Positions 1 through 64,000 of a stretch of DNA of 64,000 nucleotides are shown here, one piece after another. Origin of the DNA: Tuwongella immobilis (GTDB taxonomy: Bacteria; Planctomycetota; Planctomycetia; Gemmatales; Gemmataceae); assembly GCF_901538355.1 (NCBI RefSeq), contig NZ_LR593887.1:2394920-2458919 (forward strand), read 5' to 3'. Below the pieces are notes generated by a model. The model was not told the origin of the DNA and searched no databases. It saw only the letters and a list, made by a program, of their open reading frames with translations. How positions within the stretch are numbered: position 1 is the stretch's first letter; every line of letters starts with the position of its first letter. Both the position numbers and the translations under genes were made by a program.

Positions 1-1
1 A

Positions 2-70
2 GAAAAGAACAAGGATAAGAAGGGTGGATGCTACCTTCAGCGGGGCAAAGAGCCGATTGAAGAAGCGTAA
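2..70 (+). CDS. C-terminal end of an unidentified protein
   Basis: Reading frame 2 is open from the window edge to a TAA at 68-70 and encodes a lysine-rich tail that begins EKNKDKKGG and ends PIEEA. Only 22 residues are visible, so the family cannot be named. The next gene lies on the opposite strand and converges on it, with 88 bases between the two stops. It could be a chance open frame, but the highly charged composition looks like a real protein C-terminus. Confidence 0.45.
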   Translation, partial: EKNKDKKGGCYLQRGKEPIEEA

Positions 71-158
71 TCGATTAGTTGAATTGTGATGGAAGGTGAC
101 GCGACCCCGATCAATCCGTTCTGATGGATCGGGGCAGCGATTTTCAACCGAAATTGAA

Positions 159-1037
159 TCAGCTCGAAGAAACTTTCGCCTGACCTGCTCGCAACATTGC
201 TTCAATCTTGGGCAGGCGCCAGCCGATCCCCAACACGTTTTGCATCACGATTTCGTGGCGATCCGCACCCGAGGTGCGAACGGTCAAGTCGCCCGAACCG
301 AATCCCAGAATCCAGTGACGGAACAAATCATCTCGATGTTTTTCGAGTGTCATGCCGATCGTATCATACGATTTTTCACGTCCACCGATTTCTTCACACA
401 CGCGAATCTGTCCCGGAGTGAATGCGATATAGGTTCGCTTGTCAAAAATATTGACCGCTACGAACCAGATCACAAACAGTACCGCGCTGACAAATAAATA
501 GCCAGACATGTTGATGTAGATATGCAATGCTGAGAGATTCTTGACGATATCGTCTGCCCAACCCATCAGGGCAATAATTAACCCCAACATGGCGGCTGTG
601 ATAATCACAATGAGCGACCACAAACCGCGTAACGGGATGTTCGTAATCACAATCACCAGCAACAGAATCAGCAAGTATGCGGGACCCATCCACGCTCGTT
701 GCGAAACTCGGGGGCGCGGGGTGACCGTGGTCTCGGTGATATCATAATCCCGATTCTTCGTGGGCCATTTGCTCAGGTCTTCTTTGCCTTCGCTATCTTT
801 CGGCAACGTCAGCGTGTAAACGCCTTCGCCGGCCCGTTCGAGCTTGATCGAACCCGGCACAACCGCCATCCGCGAGCCTTCCACATAGGTCCAAAGTGCG
901 AAGAAAAAGCCGAAAAACCAAACTGGCCACCAATAGAATAAGCTGGAATGGGCGACGATAATCACCTCTTTGGAAGGTTCTTCTGAAGGCTTCATCGCCG
1001 ATACATCGCCACTGTTGGGTGTGTTTGCTGTAGACAT
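159..1037 (-). CDS. Membrane protein with C-terminal PH-like domain, unknown function
   Basis: This is a 292-residue membrane protein that I do not recognise by name. After a polar N-terminus it has a hydrophobic helix (about residues 32-50), a periplasmic-looking loop, a long hydrophobic stretch forming two or three helices (about 118-160) and another helix (about 175-195). The last 90 residues are soluble and rich in short beta-like segments with repeated basic residues, which suggests a PH-like or DUF304-type module at the membrane face. It stands alone on the minus strand; the cytochrome gene at 1180-1659 ends 142 bases upstream of its start. Confidence 0.7.
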   Translation of the reverse strand: MSTANTPNSGDVSAMKPSEEPSKEVIIVAHSSLFYWWPVWFFGFFFALWTYVEGSRMAVVPGSIKLERAGEGVYTLTLPKDSEGKEDLSKWPTKNRDYDITETTVTPRPRVSQRAWMGPAYLLILLLVIVITNIPLRGLWSLIVIITAAMLGLIIALMGWADDIVKNLSALHIYINMSGYLFVSAVLFVIWFVAVNIFDKRTYIAFTPGQIRVCEEIGGREKSYDTIGMTLEKHRDDLFRHWILGFGSGDLTVRTSGADRHEIVMQNVLGIGWRLPKIEAMLRAGQAKVSSS

Positions 1038-1179
1038 CCGTAGGGTGCCCCGTTTACGTAGAGGTAGAGAATGAACGTTCGTTGAGCTTACGCCTCAGTC
1101 CGGTATTCGTTCATTCGGGTCAAATCTTGCCTCACGATCGCACTCAGGCTACGCGTTCTGATTCCTCTCGTCAAGCAAG

Positions 1180-1659
1180 TCACTCATCTCGCCAGGGATT
1201 GATCTGGCGAGGAATGCGAAAATCTCGATGACAGCGATTGCATGCGTTGGCAATCTCCACAAGCCCATTCCGTGAACGGGGATAATCCCGCGCCGCAATC
1301 AGGCGAGCAACTCGAGTCGCTGTCTCCCGCAATTCCGTCGCACGCGTCATCCAAAGCGTATACCCGGTATTCCGAGGCGGGCGAATCATCAACAGATTCC
1401 CGGCCTCGGCGATCAACAATGCTTGACCTCGTGCGAATGTCCAAGTTTCCGCATCGTTCGGTTCGACTTTCAAGAATTGATTGAGACCTCGATAGTTCGA
1501 TGCGAGCAAGCCATCCATCAGCAAACCCGTTTCGGCGACCGCTTCCAACCGAGGGCGAGCCGGTTGGGCGGCATTCTGCGAATAGAGCAACCCCGGTATC
1601 ACGATGCAGCCGATCAATCCGAAGATGATCCCCATCGTTCTCCATCGAATGTCCGTCAT
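1180..1659 (-). CDS. Cytochrome c'-like monoheme protein
   Basis: A 159-residue exported c-type cytochrome. An N-terminal hydrophobic segment (about residues 9-26) acts as signal or anchor. The single haem-binding motif CNRCH is close to the C-terminus (Cys140, Cys143, His144) behind a mostly helical body. That placement is typical of the cytochrome c' / c556 fold rather than of class I cytochromes. Its start overlaps the stop of the upstream Rieske gene by 4 bases (ATGA), so the two are translated together and may form a small electron-transfer pair. The physiological partner is unknown. Confidence 0.75.
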   Translation of the reverse strand: MTDIRWRTMGIIFGLIGCIVIPGLLYSQNAAQPARPRLEAVAETGLLMDGLLASNYRGLNQFLKVEPNDAETWTFARGQALLIAEAGNLLMIRPPRNTGYTLWMTRATELRETATRVARLIAARDYPRSRNGLVEIANACNRCHRDFRIPRQINPWRDE

Positions 1660-1994
1660 TGCCGTGGCTCCGTCAGTGGTGGATCATCAGGTATTTCGAC
1701 TTGGACAAGATCGTCAACAATTCGCGTGGCATAACAGCCGATGGAAAGCGTTGGATTGTCCGCCCAGGCTCCGTCGGAAAGACGGAATCGCCAATAATGC
1801 AGCGGACAGCTAACCGTTCCGTTTTCGATGTAACCTCGACTCAACGCTGCACCTGCATGAGGACAGCTATCCTCGATCGCGTAAATCGTTCCCTCGACAA
1901 GGAATACAGCGATTCGGTGACCAGCAATTCGAATCGAACGTCCTTCATTTTCGACCAGTTGATCTTTGCGAATCGCGACTTGCCAGCTTCCCAT
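1656..1994 (-). CDS. Rieske [2Fe-2S] ferredoxin-like protein
   Basis: A 112-residue soluble Rieske protein without a membrane anchor. The two cluster boxes are clear: CPHAG (Cys44, His46) and CPLHYW (Cys63, His66). Size and sequence resemble the NirD / biphenyl-dioxygenase ferredoxin type. No oxygenase or nitrite reductase gene is nearby, so the electron acceptor cannot be read from context. The gene overlaps the cytochrome gene by 4 bases. It is divergent from the CYTH gene at 2115, and the 120 bases between them must hold both promoters. Confidence 0.85.
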   Translation of the reverse strand: MGSWQVAIRKDQLVENEGRSIRIAGHRIAVFLVEGTIYAIEDSCPHAGAALSRGYIENGTVSCPLHYWRFRLSDGAWADNPTLSIGCYATRIVDDLVQVEIPDDPPLTEPRQ

Positions 1995-2114
1995 CCGATT
2001 TCTCCAATATCCGGGTTGCGATCAGATTCTTAATGCCGTTCCCGGATTAGTGTCCAACTCCTCGAAAATTCCTATGGTAAAAGTCTACCGTTCCTAGGTG
2101 GAGGTGGCATACGA

Positions 2115-2675
2115 ATGTTTGAAATCGAAGGGAAGTATCGCGTCAACGATTGGAAACCCATCCACGCGACACTTCACAACCTGAACGCCAAAACAAACGG
2201 AACGCACCAAGAGGTCGATCAATACCTGAATGCGCCAGATCGGGATTTTGCGCAAACTGGTGAAGCATTTCGCCTGCGACGAATCGGAGCGGATAATTTT
2301 CTGACCTATAAAGGTCCGAAACGTGCCGCTGCGGTCAAGATGCGAGAAGAAATCGAAGTTCCCGTTGCTCCCGGGGATGACGGAGCTTCCCAAATCTTAA
2401 CACTCCTTCAAAACCTCGGATATCGACCTGTATTCCAAGTGACGAAACAACGAGAGTCTTTCGCCTTAGAATATGCTGGATATTCCGTGACGATCTGCTG
2501 CGATCGCGTGAACAATTTGGGAGATTTTCTGGAAATCGAGATCGTCGCAACGGAATTTTCACAGCCGAAAGTCGAACAAATCATTCAAGAGTTGGCGGAA
2601 CGCTTCGATTTAGGGAAACCCGAGCCACGTTCGTATTTGCGGATGCTACTGGAACGCAATCGAGATGACGCATGA
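2115..2675 (+). CDS. CYTH-domain protein (class IV adenylate cyclase / thiamine triphosphatase-like)
   Basis: A 186-residue single-domain protein of the CYTH superfamily, which binds triphosphates in a beta-barrel tunnel. The signature ExExK is at the N-terminus (Glu3, Glu5, Lys7 in MFEIEGKYRV), followed by the expected basic and acidic strands (RLRR, TYKGP, REEIEV, FLEIEI). Family members are CyaB-type adenylate cyclases, thiamine triphosphatases or inorganic triphosphatases. The sequence resembles the CyaB group, but the substrate cannot be settled from motifs alone. It overlaps panC by 4 bases (ATGA) and is first in a three-gene chain with panC and mgtE. Confidence 0.8.
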   Translation: MFEIEGKYRVNDWKPIHATLHNLNAKTNGTHQEVDQYLNAPDRDFAQTGEAFRLRRIGADNFLTYKGPKRAAAVKMREEIEVPVAPGDDGASQILTLLQNLGYRPVFQVTKQRESFALEYAGYSVTICCDRVNNLGDFLEIEIVATEFSQPKVEQIIQELAERFDLGKPEPRSYLRMLLERNRDDA

Positions 2676-3571
2676 GTGAGAGTATTGTCCAGCCGACTGA
2701 AATTCCAGTCATTGAGTCTGTTGCCGAGCTAAGGCAACACCTGCAACGACTGCGAAATCAAAATCGCACCATTGGATTTGTTCCAACGATGGGGGCGCTT
2801 CACGACGGCCATCTTCAACTCATCAAAGTCGCGCGGAAATCTTGTGATGTCGTCGTCGTCTCGATCTTCGTGAACCCGCTACAGTTTGGGCCAAATGAGG
2901 ATCTCAATCGCTATCCGCGGACCTTTGCGAGCGATGTGGAACAATCTGCTGCGGCGGGTGCATCGATCGTTTTCGCTCCGACCGTCCCTGAAATGTACCC
3001 AGATGGGTTCGAGACATCGGTGAATCTACACCGGATGGGAGCAATCCTGGAAGGCGCCAGCCGGCCGGGGCACTTTCAGGGTGTCGCGACCGTTGTGATG
3101 AAACTCTTCTGGATGGTTCTTCCAGATCGAGCGTTTTTTGGCCAGAAAGATGCCCAACAGGTCGGTGTTATTCAAAGAATGAGTCGGGACATGAACATCC
3201 CGATCGAATTGATAATTGTTCCAACAGTTCGCGAAGCCGATGGCCTTGCACTGAGTTCACGAAATCGATATCTATCACCCACCGAACGTCAACAAGCAGG
3301 GATTTTATATCAGGCGCTCTCGCATGCAGCGGAACGATTTCAGACAGGGGTGACTTCGGCAGATGTATTGTTATATGAGATCCGTGAAATCATTGGATCG
3401 GTTACCTTGAGTCGACTCGACTATGCCGAGATTGTCGATTCGCAAACATTTGAGCCGCTGGAACGTGTCGATCGGCCGGCCACGATCGTGCTCGCAGTGT
3501 TTTTTGGGAGCACGCGGTTAATTGATAATTGGTTGTTAACTCCATCGAATTCCGAAGCGGACCGAGCATGA
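2672..3571 (+). CDS. panC: Pantoate--beta-alanine ligase
   Basis: A 299-residue pantothenate synthetase, which joins pantoate and beta-alanine with ATP in the cytoplasm as the last step of pantothenate synthesis. All family blocks are visible: the nucleotidyl-transferase motif PTMGALHDGH, FVNPLQFGPNEDLNRYPR, the pantoate-site block GHFQGVATVV, FFGQKDAQQ and LSSRNRYL. Length is slightly above the usual 280 because of an N-terminal leader of about 20 residues. Its start overlaps the CYTH gene and its stop overlaps mgtE, each by 4 bases. No panB or panD is present in the window. Confidence 0.95.
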   Translation: MSESIVQPTEIPVIESVAELRQHLQRLRNQNRTIGFVPTMGALHDGHLQLIKVARKSCDVVVVSIFVNPLQFGPNEDLNRYPRTFASDVEQSAAAGASIVFAPTVPEMYPDGFETSVNLHRMGAILEGASRPGHFQGVATVVMKLFWMVLPDRAFFGQKDAQQVGVIQRMSRDMNIPIELIIVPTVREADGLALSSRNRYLSPTERQQAGILYQALSHAAERFQTGVTSADVLLYEIREIIGSVTLSRLDYAEIVDSQTFEPLERVDRPATIVLAVFFGSTRLIDNWLLTPSNSEADRA

Positions 3572-4950
3572 CGCACCCATTCTTTACTCCTGAACTTCGG
3601 TTAATGCTAGAGGAAGAAGATGCAGATGGCGTCCGCGCCTTTTGTGAAACCCTTCATCCTGCCCTCGTGGCCGAAGCGCTTGCAGAGGATTTCTCCGTCG
3701 AAGAAGTCTGGCGGGTGCTCGAACATACGCATATTCGCGATCAAGCCGCAATCTTTGAATATTTCCCCATCTCCTGGCAAGTAACAATGGTGGAAGGTGG
3801 GGGAAAACCTCACATGGCTCGATTAATTGAAGCCATGTCTCACGATGATCGCGTAGCGTTATTGCGTCGGCTCACACCCCGGGTCGCAGATGGACTCCTA
3901 CGACTTGTCGATGTCGCCGATCGGCGGGATATCGCTGAACTTTTTCGCTACGCCGAGAACACAGTCGGCTCGATCATGACAACCGAGTATGCCTGGGTTC
4001 CCACAGGATTAACGATCGGTGAAGCAATTGATCGGCTTCGCCATCATGCTCCAGATAACGAAACCATTTACTATGTCTATGTGCTGCAGGAGTCAACTCG
4101 AAGATTAGAAGGTGTTGTTTCACTTCGTGACCTGATTCTCTCCCAAAGACTGGTTTCCATCAACGAAGTGATGGATCGTGATTTAGTCACATTAAATGTG
4201 ACCGATGATCGAGAAGTAGCAGCACAAGCAATCGCCAGATACGATTTTCTGGCGATGCCTGTGATCGATGATTCGAATCGGTTGGTCGGAATTGTCACAC
4301 ACGATGACGTGATCGACATTGTCGTCCAAGAGGCAACCGAAGACTTGCAACGTCAAGGTGCCGTCGGGCCAATCACCGAGAATTATCTCGAAGCTGGGTT
4401 TCTCGATGTCTGGTGGAAACGAACCTTCTGGCTATCGATGTTATTTATTGCCGAAATGTTAACATTTAGTGCAACGGCATATTACGAAGAGTCGATTGAA
4501 CGAATTATGATTTTAAAGTATTTTATCACGCTCTGCATCGCGACTGGGGGGAACTCCGGGACGCAAGCGGCCACACTGGTCACCCGTGCAATGGCTCTCG
4601 GGCAAATCTCCGTCGGGCATTGGTTTCGAGTTCTTCGCCATGAGTTGTTAATGGGCATCGCCATGGGACTTGTCCTGGGTATCATTGCCCTCGTCCGGTG
4701 TCAACTGGTTCCAACCGAGATGCTCCGAGTGGAAGGCGGTGAGGATCTAACACACATCCAGATCGGCTGGGTGATCGGCCAAGCCGTTGCTTGTATTTGC
4801 CTCGTGGGCACATTAATTGGTGCGATGCTCCCGATGGTTTTCAAAAAACTTGGTGTGGATCCGGCACTTGCTTCAAGTCCATTTGTTGCAACCTTCGTCG
4901 ATGTGACGGGAATTGTGTTGTATTTTTCGATCGCATCGGTCTACCTATAA
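3568..4950 (+). CDS. mgtE: Magnesium transporter MgtE
   Basis: A 460-residue Mg2+ channel. Order of domains: cytoplasmic N domain (about residues 1-130), a pair of CBS domains (about 135-255) that sense Mg2+, a linking helix, and five transmembrane helices (about 280-460) ending with the pore region PALASSPFVATFVDVTG, which includes the conserved Asp. Length matches the family. I place the start at the ATG at 3568 because it forms an ATGA overlap with the panC stop; an in-frame start at 3529 would add 13 unrelated residues. Coupling to panC and a CYTH protein is unusual. Confidence 0.93.
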   Translation: MTHPFFTPELRLMLEEEDADGVRAFCETLHPALVAEALAEDFSVEEVWRVLEHTHIRDQAAIFEYFPISWQVTMVEGGGKPHMARLIEAMSHDDRVALLRRLTPRVADGLLRLVDVADRRDIAELFRYAENTVGSIMTTEYAWVPTGLTIGEAIDRLRHHAPDNETIYYVYVLQESTRRLEGVVSLRDLILSQRLVSINEVMDRDLVTLNVTDDREVAAQAIARYDFLAMPVIDDSNRLVGIVTHDDVIDIVVQEATEDLQRQGAVGPITENYLEAGFLDVWWKRTFWLSMLFIAEMLTFSATAYYEESIERIMILKYFITLCIATGGNSGTQAATLVTRAMALGQISVGHWFRVLRHELLMGIAMGLVLGIIALVRCQLVPTEMLRVEGGEDLTHIQIGWVIGQAVACICLVGTLIGAMLPMVFKKLGVDPALASSPFVATFVDVTGIVLYFSIASVYL

Positions 4951-5087
4951 TCGATACAGTCCGTGAAATTGATCCAATCGATTGTCTTGGATCGTTTCCG
5001 AAAACCAATCAGAATAATCATCTCAAAGAGCTCAATCGATGGAACCGATGATCCTGGAAGAGATGGAAATCTCGGAAAGGATCATCC

Positions 5088-5903
5088 ATGAGTCGTTCTC
5101 AATCAACGGAGCCTGGCAAAGCGAAAGCCCCAGGCGTTATTTTTCGGATGATCATTGGACTTGGAGATTGGACACAGTTTGCACTCCAATCCATCCTCGG
5201 AATCGTGACCGGACAAGTACCGCGTCGAGAATTGATCCCAATCGGTTTTGCGATCGGATATCAATCCGCGATGGTCGTGGCGTTGTCGGGATTATTTATT
5301 GGATTGGTGTTGGCCGTCCAATCCTACAGTCAATTTAAGGCATTGGGTTTGGAATCCTCGTTAGGCGCTGTCATCAACTTGTCGGTCGTGCGAGAACTTG
5401 GCCCGGTACTGACCGCAACGATGCTCGCCGGGCGAGTTGGGTCTGCGATTGCAGCCGAACTTGCAACGATGCGAGTGACGGAACAAATCGATGCTCTCGC
5501 GTGTTTGGGGGTAAACCCCATCTATTTCTTGGTCAGTCCACGACTACTGGCGTGTATCTTTCTGATTCCATTGTTAACAATTCTCGCGAATTTTTTCGGA
5601 GTATGTGGCGGTGCGCTAATCTGTTTATATGTGTTTGAAATCGAGCCGTTCCACTATTGGGAAAATACACGGGATCGAGTTGGTTTATATGATCTGTTCT
5701 CTGGCTTGGTGAAACCATTTTTCTTTGGAGCCGCGATTGCCTGGATCAGTTGTCATCGTGGATTCCGAAGCGGTAATGGAGCGGTTGGGGTCGGGCGAGC
5801 AGCGACGGAAGCCTTTGTTTGGTCATTTCTCGCAATTTTGGTGTTAGATTTTTTCTTAGTCTTGGTTCTCAATAACATTCTCGATCCACGACTTGAGGGG
5901 TAA
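5088..5903 (+). CDS. mlaE: MCE/Mla-type ABC transporter permease
   Basis: A 271-residue integral membrane permease of the MlaE family, the transmembrane part of an ABC system that moves phospholipids between inner and outer membranes. Five or six hydrophobic helices are visible, with the typical central block VRELGPVLTATMLAGRVGSAIAAE and the following EQIDAL segment. A good ribosome site (GGAAAGGA) precedes the start. It is the first gene of mlaE-mlaF-mlaD; only 3 bases separate it from the ATPase gene. The presence of this system fits an outer-membrane-bearing planctomycete cell. Confidence 0.92.
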   Translation: MSRSQSTEPGKAKAPGVIFRMIIGLGDWTQFALQSILGIVTGQVPRRELIPIGFAIGYQSAMVVALSGLFIGLVLAVQSYSQFKALGLESSLGAVINLSVVRELGPVLTATMLAGRVGSAIAAELATMRVTEQIDALACLGVNPIYFLVSPRLLACIFLIPLLTILANFFGVCGGALICLYVFEIEPFHYWENTRDRVGLYDLFSGLVKPFFFGAAIAWISCHRGFRSGNGAVGVGRAATEAFVWSFLAILVLDFFLVLVLNNILDPRLEG

Positions 5904-5906
5904 CCG

Positions 5907-6743
5907 ATGACAGACCAAGAAAATGAGCCGATTGTTCCACCAATTCTTCCGATTCGTCCGATCATTGAGCTTGAGGAAGTCGGAGTAACATTCACGCAAC
6001 CGGTGATCCGTTCGATATCGCTGCAAATTCTGCCAGGGCAAACGGTTGCAGTCATCGGCGAAAGTGGATGCGGGAAAACCGTGCTGCTCAAGTCAATCGT
6101 TGGGCTGGTGAAACCAACCACGGGAACTGTTCGCTTTGAAGGTCGAGATATTCATTCATTAAGCGAGGCAGAATTAATTCGCACACGATTACGAATGGGG
6201 TTTCTCTTTCAAGGTGCAGCGTTATTCGATAGCTTAAATGTGTTTGAAAATATCGCGTTTGGTGTTCGTTCGCTGGGGACACTTCCAGAAATTGAGATTC
6301 GCGAGCGCGTTCGACGTTGTCTCTTGGATGTCGGATTACCCACCACGACCGAGTCAAAAATGCCTTCCGAGATTTCCGGAGGGATGAAAAAGCGAGTCGG
6401 GCTTGCTCGTGCCTTAGCCTTGAACCCAGATGTCATGTTATACGATGAACCGACAACGGGTTTGGATCCGATAATGACAGATGTAATTAATGAACTCATT
6501 CTTCGAACACGGAAAGCTCGACCAATCACCAGTATTATCGTTACCCATGAAATGCGAACGGTCCATAAAGTTGCCGATCGAGTTGTGATGTTTTATCCGT
6601 TAAGCAGGCTTCGTGAGTCCGATCCGCAAATTCTCTACGATGGCCCTGCGGATCAACTCCAAAATTCATCGGATGTCCGGATCCGCCAATTTATCGAGGG
6701 GGAAGCCGGCGACCGAATGCAAGAACTACAGGCGTCAACTTAA
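5907..6743 (+). CDS. mlaF: MCE/Mla-type ABC transporter ATPase
   Basis: A 278-residue ABC ATPase that energises the MlaE permease. Walker A is GESGCGKT (residues 51-58), the signature is ISGGMKKRVGLARAL and Walker B with the catalytic Glu is VMLYDEPTTGLDP. The N-terminal 20 residues are proline-rich and precede the nucleotide-binding domain. The methionine- and lysine-rich signature is typical of MlaF. It lies 3 bases after mlaE and 14 bases before the MCE gene, so all three form one operon. Confidence 0.93.
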   Translation: MTDQENEPIVPPILPIRPIIELEEVGVTFTQPVIRSISLQILPGQTVAVIGESGCGKTVLLKSIVGLVKPTTGTVRFEGRDIHSLSEAELIRTRLRMGFLFQGAALFDSLNVFENIAFGVRSLGTLPEIEIRERVRRCLLDVGLPTTTESKMPSEISGGMKKRVGLARALALNPDVMLYDEPTTGLDPIMTDVINELILRTRKARPITSIIVTHEMRTVHKVADRVVMFYPLSRLRESDPQILYDGPADQLQNSSDVRIRQFIEGEAGDRMQELQAST

Positions 6744-6757
6744 CGTGGAGATCAATC

Positions 6758-8143
6758 ATGAGTGATCGTGGGAATCAAGTCCGTCTCGGATTGTTCACCC
6801 TTTTTGCGATGGGCATGCTCGCTGCACTCATTTTTTTGTTTAGCGGGTCTCCAAATCTCTTAAAGAATACCGTTCAATATGTGGTTGTCTTTTCTGACGC
6901 ACCAGGGATCTCAGAAGGGGCTCCAGTCCGTCGATCAGGTGTTCGAATTGGGGAAGTGCAAAGTTTAGAATTGGTTCCCGAGACGGGGTTAGTTCGAGTC
7001 GCGATCGTCGTCGATCCTCGGTATGTTCCGCGAACGAAAGAAGATATTACGTTAGTTCGAGGACTGATTACCAACGACACTTCCGTTGATTTGATCCCAC
7101 GGATCCAAGAAAAAGGGCGGTTTGATCTCGGTGAACCAGTCCCTGTGGGAACCGAGTTGGTCGGATTACCTCCGCCGAATGCGCGAACCATCCTAACTCA
7201 AGCATCAGAGGTGCTTCCGACAGCACAGGCATCGTTAGACGAAATTCGTCGCTCGGTCCAACGAATTGACAAGCTCGCTCCGCGCTTGGAAGAAACCTTA
7301 GTTGCGATTCGTGATGCTGCTTCAACAATTGGTGATTTTGTTCCTGAGTTGCGAAAAACGAATGATGAACTTCGTGGCGTGATTACCGGGATTCGCACAG
7401 CCGGGCCACAACTCCGCGAAACCAACGAACAAGTTCAAGTCTTATTGGCGAACGTCAACACAGTGGCTGAGGAATTCCGAGTATTTTTCAAGACGAATGA
7501 ACCAGAGCTAACGCGTTCGATCAAGAATGCAGCGATTTCGATCGAGCGGATTGGAGAAGTATTGAATGATTCAAATCGCGAGAATGTCAGTAAAGCGATT
7601 TTGAATGTCAAAAACGCGAGCGATCGATTTGAGAAAATCGCGGAAAATACCGAAGCTACGCTGAAATCACTGGCAGATACCATCACAATGACTGGCACCG
7701 ATATTCAGAAGCTATTCGAGCGTGCGAGAGTCGGATTTGATAATGTGGAAAAACGATTTAATGAATTCATCAAGAAAATCGAGCCATATGAAGAACGATT
7801 TTCAAAAATCGTTGGAAATGTTGAATCTGCGACAAGCCAAATCAATCAAGGTGCGATGGATGTGCGAGAAGTAATCCGCAACTTCACACGGCCCGATGGA
7901 ACGGTTCAAAAACTCTTGACCGATCCTGGGATTTATAATCAGACATACTTGATCGTGGCGAATCTAAATCGGATTATCCCGAGGTTAGATCGAATTCTAC
8001 AAGATTTTGAGGTGTTTGCAGACAAAATCGCTCGGCATCCGGAATCGATTGGGGTGGGCGGAGCTGTCCGTCCAAGCAGCGGTCTCAAGGAATCACCAGA
8101 ATCAACAGTTCCGAGATCTCCACTTATCCCACCCCGACCATAA
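6758..8143 (+). CDS. mlaD: MlaD-family MCE-domain substrate-binding protein with long coiled coil
   Basis: A 461-residue protein with one N-terminal transmembrane anchor (about residues 13-30), an MCE domain (about 38-120, with GAPVRRSGVRIGEV) and then about 250 residues of heptad-rich helix (about 155-410). The end is a proline-rich tail. MCE domains form hexameric rings that carry lipids, and a long helical extension may form a needle-like tunnel as in PqiB/YebT-type proteins. It is the last gene of the mlaEFD operon. The convergent minus-strand gene at 8152 stops 8 bases beyond. Confidence 0.88.
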   Translation: MSDRGNQVRLGLFTLFAMGMLAALIFLFSGSPNLLKNTVQYVVVFSDAPGISEGAPVRRSGVRIGEVQSLELVPETGLVRVAIVVDPRYVPRTKEDITLVRGLITNDTSVDLIPRIQEKGRFDLGEPVPVGTELVGLPPPNARTILTQASEVLPTAQASLDEIRRSVQRIDKLAPRLEETLVAIRDAASTIGDFVPELRKTNDELRGVITGIRTAGPQLRETNEQVQVLLANVNTVAEEFRVFFKTNEPELTRSIKNAAISIERIGEVLNDSNRENVSKAILNVKNASDRFEKIAENTEATLKSLADTITMTGTDIQKLFERARVGFDNVEKRFNEFIKKIEPYEERFSKIVGNVESATSQINQGAMDVREVIRNFTRPDGTVQKLLTDPGIYNQTYLIVANLNRIIPRLDRILQDFEVFADKIARHPESIGVGGAVRPSSGLKESPESTVPRSPLIPPRP

Positions 8144-8151
8144 TCACTGGA

Positions 8152-8898
8152 TTACGGTTTCTCAAAAACTTTTGGATCGACGGTGTTGAGGAACTCAATG
8201 CTCTTCACCGTCCAATTTCCAACAACTCGATTGTTATGGACCTCAATGATCTGCGTTGGCATCAGAATACCATCGTGTGGCTTGTATTGGCTAAAGTAAG
8301 TATCTTTGATGACTTCCGTTCCCGCTTCACGTCCTTTGAAACTCGATTTAATCAAGACGCCGGTTTCGGTGTCAAAATAGAGACTAACGTCTGGGCGGTT
8401 TTTCATCGATACGAGCAGGCCGTCAACGGCGCGATTTTGGATTCGAGTTGAGGGGAGCGAGCGAAATTGAAGTCGCGGATCTTTTAAACTTATAATGGAT
8501 TGAATCCAACGAGCATGGACCTCCATCCGGATATCATCTGCTTCGACAGCAGTCAACGCAACGGACTCGGCATCAATCGCACGCCAACCCGATTCCTTTG
8601 ATAACGCAATCACCACTGAAACTTTTCGTTCCTCATTCTGTAAGAGAAACTTGACTCGAAAATGTTGTGGAAGATTAACGATTAACTCTTGTGTCGCATC
8701 GGTTGAACCATTCGGGGTACTCATTGTACCGGTTTTCGTGATTTTGACTCGCAGTGCTTTTTCGAGTTTGTTCTCATTCGAACCATGCACCGTGATGGCT
8801 CGGTTGATGATCTTTCCAACCGCTTCGTCGTCTGCCTTTGAATCTCGCACTAGCAGAATCATCCCAAGGCAAATCCCAAACCGGATGCTCCATCGCAT
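8152..8898 (-). CDS. Secreted LolA/RseB-like protein
   Basis: A 248-residue exported protein: signal peptide about residues 1-22 (hydrophobic core followed by SKADDE), then a beta-rich body. The pattern of strands and the ending with IMLPTQI-like and WTVKSIEFL strands recalls LolA / LppX / RseB-type half-barrels that bind acyl chains or lipoproteins, common in planctomycetes. No catalytic motif is seen. The ribosome site GGGAGAG is 8 bases before the start. It is 108 bases downstream of the ECF sigma gene on the same strand, and could be its target or part of its signalling circuit; this is inference from position. Confidence 0.65.
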   Translation of the reverse strand: MRWSIRFGICLGMILLVRDSKADDEAVGKIINRAITVHGSNENKLEKALRVKITKTGTMSTPNGSTDATQELIVNLPQHFRVKFLLQNEERKVSVVIALSKESGWRAIDAESVALTAVEADDIRMEVHARWIQSIISLKDPRLQFRSLPSTRIQNRAVDGLLVSMKNRPDVSLYFDTETGVLIKSSFKGREAGTEVIKDTYFSQYKPHDGILMPTQIIEVHNNRVVGNWTVKSIEFLNTVDPKVFEKP

Positions 8899-9006
8899 TT
8901 CATCGCTCTCCCAATAATTGAAGGTTATGTAGTCTTTACATAAACCGATCGAAAAGTCGATGAAAAGGGATTCATCAATTGGATGATTACGGGGAATTCC
9001 TGCGAT

Positions 9007-9609
9007 TTAATCCGAGTATTCAGACGTGTTTTCCAATTCTTCTCGAAGTTGCAGTCTGGCTCGATATAGTAAGCTTTTGATCGCCTTGGACGACATGGCA
9101 AGTGAGTCTGCAATTTCTCGATGAGAATGATTGGAACAATGCATTTCGAGCGCGATTCGCTGTCGGCCTTCCAGTTGTGAGATCGCATTTTGAACGCGCT
9201 GTTGCGTTTCTCGTTGTTCCAAGACTCGTTCCGGAGGTGACCAATCGAGCAGTGTGCGAGTTTCTTCCAGATTCTCGTTCTGGAAGAAATCACCGACTGG
9301 AATCGTTGGTCGACGCTTTCGAGAACGAATCGCATTTTTTGCGACATTTTGGGCGATATGATACAACCAAGTGGTAAATCGGGCCGAGGCTCGATAGCGT
9401 TTGCGGGAACGGTAGATGCGAAGAAAGACATTTTGTGCCATGTCCTCTGCATCATGACGATCTCCCAATCGACGAACCATTTTCCCATAGACACTCGACC
9501 AATGCCGATTGACTAATTCATGATATGCATGGATATCATCCTGCTGGACCAATAGCATGAGCTCGGCATCACGGTCCGGTTCAGCCAACACGGCGACGAG
9601 AGAATTCAT
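9007..9609 (-). CDS. ECF-type RNA polymerase sigma factor
   Basis: A 200-residue sigma-70 family protein with only regions 2 and 4. Region 2 contains the DAEDMAQNVFLRIYR block and the DNA-melting FTTWLYHIAQNVAKN segment. Region 4 holds the helix-turn-helix HREIADSLAMSSKAIKSLLYRAR. I choose the ATG at 9609 because it overlaps the kinase TAA by one base (TAATG) and has GGGAGCG before it; a longer in-frame start would add 21 residues inside the kinase gene. Being the third gene in a regulator-kinase-sigma chain is unusual, since ECF factors normally sit with an anti-sigma factor. Confidence 0.9.
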   Translation of the reverse strand: MNSLVAVLAEPDRDAELMLLVQQDDIHAYHELVNRHWSSVYGKMVRRLGDRHDAEDMAQNVFLRIYRSRKRYRASARFTTWLYHIAQNVAKNAIRSRKRRPTIPVGDFFQNENLEETRTLLDWSPPERVLEQRETQQRVQNAISQLEGRQRIALEMHCSNHSHREIADSLAMSSKAIKSLLYRARLQLREELENTSEYSD

Positions 9610-11525
9610 TATTTCGCTCCCGACTGGTTGGAATGATTCAAATCGATTATTGGAAGAAATACACGAAAGCAACTGCCACGATTGAGTTCACTTTCGACGA
9701 GGATTCGGCCGCCAAGCCGCTGGACATACTCTTGGACAATCGAGAGACCGAGTCCGGCGTGTATTCCAGTCGCTTGGCGACTTGGATCAGATCGATAGAA
9801 GCGTTCGAAAATTCTTGGAAGCATATCTTGAGAGATGCCAACGCCTGAATCCGTGACACGAATCTCGATAAATTCCTCTTGTCGAGAAGCGGTTAGGGTA
9901 ATCGATCCATTTGGTCGATTATATTCCACAGCGTTATGTAATAGATTCATGAGGATTTCGCGGAGCTTATCGATATCTGTCGTGATCGGAATCTGGTGCT
10001 CGGTTTCAATGGTGAACCGAATCCCTTTTTCCTCGGCGAGCGGACGAATCAACAGACTACAGCTATCAATGACGGGCCGGAGATCAGTCGTAACGGGTTG
10101 AAGTTTCACGGTTCCTGCGTCGAGACAGGCTAACGTCATCACCCGTTCGACAAGTTCCGATAATTGTTGGGTAATCAGTCGACAATCCTTCAGTGTCTCC
10201 CGATATTGATTCTCGGTTCGCGGTTTCCGCAGCGAAACTTCAATTGTTGTCATTAACGCCGCTACTGGAGTTCTTAACTCATGTGAGATATCAGCAGTGG
10301 CTTGCTTCTCTCGCTCAAATGCCGCCCGAAGCTGATCGAGCATCTGAGTCATTCGTTGAGCAATCGGTTTCAACTCGTTGGGTAGACTCTGTAGCTCGAT
10401 TGGTAAGCGAAAATCACGTTCTGTGACTTGGCTAACGGCGAGTGTCAATTGTTTCAGTGGGAACAAGCCAAGTCCGATCAAGAGCCATCCACCCACGGTC
10501 AGGAATGTAAATGCGATCGCACCAATCCCAAGCAGTTGATACCGCAGCTTGGAAATCGAATTTTTGGTTGAATCGATGATGGCTTGTAAGTCGGTGTCTC
10601 GACGGGCGGTTAATTGGTTAACCGTCTCGCGCATTGGGGCCATATCCCAACCGCATTGGACGAGAATATTGGGAAGTTGACTGTCCCAGACGCGTTCTGG
10701 ACGTGATGAATCATTCCGATTCTCACTTCGAGAACTATCGGGACGTGGGGGGGATGATCGATTCGGCCCAGGAGTTCGTTGCGTAAAACTTGTTGATTCG
10801 ATTCGATCCTTTGACGGTGCTGGTGGGGGGCGTGGTGGGGATCGATCGGGTGGTGACGGACGTGGTCCGTTGGGAAAGGGCCACATATAACGAACTCGCG
10901 TGAGTGGTGCTTTTAGCATCACTCGACGCACCATAATGCCATTATCAAGAACTAGATCATCAAAGCGCCAGTCAAATAATGAGCCGCGTTGCATCTTAGG
11001 AATCTGAATTGGAAACTGGAACCCATCTAACGAACGGGAACGCCAAATTTGGCCAAACTCCGTCGTCACTTGATAGAATTCACGATGGTCGTTATCCACA
11101 TCTCGAGGAACAAACTCTTCGTTCAACCGTAACTCGGTTCCATAGATTCGATAGAGTCGAAAACTGAACTGACCGCGAACCCCCTGAGCCAACATGACTG
11201 GAGAATTAACATGACCATAAGGCAAAACCGCGGTTGATAGAACTGTGAGTGGTGCGAATGATAACATCCGAAGCCGATCCCACTGAACTTGTGACTGGGT
11301 CATGCCGGCGAGTGTTCTCGCTTGCGTGAGGAGCGCATGATCACGTTGATCGAGTGCATCACGAATCTGGTCTTCGTGTTGTTGTCGCCGAAGTTCCATC
11401 GCGGATTCTTGACGTGCCATGAGGGTTCTCATGGCGAGTCGATCAATGATGACTCCAACGATGAGGAGGACGGCTACGAGTAATAGGAGCGTATTCACGA
11501 TCAACGATCGACGGATGGATCTCAT
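9609..11525 (-). CDS. Sensor histidine kinase with proline-rich periplasmic domain
   Basis: A 638-residue transmembrane kinase. Helix 1 is about residues 8-30 and helix 2 about 330-357, enclosing a 300-residue extracytoplasmic sensor. The sensor has a proline/serine/arginine-rich stretch at about 221-278 that is probably disordered. A HAMP-like linker follows, then the phosphoacceptor box DISHELRTP (His415), and an ATPase domain with an N box, DSGVGI (about 559-564) and GLGL (about 591-594). It is overlapped by 4 bases at its start by the response regulator and by 1 base at its stop by the sigma gene. The signal is unknown. Confidence 0.92.
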   Translation of the reverse strand: MRSIRRSLIVNTLLLLVAVLLIVGVIIDRLAMRTLMARQESAMELRRQQHEDQIRDALDQRDHALLTQARTLAGMTQSQVQWDRLRMLSFAPLTVLSTAVLPYGHVNSPVMLAQGVRGQFSFRLYRIYGTELRLNEEFVPRDVDNDHREFYQVTTEFGQIWRSRSLDGFQFPIQIPKMQRGSLFDWRFDDLVLDNGIMVRRVMLKAPLTRVRYMWPFPNGPRPSPPDRSPPRPPPAPSKDRIESTSFTQRTPGPNRSSPPRPDSSRSENRNDSSRPERVWDSQLPNILVQCGWDMAPMRETVNQLTARRDTDLQAIIDSTKNSISKLRYQLLGIGAIAFTFLTVGGWLLIGLGLFPLKQLTLAVSQVTERDFRLPIELQSLPNELKPIAQRMTQMLDQLRAAFEREKQATADISHELRTPVAALMTTIEVSLRKPRTENQYRETLKDCRLITQQLSELVERVMTLACLDAGTVKLQPVTTDLRPVIDSCSLLIRPLAEEKGIRFTIETEHQIPITTDIDKLREILMNLLHNAVEYNRPNGSITLTASRQEEFIEIRVTDSGVGISQDMLPRIFERFYRSDPSRQATGIHAGLGLSIVQEYVQRLGGRILVESELNRGSCFRVFLPIIDLNHSNQSGAK

Positions 11526-12232
11526 GCGTTGGAGTCCTCCAAATCGTCCGTGTTCGGTGCTTGTTCACCTCGAAGATAATAGCCTTCGCCCCAACGGGTG
11601 AGGATCAGAGGTGTGTTAAATCCTTTATCAATTTTATTTCGAAGATACCGAATGTACACATCAACGACATTCGACGTGGACTCATCATTTTCGTCGTAAA
11701 GATGCTCCCAAATCATGCTCCGGGTTACAACTTTACCTTGATGAAATGCAAGAAATTCTAATAACGAATATTCTCGAGGCGTTAGGTGAATTTCTTTCCC
11801 CGCCCGACGGACGGTTCGCGCAGCCGTGTCGATTTCCAGATCGTCGATGCGTAGAACGGGGTCTTTGATCTGATGATTGCGTCGAATGAGGGCTCGAATC
11901 CGAGCGAGTAGTTCGTCCAGTTGGAATGGTTTCTTGAGATAATCATCTGCCCCAAAGTCAAGTCCCTGAACAACATCTGGCAATTCTGTCCGTGCCGTCA
12001 GGATCAGAACGTGACTCTGCATTCCTGCAGCTCGCCAGCGCCGAAGGAGAGTCATTCCATCGATTTTTGGGAGCATGAGATCGAGAATGATGACATCGTA
12101 TCGAACGCTGAGCGCCTTTGGTTCGGCTTCCTCACCATCGTATGCGATATCGACCGCGAATCCTTCTTCTTCCAGCCCTTGTCGAAGGGCTCGGACAATT
12201 GTTCGTTGATCTTCGACTAAGAGGATCCGCAT
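11522..12232 (-). CDS. OmpR/PhoB-family response regulator
   Basis: A 236-residue DNA-binding regulator. The receiver domain starts MRILLVEDQ with the phosphorylated Asp at residue 51 (VIILDLMLP) and the Lys in YLKKPF. A winged-helix domain follows, with LTPREYSLLEFLAFHQGKVVTR, VDVYIRYLRNKID and TRWGEGYYL. I choose the ATG at 12232; a longer in-frame version would add 69 residues with no receiver similarity. Its stop overlaps the kinase start (ATGA), so it is the first gene of a regulator-kinase-ECF sigma operon. Confidence 0.93.
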   Translation of the reverse strand: MRILLVEDQRTIVRALRQGLEEEGFAVDIAYDGEEAEPKALSVRYDVIILDLMLPKIDGMTLLRRWRAAGMQSHVLILTARTELPDVVQGLDFGADDYLKKPFQLDELLARIRALIRRNHQIKDPVLRIDDLEIDTAARTVRRAGKEIHLTPREYSLLEFLAFHQGKVVTRSMIWEHLYDENDESTSNVVDVYIRYLRNKIDKGFNTPLILTRWGEGYYLRGEQAPNTDDLEDSNA

Positions 12233-12423
12233 CGAATTGCCCTCGAAGCCCGGACATCGCTCGAAAGTGTGGTGAAATCGTACTCTACATGAATGGGGAT
12301 GAAGGCGCGATGAGAAAAATCGAAACCTGTGCCTTCCACTGGGGTTTAGAACGATTCGCATCAATACGATCTGAGCAAGTTGCATCTTTTCAATTAGCAT
12401 CGGTGCGTTCGGCTTGCCGTGCC

Positions 12424-12453
12424 TTGACGCTTGGAGCACTTTTCTTCTACGAT
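12424..12453 (+). promoter_or_regulatory. Candidate sigma-70 promoter for ispG
   Basis: TTGACG (12424-12429) and TACGAT (12448-12453) are separated by 18 bases, which would place the transcription start near 12460, about 40 bases before the ispG start codon. It lies in the 268-base gap between the divergent regulator gene and ispG. Support is by resemblance to the consensus only. Confidence 0.4.
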
Positions 12454-12500
12454 ATTCCTGGAAGGATCGATTTTCGCGCCAAAGCCGAGGGAAACGTCAC

Positions 12501-13640
12501 ATGTATCAGCATCCGTTTAAGCGGCACCAAACCAAGGAAGTGTCTGTTGGTGGTGTGATTATCGGTGGCGATAATCCGATTCGTGTTCAATCGATGACAA
12601 CAACCGACACGTTCGATGTGGATGGCACGGTTGCTCAGATTAAACGCCTTGAGGAGGCGGGGTGTGAACTCGTTCGGGTAACGGTGCCAAAGCCGGAAGA
12701 TGCCGCAGCTCTCGGCGAGATTCGGAAGCGAATCGGGATTCCGTTAATCTGTGATATTCACTTTGATTATAAGATGGCATTGGCGGCATTAGACCAGCCT
12801 GTGGATAAAATTCGGATTAATCCGGGTAACATCGGTGGTTACGATCGATTTCGACAGGTGATTCGTAAGGCCAAAGAGCGTGGCTTGCCGATGCGAATTG
12901 GGGTGAATGCGGGGTCGTTAGAAAAAGAATTAGTCGAGAAGTATGGCTTCCCGTGCCCACCTGCGATGGTGGAAAGTGCTTTGCGATATATCGAAATCGC
13001 CGAATCCGAAGGCTACGATCAGATGATTGTATCGTTGAAATCGAGCGATGTGATGACCGCAGTCGAAGCATATCGATTATATGCAAAGCAGGGGAGCTAT
13101 CCAACACATTTGGGGATCACCGAAGCCGGAAAGCCACCCTACGCAATTGTGAAATCGGCAGCAGGATTGTCGCCGTTACTGATTGATGGGATTGGAGATA
13201 CGATCCGAATCAGTCTGCTCGGCGATCCAGTGCCGGAAATTCAAGCCGCGTTTGATATTTTGCAGGCAACGGGGCGTCGCATTCGTCGGCCGGAACTCAT
13301 TGCTTGTCCGACGTGTGGTCGACTTGCGATCGACTTAGAGAAAATTGTTGCAGAACTCGAACAACGATTGGCAGGTCGCCAAACTGCGGTCAAAATTAGT
13401 GTGTTGGGTTGCGTCGTGAATGGCCCTGGCGAGGCAAAAGAAGCGGATATTGGCATCGCGGCAGGCAACGGAAAAGGTGTGATTTTCCGAAATGGTGAAA
13501 TTGTTCGCCACGTTGTGGAAGCCGAAATGGTGGATGCGTTGTTAGAAGAGGTTGATTTGTGGGAGAAAACCCACGGCGATCAACAGCCGCAGACATTGGA
13601 TCGTCACGGCCGGCAACGGTTGCCCATGGTTACAAAGTGA
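12501..13640 (+). CDS. ispG: 4-hydroxy-3-methylbut-2-en-1-yl diphosphate synthase
   Basis: A 379-residue IspG (GcpE), the [4Fe-4S] enzyme that converts methylerythritol cyclodiphosphate to HMBPP in the MEP isoprenoid pathway. Family blocks include PIRVQSMTTTDT, RINPGNIGG, GVNAGSLE and the C-terminal iron-sulfur cysteines in CPTCGR and SVLGCVVNGPGEAKEADIGIAAG. Length matches the compact bacterial type without the plant-like insertion domain. The ATG at 12501 is chosen because MYQHPFKRH matches the usual family N-terminus and GAGGGAA lies before it. A perfect hairpin follows its stop. Confidence 0.95.
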   Translation: MYQHPFKRHQTKEVSVGGVIIGGDNPIRVQSMTTTDTFDVDGTVAQIKRLEEAGCELVRVTVPKPEDAAALGEIRKRIGIPLICDIHFDYKMALAALDQPVDKIRINPGNIGGYDRFRQVIRKAKERGLPMRIGVNAGSLEKELVEKYGFPCPPAMVESALRYIEIAESEGYDQMIVSLKSSDVMTAVEAYRLYAKQGSYPTHLGITEAGKPPYAIVKSAAGLSPLLIDGIGDTIRISLLGDPVPEIQAAFDILQATGRRIRRPELIACPTCGRLAIDLEKIVAELEQRLAGRQTAVKISVLGCVVNGPGEAKEADIGIAAGNGKGVIFRNGEIVRHVVEAEMVDALLEEVDLWEKTHGDQQPQTLDRHGRQRLPMVTK

Positions 13641-13648
13641 TTGACGCG

Positions 13649-13685
13649 CCTCTCCCATTCATCCGCGGTTGATGAATGGGAGAGG
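13649..13685. terminator. Bidirectional intrinsic terminator between ispG and the M48 protease gene
   Basis: A perfect 15-base-pair stem (13649-13663 with 13671-13685) encloses a 7-base loop, only 8 bases after the ispG stop and 16 bases before the stop of the convergent protease gene. There is no long T-run on the plus side, so it may act by stem strength or serve both strands. The symmetry and position between two converging stops make a shared terminator the best reading. Confidence 0.75.
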
Positions 13686-13700
13686 GGGTGTGCGATTTCG

Positions 13701-16043
13701 TTATTCTGATTTCTTCTTCGGTGGAGTCGGGCGGGGTGGTGAATCATCTTCTAACAAGATAAACCCGAGTGGTTTCGGAGGAGATTTCGATTCCTTCGAG
13801 GGTTTTGGGGGTAGATCGGGTTCGGATTCGGCCTGTGGAACCTCATAATCGTCATCCACCAACTGCACCGTGAGAGGCTCCGATTCCTCTTCAAAAATCA
13901 CATCTGGAATTATTGCTTCTGCGTTTTCTCCCTTGAGCCAACGGTCGGCATATTCGTCTTGCATCTTCAAAATGGTGCCCAGATTTTTGAAATGAATCCG
14001 AGCGGATCGGGAGCGGAAGCCGTTTAACTGCTTAAACAATTTATCAATCCATTTCCCGGTGATTGAGGCTCCATCTAAGTCAGATAAGACGGGTTCTGGG
14101 AATAAGAAGTCACCCAGGATGGTCCCGGCTTCAAAGTTTTTCAGTCGAGGAATGCGAATTTCACGGCATTCTTTGGACTTCGTCCGTAACCAGTTGCGAG
14201 CTTCGCGGAGCACCGAGGTGATTTGTTCAAACTGCTCGGCTGGTAGATTGCCGCCGCTGCCAAGCAAAGCCAGGTGCGAATTCACATGTTCAATCAATCC
14301 GGCACAGTCGGTGTGAAGCTCCTGAATGCGAAGCTGGAAGCGATATCGATTGATCAGGTCGCGAAGTGCCTGTTCGCTTAATCGATACGCGAGTTGGCAA
14401 TGCACGAGCACAACGCGTCGATCGAACGATGCAAGCCAATCGATCTGATCATCGAGGCTTTTCTCAAGTTTTTTGACTAATTTCTTCGCTTCATGTCGAT
14501 CAATCGTTCCTTTTCGGAATGGGATTTCCGAGGGAGCTTTTTTATCGTCGAGATATGCCTTTAACAGGTGATATTCTTCTCGGGTTTTGTTATATTCCGG
14601 CATCCGCTCTTCAAGTTCACGATATAATTTTTCGTAGACTCGCTGGAGCCGATCGGTTTCCCAGGGTTCTTCGCCGACTTGATCGACGATCCCGGCTAAA
14701 TCTCCGGGGCGAATCGGGCGACCGTCATACGCTCCGTGATACTTGGGATCGTAAGTCGTTTCCGAACGCTCATCATCAATAAACGTTTGCACGCGTTCGG
14801 GATCGACGAGTTCGGTATTTTTGGGGACGTTAAACACGAGGCGATAGACTTTTCGAGTCATCCGTTCGCGAAGTTCATCGACATTCGAGAACAGAATCCA
14901 TGGGGATCGGTCATCGATTTTCCCCGGGATGTAAAGTTCTTTGGCATTTTCTTCCCGCAGATAATTGGCGGGGTGCGAGGCCCACATTGCGGGAATTCCC
15001 GTCTCATCGCCTTCGGTAAAAATGCGTTGTTTGCGACCGTCTCCGCTCTTGGGCAACGGTGGAGGCATGCCAAGGGTCGGCTTGTTCCGCACGCGTCGGA
15101 GATATTCGGCGGCATGCGTGTGATGGTGGAACATATCTGCGGTATACAGTTGATGATCCGCTGCATCTTTGAGATCATTAAAGACTTGATCCAATGACTC
15201 GTTTGCGAAATCCAATCGTGAGAGCGCGTGAACGATGGCATCGGATCCAGTGACACTAACCGCGACGAGATCGGCATTAAATTCCATTTGCCGACTCATG
15301 GCGAGTCGTCCGAGGGTGATCACGTAAAACAGCCCGGCGAGCGTTTTTCGGATGACCCACATGATGCCTTGAATGGTCCAAGTGAACAATGCGAGGCGGA
15401 GGTCCAGCATGCCAATTTTCGAGAGGATATTGTCGAACCAGTCTCGACCATACACCAATTGGCGGACGATTCGAGATGCGACATACACGTATTGATTGAG
15501 TGCTAATGATTTTTGGGAAAAGTGCCCAAATTCGTGAGCCATGACGGCTTTGAATTCGGACAAATTTAAGGAATTAACAAGGCCAAGCCCGATGAGCAGA
15601 TTTCGGCGGGCAGGAAATACCAAATTCAAGAGTGACAATTCTTGCATCATGGCAGCGTTTACGTCTGGCGAAACGTAGACTTTGCTGGGCAGCGGGGCAC
15701 CCGTTTCGTCGCATAATTTATGGATGAATGCAAACAGGGTAGGGTGTTCGGCTTCTTCAATCTCAATATGGAGGGTTTTGTCGGGGCGTTCGCGTGAGAA
15801 GAACCCTTTGACGAGAAACAACGTGATAATGGGGCAGATGATGATGCCCAAGATGTTATCGTAACGAATCGACAGATTGAACAGATAGATATTGAGAGCA
15901 ATTAAACCAATATAAACGGCAATGAATGCAAGCAGACTCATGAGCAGAGCCACGACTTGCAACGTGTAATTGCCGGTTGGTTGGGTCAAGTCTTCTGGGA
16001 CATCAACCGGACTTGGTGGGTAGGGCACTTTCATTTTGGACAT
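13701..16043 (-). CDS. Large membrane-bound M48-family metalloprotease
   Basis: A 780-residue protein. Two hydrophobic helices (about residues 28-60 and 62-82) precede an M48 peptidase domain whose zinc motif HEFGH is at His170-His174, with the downstream ligand Glu in QMEFNADLVAV. The family usually has 280-400 residues (HtpX, Oma1); here about 450 extra residues follow, charged and predicted largely helical, ending in an acidic then proline/lysine-rich tail. The start at 16043 is supported by GAGGTG 6 bases upstream; a TTG 12 bases earlier is less likely. It is probably a membrane protein quality-control protease; the role of the tail is unknown. Confidence 0.85.
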   Translation of the reverse strand: MSKMKVPYPPSPVDVPEDLTQPTGNYTLQVVALLMSLLAFIAVYIGLIALNIYLFNLSIRYDNILGIIICPIITLFLVKGFFSRERPDKTLHIEIEEAEHPTLFAFIHKLCDETGAPLPSKVYVSPDVNAAMMQELSLLNLVFPARRNLLIGLGLVNSLNLSEFKAVMAHEFGHFSQKSLALNQYVYVASRIVRQLVYGRDWFDNILSKIGMLDLRLALFTWTIQGIMWVIRKTLAGLFYVITLGRLAMSRQMEFNADLVAVSVTGSDAIVHALSRLDFANESLDQVFNDLKDAADHQLYTADMFHHHTHAAEYLRRVRNKPTLGMPPPLPKSGDGRKQRIFTEGDETGIPAMWASHPANYLREENAKELYIPGKIDDRSPWILFSNVDELRERMTRKVYRLVFNVPKNTELVDPERVQTFIDDERSETTYDPKYHGAYDGRPIRPGDLAGIVDQVGEEPWETDRLQRVYEKLYRELEERMPEYNKTREEYHLLKAYLDDKKAPSEIPFRKGTIDRHEAKKLVKKLEKSLDDQIDWLASFDRRVVLVHCQLAYRLSEQALRDLINRYRFQLRIQELHTDCAGLIEHVNSHLALLGSGGNLPAEQFEQITSVLREARNWLRTKSKECREIRIPRLKNFEAGTILGDFLFPEPVLSDLDGASITGKWIDKLFKQLNGFRSRSARIHFKNLGTILKMQDEYADRWLKGENAEAIIPDVIFEEESEPLTVQLVDDDYEVPQAESEPDLPPKPSKESKSPPKPLGFILLEDDSPPRPTPPKKKSE

Positions 16044-16129
16044 GGGACACCTCAAATGGATACCGGATGAGACTACCCTACCATAAACAGAAGATCAGCG
16101 ACAAGCCTGGAGGTGATCGAACATCGCGA

Positions 16130-17515
16130 TCAGGAATTGGGAACCTCGATCCCCAGAAGTTCAATCTTTCGATAGAGCGAGCTTAGCCCGATATCCAATC
16201 GCCGAGCGGCTTCGCGTTTATCTGGAGTTTGCTTGAGAATCCGCTCAATATGCATCTTCTCGAAGCGTTCCACGGCTTTGGAAAGATCATCGACAGCGAA
16301 CGGATCGTTCGGCGGCGGTGCGAGATCGGGCGGAAGATCGAATGGGGTGATGAGCGGTGCTTCGCCGAGGATAACGGCGCGTTGAATCGCGTTGTCCAAC
16401 TCGCGGACGTTGCCTTTCCAGCGAGCCGTCATCAGGGTTTGCATCGCTTCGTGGCTGACGCCGGTGAAGCGCTTCCCGAGAAGTCGCGCATGGCGAGCGA
16501 GTAGAAATTCGACGAGTTCGGGAATATCGTCACGACGTTCCCGCAATGGTGGAAGTGGGATTGTTAGCACATTCAGTCGATAGAACAGGTCTTCACGAAA
16601 CCGTCCGGCTTCGACTTCTCGGGTCAAATCCTTATTCGTGGCGGCAACGATCCGCGCTTCGATTTCGACTGGTTCGTTTGCACCAACTGGGAAGATTTCT
16701 TTTTGCTCGAGCGTCCGTAAGAGTTTGGCTTGGGTGCCGAGGGGCAATTCGCCAATTTCGTCCAAAAACACGGTGCCATCACCCGCGTGGATAAAGACGC
16801 CGCTGGAATCGCGGTCGGCCCCAGTGAATGCCCCGCGACGGTGGCCAAACAATTGATTTTCCAGCAAATCGGCTGGGATTGCCGCGCAATTGAGGGCAAT
16901 GAATCGGCCATCTCGGGGACGTGCTTCCGTCGATTGACGGTGGATGGCGCGGGCGACGAGTTCTTTGCCGGTGCCGGATTCGCCTTGAATGAGGACGGTG
17001 GATGGTGTGGGAGCGACGCGGCGAATGAGTTCGTGGACGCGTTGCATCGCGGCGGATTTGCCGATCAGCCGATCGGCTTCCGCTTCACGGTTCAATTCCC
17101 GACGTAGCCATTGATTTTCCATGGATAAATCGCGCAGAGTCAGCAGTCTGCGGATTTTGTTGCCGACTTCTTCAAGCAGAATCGGCTTCATGAGAAAATC
17201 GTGTGCGCCTTTCTGGAAGGCTTCCACGGCGTTTTCGACGGTCGCGTACGCAGTAATCAGCATGACTGAGGTTTCGGGACTGACCTGTCGCACGCGATCG
17301 AGGACTTCCAAGCCATCGACACCGGGCAAGTTGATGTCGCAGAGGATGATATCGAATCGACGGTCGGTGATTCGCTTGATGGCATCTTCGCCACTGGGGG
17401 CGAGTACCACGTCGTATCCTTGCTGTTGCAGGAATTCGCCGATGGTTTCGCGGATAATCAGTTCATCATCGACGATCAGGACCACGGCCCGCGGCCGAGC
17501 AATACGGTTCGCCAT
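16130..17515 (-). CDS. NtrC-family sigma-54 response regulator
   Basis: A 461-residue three-domain activator. The receiver domain carries the phosphorylated Asp60 (IILCDINLPG). The AAA+ domain has Walker A GESGTGKE (178-185), the sigma-54 contact loop GAFTGA (228-233) and Walker B VFLDE (249-253). The C-terminus is a Fis-type helix-turn-helix (KREAARRLDIGLSSLYRKIELL). It should activate sigma-54 promoters when phosphorylated by the kinase encoded 3 bases upstream. Targets are not evident in the window. Confidence 0.95.
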   Translation of the reverse strand: MANRIARPRAVVLIVDDELIIRETIGEFLQQQGYDVVLAPSGEDAIKRITDRRFDIILCDINLPGVDGLEVLDRVRQVSPETSVMLITAYATVENAVEAFQKGAHDFLMKPILLEEVGNKIRRLLTLRDLSMENQWLRRELNREAEADRLIGKSAAMQRVHELIRRVAPTPSTVLIQGESGTGKELVARAIHRQSTEARPRDGRFIALNCAAIPADLLENQLFGHRRGAFTGADRDSSGVFIHAGDGTVFLDEIGELPLGTQAKLLRTLEQKEIFPVGANEPVEIEARIVAATNKDLTREVEAGRFREDLFYRLNVLTIPLPPLRERRDDIPELVEFLLARHARLLGKRFTGVSHEAMQTLMTARWKGNVRELDNAIQRAVILGEAPLITPFDLPPDLAPPPNDPFAVDDLSKAVERFEKMHIERILKQTPDKREAARRLDIGLSSLYRKIELLGIEVPNS

Positions 17516-17518
17516 GGG

Positions 17519-18838
17519 TTAGGCTCCTGGAGTGGGAAACGGTTCCGCCAGTTGCGGCAATGGGAGTCGGACCTGGAATTCGGTTCCAACTCCGGGGATG
17601 GATTCAAATTCCACGGTTCCGGCGTGTTCGGTAATCATTTTTTGCGTCACGAATAGTCCCAGGCCGGTCCCGTGTTCTTTCGTGGTGTAGTACGGTTGAA
17701 AGAGACGGATTTGATTTTCGGGGGAAATTCCGGCACCGTTATCTTTCACGGTCACCATCAACCAGTCGCCTTCCCGCTTCGCTCGCACGTCAATCCGACC
17801 ACCTTTATGAGTCGCATCGATGGCATTCAACAGTAGATTGAGAAACACTTGCACGAGTTGGTCGCGCACGCCAACCAGAAGTGGCAATTTCTCGGGAATT
17901 TCTGCGGTAATGATCCGACTATTGGTACCATGGTAGTATTTCGCAATCTTCATGGCTTCGTGAATGATATCTGCAATGGCGATTCGCGTTCGCTGTTTGC
18001 TTGCGGGGCGCGAGAAATTCATCAGTTCCCGCAGGGTCCCTTGAATGCGATGCAGTTGCCCGGAGACCAATCCCAAACGATCGCGGGTATATTCGTCGAT
18101 ATCCCGTTTTTCTAGAAGTTGCACGACCGTTGAGATGGAAGTGAGCGGATTGCCGACTTCGTGGGCAATTCCCGCTGCGAGCAATCCGAAGGCGGCCATT
18201 TTTTCCTGATGCCACATCTGGGCTTGCGTCTCTTGCAGCTCGCGCGCACTGGCTTGAATGCGAGCTTCCAATTCGGCTTGGTTCTTTCGCAGGGCACTAT
18301 TCAATTCGATGAGATTTTCGCCAATTCGCTTGATGAGTCGGGACATTGACGAGCTTGCCCAAGTGACCCAGACTAACACGATGAGCATCAAAAACAGTGC
18401 GAATGCGTTGCCGCGTTCGGGGGGCAATGTCGTGTACAGAATCCAATAGCTGAGGCAATCCAAGGCGCACGTAATGGCGGTCAGTCTTGCCGAGTATCGG
18501 ATCGCGCAGCAAATCAACGAAAGTAGATAATAATATCGAAATGGACTATCCAACCCGGAATCGAAGTAGCAGAGAAGCCCGATGAAGAGTGCTTCGAGAA
18601 TCGAAATGACGATCGGATAGCGTCCTAAGAACACCCGGCCACGAAGCGAATAGAAGGTATCGAGAACGGTGAAGATTGCGCCTAAACTCAGGATGGCATT
18701 GAGGATCCACCGCACGGAGAGTGGGGCGGCGATGTTGACGTAGAGATATCCGACCAGGAGGCCGAACCAACGGATTTTCACCGCAATCGCTTCTGCGTCG
18801 AGTTCCCAAGCGGGCAGAGGTGGGGATAGAGTACGCAT
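17519..18838 (-). CDS. NtrB-like membrane histidine kinase
   Basis: A 439-residue kinase. The first 160 residues hold about five or six hydrophobic helices forming a membrane sensor without a large periplasmic domain. A coiled-coil linker leads to the phosphoacceptor segment AAGIAHEVGNPLTSI (His226) and an ATPase domain with DNGAGIS and GTGLGLFVTQKMI. The HEVGNPL form is typical of NtrB/AtoS-type kinases that pair with sigma-54 activators, which agrees with the NtrC-like gene 3 bases downstream. The ATG at 18838 is preferred over a longer start lacking a membrane-like N-terminus. Confidence 0.9.
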   Translation of the reverse strand: MRTLSPPLPAWELDAEAIAVKIRWFGLLVGYLYVNIAAPLSVRWILNAILSLGAIFTVLDTFYSLRGRVFLGRYPIVISILEALFIGLLCYFDSGLDSPFRYYYLLSLICCAIRYSARLTAITCALDCLSYWILYTTLPPERGNAFALFLMLIVLVWVTWASSSMSRLIKRIGENLIELNSALRKNQAELEARIQASARELQETQAQMWHQEKMAAFGLLAAGIAHEVGNPLTSISTVVQLLEKRDIDEYTRDRLGLVSGQLHRIQGTLRELMNFSRPASKQRTRIAIADIIHEAMKIAKYYHGTNSRIITAEIPEKLPLLVGVRDQLVQVFLNLLLNAIDATHKGGRIDVRAKREGDWLMVTVKDNGAGISPENQIRLFQPYYTTKEHGTGLGLFVTQKMITEHAGTVEFESIPGVGTEFQVRLPLPQLAEPFPTPGA

Positions 18839-19006
18839 GAGCTTCCGGGGGCGCGCACAGACGAATTCATTTCGATGCGGCCATTGTATCAGGAAAAAGT
18901 CGGCTGGAGGGGGGAACAATGGAATTGACCGGAATCGGGCAAGATCGGTAAGATCCCGACAATCTGGAATTCCGCCTTGTCATCGGCTCGGAAGGGAAGT
19001 CGTCCG

Positions 19007-19981
19007 ATGATTACCAGCCTGTTAGAACAACCGGTTTCGCAACCATCGGTCGCATCTTCTTTCACTTGGGAGGAAATCCCGTGTTCGCAATGTGGATCGC
19101 GACATTACCGGGTGCAATTTGAAGCCAGCGATCCTTGTTCGGAGACGCATCGCCAGGTATTCCCGGTGGTTCGTTGCGACGATTGCGGGCTGTTGTTCAC
19201 CAATCCTCGCCCCGCGCCGGAGTCGATGGGCGCGTTTTACTCGGAAAACTATCAGCCGCATCGACGTGGGAGCAAACTCCGTCGCCCGTTGCGAAAATGG
19301 TATCCGCTTGCAAGGCTCAATGGACGAGCGATGGAGCGTAAATCGTTGCCACATCATGGGAAAGGGCGATTGCTCGATTTCGGCTGCGGTGGCGGTAGTT
19401 TCTTGGAACGAATGGCAGAACAAGGCTGGGAAGTAACGGGGCTGGATACGTCGATGAGTGTTGTCGAGCGCATTCGCTCGCAACTGAAATTGTCGGCGGT
19501 GTCTGGAACCCTCCCGCATCCGGAATTGAAGCCGGAGACGTTCGATGTGGTGACGATGTGGCACTCGTTGGAGCATGTCCACGATCCGCTCGCGGTGTTG
19601 CGCGAAGCGTATCGGCTGCTGGTACCTGGCGGACGGTTGCTGGTGGCGACGCCGAATATCGAAAGTTGGCCGCATCGCTGGTTTGGAACCAATTGGTTCG
19701 GTCTCGATTTGCCGCGCCACCTGACGCATTTCACGCCGACAACGCTTCGTCGAATGATTGAAACAGCGGGATTTGAATGTGGGCTGCCGCGGATGATTCG
19801 ACATGCGGATTGGTTGCGATCCTCCGCACGATTAGCGATGCGGCGCGGGGATGCACGCTGGACCACGCGATTGTTGACCCGCAAGCCGATTGCTCGGCTC
19901 GCGGCGTGGGGTTGTTTCGTGGCGGGGCAGTCGGATTGCATGTTTGCCGACGCCGCCCGTCCGCTTACTTCGGCGAGTTGA
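19007..19981 (+). CDS. SAM-dependent methyltransferase with N-terminal zinc ribbon
   Basis: A 324-residue class I methyltransferase. The N-terminus has two CxxC pairs (CSQCG and CDDCG) that should bind zinc. The SAM site is LLDFGCGGGSFLERMA, followed by the acidic LDTSMS strand and MWHSLEHVHDP, then a C-terminal region with PRHLTHFTP. This layout is common among methyltransferases in surface polysaccharide and lipid loci; the substrate is unknown. The ATG at 19007 has GGAAGGGAAG before it. Its 3' end overlaps the convergent DUF6807 gene by 17 bases. Confidence 0.85.
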   Translation: MITSLLEQPVSQPSVASSFTWEEIPCSQCGSRHYRVQFEASDPCSETHRQVFPVVRCDDCGLLFTNPRPAPESMGAFYSENYQPHRRGSKLRRPLRKWYPLARLNGRAMERKSLPHHGKGRLLDFGCGGGSFLERMAEQGWEVTGLDTSMSVVERIRSQLKLSAVSGTLPHPELKPETFDVVTMWHSLEHVHDPLAVLREAYRLLVPGGRLLVATPNIESWPHRWFGTNWFGLDLPRHLTHFTPTTLRRMIETAGFECGLPRMIRHADWLRSSARLAMRRGDARWTTRLLTRKPIARLAAWGCFVAGQSDCMFADAARPLTSAS

Positions 19982-21242
19982 GCGTTGCAGTAACCTTTGG
20001 CGGCGAAACGAAATCCGCCGACAATGCCTGACAATCATCGACCGTGACTTCGCCTGGCTGAATCCACAGGCGATAGGCCACCTGAAGGGGATTGTCAGGG
20101 GTCAGGTCATACTCGAAATAGTTGCCAAAACGCCCGTATGCGCGTTCGCTGATGCGTGCTTCTTTGGGGTTATTCGGGCGATCGAGATAAACGGTGGTAT
20201 ACCGTTTGCTGCCGACCTCGTAACTCATCGCGTTCCACGGCAGATTCTTCGGCCCTTGTTTGCTGGCGGGAATCCAGTTGAGTTCCTCACCCATCTTGCC
20301 TTTGCCGCTGGGACGGACGAAGTACGTGGTTTTGGGATGCGCTTCCACTTCCGAATTCGCTCGGAAATGGAAGCCCGCGTGCTGCGGATCGCCGTCCAAT
20401 CGCACTTTCGATTCCTTCGTGCGAACGGTTGACCGAAATTCGATCAACGTTCCTTTGGATGTTGAAAACGCGAGCAATTCACGCACTTCTTGCGCAAACG
20501 GCTTCCCATCTTGCCCAACCCAGTCAATCTTCGCCACTTGTTGACCCAATAACGGGCCACCCGATTGATTCAGAAAGCTGGTGAATCGTTGGTGCGCGCC
20601 TTTGGTGCAGTGCCAAACGTCGGCGGACTTGCCGTTGTAGCTCACGCGATTGAATCCGAAGAAAATGCCGCGATGGTGCGGGAATTTCCCAGCCGGACCG
20701 TTCGTGAGCAATTGCTTGCCATCGTCTGCGAACAGGTGGTGGTAGACTTTGTAGGTCTGGAACAGCGAATCTTTCGTGGATGGGTCGTATCCCGCGTTCA
20801 TGAATCGCAGGAACGGCTTGCCACCGCGCTGAATTTCGCTGAATTGCCCTGCCGATTCGACAACCTTGAACGCATCATCGGATGCTTTGGCTGGGCCGAA
20901 GCTGGCGGTCAACTTCAACGGGGTGTTCGCGGGTAATTCCGTCACCCAGAAGAATAACGTGAAGCGGGGCGTATCGTTCCCGTCGGGTTTGGAATCCAGT
21001 TGAAATTGTTTGACGATTTGTGCGGGCATCGTCGTGCCGTTGTTGTCGCTTACGGTAACGGATGCCGATTCCAGTTTCGGCAATTGCGACGCGAATGGGG
21101 TCAGATCCACCGAAAGTGGCAGATGTTGGCGAGCGGTTGCACTGGCTTCCACGGCGATAGACAGCGTCGGGGCAGCCGTCGCGGTCATTGGAATCGCCAC
21201 CAGCGTCAACAGAGAGAGAGTCGCCCTCAAGAATCGGTACAT
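19965..21242 (-). CDS. Secreted DUF6807 (PmoA-like) protein
   Basis: A 425-residue exported protein: signal peptide about residues 1-24 (ending TATAAP), an N-terminal beta-rich domain of about 110 residues, then a block with FPHHRGIFFGFN, WHCTKGAHQRF and FHFRANSEV that I recognise as DUF6807, labelled methane oxygenase PmoA in databases although it is a galactose-mutarotase-like fold. Such proteins are abundant in planctomycetes and may act on sugars. Real function is unknown. It has no operon partners; pyrE starts 110 bases away on the other strand. Confidence 0.75.
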   Translation of the reverse strand: MYRFLRATLSLLTLVAIPMTATAAPTLSIAVEASATARQHLPLSVDLTPFASQLPKLESASVTVSDNNGTTMPAQIVKQFQLDSKPDGNDTPRFTLFFWVTELPANTPLKLTASFGPAKASDDAFKVVESAGQFSEIQRGGKPFLRFMNAGYDPSTKDSLFQTYKVYHHLFADDGKQLLTNGPAGKFPHHRGIFFGFNRVSYNGKSADVWHCTKGAHQRFTSFLNQSGGPLLGQQVAKIDWVGQDGKPFAQEVRELLAFSTSKGTLIEFRSTVRTKESKVRLDGDPQHAGFHFRANSEVEAHPKTTYFVRPSGKGKMGEELNWIPASKQGPKNLPWNAMSYEVGSKRYTTVYLDRPNNPKEARISERAYGRFGNYFEYDLTPDNPLQVAYRLWIQPGEVTVDDCQALSADFVSPPKVTATLNSPK

Positions 21243-21351
21243 CTTCACAGGCTCCGAAAGACCAATCATCCCGAGCGCGATACAATCGACCCGGTGAACG
21301 GTCTATCATCCGAGATTCATTCTTGGTCCGCAAGGATCTTCAGGAGCGAGT

Positions 21352-21924
21352 ATGTCCATTTCGACGGGGTTATCGGCACGCGATCGGTTGAAAGAGTTGT
21401 ACCTGCAACGCGCGGTCTTCTTCGGCAACTTCACCCTGGCGTCGGGAAAGCAATCAACATATTACATCAATAGTAAGAAGATTCTGTTCCATTCGGAGGC
21501 CGTCGCGCTGCTCGGCGAGGTGCTCTTTGAAGCGACAGCGGATCTGTCGATTCAAGCGATTGGTGGGTTGGAGATTGGGGCGATTCCGATGTCCGCAGCA
21601 GCGGCATTGGTCTACCACCAAAAAGGGCGTTCGATCGAAGGGTTCTTTGTTCGCAAAACCGCGAAGTCGCACGGGAGCAAAGAATTGGTGGAAGGCATTG
21701 TCAATCCAGGAGATACGGTCGCGGTGATTGATGATGTCCTGACAACTGGTGAATCGGTCGCCCAAGCGATTGCAGCGGTTGAAGCGGTGGGCGCGAAAGT
21801 GGCTCGCGTTGTCTGTGTGGTCGATCGACTCGATGGAGCCCGTGAGCGGCTCAAAGATTATGACTTTCGGCCAATCTTTACGATCCGCGATTTCGGCATC
21901 CAAGCACCCATCAAAGCCGAGTAA
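21352..21924 (+). CDS. pyrE: Orotate phosphoribosyltransferase
   Basis: A 190-residue enzyme that transfers orotate onto PRPP to give OMP in pyrimidine synthesis. The PRPP-binding loop VAVIDDVLTTGES is intact, as are the N-terminal block GNFTLASGKQSTYYINSKK and the flexible loop with FFVRKTAKSHGS. Length agrees with the bacterial family. AGGAG lies 5 bases before the start. It appears to be a single-gene unit; the next gene, 172 bases on, belongs to a different functional group. Confidence 0.95.
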   Translation: MSISTGLSARDRLKELYLQRAVFFGNFTLASGKQSTYYINSKKILFHSEAVALLGEVLFEATADLSIQAIGGLEIGAIPMSAAAALVYHQKGRSIEGFFVRKTAKSHGSKELVEGIVNPGDTVAVIDDVLTTGESVAQAIAAVEAVGAKVARVVCVVDRLDGARERLKDYDFRPIFTIRDFGIQAPIKAE

Positions 21925-22096
21925 TCCTCCGAGTTGAGGAGCGATTCTCGCATTCGGGAAAAATCCGGAATTTCCTGATTGCGACTCCGTCGGCTTGCAT
22001 GGTACAGTTCTACCAATACCCTGCCGGGGATTCTCGTTCGATTCGACAATCCCCATTCCTGCCGATTTGCCGCTTGCGCTCCGGGAGGTTCCGGAA

Positions 22097-23662
22097 GTGA
22101 CTCACGTTGCTGCTTGGATTGTATTGGGCTCACTCGCAGCTGCTCCGATGCCGTCGACATCGAATTCGCAGTTGATGGATGCTCCCCAAATCGCTCAAAA
22201 AATTGACTCGATTCTCGCCACCCATTGGGCAGAATCCGAAGTTCAGCCGACTGCACCCGCGAGCGATTCCGAATTTCTCCGCCGAGTGAGCGTCGATCTG
22301 CTTGGCCGAATCCCCACCGCCGAAGAAGCTCGGATCTTCTTTCAAGACTCCGGCCCAGATAAACGCTCGCGGCTCATCACCCGGTTGATGAATTCACCCG
22401 AATATGCTCTGCATCTGGGACGCGTTTTAGACGAAATCATCCAAGATAAGTATGCCGGTGACGGCGAATTTGTTGAATTCCTTCGGGAATCCGTCGCCAA
22501 TCGCACCGGATGGGACGCGATCTTCCGTCAGATCATCAATGGCCCCTGGGAAACCAAGGAAGCCAAGCGATCGTCCAAGTTTCTCGTCCAACGGATGAAA
22601 AGCTTGGATGATCTGACCAATGACACGTCGCGGGTCTTCTTCGGCGTGAATGTCTCGTGTGCCAAGTGCCACGATCACCCGTTGGTGCCGGACTGGACGC
22701 AAGAGCATTACTACGGCCTCGCCTCATTTTTCAATCGCACGCATGAAGCCAGCAAGAATAAGCCCAACGAAGGCATCAAAGAAGCCAACAAGGGCGACGT
22801 GAAGTATGTCACGGTGAAGGGCGTCAGCAAGGTCGCACGACCGATGTTCCTTTCCAATAAAGTGGTTTCGTCCGAACCGCCGAAGGGGAAAGATCTTGTG
22901 TCGTTGCGTCAGGAATTGGTCTCGGTCGCGCTGGAAGATCGCGTCTTCTTCCGCCGTGCGATTGTGAATCGACTCTGGGCGAACTTTTTCGGTCGTGGCT
23001 TAATTGATCCGTTGGATCAGATGCATGCTGCGAATCTGCCCACAGTCCCGAAGTTGCTCGAATGGTTGGGCGATGATTTCGCTTCGCACGGCTACCAATT
23101 GGATCGATTGATCGCCGGGATGCTGATGAGTCGGGCGTATCAGTCCACCAGTATCGGTGATTCCGAAACGCTCAGCGAACAAGAAGCCGCTTTCGCTCGT
23201 GCCACGCTTCGGCCACTCACGCCGCAACAATATGTTGCATCGATGCTTCTGGCGACGGGCCATGCGAAAATCGATGCCAGCAAGCCCGCCAATGCCCGAG
23301 CGAATGATGCCCGGCAACTCGATTCGCGTGCAAATGGGATGGCCCGGATGCGGATGTTGGACGCTCCTGCCGAGCGGTTCCAATCGAGTGCCGTCGAAGC
23401 GTTGTTTCTGTCGAATCACGCCGACGTTCAAAAGTTGATGCAACCGGGGCGATCGCCGTTGATCGACCAATTGGCGAAGATGGATGATGCGAAACAGATT
23501 CTCGAGTTAGCGTTTTTGACGATCCTGACCCGCACCCCCGATGCGGAAGAAATCAAGGAATTGTCGCCACTGCTAGTTGGTCCTGCCGCCGAACGTCCGA
23601 AGCGAGTGAGTTTGCTCGTTTGGGCCTTGGTCACATCTGCCGAATTCCGCTTTAACCACTGA
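22097..23662 (+). CDS. PSCyt2/DUF1549 and PSD1/DUF1553 domain protein
   Basis: A 521-residue planctomycete-type protein with DUF1549 at the N-terminal half (FLRRVSVDLLGRIPT, and a haem-like CAKCHDHP box) and DUF1553 at the C-terminal half (FFRRAIVNRLWANFFGRGL, LDQM, SRAYQ). I place the start at the GTG at 22097 because GGGAGG lies 8 bases upstream and the first 18 residues then form a signal-like segment; an ATG at 21995 would add 34 residues with no such feature. Paired as usual with a DUF1501 protein 19 bases downstream. The biochemical role is not established. Confidence 0.88.
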   Translation: MTHVAAWIVLGSLAAAPMPSTSNSQLMDAPQIAQKIDSILATHWAESEVQPTAPASDSEFLRRVSVDLLGRIPTAEEARIFFQDSGPDKRSRLITRLMNSPEYALHLGRVLDEIIQDKYAGDGEFVEFLRESVANRTGWDAIFRQIINGPWETKEAKRSSKFLVQRMKSLDDLTNDTSRVFFGVNVSCAKCHDHPLVPDWTQEHYYGLASFFNRTHEASKNKPNEGIKEANKGDVKYVTVKGVSKVARPMFLSNKVVSSEPPKGKDLVSLRQELVSVALEDRVFFRRAIVNRLWANFFGRGLIDPLDQMHAANLPTVPKLLEWLGDDFASHGYQLDRLIAGMLMSRAYQSTSIGDSETLSEQEAAFARATLRPLTPQQYVASMLLATGHAKIDASKPANARANDARQLDSRANGMARMRMLDAPAERFQSSAVEALFLSNHADVQKLMQPGRSPLIDQLAKMDDAKQILELAFLTILTRTPDAEEIKELSPLLVGPAAERPKRVSLLVWALVTSAEFRFNH

Positions 23663-23681
23663 TGCCGGAAAGGTTTCTGAC

Positions 23682-24983
23682 ATGAATCCGAAACAAACAT
23701 TCTGTGGCTCGCCGGCACATCGCGTGGATCGGCGACTGTTTCTGCAAGGTGGCATGACCACCGCGCTGGGCGTGACCCTCGCGGGGATGGGGATGCCGCT
23801 GGATGCCGCGATGGCTGGGGCAATCGCACAAAAGAAAAAGCATGTGATCCTGATCTGGCTTGCGGGTGGTGCCAGCCAGTTCGAGACCTTTGACCCGAAA
23901 CCCGGACGACCGACCGGCGGCCCGTTCAAAGCGATTCAGACCAAAGTTCCCGGCATGCAAATCTGCGAATTGATGCCGAAAATCGCGCAACTTACCGACA
24001 AGATGGCAATCGTCCGATCTCTGGACACGAAAATCGGCGACCACGGCGGCGCGGCGGACTTGGTGCAGATCGGACGCCGACCGGAACCCGCAGTCGATTA
24101 TCCCGATATTGGAACCATCCTGGCCAAAGAATTGGGCCAACGCGATTCGCAAGTGCCCGAATACGTCTCGATGTACATGGCCACTGAAGGCCAACCGTGG
24201 GGCCGGCCTCGCTCGGGATTCCTGGGTGGGCGATATGCCGCCATGACCTTGGAACGCTCGCTCAAGCCCGAAAATCTCGACCTGCCAGCCGGAATGTCGG
24301 CCGTCGATCATGCGGAACGGGAACATTATCGCAAGTATTTGTCCGATCGCTTCAACCGCGAACGCTCGGCTCCGCACGTCGTTGGCTACAATAGCACGTT
24401 CGCTCGAGTGAAGGGGCTGATGGCCTCGGACAAACTGTTCGATCTGGAACAGGAACCCGCCAAAGTCCGCGAACGCTACGGCAAAACCGAATTCGGACAG
24501 CATTGCCTCGTCGCTCGCCGATTGATCGAAGCCGGCACCCCAGTCGTGAAAGTGTCGCGGGCCTGGTGGGATACCCATTCGGACAACTTTGAGAGCCATC
24601 GCGAATTGGTCACCGAGTTGGATCACGTCATGAGTACGCTGATTCGAGACTTGGAGGAACGCGGCTTGCTCGAATCGACACTGATTGTCACCCTGAGCGA
24701 ATTCGGACGCACACCGTCCATCAATAAGGACTTAGGACGCGATCACTTCGCCAGCGCCTGGTCGTTTTCGATGACCGGATGCGGCGTGAAGGGCGGCGCG
24801 GTGTTCGGCAAGACCGATCCCGATGGACGAACCGTCAAAGACGGAAAAGTCGGTGCCGGCGAAGTGGCGGCGACCATCTACAACGCCATGGGAATCAGCC
24901 ACGAGAAGAAATACTATCTCGGGGCGCGTCCGATCCCGATTGCTCCGGAACATACGCAGCCCATCAAAGACGTGTTGGCGTAA
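23682..24983 (+). CDS. DUF1501 protein with twin-arginine signal
   Basis: A 433-residue protein of the DUF1501 (sulfatase-like fold) family. The N-terminus has a twin-arginine motif in DRRLFLQGG followed by a hydrophobic stretch, so it is probably exported folded by the Tat system. Family blocks include LIWLAGGASQFETFDPKPG, the GDHGGAADL region, VVKVSRAWWDTHSDNF and LSEFGRTP. DUF1501 and DUF1549/1553 genes occur together throughout planctomycetes and are thought to handle complex substrates, but no activity is proven. A GGAAAGG site precedes the start. Confidence 0.9.
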   Translation: MNPKQTFCGSPAHRVDRRLFLQGGMTTALGVTLAGMGMPLDAAMAGAIAQKKKHVILIWLAGGASQFETFDPKPGRPTGGPFKAIQTKVPGMQICELMPKIAQLTDKMAIVRSLDTKIGDHGGAADLVQIGRRPEPAVDYPDIGTILAKELGQRDSQVPEYVSMYMATEGQPWGRPRSGFLGGRYAAMTLERSLKPENLDLPAGMSAVDHAEREHYRKYLSDRFNRERSAPHVVGYNSTFARVKGLMASDKLFDLEQEPAKVRERYGKTEFGQHCLVARRLIEAGTPVVKVSRAWWDTHSDNFESHRELVTELDHVMSTLIRDLEERGLLESTLIVTLSEFGRTPSINKDLGRDHFASAWSFSMTGCGVKGGAVFGKTDPDGRTVKDGKVGAGEVAATIYNAMGISHEKKYYLGARPIPIAPEHTQPIKDVLA

Positions 24984-25007
24984 ACCATTATCAGGAAGGA
25001 GTTTGCG

Positions 25008-26063
25008 ATGCCGGCAATCGATCCGAGCAAGGCGAAATCGACTCACCTGATCACCTACGGCACCACGTTCTACGCACAGGCGTTGGATCCGACAACCGGC
25101 AAGCTCTACGTTGCTGGCGATGATACGGTTGTCTCGTTGTTTGATTTATTGGCCCAGAAAAAAGAGCCGCTGAGCAAGTGGACCAAGCACGATAACTACA
25201 TCTCCACCTTGTCGTTGCGCAAAACCGGCGACAAGACGGAGCTGGTGAGTGGGAGTTTCGACCGCTCGCTGATTTGGTGGGACACCACCAAGGGCGAACC
25301 AACCCGCGTCATTGCCGATGCGCACCAAGGGTGGATTCGGGATTCCGTGTTCACGCCATCGGGCGATCGGCTGATTACGGTTGGCGATGACATGCTGGCG
25401 AAAGTTTGGGACGCCAATTCGGGCAAGCTCATTCGCACGTTGGATGGGCACCCCAAAGAAACGCCACAGTTCCATGTGACGGCCCTGTATGATGTTGCGA
25501 TTTCCGCCGATGGAAAATGGCTCGCCACCGGTGACCGCATTGGCGAAGTGCGTGTCTGGGAACTCGATACGGGCAAAGAGGCTGGGCGATTCTCCGTTCC
25601 GACGGTATACACCTACGATGATCGTCAACGCAAACGGTCGTTGGGTGGTATTCGAGCGTTGGCCTTCTCACGCGATGGCAAATATTTGGCCGTCGGGGGG
25701 ATGGCTCAAGTCGGCAATGTCGATGGTCTTGCGGGCAAGGTCCATCTCGAAATCTGGGACTGGCAGAAGCCGCAGGCCAAAGTCATTACCGGTGCCGAGA
25801 ATCATGTCGGGATGATCGCCAGTCTTCAGTTCCATCCGACGGAACCATGGCTAGTCGGTGTCGGTGGTGGGGGCGATAACGCATTCATCGCCTTTTGGAA
25901 TATCAAAGATCTGGCGAATCTGCCACCGTTGGAGAAAAAGCCGACCCTCCCGACGAACCGCCACAAAGCGAATGGCTTCTACCATCGCGCGGAGTGGACA
26001 CCGGATGGGAAAGCGGTCGTGGTTGCCGGGTATCATCTCATGCAACAATGGACCGTAGGCTAA
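25008..26063 (+). CDS. WD40 repeat protein
   Basis: A 351-residue beta-propeller. About six or seven degenerate WD40 blades are visible, ending in motifs such as SLIWWDTT, AKVWDANSG, VRVWELDTG, LEIWDWQ and IAFWNIKD. No signal peptide is seen at the N-terminus. A strong ribosome site (AAGGAG) lies 9 bases before the start, 24 bases after the DUF1501 stop, so the three genes form one operon. WD40 proteins follow DUF1549/DUF1501 pairs in many planctomycetes and probably scaffold interactions. Confidence 0.88.
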   Translation: MPAIDPSKAKSTHLITYGTTFYAQALDPTTGKLYVAGDDTVVSLFDLLAQKKEPLSKWTKHDNYISTLSLRKTGDKTELVSGSFDRSLIWWDTTKGEPTRVIADAHQGWIRDSVFTPSGDRLITVGDDMLAKVWDANSGKLIRTLDGHPKETPQFHVTALYDVAISADGKWLATGDRIGEVRVWELDTGKEAGRFSVPTVYTYDDRQRKRSLGGIRALAFSRDGKYLAVGGMAQVGNVDGLAGKVHLEIWDWQKPQAKVITGAENHVGMIASLQFHPTEPWLVGVGGGGDNAFIAFWNIKDLANLPPLEKKPTLPTNRHKANGFYHRAEWTPDGKAVVVAGYHLMQQWTVG

Positions 26064-26088
26064 TCGATTTTGTTGAGTCAAATGCACA

Positions 26089-26127
26089 CAACCCGTTTGC
26101 TGGAAATCACTTCCAACAAACGGGTTG
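26089..26127. terminator. Bidirectional hairpin between WD40 and PpiC genes
   Basis: Eleven paired bases (26089-26099 with 26117-26127), one mismatch and five more pairs (26101-26105 with 26111-26115) enclose a 5-base loop. It lies 25 bases after the WD40 stop and 21 bases before the convergent PpiC-type gene stop. No T-run follows on the plus strand. A terminator shared by both converging genes is the likely role. Confidence 0.65.
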
Positions 26128-26148
26128 ATTGGGTTGATCGCAGTCAAC

Positions 26149-27294
26149 TTATTGGCCAGGGGTCGGTGCCGCAGGGGCCGCTGGTGCGGCCGGAGCCATC
26201 GGTGAGGCGGGGACAGCCGGGGCCGGATTCACGGAGATCGTCGCTCGTTGTCGCAACTGAGCAACCATCGCTTCCTTCAGCCGCTGGCCGTAAACTTCCT
26301 TCACTTCATTCTTTACGTCCGCAAACTTGGTCGGTTGGCCATCTTTGCGAGCGGTCGTCAGAATCAGATGATACCCAAACGGTGAAGCGGTGACCTCGCT
26401 CATTTGATACGGTTTGAGCGCGAACGCGGCCTTGGCGAATGATTCGACCATGCTTCCCGCACGGGGGAACCAATTCACATCGCCACCGTCGCGTTTCGAC
26501 GGGCAACTCGACTTTTCGCGGGCCATCGCGGCGAATGCTTCATCGATCTTCTTGCAGCGGGCCTGATCCTTGGCAATGCCATCGGTGTCTGCCGGGAGTT
26601 TGGCCAATTCATCGGCGACCGATTTTTCGATCGCTTGCTTGATGGTTTGCAGCTCTTCTTGCGCTTTCGCCGATGCTTGTGCATCTTTCAGATCGGGCGT
26701 CAGCAAAATATGCCGAGCTCGAACCATTGTTCCGTCGAAAATATCTTTGTTCGCATCGAAGAATTTCGACAACTTTTCTTCGGTCGCTTGACCGTCGAGG
26801 AACTTGTCCCAACGGATCTGCGCTTCGATCAGCGATTTCAACTCATCTTCTGTCAGCATCAGGTTTTGCAATGCTTTGGAAACATCCGTTCCCGCGTTCT
26901 TGAGTTCCTTCTGGAACTCATCCATGAGCTTGGTGACTTCCGCAGGATCGACGGCCACTTTAGTCGCGACCAGATATTGATCGATCAGCGAATTATCGAT
27001 CAGGAAGTTGATGATTTCCGGGCGGGCCTTGGCATGTTCCGAAGGCGGGATGGTGCGAAGACTTCGCTGGACGGCGGCTTCGGTGATCGGCTTGCCGTTG
27101 ACCGTGGCGGCGTTTCCTTCGGGACGCACCGGGGCGGGCATTTCCGGAATTCGCACGGTACTGCGACCATCCGGCATGGGAGCGGTAGCAGGGGCGGGGG
27201 CCGGCGAGGTTGCAGGCATCGGAGCTTGGGCGAACGTCGAGCCAAACGACATCAGACCGAGAACAGCCGGCCCGAACGTGTGCAAGATTTTCAT
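26149..27294 (-). CDS. Exported PpiC/SurA-type peptidyl-prolyl isomerase
   Basis: A 381-residue exported folding factor. A signal peptide (about residues 1-22, ending TFAQA) is followed by an alanine/proline-rich linker, a SurA-like helical chaperone region, and a parvulin domain that begins VRARHILL and ends GYHLILTTAR. The C-terminal 30 residues are again alanine/proline-rich. The ATG at 27294 is supported by GGAGG 9 bases upstream; a longer frame adds 58 residues without similarity. It should assist outer-membrane or periplasmic protein folding. Confidence 0.88.
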   Translation of the reverse strand: MKILHTFGPAVLGLMSFGSTFAQAPMPATSPAPAPATAPMPDGRSTVRIPEMPAPVRPEGNAATVNGKPITEAAVQRSLRTIPPSEHAKARPEIINFLIDNSLIDQYLVATKVAVDPAEVTKLMDEFQKELKNAGTDVSKALQNLMLTEDELKSLIEAQIRWDKFLDGQATEEKLSKFFDANKDIFDGTMVRARHILLTPDLKDAQASAKAQEELQTIKQAIEKSVADELAKLPADTDGIAKDQARCKKIDEAFAAMAREKSSCPSKRDGGDVNWFPRAGSMVESFAKAAFALKPYQMSEVTASPFGYHLILTTARKDGQPTKFADVKNEVKEVYGQRLKEAMVAQLRQRATISVNPAPAVPASPMAPAAPAAPAAPTPGQ

Positions 27295-27632
27295 GGGATC
27301 GGAACCTCCACGTTCCGCAATCGGCAGAAATCCGAGACGGAGACAAGGCCATGGGGTGGGAATTTCGTGTGGAGAATCTCGTTGGCCAAACCGACAGCGA
27401 CGATACCGATGCCGAGCAACTCCCACAAGCCGAGTTCCCCAGATCGCCGAATCGTTCGGGAAGATCACCCCATCCGCCGGAGAATGGGAAGTCTGTAGAA
27501 ACTTCGTCGATTATGCGATTTGGGAATTCGGGATCGGAAAGAGACTGTGGACTTTCGTTCAAGTGCCGATGTGCCTCTGCGTAGAATGCCGCAGGGAAAG
27601 GAAATCAACAATCGATGGATGGAGTGTGGGGT

Positions 27633-28664
27633 ATGTCTCGATTCTGGCAGCATTTTATCAGCGATGGCCAAAGTGGGGCGGTGCCGCCGCCGCGGGATCG
27701 TGGCATTCCGAGCGAATCCCAAGCCTGGGATGCCTTCTCGCAGGTGGTGATTTCGGTGGCAGAACGGCTTCGGCCCGCCGTCGTGAATCTGCGAGTCGGC
27801 CGAGGAGCCCGCGAAGGAGCGGGGTCGGGAATCCTGTTTGCGCCGGATGGCTTTCTGCTCACCAATTCGCACGTGGTCGGCACGGCATCACGAGTTCGGG
27901 TGCGATTGAACGATGGTCAGGAACTAAGCGGGCGCGTCGTTGGGAACGATCCCTGGACCGATCTGGCCGTGGTGCAGGCGGAAGGAAGTGGGCTACCGCA
28001 TGCTCAATTCGGTGATTCCGCCGCGCTGCGGGTTGGGCAGTTGGTGGTTGCCATTGGCAGTCCGCTTGGCTTCGATTCGACCGTCACCGCCGGAGTGGTG
28101 AGCGCGGTCGGTCGGTCGCTACGCAGTCTGACCGGGCATCTCGTGGATGGGGTCATTCAGACCGATGCCGCATTGAATCCAGGGAATTCGGGCGGGCCGC
28201 TGGTCGATTCTCGCGGCGAGGTGATCGGCGTCAACACCGCGGTGATTCAACCCGCGCAGGGCATCTGCTTTGCCATTCCCATCAACATCGCCAAACAGAT
28301 CATTCCGCAGTTGATTCGACGCGGGCGAGTTGAGCGCGGGTATCTCGGCTTGCATGCCCGACAAGTGCCGTTATCGCCGACAATTCGCAAGCAGTTTGGT
28401 TTGTCCCAACAAACGGGCGTCGAGGTGATGCTCATGGAAGAAGACGGCCCGGCAGAACTGGGCGGCGTCTGGATCGAGGATGTGATTTTGGCATTGGGCG
28501 ATCAGCCGGCGGCATCGGTTGACGATCTACACCGGCTGTTAACCCAACTGCCCGTAGGAGTTCCGACGAATATCACCCTGCTGCGAGATGGGCGGCGAAT
28601 CGAGCGGATGGTGATTCCGAGCGATTATCCCACGCCATCATCGTCAACCGGGGCGGGAAATTAA
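27633..28664 (+). CDS. DegP/HtrA-like serine protease with PDZ domain
   Basis: A 343-residue S1C protease. The catalytic triad is visible: His80 (LTNSHVVG), Asp110 (DPWTDLAVV) and Ser186 (NPGNSGGPL). A single PDZ domain follows (about residues 245-325). Unlike ordinary DegP/DegQ, the N-terminus lacks a hydrophobic signal or anchor, so it may be cytoplasmic or exported in another way. The ATG at 27633 has GGAG 8 bases upstream; an ATG 18 bases earlier is possible but also gives no signal. Its TAA shares the TTAA tetramer with the stop of the convergent pdxJ. Confidence 0.9.
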
Positions 28665-29386
28665 GGCGTCGCTTGAAGGATCGTCTGCTTCATCTCGCGG
28701 ACGGCTCGTTCGAGACCGACCAGGACAGCCCGCGAGACGATGCTATGTCCGATGTTCAATTCTTCCATTCCCGGAATGGTGCACACGGGTTGGACATTGT
28801 GATAGTTCAGACCGTGCCCCGCGTGAACGTGGAGTTTCAACCCGATAGCCGTCGCGGTTGCGAGGCGGAGTTTCTCCAATTCGTGGGCGACGGCGGCAGC
28901 ACCGCGGGCTTCCGAATAGCTGGCCGTTTGCAATTCGATGGCATCGGCACCGAAGCGAGCGGCGGCCTCGATTTGAGCCTCATCCGGGTCGATGAACAGC
29001 GACACATGAATGCCAGCGGAACGAAGCCGATCGATGGCGCTACGGACCGATAATTCGTTGGCGAGGATGTCGAGCCCGCCTTCGGTCGTAAGTTCTTGCC
29101 GCTTTTCGGGGACGAGCGTGGCTTCGGTTGGCTTGGTTTGGATGGCCAATTCGATAATGGCATCGACAGTCGCCATCTCGAGATTCAGACGTGGGAGATC
29201 GACTTGGCTGAGCAGCAGCAAATCGCGATCTTGAATGTGTCGGCGATCTTCCCGCAGGTGGATGGTGATGCCGTCGGCGCCGCCCAGAGTCGCAAGCACA
29301 GCTGCGGCAACGGGATCAGGCTCCGCCGCGCGGCGAGCCTGGCGAACGGTGGCGACGTGATCGATATTCACACCAAGTCGAATCAT
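28661..29386 (-). CDS. pdxJ: Pyridoxine 5'-phosphate synthase
   Basis: A 241-residue PdxJ, which condenses deoxyxylulose 5-phosphate with aminoacetone phosphate in the DXP-dependent vitamin B6 pathway. The N-terminal block [31 protein letters not shown], the LFIDPD strand, and the phosphate-binding C-terminal region ([23 protein letters not shown]) are all present. Length is as expected. It lies 33 bases after the upstream membrane-protein gene and is probably co-transcribed with it. Confidence 0.95.
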
Positions 29387-29419
29387 CAGAACAATACCCC
29401 AATGACAGGGAGCGGAACG

Positions 29420-30028
29420 TCACTGATTCAACGAACCGATCAGTTCGCGGTACCGCAACGATTCTCGATACAGAATGCGAAACAAGACCATGCTGATCAG
29501 GATACTGAATACTTTATCGACAATCTCGAACGGCGTGAACAGACTGGACAAAATCAGCACGGCGACCAGCAGCATGGCCGAAAACTGTGTCGTGTGGGTG
29601 ACTCGGTAGCGGGAGTCGAAATACATCTTCACAATCGCGGTGAAATCCCGAACCAAGTCAAGAATCAACCACGATGCCCGACTCGCAACATTCACGGCCG
29701 CCGCGGCTTGCGCCAATTGCGGCGAGTACGGCAGCAATTGGCGGGGATCGACAGTGATTGTCGGTGGTTCCGAATCTCGACCGCGACCCGGCCCCAGTGC
29801 GGGCGGATCTTGAATAATCACTCCCGTGTTGGGGGAGACTCGCACGGGTTGCGATTCGATCGTGTGAATGATGCGGTCAACCACCCGATCTTCGAGGTGG
29901 GTCGTGTCTTGCAGCGATGCCAACGCATCTTCCAACCGGCGAATGCGCTGTTCGAGTTGCTCGGTGGAATTCGTGGGCGTGCCGTTCGGGCCTTGGGACG
30001 CTGTTGGGTAGATTGGTCGGTCATCCAT
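29420..30028 (-). CDS. Small membrane protein with coiled coil, unknown function
   Basis: A protein of about 202 residues that I do not recognise. It begins with a polar, proline-rich segment, a short coiled coil (EQLEQRIRRLEDALASLQ) and then two hydrophobic helices near the C-terminus (SAMLLVAVLILSSLF and VFSILISMVLFRILY). The start is uncertain: the ATG at 30028 has GGGGA 7 bases upstream, while in-frame ATGs at 30076 and 30142 would lengthen it. It precedes pdxJ by 33 bases on the same strand, without any evident functional link. Confidence 0.6.
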   Translation of the reverse strand: MDDRPIYPTASQGPNGTPTNSTEQLEQRIRRLEDALASLQDTTHLEDRVVDRIIHTIESQPVRVSPNTGVIIQDPPALGPGRGRDSEPPTITVDPRQLLPYSPQLAQAAAAVNVASRASWLILDLVRDFTAIVKMYFDSRYRVTHTTQFSAMLLVAVLILSSLFTPFEIVDKVFSILISMVLFRILYRESLRYRELIGSLNQ

Positions 30029-30244
30029 CAGTCGATCCCCGTGAGTTGGGTTCGCTGGGGTGGTTACCGCATTCATGGCATCCCGTGTCAACGCACCGAT
30101 TGGCGGCTGTTGAGTCCGGAGTGGGCGGAATCTCCCCGTCAAGCATCACAGGTTAGCTTAACGTACAACGTGGCATCTGACCAGAGGACGCATTGGAGTG
30201 GGGCAGGGTTCGCGGCGAGAATTTTCGAGAATGAGCAGTTGCAA

Positions 30245-30274
30245 CAACCTCACCCGATGGTTCGGATGAGGTTG
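30245..30274 (-). terminator. Candidate terminator after the HU-like gene
   Basis: Eight pairs (30245-30252 with 30267-30274), one mismatch and four more pairs (30254-30257 with 30262-30265) surround a 4-base loop, starting 21 bases past the stop of the HU-like gene on the minus strand. The run after it is only mildly T-rich. Together with position this suggests transcription termination of that gene. Confidence 0.5.
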
Positions 30275-30295
30275 CCGAGAATCCATCACAGTCGC

Positions 30296-30847
30296 TTATT
30301 TGATGAGTTCTTTGAGGTTCTTCAGCGGGCGAACCTTGATTTCCGTGCGGGCGGGCTTCGCCTTCACGATAATTTTCTTGCCCGGGTTGAAGCGGTCGTC
30401 TTGTTCGTGTTCGGCGACCGCTTCTTTGTGATTCCGCTTCAGCTTGATGAGGCCGGGAATCGACAGCGTGCCGGGGCCGGTCGGTCCCAGTTCGGCGCGG
30501 ATCAAGCCGAGCAGCTCATCGAAGAACGCGGCGACTTGCTTGCGATTGAGTTGCAGCTTGTCGGCCAGGTGCTGATAGATCGCGGACTTGGTCTTGCCCT
30601 TGGCCACCGGAGCGGGGGCGGGAGCGGGAGCCGGGGCCGCGACAGCCTTCTTGCCTTTGACCTTCGGGGCTTCGGGAGCCGGGGCTGGGGCCGGAGCAGC
30701 CGCTGCCGCCGCCTTCTTGCCCTTGGCCTTCGGTGCTTCGGGAGCCGGGGCCGGAGCGGGTTCTGGAGCCGGGGCCGCCTTCGCCTTCGCGGGCTTGGCT
30801 TTCGGAGCCTTTTCTTCGGCGGGGGCTTCTGGTTTCTTCTTGGCCAT
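30296..30847 (-). CDS. HU-family DNA-binding protein with histone H1-like tail
   Basis: A 183-residue nucleoid protein in two parts. Residues 1 to about 85 are almost only Ala, Pro, Lys and Glu, with repeated units such as APAPAPAPEAPK and KGKKA, resembling eukaryotic histone H1 tails and bacterial Hc1/AlgR3-like tails. Residues about 86-183 form an HU/IHF-like domain (KSAIYQHLADKLQLNRKQV, LSIPGLIKLKR, FNPGKKIIVKAKPA). Ordinary HU has about 90 residues and no tail. The ATG at 30847 is the clear start (MAKKKPE); longer frames run into noncoding sequence. It probably compacts the chromosome. Confidence 0.85.
   Translation of the reverse strand: MAKKKPEAPAEEKAPKAKPAKAKAAPAPEPAPAPAPEAPKAKGKKAAAAAAPAPAPAPEAPKVKGKKAVAAPAPAPAPAPVAKGKTKSAIYQHLADKLQLNRKQVAAFFDELLGLIRAELGPTGPGTLSIPGLIKLKRNHKEAVAEHEQDDRFNPGKKIIVKAKPARTEIKVRPLKNLKELIK
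30606..30790. repeat. Degenerate 66-base tandem repeats coding for the Ala/Pro/Lys tail
   Basis: Copies of a GC-rich unit coding for KGKKA plus an Ala-Pro run recur with a 66-base period; for example the segment beginning CTTCTTGCC at 30647 recurs at 30713. The copies differ at several positions, so the repeat is old or under selection only for composition. Copy number probably varies between strains. Confidence 0.6.
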
Positions 30848-31022
30848 GATGGATCTCGTGCGATGGTTTGGAGGGTCGCCGGAATCGAGCATTTCCGGCA
30901 TTTTCTTCGCTAGAACGATTGTCGATCGTACTTGCCCATCACGCTGGCAGAAATTGCGCTTTTTCCCCGGAATTTGCGCGATTTCTGCCCGTCTAATCGT
31001 TAGGATTTGGCTTATCTTCCGC

Positions 31023-32372
31023 TCAATTCGCGCTTTCAGGCTTGGAACGCCCGCGACCGATGCCGTAATACGTAAATCCCAGCGATTCCATTTGACGGGG
31101 TTCGTAGAGGTTTCGACCGTCAAAAATCACGGAATTTCGCATCAATCGCCGCATCACTTCGAAGTCCGGATTCCGGAATTCTTGCCATTCGGTGACAATC
31201 ACCAACGCATCGGCACCTTCCAAGGCACCATATGGGCGATCGCAATAAATCAACTGATCGCCATAAATTTGTTTGACGTTGTTCAACGCCTCGGGGTCAT
31301 GAACCCGCAATTTGCAGCCCGCGGCGAGGAGCGATTCGATTAGCACCAGCGAGGGAGCCTCGCGGATGTCGTCGGTGCGCGGTTTGAAGGCGAGTCCCCA
31401 GATGGCGATGAATTTTCCCGCCAGCGAATCGCCAAAATGTTGCCGAATCTTGGTCGGCAGCACTTGTTTCTGTGCTTCGTTGACTTGATCGACCGCTTCG
31501 ACCATCGGCAACGGCAGTTCCATCTTGCGGCCCATGGCCATGACCGCGCGCACGTCCTTGGGGAAGCACGACCCACCGTAGCCCGCACCGGGAAACAGAA
31601 ATTGGAAGCCAATGCGAACGTCGTGGCCCATGCCGCGGCGAACATCGTTGATGTCCGCTCCGAGTCGATCGCACAAATTGGCCATTTCGTTGATGAAGCT
31701 AATTTTCGTCGCCAGCATGGCATTCGCGGCGTATTTGGTCATTTCCGCGCTTTCGGGCGTCATCACCAGAAACGGGCGTTCGGTGCGAAGGAAGGGGGCA
31801 TACAGTTCGCGGAGGATCTCGGCGGTTTCGTGCGAGCGAACGCCCACGACGACGCGATCCGGCTTCATAAAGTCGTCGATCGCGGCCCCTTCCTTGAGAA
31901 ACTCCGGATTGCTGGCCACCTCGAACAGCGTGCAGCCCATTGCCTTCATGCGCTCGGTCAGCTCGCGATTGGTGCCAACCGGGACGGTACTTTTGATAAT
32001 CAGAATGCGTTTGCTGGTGTCGCCTTCGGCTTGCAGCTTGTTGAGAATGCGACCGACCGCCTCGCCAACGGCCCAGATGCCACGCAGGTCGGCATCGCCG
32101 GTGTCGCTTTGCGGAGTTCCGACGGCGAGAAAGACGAGTTTCGTCTGCCGAATGGCGGCTTCCAGGTCGGTGCCGAACTTCAGCCGTTCTTCGCGGCGGT
32201 TCTTTTGGACCATCTCCAAAAGTCCCGGCTCGTAAATGGGCAGGCCATTATTGAGCAGAATTTGAATTTTGGCTTCGTCTTTGTCGATGCCAAAGACGTG
32301 ATTGCCGCTTTCCGCCAGGCAGGTCGCAGTCACCAGGCCGACGTATCCGGTGCCGATAACAGTGATTCTCAT
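31023..32372 (-). CDS. ugd: UDP-glucose 6-dehydrogenase
   Basis: A 449-residue NAD-dependent enzyme that oxidises UDP-glucose to UDP-glucuronate for surface polysaccharides. The N-terminal dinucleotide site is [12 protein letters not shown], the middle domain has the catalytic Cys in YGGSCFPKD, and the C-terminal UDP-binding domain starts at about residue 315 ([19 protein letters not shown]). Length is normal. The ATG at 32372 gives the expected [12 protein letters not shown] start; the extra 12 residues of a longer frame are not conserved. Next to rmd and gmd, which also make nucleotide sugars. Confidence 0.93.
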
Positions 32373-32434
32373 GAACAACTCCGGCTCTGGTGAGAGCGAT
32401 TCCATCATCCGATATCATCGCGGTTTATCGCCGC

Positions 32435-33412
32435 TTAGGCGCGTGCCCGCAATTGCTGAGTTGAGGCCCGCCAATACTCGAGAATCGATTCCAGACTGTC
32501 CCGAAGCGACCATTGCGGTTCCCAACCAGTGGCGGATCGCAAGCGCGTGATACTCGTTTGGGTAAACGTGGTATCACCGATTCTTCGGGGATCGATCTTT
32601 TCTCGGAAATCGATCGGAACTCGTGCCAGGGTAAGCAGTTCCTGCACCACATCACGCATCAAGCGGGATCGGCCGGTGGCGGCGTTATACACCTCGCCGG
32701 TGCGACCGTGTTGGAGCAGGGCCAGATACGCCAGGACCATATCGCGAATATCGCACAAATCGCGGTAGCCGGAAAGGTCGCCGGTTTCGAGCACCGGTGC
32801 CCGTCGTCCGGCTTCAATTTCGGCAATTTGCCGGGCGAAGGATGCCACGGCGTAATCCGGGGATTGTCGGGGGCCGATCTGATTAAACGGCCGCACTCGC
32901 ACAATATCCAGGCCATGCGTGCGAGTGTATTGATAGCTCAGCAGGTCGGTGGCGGCCTTGCTGGTCGCGTAGGGACTCGTCGGTTTCAGCGGGCTTTGCT
33001 CATCGCAAATCGAGCCGGGCGGTTCGACATCGCCGTACACCAGTCCGCTGGAGACGTAGAGAATCCGGGGACGAACCGAGCTGGCGACAATCGCATCGTA
33101 CAACTGCTTGGTGGCATGCAGATTGTCGCGCCAGGCTTGCTCGGATTCTTGAAACGATCGTCCGGTATTGGCATAGCCCGCCAAGTGGATGACCCACTCG
33201 GGCTCGCACAAACGGACGACTGCCTCGATGCGGTCGCGTTCCAGCAAATCTGCGGAATGCAAGCGCACCAAGGCCAATTCGGAGTTGGAGTCCGGAGATG
33301 CGCTGGGGGCGGACCGACTGATTCCATGCAACTGATGGCTCGGATCCGCCCGCAATGCTTCGACCAAATGCCCGCCGACGAAACCGGTTACTCCCGTGAT
33401 CAAAATGCGCAT
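32435..33412 (-). CDS. rmd: GDP-6-deoxy-D-lyxo-4-hexulose (GDP-4-keto-6-deoxymannose) reductase-like SDR
   Basis: A 325-residue extended SDR protein with TGVTGFVGGHL at the cofactor site and the catalytic pair YATSK. The N-terminal and middle regions (SSGLVYGD, RPFNQIGPRQSPDYAVASF) resemble Rmd, which reduces the Gmd product to GDP-D-rhamnose. The gmd gene sits 50 bases upstream on the same strand, which agrees. A fucose-type (GDP-L-fucose synthase) product is less likely because that enzyme also epimerises and has a different signature. GAGGA precedes the start. Confidence 0.82.
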   Translation of the reverse strand: MRILITGVTGFVGGHLVEALRADPSHQLHGISRSAPSASPDSNSELALVRLHSADLLERDRIEAVVRLCEPEWVIHLAGYANTGRSFQESEQAWRDNLHATKQLYDAIVASSVRPRILYVSSGLVYGDVEPPGSICDEQSPLKPTSPYATSKAATDLLSYQYTRTHGLDIVRVRPFNQIGPRQSPDYAVASFARQIAEIEAGRRAPVLETGDLSGYRDLCDIRDMVLAYLALLQHGRTGEVYNAATGRSRLMRDVVQELLTLARVPIDFREKIDPRRIGDTTFTQTSITRLRSATGWEPQWSLRDSLESILEYWRASTQQLRARA

Positions 33413-33462
33413 AACCGATCCTCGCGGAAAACAACCGTTTGGAGAGAGTTCCGCGACGCCGA

Positions 33463-34533
<1,071 letters not shown>

Positions 34534-34584
34534 CTATTCTTCCCATACTGCCAATTAAATGTCAAGTGGGGCTGAGGCGAGCAA

Positions 34585-35406
34585 TTACAGACTCGCGAGT
34601 ACCCGCTTGACGATGGTGCGCAGTTTCTTTTCCGCTGTGTTGGCAGTCGCAATAATTTCCGGAAGACTCACCGGCTCCAACGCATCCGCCAAGCACATAT
34701 CCGTGATAATCGAGAAGCCCAGAATCCGCATCTTGCTATGCACGCCAACAATCACCTCGGGAATTGTCGACATGCCAATCACATCCGCTCCAATCGTCCG
34801 CAAAAAGCGGTATTCCGCTCGCGTCTCCAAGCACGGCCCCTTCAGCGCAGAATACACACCCTTATGGCAGACAATGCGTTCTTCCAACGCAATTTGCATC
34901 GCTTTGGCGATTAACTCGCGGTCATACGGATAACACATGTCCGGAAAGCGGTCCCCCAGGCGATCGTCATTCGGCCCAATCAGCGGATTATCGCCCATCA
35001 GGTTAATATGGTCTTCGATGACCATCAGATCGCCCTTGGAATACTGCGGATTCAGCCCACCGCACGCATTGCTGACAATCAGCACCTCGCAGCCCATGGC
35101 CTTCATCACCCGAACCGGGAATGTGATCGACTGCAAACTGTACCCTTCATAAGCATGGAAGCGGCCTTCCATCGCCATGACGGTCTGACCTTCCAACGTG
35201 CCGACCACGAGTTGCCCCTTGTGGCTGGCCACCGTGGATTTCAGAAAATGCGGAATCTGATCGTAGGGAATTTTGTCGTCGGCGGTGATTTCCTCGGCCA
35301 ATCCTCCCAGGCCGGTGCCCAGAATGATGCCAACTTTCGGCGTGCGATTCCAACGACCCTTCAAAGCCGCGGCAGATTCTTGGATTTGATCGTACAGTGC
35401 GGTCAT
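34585..35406 (-). CDS. Purine nucleoside phosphorylase, trimeric type
   Basis: A 273-residue phosphorylase of the low-molecular-weight trimeric group (PunA / human PNP-like). Family blocks include GIILGTGLGG (phosphate site), GRFHAYEGYS, VSNACGGLNP and GPCLETRAEYR with the conserved Glu194. At the position of human Asn243 the sequence reads SIITDMC, so Asp236 replaces Asn. In human PNP that change shifts preference towards adenosine, so this enzyme may accept 6-aminopurines as well. It cleaves purine nucleosides for salvage. It is divergent from the LRR gene at 35501. Confidence 0.9.
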   Translation of the reverse strand: MTALYDQIQESAAALKGRWNRTPKVGIILGTGLGGLAEEITADDKIPYDQIPHFLKSTVASHKGQLVVGTLEGQTVMAMEGRFHAYEGYSLQSITFPVRVMKAMGCEVLIVSNACGGLNPQYSKGDLMVIEDHINLMGDNPLIGPNDDRLGDRFPDMCYPYDRELIAKAMQIALEERIVCHKGVYSALKGPCLETRAEYRFLRTIGADVIGMSTIPEVIVGVHSKMRILGFSIITDMCLADALEPVSLPEIIATANTAEKKLRTIVKRVLASL

Positions 35407-35500
35407 GATGCGGTATCCGGTTGACGTAGTTGGCGTTTCGGACTATCGTGCCGACGCGATTTGGGGCCATCATCGGCGCTGCGGACGCGAGGATTAATGT

Positions 35501-36799
35501 ATGCAGTCGCAATCGGAATCCCAGCCAACCTCCGGGAAACTGTTCGCACAAATCACCCGAACCCCCTCATTTCAACCCCGACTCGCCACCGCTCGCCACC
35601 TTCGCGGTCACGACCAACCCGCAGTCCGCGAATGGCATGCCTTTGGCATCGACTCCGTCGAATGGCATCACGAACGCATCACCGGTCTCCGCATCACCGC
35701 ACGCGGCTGGATCAGCCACCATGTGCGACTTCTCCAGGACTTTCCCGACCTCACCACGATCCGGCTCCGACTTGTGCGGCCCTATGTCAGCGAATTGGCC
35801 AAAAGTCGGTCATTCGATCGACTTACCGGAATCGATATCGCCGATAATGATTTGACCGCCGACTCCGTGACGACTCTGGCCCAAGCGATTCCCACGGAAT
35901 CGGTGCGAACATTGAATCTGGCCGGCAATCGGCTGACGGCACCAGACATTGAGCGACTTCTGGCCGACTTTGGCTGGACTCGCCTGGAGTCGCTCGATCT
36001 CACCGGGAACGACACTTCCGGGATCGCCGTTCGAAATTGGCGTCTGCCAACAACTCTGCGCGATCTGCGGCTCAATCGCACGCAGTTGCAGCATCTTCCG
36101 ACATTGCCTGCGGGACTGTTCGAATGTTCGGCAGCCGAAAATCCGTCGCTCCAAGTTGCCGATGAGAGTCGATTCTGGGCATCCCTGGCCGATCGGGCAT
36201 GGCAGAAACTCGATCTCGCTGGCTGCGACCTGGGCGGACAATCGGCCGATTGGCTTCGATTGCTTCCAGAATCGAAGGGTGTTCGCCATCTTCGACTCTC
36301 CCAGAATCGCTTGAATGCGGATGAACTGGTTGCGTTCGCTCAATTTGGGTGGTTCACCGCATGTGAATCGCTCGACCTTGCGGGTAATCCGATGGGACCG
36401 TTCGGATTCCAAGCCGTGCGAGAGGCCATTGTGCCGAGCCGTTGTCGGCGATTGGATTTGCAGCGAATCGAACTCACCGACTGGGCCTTGCATGCCTGGA
36501 TTGCCGCGAGTCGAGCAGCCCCTGCTGCAGAATCGCTCGAGTCGCTGGAATCGTTATCCTTGGCATGGAACCCGCTATCCGAGAAGAGTTTGCGTGCATT
36601 CTGCGAATCGGGGCTTGCTCCGAATCTACGAGAACTCGATCTCTCGGGAATCACGATGTCGCTCCCGCTCATCGAAGCGCTGGTGCGGCGTTCGGAATGC
36701 GCCCGTTTGGAGCGACTCATCCTCCGCGATTGTCCCCGACTGCGCGAAACGGGAATCGCACGATTGCGGAACCGATTTGGCGAGAACGTGCAATTCTGA
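35501..36799 (+). CDS. Leucine-rich repeat protein
   Basis: A 432-residue protein without a signal peptide. From about residue 80 to the end it consists of about ten leucine-rich repeats of the ribonuclease-inhibitor kind (28-29 residues each; examples FDRLTGIDIADNDLTADSV and VRHLRLSQNRLNADEL). The N-terminal 80 residues have no repeats and resemble the lead-in of Gemmata-type LRR proteins, although I do not see the full TIGR02996 companion motif. AGGA precedes the start. Such repeats usually bind proteins; the partner is unknown. Confidence 0.8.
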   Translation: MQSQSESQPTSGKLFAQITRTPSFQPRLATARHLRGHDQPAVREWHAFGIDSVEWHHERITGLRITARGWISHHVRLLQDFPDLTTIRLRLVRPYVSELAKSRSFDRLTGIDIADNDLTADSVTTLAQAIPTESVRTLNLAGNRLTAPDIERLLADFGWTRLESLDLTGNDTSGIAVRNWRLPTTLRDLRLNRTQLQHLPTLPAGLFECSAAENPSLQVADESRFWASLADRAWQKLDLAGCDLGGQSADWLRLLPESKGVRHLRLSQNRLNADELVAFAQFGWFTACESLDLAGNPMGPFGFQAVREAIVPSRCRRLDLQRIELTDWALHAWIAASRAAPAAESLESLESLSLAWNPLSEKSLRAFCESGLAPNLRELDLSGITMSLPLIEALVRRSECARLERLILRDCPRLRETGIARLRNRFGENVQF

Positions 36800-36872
36800 G
36801 CGTCTGTCCGCTAGACGCGCTGCCAGTTGGCTGCCACAATAAGCCGCATCTGGATTCGCCAAGGAGGATGCA

Positions 36873-37865
36873 ATGGCCGCGAATTTGACGCCGCAATATC
36901 TCGAAGCCGAGGAAGAATATCGCCGCGCCAAAACCGCTGCCGAAAAGCTCGCCGCACTCAAAAAAATGTGGGTGGAACTCCCCAAACATAAGGCGAGCGA
37001 AAAACTCCAAGCCGATCTCAAAACCAAAATGAGCGACCTTCGCGATGAGGTCGAAAACGAGAAGGCCGGCAAGAAAAAGGGTGGTCCCAGCTACAAGTTT
37101 CTCAAGCAAGGGGCCGGGCAGTTGGTCCTGTTGGGTGGCCCGAATACCGGCAAAAGTTCGATTCTCGCCAAACTCACCAAGGCGGCCCCCGACATTGCTC
37201 CGTATCCATTCACGACTCGCGAGCCGTCCATCGGCATGATGGATTACGAGGATGTTCGGCTGCAACTGCTGGATACGCCACCGATTACGGCGGACGTCAT
37301 GGAGCCAGCGGTGGGCGAAATCGTCCGCGCCTGCTCGGCGGCGATTCTCACGGTGGATCTGGGCGATGATGATGGCCCGTTCGCCATCGAGCCGGTCATC
37401 GAGCGGTTGGCCGGGGTTCGCAAGGAACTCGTCGCCGAACTGCCGGAAGATGGTGGCGAACCGACGACGTTTTACATTCGCACGCTCGTTTTGGGCACGC
37501 GCATCGATATGGATGGGGCGTCGGATCGCTTGGATATGGTCCGCGAAATTCTGGGCAATCGCTTCCCGATGCTCACCGTATCCCTGGAAACCGGGGAAGG
37601 GGTGGCCGAGATGCGCAAAGCCTTCTTTGATTTGCTGCGTGTGATGCGCATCTACACCAAATCGCCTGGGAAGTCGGCGGATATGACCTCGCCGTTTACC
37701 TGTCCGATTGGCTCAACCGTCTCCGAATTCGCCGGGTGTGTGCATCAGGATTTCACCGATAAAGTGAAGTCGGCCCGAGTCTGGGGCACCGGCGTCTTCG
37801 ATGGGCAAACCGTGGGTCGCGATCATGTGCTGCATGACCGCGACGTGGTCGAACTTCAAGTCTGA
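36873..37865 (+). CDS. Obg/DRG-like GTPase with C-terminal TGS domain
   Basis: A 330-residue TRAFAC-class GTPase. A helical, charged N-terminus (about residues 1-75) precedes the G domain: G1 GGPNTGKSS, a switch I region FTTREPS, and G3 LLDTPP. G4 is degenerate: the usual NKxD appears as TRID in VLGTRIDMDG. The C-terminal 65 residues form a TGS domain as in DRG proteins and threonyl-tRNA synthetase. The layout resembles DRG/YchF rather than Obg, suggesting a ribosome-associated role. The ribosome site AAGGAGG is a perfect match. Confidence 0.82.
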   Translation: MAANLTPQYLEAEEEYRRAKTAAEKLAALKKMWVELPKHKASEKLQADLKTKMSDLRDEVENEKAGKKKGGPSYKFLKQGAGQLVLLGGPNTGKSSILAKLTKAAPDIAPYPFTTREPSIGMMDYEDVRLQLLDTPPITADVMEPAVGEIVRACSAAILTVDLGDDDGPFAIEPVIERLAGVRKELVAELPEDGGEPTTFYIRTLVLGTRIDMDGASDRLDMVREILGNRFPMLTVSLETGEGVAEMRKAFFDLLRVMRIYTKSPGKSADMTSPFTCPIGSTVSEFAGCVHQDFTDKVKSARVWGTGVFDGQTVGRDHVLHDRDVVELQV

Positions 37866-37878
37866 ACCCCGAGTGGAA

Positions 37879-38733
37879 ATGTCCGAGCCGGGTCTCCCCG
37901 ATGGTTCGCTCTCGCAGACTCCGCCAATGAGTTATCTCGTTCGGCATGGAGTGATGCGTCATTTCGGCGAATTCAAACCGGCCACGCCCGATCATCGCTT
38001 CGAAAAGCAGCAGGATGTCATCCTGCGAACCGAACGCGGAATCGAAGTCGGGCAAGTGATCTGCCCCGCGCACCCGGCCATGATTCAGGCACTGGTGGAA
38101 CCGACCACCGGGACGATTCTCCGCGTGATGACTGCCGAAGATCGGCAACGGCATGCCACGCTCTTGGCCCGTCGGAATCCCGCGTATGATGCTGCCGCTG
38201 AACTGATCCGCCGGCATTCATTGCCGATGCAACTGGTGGATGTCGAGCATCTCTTTGGCGGGGAACGGGTCGTATTTTTCTTCCTGGCCGAAAAGCGGGT
38301 CGATTTCCGCGAATTGGTCAAAAGCATGGCCCGCGAGTTTCAAACCCGCATCGAACTCCGACAAATCGGCGTGCGTGATGAAGCCAAACTGCTCGCCGAT
38401 TACGGCGATTGCGGGCGGCCCGTCTGCTGCAATACCCACATGGTCGTGATGCCATCGGTGTCGATGCGCATGGCGAAATTGCAAAAATCGACGCTCGACC
38501 CCTCCAAAATCTCAGGGCGTTGCGGGCGGCTGAAGTGCTGTCTGCGATTCGAGCAGGATGTCTACGAGGAGTTCCAAAAGCAACTCCCACCGATCAACGC
38601 GCGAATTCTGACCCGAAAAGGCAAAGGCCGAGTCGTCGGTCAAGAAATTCTCAATCGGATGGTCTTAGTCGAATTCGAAGATGGGCGTCGATTGCCCGTT
38701 CAACTGGATGAAATCCTGACCCGATTACCCTAG
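37879..38733 (+). CDS. ricT: PSP1-domain RicT/YaaT-like protein
   Basis: A protein of about 284 residues with a PSP1 C-terminal domain. The sequence from about residue 160 (KLLADYGDCGRPVCC, then KISGRCGRLKCCLRFE) matches B. subtilis RicT (YaaT), whose cysteines take part in [4Fe-4S] binding in the RicA-RicF-RicT complex that affects RNase Y. No ricA or ricF is seen here. The ATG at 37879 follows the GTPase stop by 13 bases; starts at 37801 (overlapping the GTPase) and 37927 are possible. Confidence 0.82.
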   Translation: MSEPGLPDGSLSQTPPMSYLVRHGVMRHFGEFKPATPDHRFEKQQDVILRTERGIEVGQVICPAHPAMIQALVEPTTGTILRVMTAEDRQRHATLLARRNPAYDAAAELIRRHSLPMQLVDVEHLFGGERVVFFFLAEKRVDFRELVKSMAREFQTRIELRQIGVRDEAKLLADYGDCGRPVCCNTHMVVMPSVSMRMAKLQKSTLDPSKISGRCGRLKCCLRFEQDVYEEFQKQLPPINARILTRKGKGRVVGQEILNRMVLVEFEDGRRLPVQLDEILTRLP

Positions 38734-38764
38734 TGTACGCTCGAACCGAGTGACGAGACGGTCC

Positions 38765-39187
38765 ATGCCGCCATTTGAACATCCCCGAATTGCCGCCATT
38801 CTTCAGAGAGATTCCCGGTATTCCGGCGAAGCGTACTACTTCATCTACGAGGCCGTTGAATATACCCAGCAATCCCTTCTCGCAGCGAGTGAATCCCCGG
38901 CAGCCGTCCGCCACATCACCGGTCGCCAACTCTGCGAAGGCGTCCGCGATTACGCCCGCGATCAGTTTGGACTGCTCGCCAATACCGTCTTTCGGATCTG
39001 GGGCATTCATCAGACCGCCGATATCGGTGAAATCGTCTTTCACCTCATCGACCAGCAATTTCTCTCCAAAACGGAATCCGATCGCCGGGAAGATTTCTGG
39101 GATCTGTTCGATTTGCCCCGAGCGTTGTCAGACGATTATCCGATGTCGATGGCCGAATTCTCCCGATCCCGCCGAGGTGAGCGATGA
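38765..39187 (+). CDS. Minf_1886-family conserved protein
   Basis: A 140-residue soluble protein I place in the Minf_1886 family by its sequence (HPRIAAILQRDSRYSGEAYYFIYEAVEYTQ, ITGRQLCEGVRDYA, FGLLANTVFRIWGI, TADIGEIVFHLI). The family is conserved in planctomycetes and verrucomicrobia but has no known function. A GTG 15 bases earlier is an alternative start. It overlaps the next gene by 4 bases (ATGA) and follows ricT by 31 bases, so it probably belongs to the same transcript. Confidence 0.72.
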   Translation: MPPFEHPRIAAILQRDSRYSGEAYYFIYEAVEYTQQSLLAASESPAAVRHITGRQLCEGVRDYARDQFGLLANTVFRIWGIHQTADIGEIVFHLIDQQFLSKTESDRREDFWDLFDLPRALSDDYPMSMAEFSRSRRGER

Positions 39188-39624
39188 TTTCCAAGTGGTT
39201 GACCGGACTGCTGACCGTGATCCTGGCCGGGTGGCTGACCTACCTGGCGATCCTGACCCAACAACCGGATCCCGAATTCGTCTCCCGATCGCAATTCATG
39301 GTCGCCGACCTCTGGGTGGTCGCACAAATTGATGCCGATCGTCAGGGAAACCCACTCCCCAAAATCATCCTCCAAAGCACGCACGCAATCACCCCCAGCC
39401 CACTCCCCCAACCCGGGGAAGGGGTGATCGTCCTGAATCTCGCCGATACCATCGGCTTCACCCAGCCCGGCATGTACGCCCTCATCCTCAATCGAGACGC
39501 CGAAACCTACCGTATCCCAACCCCTCCCGAAATGAACTCGCTCGAAAAACCGCGCATCTATCCATGGACCCCAGAAATCGAGCAACAATTCCAGCAACTC
39601 CAGGCCGCCACGCCCAAGCCGTAA
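39184..39624 (+). CDS. Small membrane-anchored protein of unknown function
   Basis: A 146-residue protein with one N-terminal hydrophobic helix (about residues 5-25, serving as anchor or signal) and a polar exported body. No family is recognised. Its start forms an ATGA overlap with the Minf_1886 gene. The body contains a Pro/Gly stretch (about residues 71-80) encoded by a G/C palindrome at 39388-39428. It could be a periplasmic partner of an unknown system; translation coupling suggests it is real. Confidence 0.65.
   Translation: MISKWLTGLLTVILAGWLTYLAILTQQPDPEFVSRSQFMVADLWVVAQIDADRQGNPLPKIILQSTHAITPSPLPQPGEGVIVLNLADTIGFTQPGMYALILNRDAETYRIPTPPEMNSLEKPRIYPWTPEIEQQFQQLQAATPKP
39388..39428. 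repeat. REP-like G/C palindrome inside a coding sequence
   Basis: The arms ATCACCCC (39388-39395) and GGGGTGAT (39421-39428) are exact inverted copies, with C- and G-runs between them (CCCCC at 39405-39409, CGGGG at 39414-39418) that can pair further. It resembles the C-run/G-run palindromes dispersed in some genomes. Only one copy is seen in the window, so a dispersed repeat is not demonstrated. Confidence 0.4.
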
Positions 39625-39809
39625 ATGAGACATTTCAGAAAATCGGTGCTGAATCGGCGAATGAGTCTTCCCGAAGCGAAGATCGTCTGCTAGAAAATAC
39701 CCAACGGATGGATGAATCAAGCGAACCGAATCAGGAATACAAGAGTCCTTCTGAACGAACCGCGACAAAACGAAATCAAGCGTTTCAAACGGATCATCAG
39801 AAATCGGAC

Positions 39810-39838
39810 TTGTAAGAGGTGATTGTAGCCTCTAATTT
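39810..39838 (+). promoter_or_regulatory. Candidate promoter of the tRNA-tuf operon
   Basis: TTGTAA (39810-39815) and TAATTT (39833-39838) are spaced by 17 bases, which would put the start of transcription about 5 bases before the first tRNA. The position, directly upstream of a tRNA cluster and 186 bases after the previous stop, makes it a plausible strong promoter. Support is by consensus resemblance only. Confidence 0.45.
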
Positions 39839-39849
39839 GAGAGAATCCT

Positions 39850-39922
39850 GCTCGCGTAGCTCAACCGGTAGAGCAACGGTTTTGTAAACCGTAGGTTGTG
39901 GGTTCAAGTCCCTCCGTGAGCT
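39850..39922 (+). tRNA. tRNA-Thr (anticodon UGU)
   Basis: A complete cloverleaf: acceptor arms GCTCGCG and CGTGAGC, the D-loop AGCTCAACCGGTAGAGC, an anticodon stem ACGGT/ACCGT with loop TTTGTAA (anticodon TGT, codon ACA), and a T-loop TTCAAGT whose stem has one T-T mismatch. The CCA end is not encoded. It is first in the Thr-Tyr-Gly-Thr cluster, the place of E. coli thrU. Confidence 0.92.
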
Positions 39923-39955
39923 TTGGACGACCTCGGTTGTTCAGACAAAATTATT

Positions 39956-40038
39956 GGGCAGGTGGCAGAGCGGTCAATTGCACCAGACTGTAAATCTGGC
40001 GGGGAAACCCTTCACAGGTTCGATTCCTGTCCTGCCCA
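39956..40038 (+). tRNA. tRNA-Tyr (anticodon GUA)
   Basis: A class II tRNA with a long variable arm. Acceptor GGGCAGG pairs with CCTGCCC; the anticodon stem CCAGA/TCTGG encloses CTGTAAA (anticodon GTA, codons UAU/UAC). The variable arm is about 13 bases. T-loop GTTCGATTC is canonical, and CCA is not encoded. Second in the cluster, the place of tyrU. Confidence 0.94.
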
Positions 40039-40081
40039 ATCGGAATTTGCTGGGTGAATTCTGAAATGTTTGATAGCTGAC

Positions 40082-40152
40082 GCGGGTGTAGCTTAGTGGT
40101 AAAGCCCCTGCCTTCCAAGCAGGACATGTGGGTTCGATTCCCATCACCCGCT
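40082..40152 (+). tRNA. tRNA-Gly (anticodon UCC)
   Basis: Acceptor GCGGGTG pairs with CACCCGC; the anticodon stem CCTGC/GCAGG encloses CTTCCAA (anticodon TCC, codon GGA). D-arm and T-arm are regular, and CCA is not encoded. Third in the cluster, the place of glyT. The spacer to the next tRNA contains a 6-base-pair stem (40173-40178 with 40182-40187), a likely processing element. Confidence 0.94.
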
Positions 40153-40193
40153 CTGTCGGTGGACGAGTCCGGCGCCTGCGTCAGGCGAAATTT

Positions 40194-40266
<73 letters not shown>

Positions 40267-40348
40267 CTCGGGTCCACCGTGAAAATAGTCACCTTCAAGG
40301 AGCCGCTCAGGGGTATCGGTAAACGATGCTTCCACATGCGGAGGAGCG

Positions 40349-41569
<1,221 letters not shown>

Positions 41570-41603
41570 GTCTGATTGGTATCTTGCCAAAAGTTAGATA
41601 TCC

Positions 41604-41640
41604 GAGGCGATCATGAGCGAGATTCGATCATGATCGCTTC
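41604..41640 (+). promoter_or_regulatory. Hairpin between tuf and tRNA-Trp
   Basis: Ten perfect pairs (41607-41616 with 41628-41637) extend to 13 with one G-T pair (41604-41616 with 41628-41640), around an 11-base loop. It ends 4 bases before the tRNA. No T-run follows, so an RNA-processing stem that separates tuf mRNA from the tRNA is more likely than a terminator. Confidence 0.5.
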
Positions 41641-41644
41641 CATT

Positions 41645-41717
41645 AGGGACGTAGCTCAATTGGCAGAGCACCGGTTTCCAAAACCGGCGGTTGAGCGTTC
41701 GACTCGCTCCGTCCCTG
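41645..41717 (+). tRNA. tRNA-Trp (anticodon CCA)
   Basis: Acceptor AGGGACG pairs with CGTCCCT; the anticodon stem CCGGT/ACCGG encloses TTCCAAA (anticodon CCA, codon UGG). D-arm and T-arm are regular, discriminator G, and CCA is not encoded. The tuf-trpT-secE-nusG order is seen in many bacterial phyla. Confidence 0.95.
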
Positions 41718-41871
41718 CTTCTCCCGGAGCCTGAATGTTGGTCGGGTGGAGTGTACGCAGGAGGCTGGTGCCTCACCCGGATTGAGCGAAGAACCCACCA
41801 TCTGGTCGCTGGATCGGGCGGTGGGGACTTGCTGTTTGGCATTCATCCTCCCGAGATTGGTAGGACTCGCA

Positions 41872-42915
41872 ATGGCCGTCGCTGAATCAACTGCAGAAGT
41901 TCGTTCGACTCGAGATGCCTCTCCGGTTCAATCCGGAATGATTGGGGCGATCTGGTTGCTGCTTGGAATTGGTTTGCTGTTCACCGCATTTCCATCCTTT
42001 TGGACCGCGGCCATCGCTCCGAGTTTAACCGGAGCGTTGGGTTCGTTCATGGTGGGTGCGATTCGGCTGCTGATTCAGGTTGTCGGGCTGGTCATCTGGG
42101 TGCGAGCATTGACTCCCATTGTTGGAGCGCAACCACCGGTTGGGACTCGCGGCGGAATCTTTTTCGGAATCTCGATGCTCTTGAGCGTGCTCTTCACTGC
42201 TCGGGCGATTGGGCTTGGATTAGAATCAATCGATTCGCTTGCTGCGAATCCTTCGACCGGGTTGATTGTCTTCGGTGTGATTACCGCACTGCTCCTGGCC
42301 TTTGGGTATTGGGTGCTCAACCGCAAAGCGATGCGAGCGACTATGGTCGCGATGGAAGAGCAAGGTTGGATGCATCTGCATGCCTACAAGGGGTCGCAAG
42401 GTCAGCTCGTTCGCCGGCTGACGATCATCGGGTTGCTTGTTGTTTTGTTGAGTGGGGTTTCCACGCTCGCGAGTTCGAGTTTGTTGGATACTTGGACCAA
42501 CCGAGCTGTCTCGCAGGGTGAGCAGGGCTGGAACGATTGGCTGATCAAGGTGCCGTTTTCCTCGGCGATCACCAATTCTGGCGATGCCGTTTATTTGATG
42601 CTGCTTCCCGATCTGCGATTCACCATCCCCATGTTGTTGATCCTTGGAGCGATTTGGTTTGCAGTCCGGATCGTCAACTTCCCCGTGTTCGCCGACTTCC
42701 TGATTGCGACGGAAGCTGAGATGAACAAAGTCTCTTGGGTCACGCGGAAGCGGCTGGTTCAAGACACCATTGTTGTCTTGGTCACCGTGTTGATCATGAC
42801 AGTGTTCTTATTCGTGGTGGATGGGATTCTGGGCAAATCGCTCACTTGGCTGCGAGTGCTTCCCTCCACCTCCGAGATTGTTGCTCCGAAGACTTCCGGC
42901 GCAGTCGAGCCGTAA
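41872..42915 (+). CDS. secE: SecE translocase subunit with large multi-helix N-terminal extension
   Basis: A 347-residue protein whose last 75 residues are SecE: AEMNKVSWVTRKRLVQDT followed by one helix (about 298-320). SecE is normally 60-130 residues. The 275-residue extension contains about six further hydrophobic helices (about 22-40, 55-79, 94-113, 131-148, 182-200, 250-268). I find no known domain in it. The ATG at 41872 is chosen because a longer frame would reach back to within 30 bases of the tRNA-Trp end and the extra residues look non-coding. Position between tRNA-Trp and nusG confirms SecE identity. Confidence 0.9.
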   Translation: MAVAESTAEVRSTRDASPVQSGMIGAIWLLLGIGLLFTAFPSFWTAAIAPSLTGALGSFMVGAIRLLIQVVGLVIWVRALTPIVGAQPPVGTRGGIFFGISMLLSVLFTARAIGLGLESIDSLAANPSTGLIVFGVITALLLAFGYWVLNRKAMRATMVAMEEQGWMHLHAYKGSQGQLVRRLTIIGLLVVLLSGVSTLASSSLLDTWTNRAVSQGEQGWNDWLIKVPFSSAITNSGDAVYLMLLPDLRFTIPMLLILGAIWFAVRIVNFPVFADFLIATEAEMNKVSWVTRKRLVQDTIVVLVTVLIMTVFLFVVDGILGKSLTWLRVLPSTSEIVAPKTSGAVEP

Positions 42916-42971
42916 TTGTTAAACTATGGTGGTGCGGGGTGAATCGATTGGGTGGGATTCATGATCCGTTG

Positions 42972-43847
42972 ATGGATCATGATGGTACCGAGGTAGACTT
43001 AACAACAATGCTCCCCAATCCTGATGAAATGGAACCGACACCTGGGATTGACTCTCAGCCACCCGCCCCGACATCGGCGGCGGATCACTCGGAAGCAACA
43101 GACTACTCCGCTTCCGAATATCTGGGTGGAGATCCTGCTGAATTTGCTGCCAGCCACGCGAACGATGTTTCGGCAGTTCCAGGTGATTCATCGATTCCGG
43201 TTGATGACACGGGTGAAGCTCTCGAGGGTGCAGCTTCGAAGCAGTCGAACAAGCGATGGTACGTCATCAAAGTCCAGAGTGGACGTGAAGAGTCGATCAA
43301 AGCCGCAATTGAACGCCGGGTTCGCATTGAGGGGCTGGAAGAGTTCTTTTCGCAAATCGTGATTCCGACTGAGAAGATGACCGTTTTGAAGAAGGTCACG
43401 GAACGCAAAGCGAACGGCGAGAAGGTCGTTAAGGAAAAACGGGTCATCAAGGAAACGAAAAAGTTTCCAGGTTATTTGATGGCAGAGGTGGAATTCAACG
43501 ATCGAATTCTCTACCTATTTCGAGAGACCTCTGGCGTTGGCGATTTCGTCGGCGCGACGATCACACGGGCTCCAATCCCGATGACCGATCGAGAAGTTCA
43601 AGCGATGTTGGCGGATCAATCCGGCACGAGTGAAGCCGAAATCAAGGTGGCACCGGTCACGTTGAAGTTTGGGCCGGGTGATAAAGTCAAAGTGCGAGAT
43701 GGGACGTTCTCGGGGATGGAAGGCGAGGTCAAACGGATCATCGAGCCGACCGATCCGAAGGAATCGCCGCGTGTTGCCGTCGAGATCACGATTTGGGGAC
43801 GACCGGTTTCGATGGATCTCGAGCATTGGCAGGTGGAGCCGGTCTAA
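42972..43847 (+). CDS. nusG: Transcription antitermination/elongation factor NusG with N-terminal tail
   Basis: NusG joins RNA polymerase to Rho or the ribosome. The NGN domain (from about residue 95; RWYVIKVQSGREE, TKKFPGYLMAEVEF) and KOW domain (FGPGDKVKVRDGTFSGMEGEV) are clear, with an insertion of about 15 basic residues in the NGN loop after VIPTEKM. About 90 acidic, low-complexity residues precede it. The start is uncertain: ATG at 42972 (291 residues) or 43008 (279 residues, with GAGG upstream) are the best choices. Followed at 101 bases by rplK. Confidence 0.9.
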   Translation: MDHDGTEVDLTTMLPNPDEMEPTPGIDSQPPAPTSAADHSEATDYSASEYLGGDPAEFAASHANDVSAVPGDSSIPVDDTGEALEGAASKQSNKRWYVIKVQSGREESIKAAIERRVRIEGLEEFFSQIVIPTEKMTVLKKVTERKANGEKVVKEKRVIKETKKFPGYLMAEVEFNDRILYLFRETSGVGDFVGATITRAPIPMTDREVQAMLADQSGTSEAEIKVAPVTLKFGPGDKVKVRDGTFSGMEGEVKRIIEPTDPKESPRVAVEITIWGRPVSMDLEHWQVEPV

Positions 43848-43948
43848 TTCGGTCACGATCGGCTAGGTTTGGCGACGGGTCAATCGAAATTTTCGGATTT
43901 TCACCGGGATCCCTCGTCGATTTCGGTTGCAGGCTGTAAGGTGGATTC

Positions 43949-44407
43949 ATGGCAAAGCAGGTAACAGCATTCGTCAAGCTCCAATGCCCGGGTGGCCAAG
44001 CAACCCCGGCACCGCCAGTCGGTCCCGCATTGGGTGCTCACGGCGTGAACATTGGTCAATTCGTTCAGCGTTTTAACGATATGACCAAGGATAAGCGTGG
44101 TCTGATGATTCCCGTGATCATCACGGTGTACAACGACCGCAGCTTTGAATTGAAAATCAAATCGCCACCAGCAGCGGTGCTGCTGAAGATCGCTGCGAAG
44201 ATCCCCCACGAGAAGAAGAAGGGTGGGGATGTGATTCCGGCGGATTCGAAGAAGGGTGGCAAGTACAAGGGCTTCTCGGTGACGATGGCCCAAGTTCGCC
44301 AAATCGCCCAAGACAAGCTGGTCGATTTGAACGCTCGCGATTTGGATCACGCCGCGCGAATTATCGCCGGGACCGCCCGCAGCATGGGGTTGACGGTCAA
44401 CGAGTAA
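43949..44407 (+). CDS. rplK: Ribosomal protein L11
   Basis: A 152-residue L11 (usual 140-145), the GTPase-centre protein. N-terminal block [30 protein letters not shown] and the C-terminal RNA-binding block [30 protein letters not shown] are conserved. The extra residues lie in the linker ([19 protein letters not shown]). The ATG at 43949 follows a purine-rich leader. It begins the L11-L1-L10-L12 series. Confidence 0.96.
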
Positions 44408-44430
44408 TGCCTTTTGGCGTCCAGACGGAC

Positions 44431-44478
44431 ATCTCCTGCTTCTCTCGGATTGCAGAGAGACGGGAGATTGTCGTTTTT
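44431..44478 (+). promoter_or_regulatory. Attenuator-like hairpin between rplK and rplA
   Basis: Two paired blocks, 44431-44436 with 44463-44468 (six pairs) and 44441-44446 with 44455-44460 (six pairs), separated by a small internal loop, are followed at 44473-44478 by six T residues. This has the form of an intrinsic terminator, yet the ribosomal operon must continue, so partial termination or an L1-binding leader is possible. Confidence 0.5.
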
Positions 44479-44509
44479 TGAATCTCCTTGGAATTGAGCG
44501 ACGACGAGT

Positions 44510-45358
44510 ATGGCTAAGGATCAAAATACCCCTGAAGTTGACGCTCGGACCGCCCCTGTGAGCGACAGCCCGACCGCCTCCAATGAGTCAACTGCCTCGG
44601 CAAAGGCAAACGCCACGGAAGAATCGACCAAACGCCGTTCTCGTCCGGGGTATCCTCCTCGTCGTGGTCGTAAGCTCCGAGCGAAGCTGAACGAGATCAA
44701 CAACAAGGTTGAAAAAGAAGGCACGGTCGCGGTCGCACGTGCGGTTCAGTTGTTGAAGTCGGTCAAGCGTGTGAAATTTGATGAGACGGTGGAAGTGCAC
44801 ATCCACCTGGGCATCGATACCACGCAATCGGATCAGATGGTTCGTGGCAGCGTTTCGTTGCCGCACGGGATCGGGAAATCGGTCCGCGTGGTGGTCTTCT
44901 GCCAAGGTGAAAACGTCGCCAAGGCGAAAGAAGCGGGCGCTGACTTCGCGGGTTCGACCGAACTGATCGAAAAGATCCAGAAGGAAAACTGGCTCGACTT
45001 CGATGTGGCCTTGGCAACCCAAGATTTGATGGGTCAAGTCAGCCGCCTCGGGAAGATTCTTGGGCCGCGAAGCCTGATGCCAACTCCGAAAGCCGGGACT
45101 GTGGTTCCGATGACCGGAGACTTGGCAGCGGTTGTCCGCGAGTTCAAGGCCGGTAAGGTGGAATATCGTGCCGATAAGTCGGGCAACCTGCACGTGGGTG
45201 TTGGCAAGCTGAGCTTTGATGAGCAAAAGCTTGTTGAAAATGTCACCGCCTTCGTGGAACAGGTTCGGAATACCAAGCCGACCGGCGTGAAGGGGAATTA
45301 CATTCACTCGATCACTCTGTCCGCCACGATGAGTCCTGGCGTTCGGTTGTCGATGTAA
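44510..45358 (+). CDS. rplA: Ribosomal protein L1 with N-terminal extension
   Basis: A 282-residue L1 (usual 230). The conserved part begins at about residue 52 ([14 protein letters not shown]) and includes [34 protein letters not shown] and the C-terminal [14 protein letters not shown]. The first 50 residues are Ser/Ala/Thr-rich and then Arg-rich, a low-complexity extension. L1 forms the ribosome stalk at the E site and in E. coli represses its own operon. Preceded by the attenuator-like hairpin. Confidence 0.94.
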
Positions 45359-45443
45359 TTTCGGTCGGTTGGGGCGTTCAACGGCTTTGAATCAGATACA
45401 CCAGCTTTCGGCCCTGCCGAGCTGATTGCTTTGGACTTCGGAC

Positions 45444-46007
45444 ATGAGCAAAAAAGTTAAGCAGATGGAATTGGACGCCCTGACGAAGACCTTCGCAGGC
45501 GTTCGTGAATTGGTGCTGATTGCACCGAACAAAGTGGACTCGGCTCTCGACTACACGATGCGGAAGACGCTTCGTGAGAAGAAGATCCGCGTTCAAATGG
45601 TCAAGAACACGCTGGCTCGCAAGGTGCTTGGCGGTTTCGGAGTGACGGCCGGTGACAACTGGTCTGGCCCGACTCTGATCGCCTGGGGCACCGAGAGCAT
45701 TAAAGAACTGTCAACCGCTGTCGATGCCTTCATCAAAGATACGGTGAAGAAGAATCCGAAGGCGGCTGACAAGCTGAAGGTGAAGACGGCTGTTGTTGAT
45801 GGTCAGCCTGTCAAGCTTGAAGATGCGATGAAGATGCCGACCCGCCTTGAGGCGATCGGTGAAATCGTCAACGCGATTCTGGCGCCGGCCTCTGCAATCG
45901 CAGGAGCCTTGACTGGACCGATCTCGCAAGTTGCTTCGCAGATTCAGACGCTTAGCGAAAAGACCGAGGGTGACGAGGCGACCGCTCCTGCGGAGTCCGC
46001 ATCGTAA
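45444..46007 (+). CDS. rplJ: Ribosomal protein L10
   Basis: A 187-residue L10 that anchors the L7/L12 dimers. The block MSKKVKQMELDALTKTFAG opens the sequence, VKNTLARKVL is the typical rRNA-binding segment, and the C-terminal helix LLTGPISQVASQIQTL-like part binds L12. The ATG at 45444 is preferred over an in-frame start 18 bases earlier. Its ribosome site is weak, consistent with translation regulated by a leader. Confidence 0.93.
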   Translation: MSKKVKQMELDALTKTFAGVRELVLIAPNKVDSALDYTMRKTLREKKIRVQMVKNTLARKVLGGFGVTAGDNWSGPTLIAWGTESIKELSTAVDAFIKDTVKKNPKAADKLKVKTAVVDGQPVKLEDAMKMPTRLEAIGEIVNAILAPASAIAGALTGPISQVASQIQTLSEKTEGDEATAPAESAS

Positions 46008-46109
46008 GGATCAGCCAGAGCACTCTTTCGGTGACGAAGGAATCGGCTATTACGCAACACCGCTCAGCTTCAAGCGGGATGCACTTTGATAGAGAAGGGT
46101 TGAGAGACA

Positions 46110-46511
<402 letters not shown>

Positions 46512-46536
46512 TTTCGAGTTTCTTCCGAAAAAATCG

Positions 46537-46579
46537 ATTTTCCCAGATAAATCGACTTGTGCGATTTATCTGGGGGAAT
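46537..46579 (+). promoter_or_regulatory. Hairpin between rplL and rpoB (attenuator or processing site)
   Basis: Thirteen perfect pairs (46542-46554 with 46562-46574) around a 7-base loop extend with two G-T and three further pairs to 46537 and 46579. It starts 25 bases after rplL and lacks a T-run. E. coli has a partial terminator and an RNase III site at the same place, which lowers rpoBC output relative to ribosomal proteins; the same role is inferred here. Confidence 0.6.
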
Positions 46580-46930
46580 TATGTTTGGGTATAGGTCTCT
46601 GTGGACTCATGGACGGGTCGTGCGCCTACTCCGGGCGAACGCAGATTTCGACTTGCTTTGCGAAGCGAATGGTGACAATGCCTGCCATGCGATTGCCTCG
46701 GGTTCGTCTCGCAGCGGTTTGGAACCGAACATCATTCTCCCAAAGCCCCGCGTTTCGGCGATGGGGTTTTTGCTGCGCGCCGTCGTGGAATGCCAACGAC
46801 CGACTGGTTCAGCCGACTTTGAATTCTCAGCACTCATAGTGGAACTCTACACTCGATGCAAGATCAGATGCCCCTTGGGTTCGGTCTTTGAGCGTCGGGT
46901 GTTCTTTGTTTTTGGGAGGAGCACGGTCTC
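46580..46930 (+). other. Non-coding leader of rpoB
   Basis: No convincing gene is found in this 351-base stretch. A frame from 46557 overlaps rpoB out of register and lacks family features. The stretch ends with GGAGGAG 8 bases before rpoB. It may carry a secondary rpoB promoter or a long leader RNA; I cannot identify a clear promoter by eye. Confidence 0.5.
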
Positions 46931-49900
46931 ATGCCCATCCCGGCAGTCCGCATTATTCGTCCGGATTCGACTCGAAACTTTGGCCGTGTCGGCGATGCAG
47001 TGGATGTCCCACCGCTAACCGACATTCAGACAAAATCGTATGAGCGATTTTTGCAACTGGATATCCCGGCAGAACAACGGACGCCCACCGGCCTTGAAGG
47101 GGTGCTGCGTGAAATTTTTCCCATCGAAAGCTACGATAAGAAGCATTCGCTGGAATACATCCGTTATGAACTGGGTAAGCCGCGCTACGACCCGGATGAA
47201 TGTCGCCAATTGCGCTTGACCTACGGTCGTCCATTCAAGGTGTGGCTGCGGCTGCGCAAAGAACAGCCGATCGAAGAAGAAGTCTACCTGGGCGACATGC
47301 CGATCATGATCGGTGGTGGCGAATTCATCATCAACGGTGCCGAACGGGTGGTGGTTAGCCAGCTGCACCGTTCGCCGGGTGTTGACTTCGTCATGGAAAT
47401 TGAGGCCGACAAGAAGTTGCACTCGTGCCGGATTATCCCCGAGCGTGGCTCGTGGATCGAAATCAATGCGACGAAGAAAGATACCTTCGGTGTCCGCATT
47501 GACCAATCGGGTAAGTTCTCGGCCATGACCCTGTTGCGGGCGATGGATCCGAAGTACTCGTCGTCGGCAGCGTTGTTGCGCGAGTTTCATACGGTTGAGA
47601 CCGTGGATCTCAATGCTTCGGATGCTCGGAGCCGACTGGTTGGCGACCCGGAACTGAACGTTCCGCCGATGATCGCTGACGATGATATCATCGACCCCGA
47701 GACCGGGGAAATTTACCTGAATAGTTGCGATCCGTTCACGCACGATGCGTTTGACCGCATCCGCGCGAGTATGTTGACGGAAGTAACGGCTTTGGCGCCA
47801 CCCAAGGATCCGATCATCCTCGCCTCGATCGTTGAGGATGGCACGGATTCGCATGAAGCGGCCTTGCTGAAGATCTATTCGCGTCTGCGACCGGGGAACC
47901 CGGCCCAGTTGGAAAAGGCGCGGGAACTGTTCAAAGAAAAGTTCCTGGATCAGAACCGCTACCGGTTGGGGAAGGTCGGTCGATTCCGGATCAACCGCAA
48001 GTTCGATCAGGACGTTCCCGAAACGGAAATGACCCTGCGTGCGGTCGACTTCGTCAACGCGATCAAGTACCTGCTCGATCTGCGAGCCGGGAAAGGCGAT
48101 ATCGACGACATTGACCACCTGGGCAATCGTCGGTTGCGGACCATTGACGAACTGGCTGCCGATGAACTTCGCAAGGGGTTCTTGAAGCTGCGTCGCACGG
48201 TGCAAGACCGGATGTCGATGCGGCCTGAAGAAGAAATGTCGCCGCGTTCGTTGATTAATCCGAAGTCGGTTTCGGCGGCGATCGAATACTTCTTCGGTCG
48301 AAGTGAACTGTCGCAGGTGGTTGACCAAACAAACCCATTGGCCCAGTTGACGCACGAACGGCGATTGTCGGCCCTTGGACCGGGTGGTTTGAACCGGAAG
48401 CGTGCCGGCTTCGAAGTTCGAGACGTGCATATTTCGCACTACGGTCGGATCTGCCCGATTGAGACGCCCGAAGGGACGAACATCGGTCTGATTTCGAGCC
48501 TTTCGATTTTCGCACGAATCGACGATTATGGCTTCTTAATCACGCCGTATCGCAAGTTGCTCGAACGCAAACCGACGGATGAAGTGGTTTGGCTGCGTGC
48601 GGATGAAGAAATCAATGCGAAACTGGCCCCGGCGGATGCGCCGACCGAAGGCGATCTCGATCTGCTGAAGGAAGGCCGGATTATCGCCCGCTTCGATGGC
48701 GACTTCGGTTCGATTATTTCGGACAAAGTCGAATATATCGACGTTTCGCCAAAACAGATGGTTGGCGTTTCGGCGGGGCTGATTCCGTTCTTGGAACACG
48801 ACGATGCGAACCGGGCGCTGATGGGCTCGAACATGCAACGTCAGGCGGTGCCTTTGCTGGTGCCGGAACCGCCGATCGTGGCAACGGGCCTTGAAGTCGA
48901 AGTGGCGAAGCACTCCGGGATGCTCGTTCGCGCGGTGGAAGAAGGCGTGGTCACCTATGTCGACGCCAATCGCATCAAGGTGAATGACCGCGAGTATGTG
49001 CTTCGGAAATTCGTTGGTTTGAACGAGCGAACTTGCCAAAACCAAAAGCCAATCGTCAAGATGGGGCAGCCGGTGAAGGCGGGGCAGATCATCGCCGACG
49101 GTGCGGCGACGTATCAGGGTGAGCTCGCACTGGGACGAAACGTGCTGGTCGCGTTTATGTCTTGGGAAGGGTATAACTTCGAAGATGCGATCATCATCTC
49201 CGAAAAGTTGGTCAAGAATGATACATACACTTCGATCCACATCGAAGAGTTCGATATCGAAATTCGTGAGACCAAGCTCGGGAAGGAAGAATTCACCCGC
49301 GATATTCCGAACGTCAGCCCGAAGGCTTTGTCCAGTCTGGATGACCATGGGGTCGTTCTGGTCGGGACTTACGTCAAGCCGGGGGATATCCTCGTTGGCA
49401 AGGTTTCGCCCAAGTCGCGAGCGGAACTGACGCCGGAAGAAAAGTTGCTGCATGCAATTTTCGGTCGTGCTGGCGAAGATGTGAAGAATGATTCGTTGGA
49501 AGTTCCTTCGGGTATCGAAGGGATCGTGATTGATGCCCAGCGGTTTTCGCGCCGGGCGTCGATGACCGACGATGAAAAGAAGGAAATGGATCGGGAACAG
49601 CGTCGAATTGAAGAACGCTATACCGAAGTGGTGGCCGAGCAATTCCGAGCGATGATTGGGGATCTGGAAAAGATTCTCGACAAGAAGGAATTGAAAGACG
49701 CCCATACGGGCAAAGCATTGATGGCGGATCGTGACGACAAGACGCTGTACGATATGGCGTTGGCGTTCAAGTACGATTCGTTGGATGTGCGAACGCCGGA
49801 AAAGACCGAACCGGTTCGCCTCTTGGTGCGTCGCCATTTGGAACGGATTCAGTTCCATTTGGATGAAAAGGAACGCAAGCTGAACTCGCTGAAGCGGGGT

Positions 49901-50656
49901 GATGAGCTGCCTTCGGGCGTTCAGCAGATGGTGAAGGTCTATGTTGCCACCAAGCGAGCCATTTCGGTCGGTGACAAGATGGCGGGTCGCCACGGCAACA
50001 AGGGGGTGATCTCGAAGATCCTCCCGGAAGAAGATATGCCGTTCTTGGCGGATGGCACCACGTTGGACATTATGTTGAATCCGCTGGGGGTGCCCTCCCG
50101 GATGAACGTGGGTCAGATTTTGGAAACCCACTTAGGTTGGGCAGCTGCAAAGCTCAAGTTCAAGGCGGTGACCCCGGTGTTCGATGGTGCCAGCGAAGAA
50201 GAAATTCGCTTGTGCCTGAAGGAAGCGGGACAATCCGAGACGGGCAAGAGCGTGTTGTACGATGGTCGCACGGGGGACCGCTTCGAGCAGATGGTCACCG
50301 TGGGATACATCTACATGCTGAAGCTGCACCACTTGGTGGACGACAAGGTCCATGCTCGCGCAACGGGGCCTTACTCACTGATCACGCAACAGCCGTTGGG
50401 CGGGAAAGCCCGCTTCGGTGGTCAGCGGTTTGGTGAAATGGAAGTGTGGGCATTGGAAGCCTATGGTGCGGCCTACATTCTTCAGGAACTGTTGACCGTG
50501 AAGTCGGACGACGTGGAAGGTCGAACGAAGATTTACGAATCGATGGTGAAGGGTGAGAACACTCTGGAGGCCGGGACTCCTGCGAGTTTCGATGTGTTGA
50601 CGCACGAAATTCGGGGGCTGGGTCTGAATATGCAACTGGAGAAGAAGCGGCTGTAA
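46931..50656 (+). CDS. rpoB: RNA polymerase subunit beta
   Basis: A 1241-residue beta subunit. Conserved blocks include the rifampicin-site region ([29 protein letters not shown]), [31 protein letters not shown] and the C-terminal [25 protein letters not shown]. At the rifampicin site the residues for E. coli positions 513, 516, 526 and 531 are standard, while Phe514 and Met515 are both Val. Length is close to other bacteria without the large E. coli insertions. GGAGGAG precedes the start. Confidence 0.98.
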
Positions 50657-50715
50657 AGTCGATTCGGCAACGCAGTTGCGGTCTGGCAGCCTACCCAGGC
50701 CGAACCGATGAACTT

Positions 50716-50757
50716 GCGAATTCCCTTGGATGATTTCGGTCATGCAAGGGAATTTGC
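50716..50757 (+). promoter_or_regulatory. Hairpin between rpoB and rpoC
   Basis: Thirteen pairs, one of them G-T (50716-50728 with 50745-50757), a G-G mismatch and four further pairs (50730-50733 with 50740-50743) enclose a 6-base loop. It sits in the 195-base gap between rpoB and rpoC and has no T-run. It may be a processing site or stabilise mRNA ends. Confidence 0.55.
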
Positions 50758-50851
50758 TGACGTGCATAGAGTCCTTCACCAAGATGAATCCTCATCGTCG
50801 ACGCAGTCTGAGCCGACCGTCGGGCGATGTCCCTTTTAGCGGAGCGCATGC

Positions 50852-53800
50852 ATGAGCACTGGTGATACGAGCACTTACGATCGTATCAACGACTACGAGG
50901 CCGTCCGTATTAGCCTCGCAAGTCCTCACGACATCCGCAGTTGGTCGTTCGGGGAAGTCAAAAAGCCCGAAACGATTAACTACCGCACCTACCGGCCCGA
51001 AAAAGATGGCCTGTTTTGCGAACGGATTTTCGGCCCCGAAAAAGACTGGGAATGCGGCTGCGGCAAATACCGTGGCATGAAATATAAGGGGATGATCTGC
51101 GATCGCTGCGGCGTGAAGGTGACGCATAGCCGCGTCCGCCGCAAGCGCATGGGCCACATCGAGTTGGCCGCACCAGTGGTCCATATCTGGTTCTTCAAGG
51201 CGATGCCCAGTCGCTTGGGAACCCTGCTGGATATGAAAACTTCCAGTCTTGAGAAGATCATTTACTTCCAAGATTATGTGGTGATTGATCCCGGTGATAC
51301 GAAGCTGAAAGAACGTCAGATTCTGACCGAAGATGAGCATCGCCGCGCCTTGGAAGAATATGGCGACTCGTTTGAAGTGGGCATGGGTGCCGAAGCAGTC
51401 AAGAAGCTGCTGGAAAAGCTGGATCTGACGACCGAAGCCGAGAAACTTCGGGAACGACTCGCGGAAGAATCCAAGAAAGAAAAAAGCTCCAAGCAGAAGC
51501 TCAAGGATTTGGTCAAGCGACTGAAGATTCTGGAGTCGCTGCGGGATTCGTCGAATAGCGCCTCGTGGTTGATTCTCGAGTGCATCCCGGTGATTCCGCC
51601 GGACTTGCGTCCGCTGGTGCTGCTTGATTCTGGTAACTTTGCGACGTCGGACTTGAACGATTTGTATCGTCGGATCATCAACCGGAATAACCGGTTGAAG
51701 AAGCTGGTCGATCTGAACGCACCCGAAGTGATCATCCGTAACGAAAAGCGGATGTTGCAGCAGTCGGTGGATGCGTTGTTTGACAACGGCCGCTGCAAAC
51801 GACCGGTGCTTGGTTCCTCGAATCGTCCGCTGAAGTCGTTGACGGACATGATTAAGGGGAAGCAAGGGCGGTTCCGCGAAAACTTGCTCGGCAAGCGCGT
51901 TGACTACTCCGCTCGTTCGGTCATCGTCGTCGGCCCGGAACTGCGGCTGCACCAGTGCGGTCTGCCCAAGAAGATTGCGCTCGAATTGTTCCAGCCGTTC
52001 ATCATTCGGCGGCTGAAGGAATTGGGCCACGCGGATACGATCAAGTCCGCCAAGAAGATGCTCGAACGAAAAGACGAGCAAGTTTGGGATATTCTCGAAG
52101 AAGTGACGAAGTCGCATCCGGTGTTGCTGAACCGGGCACCGACGCTCCACCGGATGGGTATCCAAGCGTTTGAACCGGTGTTGATCGAAGGGAATGCGAT
52201 TCGCATCCATCCGCTGGTCTGCAAAGGCTTTAATGCGGACTTCGACGGTGACCAAATGGCCGTTCACTTGCCGCTATCGATTGAAGCGCAGGTGGAAGCG
52301 ACCGTGTTGATGATGTCGACAAACAACATCTTCAGCCCGGCGAATGGCAATCCGATTATCACGCCGTCGCAAGATATCGTGATGGGTTGCTACTATCTGA
52401 CGGCGAGCCGAGGTGAAGAAGGCGAAAAGGTGGAAGCCGGCGACGGCATGATTTTCCACAACACCCGCGAAGTGTTCACGGCGTTCGATCAACGCAAGTT
52501 GGGCGTGCATGCTCGGATTCGCGTGCGATTGCCGATCGATAAGCGCGTGATCACGGAAGTTCGCACGGACAAAGATAAGACGGCCGTGGAAGAGTTGACC
52601 CGCAAGTCGGGCGACTCGCCGCTGGTGAAAACCACCGTTGGCCGGGTGATCTTCAACGACATTCTGCACCCGCAGATGGCGTTCTACGACCTGCCCCTGA
52701 CCAGCAAATACCTCAGCCGGATCATCGCCGACTGCTATCAACTGCTGGGTCGACGTCAGACGATTGAGTTGTTGGATCGGATGAAGGTGATTGGCTTCCG
52801 CGAATCGACCCGCTCGGGGTTGAGCTTTGCGACCTACGACTTGCGAACCCCCGATAACAAGGAACTGGTTCTCAAGGAAAAGGATAAGGAAGTCGACAAA
52901 CTGCGCAAACAGTACGAGCGTGGTTTGATTACCGAGATGGAACGGTACAACAAGACGATCGAAACGTGGGGGAAGGCCCGCGAATTGATCACCAAGCAGC
53001 TCATGGCGGACTTGATGAATGACCGCCGCGAGGACGAAAGCGGTGTGTTGCTGCCGTACCTGAATCCGATCTATTTGATGGCTCACTCGGGCGCTCGTGG
53101 GGGCGTTGAACAGATCCGTCAGTTGGGTGGGATGCGCGGTCTGATGGCCAAGCCGTCGGGTGCGATCATCGAAACGCCGATTCGTGCCAGCTTCCGTGAC
53201 GGGTTGAGCGTGCTGGAATACTTCAGCTCGACGCACGGTGCTCGTAAGGGCTTGGCGGATACGGCCTTGAAGACGGCGGACTCGGGCTACCTGACCCGGA
53301 AGTTGGCCGACGTCGCCCAGAACGTCGTGATCACGATGCACGATTGCGGCACGACGCAAGGGACGACCAAGGGCATCATGTACAAGGGCGAAGAAGTCGA
53401 TCGCTCGTTGGCGGATGCGATTCGCGGTCGCGTGAGTCAAACGACGATCAAGCACCCGGAAACCGGCGAAATCATCATTCACGAAAATGAAATGATTACG
53501 CCGTCCAAGGCCAAGGAACTCGACAAGCTCGGCATGGACAAAGTCGCGGTTCGCAGCCCGATGACCTGCCAAGCGCCGTTGGGGATTTGCCGGCTGTGCT
53601 ATGGCATGGACTTGGCGACGGGCGGACTGGTCGAAGAAGGGATGGCGGTTGGAATTATCGCCGCGCAATCGATCGGTGAGCCGGGCACGCAGTTGACGAT
53701 GCGGACGTTCCACGTGGGTGGTACCGCGTCGCAAGCGGCGATCGAAGCCGATGCCAAGACCAAGAAGGGCGGTAAGGTCTTCTTGGAACGGATCACGATC

Positions 53801-55204
53801 ATCCAGAACGAACGGGGTGAGCGGATTGCGCTGGCACGAACGGGTAGCATCTCGATCGTGAAGGGTGGACGTTCGGACGAGCGTTATCAAGTGCCGAACG
53901 GTGCGGTGCTGATGGTCGAAGATGGCCAGGAAGTGCAGCCCGGTGATGTGCTCTGTCGTTGGGATCCGCACTCGATTCCGATCTTCTGCGAAGAAGGTGG
54001 GAAGGTGCGATTCGAGGACATCAAGGAAGGGGAAACGCTCCGGAAGGAACGCGAAAGCACGGGTGCCGAACGCTTCATCATCATGGAACACAAGGGTGAT
54101 TTGCACCCGTCGGTGATCCTCGAAGATGAACGCGGGAACATCAAGAAAGCGTACTTCATTCCGGAACGGGCCTACCTGGAAGTTCGGGAAGGGCAAGTGA
54201 TCTCGCCGGGTACGCTGTTGGCCAAGACGCCGCGGGAACAGTCGGGAACGGCTGACATCACTGGTGGTCTGCCGCGTGTGACGGAAATCTTCGAAGCGCG
54301 TCGTCCGCGTGACCCGGCGGTCATGGCGGAAGTTTCGGGGAAGGTTCGCCTGGGCGAAAAGAAGCGCGGTAAGCGTCAGATCTGGATTCAACCGGTGGAC
54401 GACAACGACCGGGTGATCGGCGAAGAACGCGAACACCAAGTGCCGCACGGCAAGCACTTGCGCGTGCAGTCGGGCGAATACGTGAAGGAAGGCGATCCGC
54501 TCGTGTTCGGGCCGCGGGTGCCGCACGATATTCTGCGCATCTCGGGGATCGAGGCGGTGCAGGATTACCTGGTGCAAGAAGTGCAAGCGGTCTATCGCAT
54601 GCAGCGCGTGGAAATCGATGACAAGCACATCGAAATCATCGTCGCGCAAATGCTCCGCAAGGTGCGTGTGGAATCGATGGGCGACACGAAACTGTTGCCG
54701 CATTCGGTGATGGATAAGTTCGCGTTCCGTGCCACGAACGAACGATTACTGAACGACTATGTGAAGGTGATCGATCCGGGTCAATCGGAATTCCGCGAAA
54801 ATCAGATTGTCCAACGGGTGACGTTCGAAGAAGAACGCGACCGATTGGAAGTCGAAGGCAAGCGGCTGCCGTCGTTTGTTCCCCCGACACCGGCGACCTG
54901 CTCGACGGTGCTGCTGGGGATCACCAAGGCCGCGGTGCAGTCGGATAGCTTTATCTCGGCGGCATCGTTCCAAGAAACCACCAAGGTGCTCACCGAAGCG
55001 GCGCTGGCTAGCAAGGTTGACCACCTGGTCGGGTTGAAGGAAAACGTCATTCTGGGGCACTTGGTTCCTGCTGGGACCGGCTTCCGAATCTTCCAAGATG
55101 CCGAAGTCAAGATGAACGCACCAGTTCTCCACGAGCCGATGGCGAGCATGGAAGACGATCTGGACGACGAAGCCGGACCGGATGCGGTCCCGATGAGTGT
55201 GTGA
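50852..55204 (+). CDS. rpoC: RNA polymerase subunit beta'
   Basis: A 1450-residue beta' subunit. The N-terminal zinc site [19 protein letters not shown], the catalytic NADFDGDQM (Asn461; Mg-binding Asp463, Asp465 and Asp467), and the second zinc site (near CRLCYG) are intact. It contains the bridge-helix region [13 protein letters not shown] and the C-terminal [13 protein letters not shown]. The ATG at 50852 is preceded by GGAGCG. Length is in the normal range (E. coli 1407). Confidence 0.98.
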
Positions 55205-55236
55205 TGGATCGGTGACCGGATTGATGAGGATTCGAC

Positions 55237-55286
55237 CGACTCCGTCTGGGACTTTCGGTTCTCAGACGGACTCGGTTCTGTTTTTT
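55237..55286 (+). terminator. Intrinsic terminator after rpoC
   Basis: Twelve positions (55237-55248 with 55263-55274) pair with one C-C mismatch, and six T residues follow at 55281-55286. It lies 33 bases after the rpoC stop. The str genes rpsL-rpsG-fusA downstream therefore need a promoter between 55287 and 55434, or read-through. Confidence 0.75.
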
Positions 55287-55434
55287 CGAGGGATTTTTGG
55301 CAAGCTGCTCTGGTCGATTCGGAGTCTGTTTGCTTGAATACCTCGCATATACTCGGTGAAGTAGCGATCGCGTCCTTGAACGACGAAAGATGACCGGACC
55401 CCGTTGGCTGCGGATCTGGTCGAGGGAAGAACGA

Positions 55435-55812
55435 ATGCCGACGATCAATCAATTGGTTCGCACTCCTCGCGTGCCGCAGAAGTCCAAGCCGAAACACCCG
55501 GCGATGCAGGGCTGCCCACAAAAGCGTGGGGTCTGCTTGCAAGTGAAGACCATGACTCCGAAGAAGCCGAACTCGGCGATGCGGAAAGTGGCCCGTGTTC
55601 GGTTGTCGAACGGGATCGAAGTGACTGCCTACATCCCCGGCGAAGGCCACAACCTGCAAGAACACTCAATCGTGTTGGTGCGTGGTGGCCGGGTACGCGA
55701 CCTCCCCGGGGTTCGCTACCACATCGTTCGCGGCGTGCTCGACTCGCAAGGTGTGCCGGATCGAAAGCAAGCACGCTCGAAGTATGGTACGAAGAAGGGT
55801 GGCGGCAAGTAA
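55435..55812 (+). CDS. rpsL: Ribosomal protein S12 with Arg88
   Basis: A 125-residue S12 that aligns to the E. coli protein without gaps through residue 100. The decoding-site block [12 protein letters not shown] keeps Lys43. At residue 88 the sequence reads [11 protein letters not shown], so Arg replaces the usual Lys; K88R is a known streptomycin-resistance change in E. coli and M. tuberculosis. The ATG at 55435 (MPTINQLVR) has GAGGGAAG upstream; a longer frame adds 15 residues. Confidence 0.97.
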
Positions 55813-55842
55813 TTGCTCTTTGAGAAACGGATCGACTGAACT

Positions 55843-56316
55843 ATGGCCGGAAAGCGAACCGCGAGCCAATCCTCGCTCAAGCCTGACCCCCGCTTCAACT
55901 CGGTGTTGGTCAGCAAGTTCATCAATTGCCTGATGCATGATGGCAAGAAATCGACCGCCATGCGAATTTTCTATGATGCCATGGATCGCATCATGAAGCG
56001 CATGCCGGATATTAACCCGCTGGATGTCTTCGTTCAAGCGGTTGAGCATGTCAAGCCGACCGTTGAAGTTCGTTCCCGCCGCGTCGGTGGTGCGAACTAT
56101 CAGGTTCCGATGCAAGTGAAGCGCGAACGGCAACAAAGCTTGTCGATTCGCTGGATCATCGCCGCTGCCCGGAACAAGTCGGGTCGCCCGATGTTCGAGC
56201 GGCTGTCCGATGAATTCATGGCTGCATATCGTCGTGAAGGCGAAGCCATGTCCAAGCGCGAACAAACCATTAAGATGGCCGATGCCAACAAGGCATTCGC
56301 CCACTTTGCCTGGTAA
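55843..56316 (+). CDS. rpsG: Ribosomal protein S7
   Basis: A 157-residue S7, the assembly-initiating protein of the 30S head. Blocks [55 protein letters not shown] and [10 protein letters not shown]-like [15 protein letters not shown] are conserved. It follows rpsL by 30 bases and precedes fusA by 147 bases in the standard str order. Confidence 0.97.
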
Positions 56317-56463
56317 TTCCAGGGCGATCGTTTCGATCACCGGGAGCGATGTCGCACGGATCAGCATGCCCGAACAGCTTCTCCGGTTGGGAATCTCCAA
56401 TCCGAGAGTCGGTTCGAGCCGGCTGATCCGGTTTCGTTTGGTGTCTATTACGGGGTCCGTCCC

Positions 56464-58578
56464 ATGGCGAAAGAACAGCCCAATTTCGATCTGCGGACGA
56501 TCCGCAACATTGGCGTCATTGCTCATATTGATGCGGGCAAAACGACGACAACCGAACATTTGCTCTATTATTCCGGCGCAAAACACAAGCTTGGTGCGGT
56601 CGATGATGGCAACACCGAAACGGACTACGATGTCGAAGAACAGAATCGCGGCATCACCATCTACAGTGCTTGCGTTCCGTTCAAATGGCTCGATTGTACC
56701 GTCAATCTGATCGATACCCCCGGACACGTTGATTTCACCGCCGAGGTGGAGCGGTCGCTCCGCGTCTTGGACGGTGCGATTGTCGTCTTCGATGCCCAGC
56801 GCGGCGTCGAAGCCCAGACGGAAACCGTTTGGCGGCAAGCGAATAAGTACAATGTGCCGCGAATCGTGTTCATGAATAAGATGGACGTGGTGGGAGCCAA
56901 CTTCGATCGCTCAGTCGCGGATGTTGTGGAGCGATTGTCTGGGAATCCCGTGCCGATTTTCATGCCGATCGGTGCGGGGGGGCAAAAAGATACCACCACG
57001 CCGTTTTGCGGGATTATCGATCTGATTCGGATGAAGGCACTTTATTTCGAAGGCACCGATAAAGGCAAGTCGGTTCGCGAAGCCGAGATCCCCGAAGATT
57101 TGTCGCTCGATGCCCAAGATCGCCGCGAAAAAATGCTCGATGCCCTGAGCCGCTTTGACGATGCGCTCACCGAGGCGATGCTTGAAGGCCGCGACATTGA
57201 TGAGGCGATGATCCGCAATGCGATCCGCACGCAGACCATCAGCGGCCAGATTCAGCCAGTGTTTTGCGGGTCGGGTCGTGAGCATATCGGAATCCAGCCG
57301 CTGCTCGACGGCATCACTTATTATCTACCCAGTCCGCTGGATCGTCCGCCGATCGTCGGGACCAATCCGAAGAAGCCGGATAAGGAAGAACGACGCAAGC
57401 CCGATTTGCAGGAACCCTTTGCGGGACTGGTGTTTAAGGTCATTACCAGCGATCACGGCGAACTGTCGTTCATTCGGATCTATTCGGGGACATTGAAGGC
57501 GAACTCCCGGTTGTTCAATCCTGGGAAAGATAAAAAGGAAGTGGTTGGGAAGATCTTCCGGGTGCATGCTGATCCGAAAGTGGATCGCGAAGATCTGCCC
57601 GAAGCCTATGCGGGCGATATCATTGCGACGATGAACTTGAAGGATACGGTTACTGGGGATACGCTCTGCGAGACGCAGCATCCGATTCTGCTGGAAAAGA
57701 TCGTGTTTGCGGAAGCGGTGGTGTCGCAGTCGATCGAACCGGAATCGTCGGCAGATAAAGATCGTTTGGCAGATACGCTTTCGAAGCTGAATCGTGAAGA
57801 TCCGACGTTCTTGTATCGGATCGATAGCGAGACCGGGCAAATGCTGATGTCCGGGATGGGGACTCTGCATCTGGAAGTCAAGAAGAACCGCATGGAGCGG
57901 GACTTTCGCTTGAAGGTGCGAGTCGGCAAGCCGCGGGTGAGCTACCGCGAGATGCTGCGCGATCCGATTACCGTCGTCGGCGAGTTCATTCGGACTGCAG
58001 GCTCCACGTCATTCTTCGCGAAGGTGGTCGTGAAATTTGACAATCAGAAGAATGATCAATCGGCGACTGTGAATCATCGGATCAAACCGAATCATCTGAA
58101 GGCCGAATTTTTGACAGCTGCGGAGCGCGGGCTTCGCAACGGGTTGATGTCGGGCGCGTTGGGCTATCCGATTCTGAATACGCAAGCGACGATCATCGAT
58201 GCGGAGCAAGATGAGCTGCTCTCCAACGAAGTGGCGTTCGAGGCGGCGGGGAATGACGCCGTTCAGAAAGCCTTGCAGGATAACGTGATCCTGCTGGAAC
58301 CGATCATGAAAGTGGCCGTGACGGTGCCGGATGATTTCGTGGGCAATATCATTGCCGATCTGTCCGCTCGCGGGGCAGAAATCACCAAGACGGAATCGAC
58401 CGGCAAGTTGATGGAACTCGAAGCGTTGGTGCCGTTGGCAAAGATGTTTGACTATGCGGATAAGGCGCGGTCGTTGTCCCAAGGTCGGGCCGCATCGTCG
58501 TTGACGCCATCGCACTACGCCGCTGCACCGGAAAGCGTGTTGCGAGCGATGCTTGATCCAGATTCGGTCGGGTATTGA
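56464..58578 (+). CDS. fusA: Elongation factor G with divergent domain IV
   Basis: A 704-residue EF-G in the normal str-operon place. The G domain is intact (AHIDAGKTT, DTPGHVDF, NKMD), though the switch I block reads EEQNRGITI with Asn61 where EF-G usually has Glu. In domain IV the near-invariant loop RQSGGRGQYG is replaced by RTAGSTSFFA (residues 510-519). Such loss is seen in recycling-type EF-G2 proteins. This factor may be an EF-G2/spd-type factor, with a canonical EF-G elsewhere. Its stop abuts the stop of the next gene, which converges on it. Confidence 0.9.
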   Translation: MAKEQPNFDLRTIRNIGVIAHIDAGKTTTTEHLLYYSGAKHKLGAVDDGNTETDYDVEEQNRGITIYSACVPFKWLDCTVNLIDTPGHVDFTAEVERSLRVLDGAIVVFDAQRGVEAQTETVWRQANKYNVPRIVFMNKMDVVGANFDRSVADVVERLSGNPVPIFMPIGAGGQKDTTTPFCGIIDLIRMKALYFEGTDKGKSVREAEIPEDLSLDAQDRREKMLDALSRFDDALTEAMLEGRDIDEAMIRNAIRTQTISGQIQPVFCGSGREHIGIQPLLDGITYYLPSPLDRPPIVGTNPKKPDKEERRKPDLQEPFAGLVFKVITSDHGELSFIRIYSGTLKANSRLFNPGKDKKEVVGKIFRVHADPKVDREDLPEAYAGDIIATMNLKDTVTGDTLCETQHPILLEKIVFAEAVVSQSIEPESSADKDRLADTLSKLNREDPTFLYRIDSETGQMLMSGMGTLHLEVKKNRMERDFRLKVRVGKPRVSYREMLRDPITVVGEFIRTAGSTSFFAKVVVKFDNQKNDQSATVNHRIKPNHLKAEFLTAAERGLRNGLMSGALGYPILNTQATIIDAEQDELLSNEVAFEAAGNDAVQKALQDNVILLEPIMKVAVTVPDDFVGNIIADLSARGAEITKTESTGKLMELEALVPLAKMFDYADKARSLSQGRAASSLTPSHYAAAPESVLRAMLDPDSVGY

Positions 58579-59616
58579 TTAGCTCTTGGGCAAGGGACGA
58601 TCGCGACGCCACTTGGGCAAGAATTTGCCAGCGTCGCGGAGTTCCTTGCCGTCTTTGGCACGGATGGGTGGCATGCCGGTGCCTGCGGTGAATGTCTTCG
58701 ACAGGGCATCCCGCATCCGACTCTTCGTCTGATCCAGGATCGTCGCGTCTGGGTGCAAATGTCCTCGGAACGAATAATCCCCGTCCTCCAATCGTTCGGT
58801 ATGGGAATAGACAAACTCAATTGTCCCCGCATGCTGTCCTGCGATGCGTCGATCCATCTCCAAGCGTCGAACGAACTTGCGTTCGGGGTCGAGTTCCAAT
58901 CGCACCCAATGAACCCGCTGCATGGGGTGTCGAAATCGCGGCTCGGCCAAAATCACCGGCCCAGAACCCTTGGGATTGGCCTCGAATCGGAGTCGGAAAT
59001 TCCGCAGCAGTTCGCCCAAGAGCGTTTCCGCTTCCAATGAGCATAATTCGCAGAATATCAGAACGGGCTCGCTGACTTCATTCGGCTCATACAAGAGTCC
59101 GAGCTTTGGGCCAGGTGCCATCCAGACTCGCTGCTCATCATCTCGTCCCCAGGCGAATATTCGATCGTTTTGAATCGATTCGACCCAAAATCGATCGCCT
59201 CGTGTCCACAAATGGACCGTTCGCGGTGCGGTGAGGACGGGGAATCGTTGGCTCATTGCCGGATCCCAGTGCGTATGGATCTGGTAACAGCGATCGATCG
59301 GTTCGGCGTGGGCTTGTCGCGCTTCCTCGACGAGTCGTTCGGGGCTGGCCTGGATTTGGCCGGATTGTTGATCCCAGAATAACATTCCGCCGATGCCAAA
59401 AACCGACGCGGCCATGCCGACCAGGAGTCGGCGTCGCTGCAAGCGTCGGTGGCGGGATTGGGCCTGAGATTCGCGGATGCGTTCGAGCATCGCCTCGGGA
59501 TTGGCGCCGGCTTCGAGTCGGCGCAAATGGTCGCGGACCCAGGCATCCAGTTGACCATCACTGGGACGTTCTGGCAAGGGTTCATCGGCAGCAGCGGAAT
59601 TCGGTGGCCGATTCAT
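58579..59616 (-). CDS. One-helix membrane protein coupled to an ECF sigma factor (possible anti-sigma)
   Basis: A 345-residue protein with a cytoplasmic N-terminus (about 65 residues with SDGQLDAWVRDHLRR), one helix (about 63-82, LLVGMAASVFGIGGMLF) and a large exported domain. The layout fits ECF anti-sigma factors, though the zinc motif HxxxCxxC is absent. The exported part resembles planctomycete outer-membrane lipoprotein-sorting-like domains. Its start overlaps the sigma gene by 4 bases (ATGA). Function is inferred from layout and context. Confidence 0.7.
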   Translation of the reverse strand: MNRPPNSAAADEPLPERPSDGQLDAWVRDHLRRLEAGANPEAMLERIRESQAQSRHRRLQRRRLLVGMAASVFGIGGMLFWDQQSGQIQASPERLVEEARQAHAEPIDRCYQIHTHWDPAMSQRFPVLTAPRTVHLWTRGDRFWVESIQNDRIFAWGRDDEQRVWMAPGPKLGLLYEPNEVSEPVLIFCELCSLEAETLLGELLRNFRLRFEANPKGSGPVILAEPRFRHPMQRVHWVRLELDPERKFVRRLEMDRRIAGQHAGTIEFVYSHTERLEDGDYSFRGHLHPDATILDQTKSRMRDALSKTFTAGTGMPPIRAKDGKELRDAGKFLPKWRRDRPLPKS

Positions 59617-60161
59617 GACGACACCTCGGGGTCCAGATAAGGAGCCAGAAAATCACCTAACGTCTTTCGGGCACGATGGATCAGGACGCCGACATTGCCT
59701 GCAGACACATCCAGAATCTCGGCGATCTCGGCCTGGGAATGACCGTCTGCCTTGAGTTGGAGTGCTGCCCGCTGAATCGGCGGAAGCAACGCCATCCCGG
59801 CTGCGATTTGCTCCACAAGTTCTTGCTGCATCAGTCGTTGCTCCACGGGCTCGGGGCGTGGATCGGCTGGTTCGATCGCGGTCTGGTCGTCGTCTTGCTG
59901 ACGAAACAGACTCAGCCACGGTCGGCGGCGCGTTCGGGCATTGATGCACGCATTGGTGATTGCGCGGAGCAGAATTTTCATTCCGTCTTGCGGAAGATTG
60001 TATTCATCTGCATGTCGGAGGACTCGGCAATAGCAATCCTGAACGATATCCTCGGCCTGATGCCAGTTCCCACCCAACAGCGATCGGGCGTAACCCAGTG
60101 CGCGGGCGGAAGTTGCCAGCACCCAGGCATCGAGTGGATTCGGGTCAGGAGCACCGGGCAC
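59613..60161 (-). CDS. ECF-type RNA polymerase sigma factor
   Basis: A 182-residue sigma factor with region 2 (SLLGGNWHQAEDIVQDCYCRVLRHAD) and region 4 (LLPPIQRAALQLKADGHSQAEIAEILDVSAGNVGVLIHRARKTL). It overlaps the downstream membrane protein gene by 4 bases. The start is not decided by a strong ribosome site, but family length supports 60161. The stimulus and targets are unknown. Confidence 0.88.
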   Translation of the reverse strand: MPGAPDPNPLDAWVLATSARALGYARSLLGGNWHQAEDIVQDCYCRVLRHADEYNLPQDGMKILLRAITNACINARTRRRPWLSLFRQQDDDQTAIEPADPRPEPVEQRLMQQELVEQIAAGMALLPPIQRAALQLKADGHSQAEIAEILDVSAGNVGVLIHRARKTLGDFLAPYLDPEVSS

Positions 60162-60336
60162 CGGCTGATCCTCGACTCACAGGCTTCCGTTCCCAATTGA
60201 ACCCCACGCGGGGTCGGTCATTACATCAATTTGGGGAAGGAATTCAAATCCTACGCCAAAAATACCGGCTGCGGATACACTATTTTGCAGGCAAGCTGAC
60301 AATCGGTCTGGCATCCATGGGCGGGAGATGGTGACA

Positions 60337-61332
60337 ATGAAGGCGGCGATCATTCGAGCGACGGGCGGCCCGGAAGTTTTGGAGCTGACGGAAGTTCCGA
60401 CCCCGGAACCGCAACCTGGCCAAGTTCGTGTGCGAATTCGCGCCTCGGCAATCAATCCGATTGATACGTATATTCGTTCGGGGATGGTTGCGTTGTCACT
60501 GCCCTTGCCGGCGATTCTCGGATGTGATTTCGCCGGTGAGGTCGATGCGGTTGGCGAAGGTGTGACGCAATTCCAAGTGGGCCAACGGGTTTGGGGATCG
60601 AACCAGGGACTTGCCGGGCGATCGGGAACCCTGTGCGAATATGCCTGCATCGGGACGGAATGGGTCTACCCGACCCCCGACGCAATCCGCGATCGGGACA
60701 TGGCCGCGCTGGCATTGGTGGGAATTACCGCGCATTTGGGATTATTCGCTTGTGCGAACCTTCAGCCGGGCGAGACAGTGTTCGTCAACGGTGGTACCGG
60801 CGGCGTCGGCTCCATGGTGGTGCAGATGGCGAAGGCGGCTGGCGCAGCTGTGATTACCAGCGTTGGATCATCTGAGAAAGCGAAGCTGGCCCGCGAATTG
60901 GGAGCGGATGAGGTCATTCTCTATAAGGAAGAGAATATCTACCAAGGGGTTGCGTCGCGGACGGGAGGCAAAGGCGTCTCGGTTTGGTACGAGACGCAAC
61001 GCGAGCCGGATCTGCTGCAAACGGTGCCGGTGATGCAGCCACGGGGGCGAATCATTCTGATGGCGGGACGGCAATCGCAGGCCACGCTGCCGGTGGGGCC
61101 GTTCTATGTGAAGAATCTGGCGATTCTGGGCTTTGCGATGTTCAACTTCACGGCCCAGGAACAACGCTTGTGTGCCGATCAGATCCAGACTTGGATCCGC
61201 GAAGGCAAACTGAAAGCCTTGGTGGGATTGGAGTTACCGCTGGAACAGGCGGCAGAAGGGCATCGGGTGCAAGAAGCCAATTCGATGCAAAAGGCAGGGA
61301 CGCTCTCGGGTAAGATCGTCATCATTCCGTGA
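60337..61332 (+). CDS. qor: Zinc-independent quinone oxidoreductase (MDR family)
   Basis: A 331-residue NADPH:quinone-oxidoreductase-like enzyme of the medium-chain dehydrogenase family without zinc ligands. The GroES-like domain (MKAAIIRATGGPEVLEL) and the NADPH site (VNGGTGGVGSMVVQMAKAAGA) are clear. GGGAG lies 9 bases before the ATG at 60337, which I prefer over the ATG at 60328. It stands between the divergent ECF gene and the secreted protein pair. Confidence 0.85.
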   Translation: MKAAIIRATGGPEVLELTEVPTPEPQPGQVRVRIRASAINPIDTYIRSGMVALSLPLPAILGCDFAGEVDAVGEGVTQFQVGQRVWGSNQGLAGRSGTLCEYACIGTEWVYPTPDAIRDRDMAALALVGITAHLGLFACANLQPGETVFVNGGTGGVGSMVVQMAKAAGAAVITSVGSSEKAKLARELGADEVILYKEENIYQGVASRTGGKGVSVWYETQREPDLLQTVPVMQPRGRIILMAGRQSQATLPVGPFYVKNLAILGFAMFNFTAQEQRLCADQIQTWIREGKLKALVGLELPLEQAAEGHRVQEANSMQKAGTLSGKIVIIP

Positions 61333-61362
61333 GAATGTGCGTTTTCGGAAAGCGAGAGACGA

Positions 61363-62691
61363 ATGCGGATGCGTTGGATTCTTCCCAGCCTAGCGGCAAC
61401 GCTATTGGCCACGAGCGGGGCGATCATCGCGGCAGAATCACCTGCTGAGTCGACGAAACCGGCACGCTGTGTGAGCAAATCGGGTACCATGATTGCCCAA
61501 GAACGAACCGATCGCCCGTGGCGCAGCATCGAACAGGGAAAAGAAGTCCCAGAGAAAGAATCGATCGTGGCATTGCCCGAGGCGAGTCTGGATTCTGGCG
61601 ATGGTGCGATTCGCGTGACCGCACTGGCGGACTACGAAGGGAAATCGCCGTATCCGATTCTGGAAACAGCCTTTACGCTGTACACGCCTACGGGAGAATC
61701 GATCGATTTGGAATTGGATCGCGGTCGAATCGATCTGTTGAATATTCGCAAAAACGGGCCGGCAACTGCAGAAATTCGATTTGCCGATGAAGAATGGCGG
61801 GTCACGCTCGAAGAACCAAATAGCCAAGTTAGCATCGAACGCTTTGGCCGCTGGCAATCGGGAGCGCGGTTTGCCATCAAGCCGACCGCAACCGATCAGC
61901 CGGATGTGTTTGTGATTCTGATTGTGCGATCGGGGGCGATTAGCCTGGAAACCAAACGGCATCGCTATCGCATGACCGCCCCGCCGGGACCGGCCTTGTT
62001 GCAATGGGATAGTGTCTCCAAGATGGACGCCTTTCCGCAACGATTGGACAAACTCCCGGAATGGGCGATTTCCGATGAAAAGCCGTCGGCCACGACCTTG
62101 ACTTATCGGAAAGCATTGGAACAATTCCGACAAATCCGCTTGGAGAAGGGAATTTCCGAAGCGGTGGATGCGTTCTATACCTCGGGCGATCCGATTCGGG
62201 AACGGATTGCATTGGTGTCGATGGGCGCGATGGATGATTTGCCGCGAATTGGTGCCGCATTAAGCGAATCTCGATCGGCCGGCATCTGGGATTTCGGGGT
62301 CGTGGTCGCGCGACACTGGATCGGTCGGGGGCCGGGTGCGGACCAGGAGTTGTACCAATTTTTGCTCAACAATCGCGGTTTCTCGGTCGCCCATGCCCGG
62401 ACATTGATGGAATTGTTGCATGGATTTAGCGAAACCACGATTCATGAGCCGGGGTGTTATGAATTGTTGATTGAACTGTTGAAGCATGAACGCCCGGCAA
62501 TCCGCAACCTGGCAGGGTGGCATTTGCACCGACTCGTGCCGGACTTGCGGGAGAAAATCCCCTTTAAACCGAATGCGTCGCCGGAGGAGTCCCGACGCAC
62601 TTATGAGGCATGGAAAGCCGCGATTCCTGCGGGCAGCGTCCCGCCTAACGTGCAATCTCCGCGAGAACCCGCAAAAGGAGATCGTCCATGA
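61363..62691 (+). CDS. Secreted protein with FecR-like and HEAT-like parts, unknown function
   Basis: A 442-residue exported protein: signal peptide about residues 1-24 (ending IIAAES), a beta-rich segment of about 170 residues with repeats reminiscent of FecR-type domains, then a helical segment of about 200 residues with HEAT-like helix pairs (EAVDAFYTSGDPIRERIALVS, RPAIRNLAGWHLHRL). No catalytic site is seen. It overlaps the next gene by 4 bases. The FecR resemblance is weak and by eye. Confidence 0.6.
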   Translation: MRMRWILPSLAATLLATSGAIIAAESPAESTKPARCVSKSGTMIAQERTDRPWRSIEQGKEVPEKESIVALPEASLDSGDGAIRVTALADYEGKSPYPILETAFTLYTPTGESIDLELDRGRIDLLNIRKNGPATAEIRFADEEWRVTLEEPNSQVSIERFGRWQSGARFAIKPTATDQPDVFVILIVRSGAISLETKRHRYRMTAPPGPALLQWDSVSKMDAFPQRLDKLPEWAISDEKPSATTLTYRKALEQFRQIRLEKGISEAVDAFYTSGDPIRERIALVSMGAMDDLPRIGAALSESRSAGIWDFGVVVARHWIGRGPGADQELYQFLLNNRGFSVAHARTLMELLHGFSETTIHEPGCYELLIELLKHERPAIRNLAGWHLHRLVPDLREKIPFKPNASPEESRRTYEAWKAAIPAGSVPPNVQSPREPAKGDRP

Positions 62692-63806
62692 CTCGCACGA
62701 CCATGATTCGCCGATTGGCCACCGTATTGGGGCTGATCGTGTTTGCCTGCCCGACTTCCGCAACCTATGCCCAGTATTCGGGTTATGGCGGTAGCGGTGT
62801 GTCGATTGGCATTGGAGCCGGGTTCAACCCGATCACCCGACGATTTCAGGTGATGCCGACTGTCAATTTCGGCGTCAATAATACGAACTTTTACGGCGCG
62901 ACCAGTCCCGGCATCAACTCGACGATGCGTGGCAATGTCACCCCGTTTTACTCGTCGCGGCGTGGCAGCAGCGACCCGGCGAGCATTGCAGGGACATCCA
63001 ATCTGACGAGCGATCGTGCTCGTGGATCGCGTCGCGTGCTGGATGAGCGGCTGTACGAACTCGGCGGCACCAGCACCTCTCGGGCCGATACGCCGAATAC
63101 CACCTCGCTGATTGAACGCGCCTTGACGAATGCTCCGCTGACGGAAATTCGTTCGGGCATCACGCTCAATCAGTTGGTGGAATACATTCAATCCTCGGCA
63201 ATCGATGCGCCGCCGACTGTGAATCTGCCTGCTGGTCTTGTCACGCGATTGAATTACGCCACCAAGAATGTCGATGGCCAAGCGACCCAAGTGGGCTTGC
63301 TGCGGAACGGCGGTAAGTTCCCGTGGCCGAACGCCTTCCAAGAAATTCTGACCGCGGAGCAACGTCAGGAAATCGAACAGGCGATGCAGACGGCCTCCGC
63401 TCAGATGCAGGAAGGCAAGATCGATCCTGAAGTGAAAGCAACGCTGGAAAAAGCCAGCAAGCGGATGGACGGATTGCTGACCTTCCGGGTGCAAGATCTG
63501 GTGGCCACAGACTTTATGGACGCGAAGAAGTTCCTGCGGGAATTCGATGCGACTCTGAAGGGGCTCAGCAGCACCGACGTTGCCAAGCTGCTTCGCAATC
63601 CCAACGATTGGCGATCCATTACCACGGTGATGGGAATGGTGAAGTATCTGACCAGCAATCAGATTCGCTTCGCACCATGTTCGTTGGGCAATGAAGCGGC
63701 CTACGATCAGATGTACACGCTGTTGGTCAACTATGTGAACGATGCGGGGATTTCGCCGATTCCGAAAAATGCCATCGCCACGCCGACGATTCCAACACCG
63801 CGTTAA
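62688..63806 (+). CDS. Secreted protein of unknown function, rich in Gly/Asn at N-terminus
   Basis: A 372-residue exported protein. A signal peptide (about 1-27, ending ATYAQ) is followed by a Gly/Ser/Asn-rich stretch and then a helical body with polar repeats. I find no family. AAGGAG precedes the start, and an ATGA overlap with the preceding gene suggests they act together. A terminator follows at 63844. Confidence 0.65.
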   Translation: MTRTTMIRRLATVLGLIVFACPTSATYAQYSGYGGSGVSIGIGAGFNPITRRFQVMPTVNFGVNNTNFYGATSPGINSTMRGNVTPFYSSRRGSSDPASIAGTSNLTSDRARGSRRVLDERLYELGGTSTSRADTPNTTSLIERALTNAPLTEIRSGITLNQLVEYIQSSAIDAPPTVNLPAGLVTRLNYATKNVDGQATQVGLLRNGGKFPWPNAFQEILTAEQRQEIEQAMQTASAQMQEGKIDPEVKATLEKASKRMDGLLTFRVQDLVATDFMDAKKFLREFDATLKGLSSTDVAKLLRNPNDWRSITTVMGMVKYLTSNQIRFAPCSLGNEAAYDQMYTLLVNYVNDAGISPIPKNAIATPTIPTPR

Positions 63807-63843
63807 TCGAAGATCGTGCCGATCGACTCGTTCGTTGTGCTAC

Positions 63844-63890
63844 CCCGGTTGACCCGCGAATCGTGATGGCTTACGATCGCGGAAACCGGG
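63844..63890 (+). terminator. Terminator after the secreted protein pair
   Basis: A long nested stem: 63844-63850 with 63884-63890 (7 pairs), 63854-63859 with 63877-63882 (6 pairs) and 63861-63864 with 63873-63876 (4 pairs), loop of 8 bases, followed by T-rich TTCTTTGTTG. It lies 37 bases after the stop and fits an intrinsic terminator. Confidence 0.65.
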
Positions 63891-63918
63891 TTCTTTGTTG
63901 CAGGATGCACCGTTCGCC

Positions 63919-64000
63919 ATGCCAGTCACCGTTCATCTTCGCGCACATTCGACGTGGGCCGACCTGAGCCACGAATTTCGGGAATCCACACCCGACGCCG
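63919..64000 (+). CDS. Start of an unidentified protein, cut by the window edge
   Basis: The ATG at 63919 opens a frame that stays open to the edge (27 residues, starting MPVTVHLRAH). It lies 112 bases after the previous stop and 28 bases after the terminator. There is no clear ribosome site, so the start may be wrong. The beginning is reminiscent of MoaD/ThiS-like proteins, but this cannot be confirmed from so little sequence. Confidence 0.4.
   Translation, partial: MPVTVHLRAHSTWADLSHEFRESTPDA

Follow-up and report, generated by a model that had tools for sequence, protein, structure and literature searches.

Predicted transcriptional control of an ECF sigma factor by a two-component system in Gemmatales

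The locus and its surroundings

The window analysed here is a stretch of 64 kb (G000:C1:2394920-2458919) of a 6.69-Mb genome in one contig. On its minus strand lie, in order of transcription, the genes for an OmpR/PhoB-family response regulator of 236 aa (11522-12232; Pfam Response_reg 1e-28, Trans_reg_C 1e-24), a membrane histidine kinase of 638 aa (9609-11525; Pfam HAMP, HisKA with H415, and HATPase_c), an ECF sigma factor of 200 aa (9007-9609; Pfam Sigma70_r2 and Sigma70_r4_2) and, after a gap of 108 nt, a secreted protein of 248 aa with a signal peptide and a predicted LolA/RseB fold (8152-8898; AlphaFold pLDDT 92.8). Both overlaps that an earlier note on this DNA had described are present: the regulator stop and the kinase ATG share ATGA (overlap of -4), and the kinase TAA and the sigma ATG meet in TAATG with one common A. 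Each of the three genes has its own Shine-Dalgarno-like stretch as read from the sequence (GAGGG, GGAGG and GGGAG), so that the translational coupling proposed in that note is possible but not needed.

The LolA-like gene converges with an operon for lipid transport (MlaE, an MlaF-like ATPase and MlaD/MCE; 5088-8143, plus strand; Pfam MlaE, ABC_tran, MlaD), whose 3' end lies 8 nt away, and an MCE gene takes the equivalent convergent position in three other loci (g16, g30 and g32). On the other side, ispG (gcpE; 12501-13640, plus strand; Pfam GcpE 2.5e-141) is divergent from the operon, as it is in L038. Farther out, an M48 peptidase-like gene (784 aa, 13701-16055) precedes a second two-component pair, composed of an NtrC-type sigma54 activator and a kinase (16130-18919, minus strand), 4 kb upstream of the operon. 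Five tRNA genes cluster at 39850-41717 (plus strand), and two more, distant ECF-like genes lie nearby, one at about 59652-60071 (minus strand) and one just left of the window (G000:C1:2393844-2394368).

A two-component system conserved across the order

The regulator joins a receiver with a phospho-acceptor aspartate (D51) to a winged helix, and the kinase joins HAMP, a phospho-acceptor histidine (H415) and an ATPase domain, the composition of an OmpR-type two-component system. Both phospho-acceptors are invariant in alignments of relatives, among which the DNA-binding domain is extremely conserved. Regulator orthologues were found in 88 of the 102 genomes of the order (67 of the 71 good ones), nearly all at 67-77% identity and mostly as a single copy. 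Gemmata, Limnoglobus and Fimbriiglobus are the named relatives among them, which marks the genome as that of a Gemmataceae-like planctomycete. One locus (L171, G112:C318:125283-127236) has two co-oriented tandem copies, with 73% and 70% identity to the regulator of the window, and in another (L043, G036:C215) the regulator is split across two frames, probably an assembly error of the draft genome.

The kinase has two transmembrane helices and an extracytoplasmic domain of about 290 residues with a Pro-rich loop. Residues 1-356 were modelled at a pLDDT of 81; a Foldseek search with the sensor-domain model returned no significant match (best E 0.15), and VIA gave Z 8-10 for its likeness to PhoQ (8.7) and further PAS/PDC domains of the extracytoplasmic kind, a weak similarity of a size that can be background.

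A predicted regulator box before the operon

A spaced-word search 5' of the regulator genes revealed a direct repeat in 16 genera, compared to at most 6 in shuffles, which was refined to [TC]TCTCAT-N4-CTTT[CA]AT (in short TTCTCAT-N4-CTTTCAT) with an 11-bp period. This box precedes the regulator at about 79 of 84 loci, that of the window included, and 51 of the 79 sites have a TAnnnT (-10) at an offset of 28 or 29 from the start of the box, that is, 10-11 nt past the repeat. Matrices trained on half of the genera recovered the held-out ones at rates between 34 of 43 and 55 of 56, compared to 0-1 in reversed controls. In the window, the predicted regulator-binding repeat TTCTCAT-CGCG-CCTTCAT (TTCTCATCGCGCCTTCAT; 12299-12316, minus strand; 21.2 bits) tops all 64 kb by 9 bits and, by the offset rule, a predicted -10 element TAGAGT (12282-12287, minus strand) follows 11 nt past it; ahead of the LolA-like gene the best box-like score is 7.9 bits (8949-8966).

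OmpR/PhoB activators that replace a -35 element have such a repeat period and such a spacing to the -10, which makes autoactivation the natural reading and predicts that the operon is autoregulated by its own regulator. As the box is present in loci with and without the ECF gene, it seems that this gene came under the control of a promoter that already existed. A consensus scan of the kinase 3' end ahead of the sigma gene, on its strand, found no sigma70-like site, a result compatible with an internal promoter of ECF or other type.

Predicted targets and the nature of the signal

Across 73 genomes, the strict combination of box and -10 has 28 matches and none in controls and, besides those at regulator promoters, two lie ahead of a gene for a secreted LTXXQ protein (Spy/CpxP family; Pfam LTXXQ). 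When a matrix from regulator promoters, trained without Spy-like genes, was applied to relatives, 21 of 50 Spy-like genes had a strong site in the 500 nt ahead of them; the reverse strand gave 1 of 50, positions farther downstream gave 3 of 47, and permuted matrices gave a mean of 0.53. At the level of sequence, the pattern suggests a role in envelope stress comparable to that of Cpx or Bae. In the genome of the window, the Spy-like genes of two regions (L291 and L292) have no box ahead of them, and its three strict sites outside the operon, compared to one in the control, may at such a number be chance; by gene names read from the sequence, they precede a GspG-like pseudopilin (G000:C1:4901355-4901372, minus strand), a siroheme-synthase-like gene (G000:C1:5728560-5728577, plus strand) and a DUF1559-type pseudopilin (G000:C1:1450526-1450543, plus strand).

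The box also occurs at matching non-Spy places in two pairs of relatives (L236/L257 in G076 and G015, and L251/L252 in G106 and G110), which are possible further members of the regulon, one such place being ahead of a large secreted protein whose sequence begins MSDSS..LRRGLEALEDRITP. LTXXQ proteins as such are widespread in the order (L254, L255 and L261-L290), several of them in tandem or inside open frames of about 800 aa.

A heavy-metal signal of the Cus/Czc kind would fit the same transcriptional mechanism. Spy-like proteins are also part of metal responses, and the best NCBIfam names for the pair are cztR/silR/copR (221.8 bits) and cztS/silS/copS (232.2 bits); yet both scores fall under the curated cut-offs (279.2 and 292.55), no efflux genes adjoin the operon, and its neighbours are envelope genes of the Mla and LolA-like kinds. 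We thus regard metals as an unlikely signal and envelope stress as the preferred one.

One ECF clade linked to the kinase

The sigma factor scores 96.1 bits with NCBIfam sigma70-ECF (cut-off 42.9), which places it in the ECF group (group 4), and consists only of regions 2 and 4, with no extension. An ECF gene lies immediately 3' of the kinase in 15 of the 69 genomes of the order that can be scored (at least 1 kb readable past the kinase), and 54 have none there; one further positive comes on top of the 15, G017, whose contig lacks the regulator. With G017 included, the same-strand order of regulator, kinase and ECF recurs in 16 genomes from 14 genera and two families, well beyond chance. Conservation among relatives, on which the earlier note made its reading depend, thus holds for the gene order in these genomes and fails in most relatives, where the two-component system is present but the sigma factor is not. 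The overlaps differ too: relative to the kinase stop, the sigma start lies between -4 and about +194 nt, TAATG is not conserved, and the -4 overlap of regulator and kinase is frequent without being universal. Translational coupling was therefore rejected as the essence of the arrangement.

All 16 linked ECFs form one clade (support 87/99), with a separate branch for each family; an earlier tree gave 98/89 for 15 rows and left the mis-cut row of L048 outside. On the tree of regulators and kinases, ECF presence is patchy and takes at least 10 changes. Together, the two family branches and this patchiness suggest that the ECF gene joined the system once, in the ancestor of the order and before its two families split, and was then lost repeatedly, bearing in mind that trees of this kind do not alone separate gain from loss.

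The sigma gene could merely lodge in the operon, under its own control, with the two-component system working without it. That the system can do without the ECF follows from the 54 genomes that lack it, and the variable overlap fits such lodging as well. However, one ECF clade has kept its position through the split of two families with no anti-sigma gene beside it, and the best ECF elsewhere in those ECF-less genomes sampled in the tree belongs to another, sister clade, which makes lodging alone improbable. The proposal that regulator, kinase and sigma factor form one circuit is instead supported by an order probably inherited from the ancestor of Gemmatales, by the lack of an anti-sigma gene of the sister-clade type and by a regulator-type box before the whole operon.

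Probable exchange of a putative anti-sigma partner

This separate sister clade comprises the nearest other ECFs, which occur throughout the order and the class and are about 36-45% identical; one member is in the genome of the window (G000:C1:5698430). At sister-clade loci, the ECF gene overlaps a downstream gene whose product has an AYLDGE motif and a membrane helix, and at the two loci that were read a third gene follows. The motif resembles zf-HC2 anti-sigma domains, although zf-HC2 itself scores below its cut-off, and we infer that this membrane protein is an anti-sigma factor. Its profile matches 23 of 23 sister-clade loci and none of the 16 linked to the two-component system; on this sequence evidence, the linked clade is one that exchanged a putative anti-sigma partner for a two-component system. 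The anti-sigma-linked form is probably the older state, as it occurs outside the order too (L035 and L037).

The earlier note had seen no recognisable anti-sigma gene, and indeed the type of the sister clade is absent from the locus, while Pfam scans of the neighbouring genes found no other type near the ECF. The gene content is thus that of an ECF controlled in the SigE-CseBC manner, an operon with an OmpR-type two-component system and without a nearby anti-sigma gene.

An alternative is control after translation, in which the kinase or phosphorylated regulator would bind or modify the sigma factor, or a distant anti-sigma or partner switch would act on it, and co-transcription would merely keep the ratio. 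ECFs under the control of kinases or partner switches have been described (PMC8999054), and about 20 other ECF-like matches in the genome make distant partners possible. Against this, the regulator is of the plain OmpR type, with a conserved DNA-binding domain and, by Pfam, no PhyR-like sigma mimic, and the box offers a sufficient transcriptional route. We consider such control quite unlikely and favour control by transcription.

A predicted LolA-fold protein beside the same kinase

Foldseek matches the model of the secreted protein to LolA3 (E 3.9e-8), NE2245 (6.2e-8) and RseB (2e-6), as well as to the MucB fold, which places it in the LolA/RseB superfamily. No Pfam family reaches its cut-off on this protein, LolA_like scoring only below it; the description as LolA-like is right by fold. 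Searches with tblastn returned no match in relatives, but a profile search found homologues 3' of the same kinase in 10 genomes from six genera, several of them apparent lipoproteins, a recurrence that agrees with the suggestion that the protein belongs to the system.

Nine of these 10 genomes have no ECF there, and both partners were seen together only in the genome of the window. With the window, they occupy one part of the regulator and kinase tree. A quick tree does not show the genes themselves to be one clade (3 changes), so that they may have been recruited on separate occasions. By analogy with RseB and CseA, the LolA-like protein could serve as an accessory sensor, or else be an output.

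Discussion

We propose that an envelope-stress two-component system controls this ECF sigma factor by transcription, in the manner of SigE-CseABC, and give this reading a probability of roughly two in three. Most likely, the sensor switches the sigma factor on by raising its amount. The kinase, judging by its family, would sense an extracytoplasmic signal and phosphorylate the regulator, which would bind the conserved repeat at 12299-12316 in place of a -35 element and activate a sigma70-type promoter of its own operon, with the -10 at 12282-12287. Regulator, kinase, ECF and LolA-like protein would then rise together and, with no anti-sigma encoded nearby, fresh sigma factor would be active at once on its own regulon. 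The LolA-fold protein probably binds a periplasmic lipid or lipoprotein and has a part in modulating the kinase or in envelope repair, which is the weakest step.

In a broader and more tentative reading, which we think may well be wrong, one ECF clade in one order swapped its anti-sigma factor for a whole two-component system, this system recruited a LolA-fold accessory sensor, and the window keeps both, a counterpart of SigE-CseABC that would merge Cpx-like and RpoE/RseB-like signalling in one operon.

The regulatory principle is already known. For the lineage, the partner exchange and the operator we found no earlier description; planctomycete ECF surveys and the 2021 ECF reclassification lie outside the literature searched, so that an earlier mention is possible. 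The case offers a clear comparative example of an ECF that apparently passed from anti-sigma to two-component control, both states being present in the same genomes, and the change can be located inside the order, earlier than the divergence of its two families. A nearly universal, unnamed two-component system of Gemmatales also gains a concrete predicted operator sequence, so that its regulon can be tested, in a phylum whose cell envelope is unusual and whose stress regulation is little known.

Among known systems, ECF234 of Paenibacillus also has a two-component system conserved beside the ECF, with transcriptional control proposed (PMC8999054), in another phylum and likened here by description, not by sequence. 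Like the Cpx, Bae and Spy regulons, the present system has an OmpR-type pair, and in relatives its predicted box lies before some LTXXQ genes; unlike them, the window has an ECF within the same operon, and the Spy-like genes examined in its genome lack the box. As in RpoE-RseA-RseB and AlgU-MucA-MucB, a periplasmic protein of LolA fold (by fold match) is encoded with an ECF, whereas here there is no anti-sigma, the signal would pass through a kinase, and TM-scores to RseB are only 0.24-0.31. The closest kin by ECF is the sister clade, with its putative membrane anti-sigma downstream instead of a two-component system. In the SigE operon of Streptomyces, the sigma gene comes first. Here the order is regulator, kinase, sigma factor and secreted protein, the last has a LolA fold, the phylum is another, and the likeness described here is one of gene content. 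SigE-CseBC-CseA (ECF39) of Streptomyces coelicolor is nevertheless the precedent for an ECF controlled by a two-component system, and like the present operon it combines an ECF that has no anti-sigma with genes for an OmpR-type regulator, a sensor kinase and a secreted protein (there a lipoprotein); its control is at the level of transcription (PMC8999054), as is predicted here.
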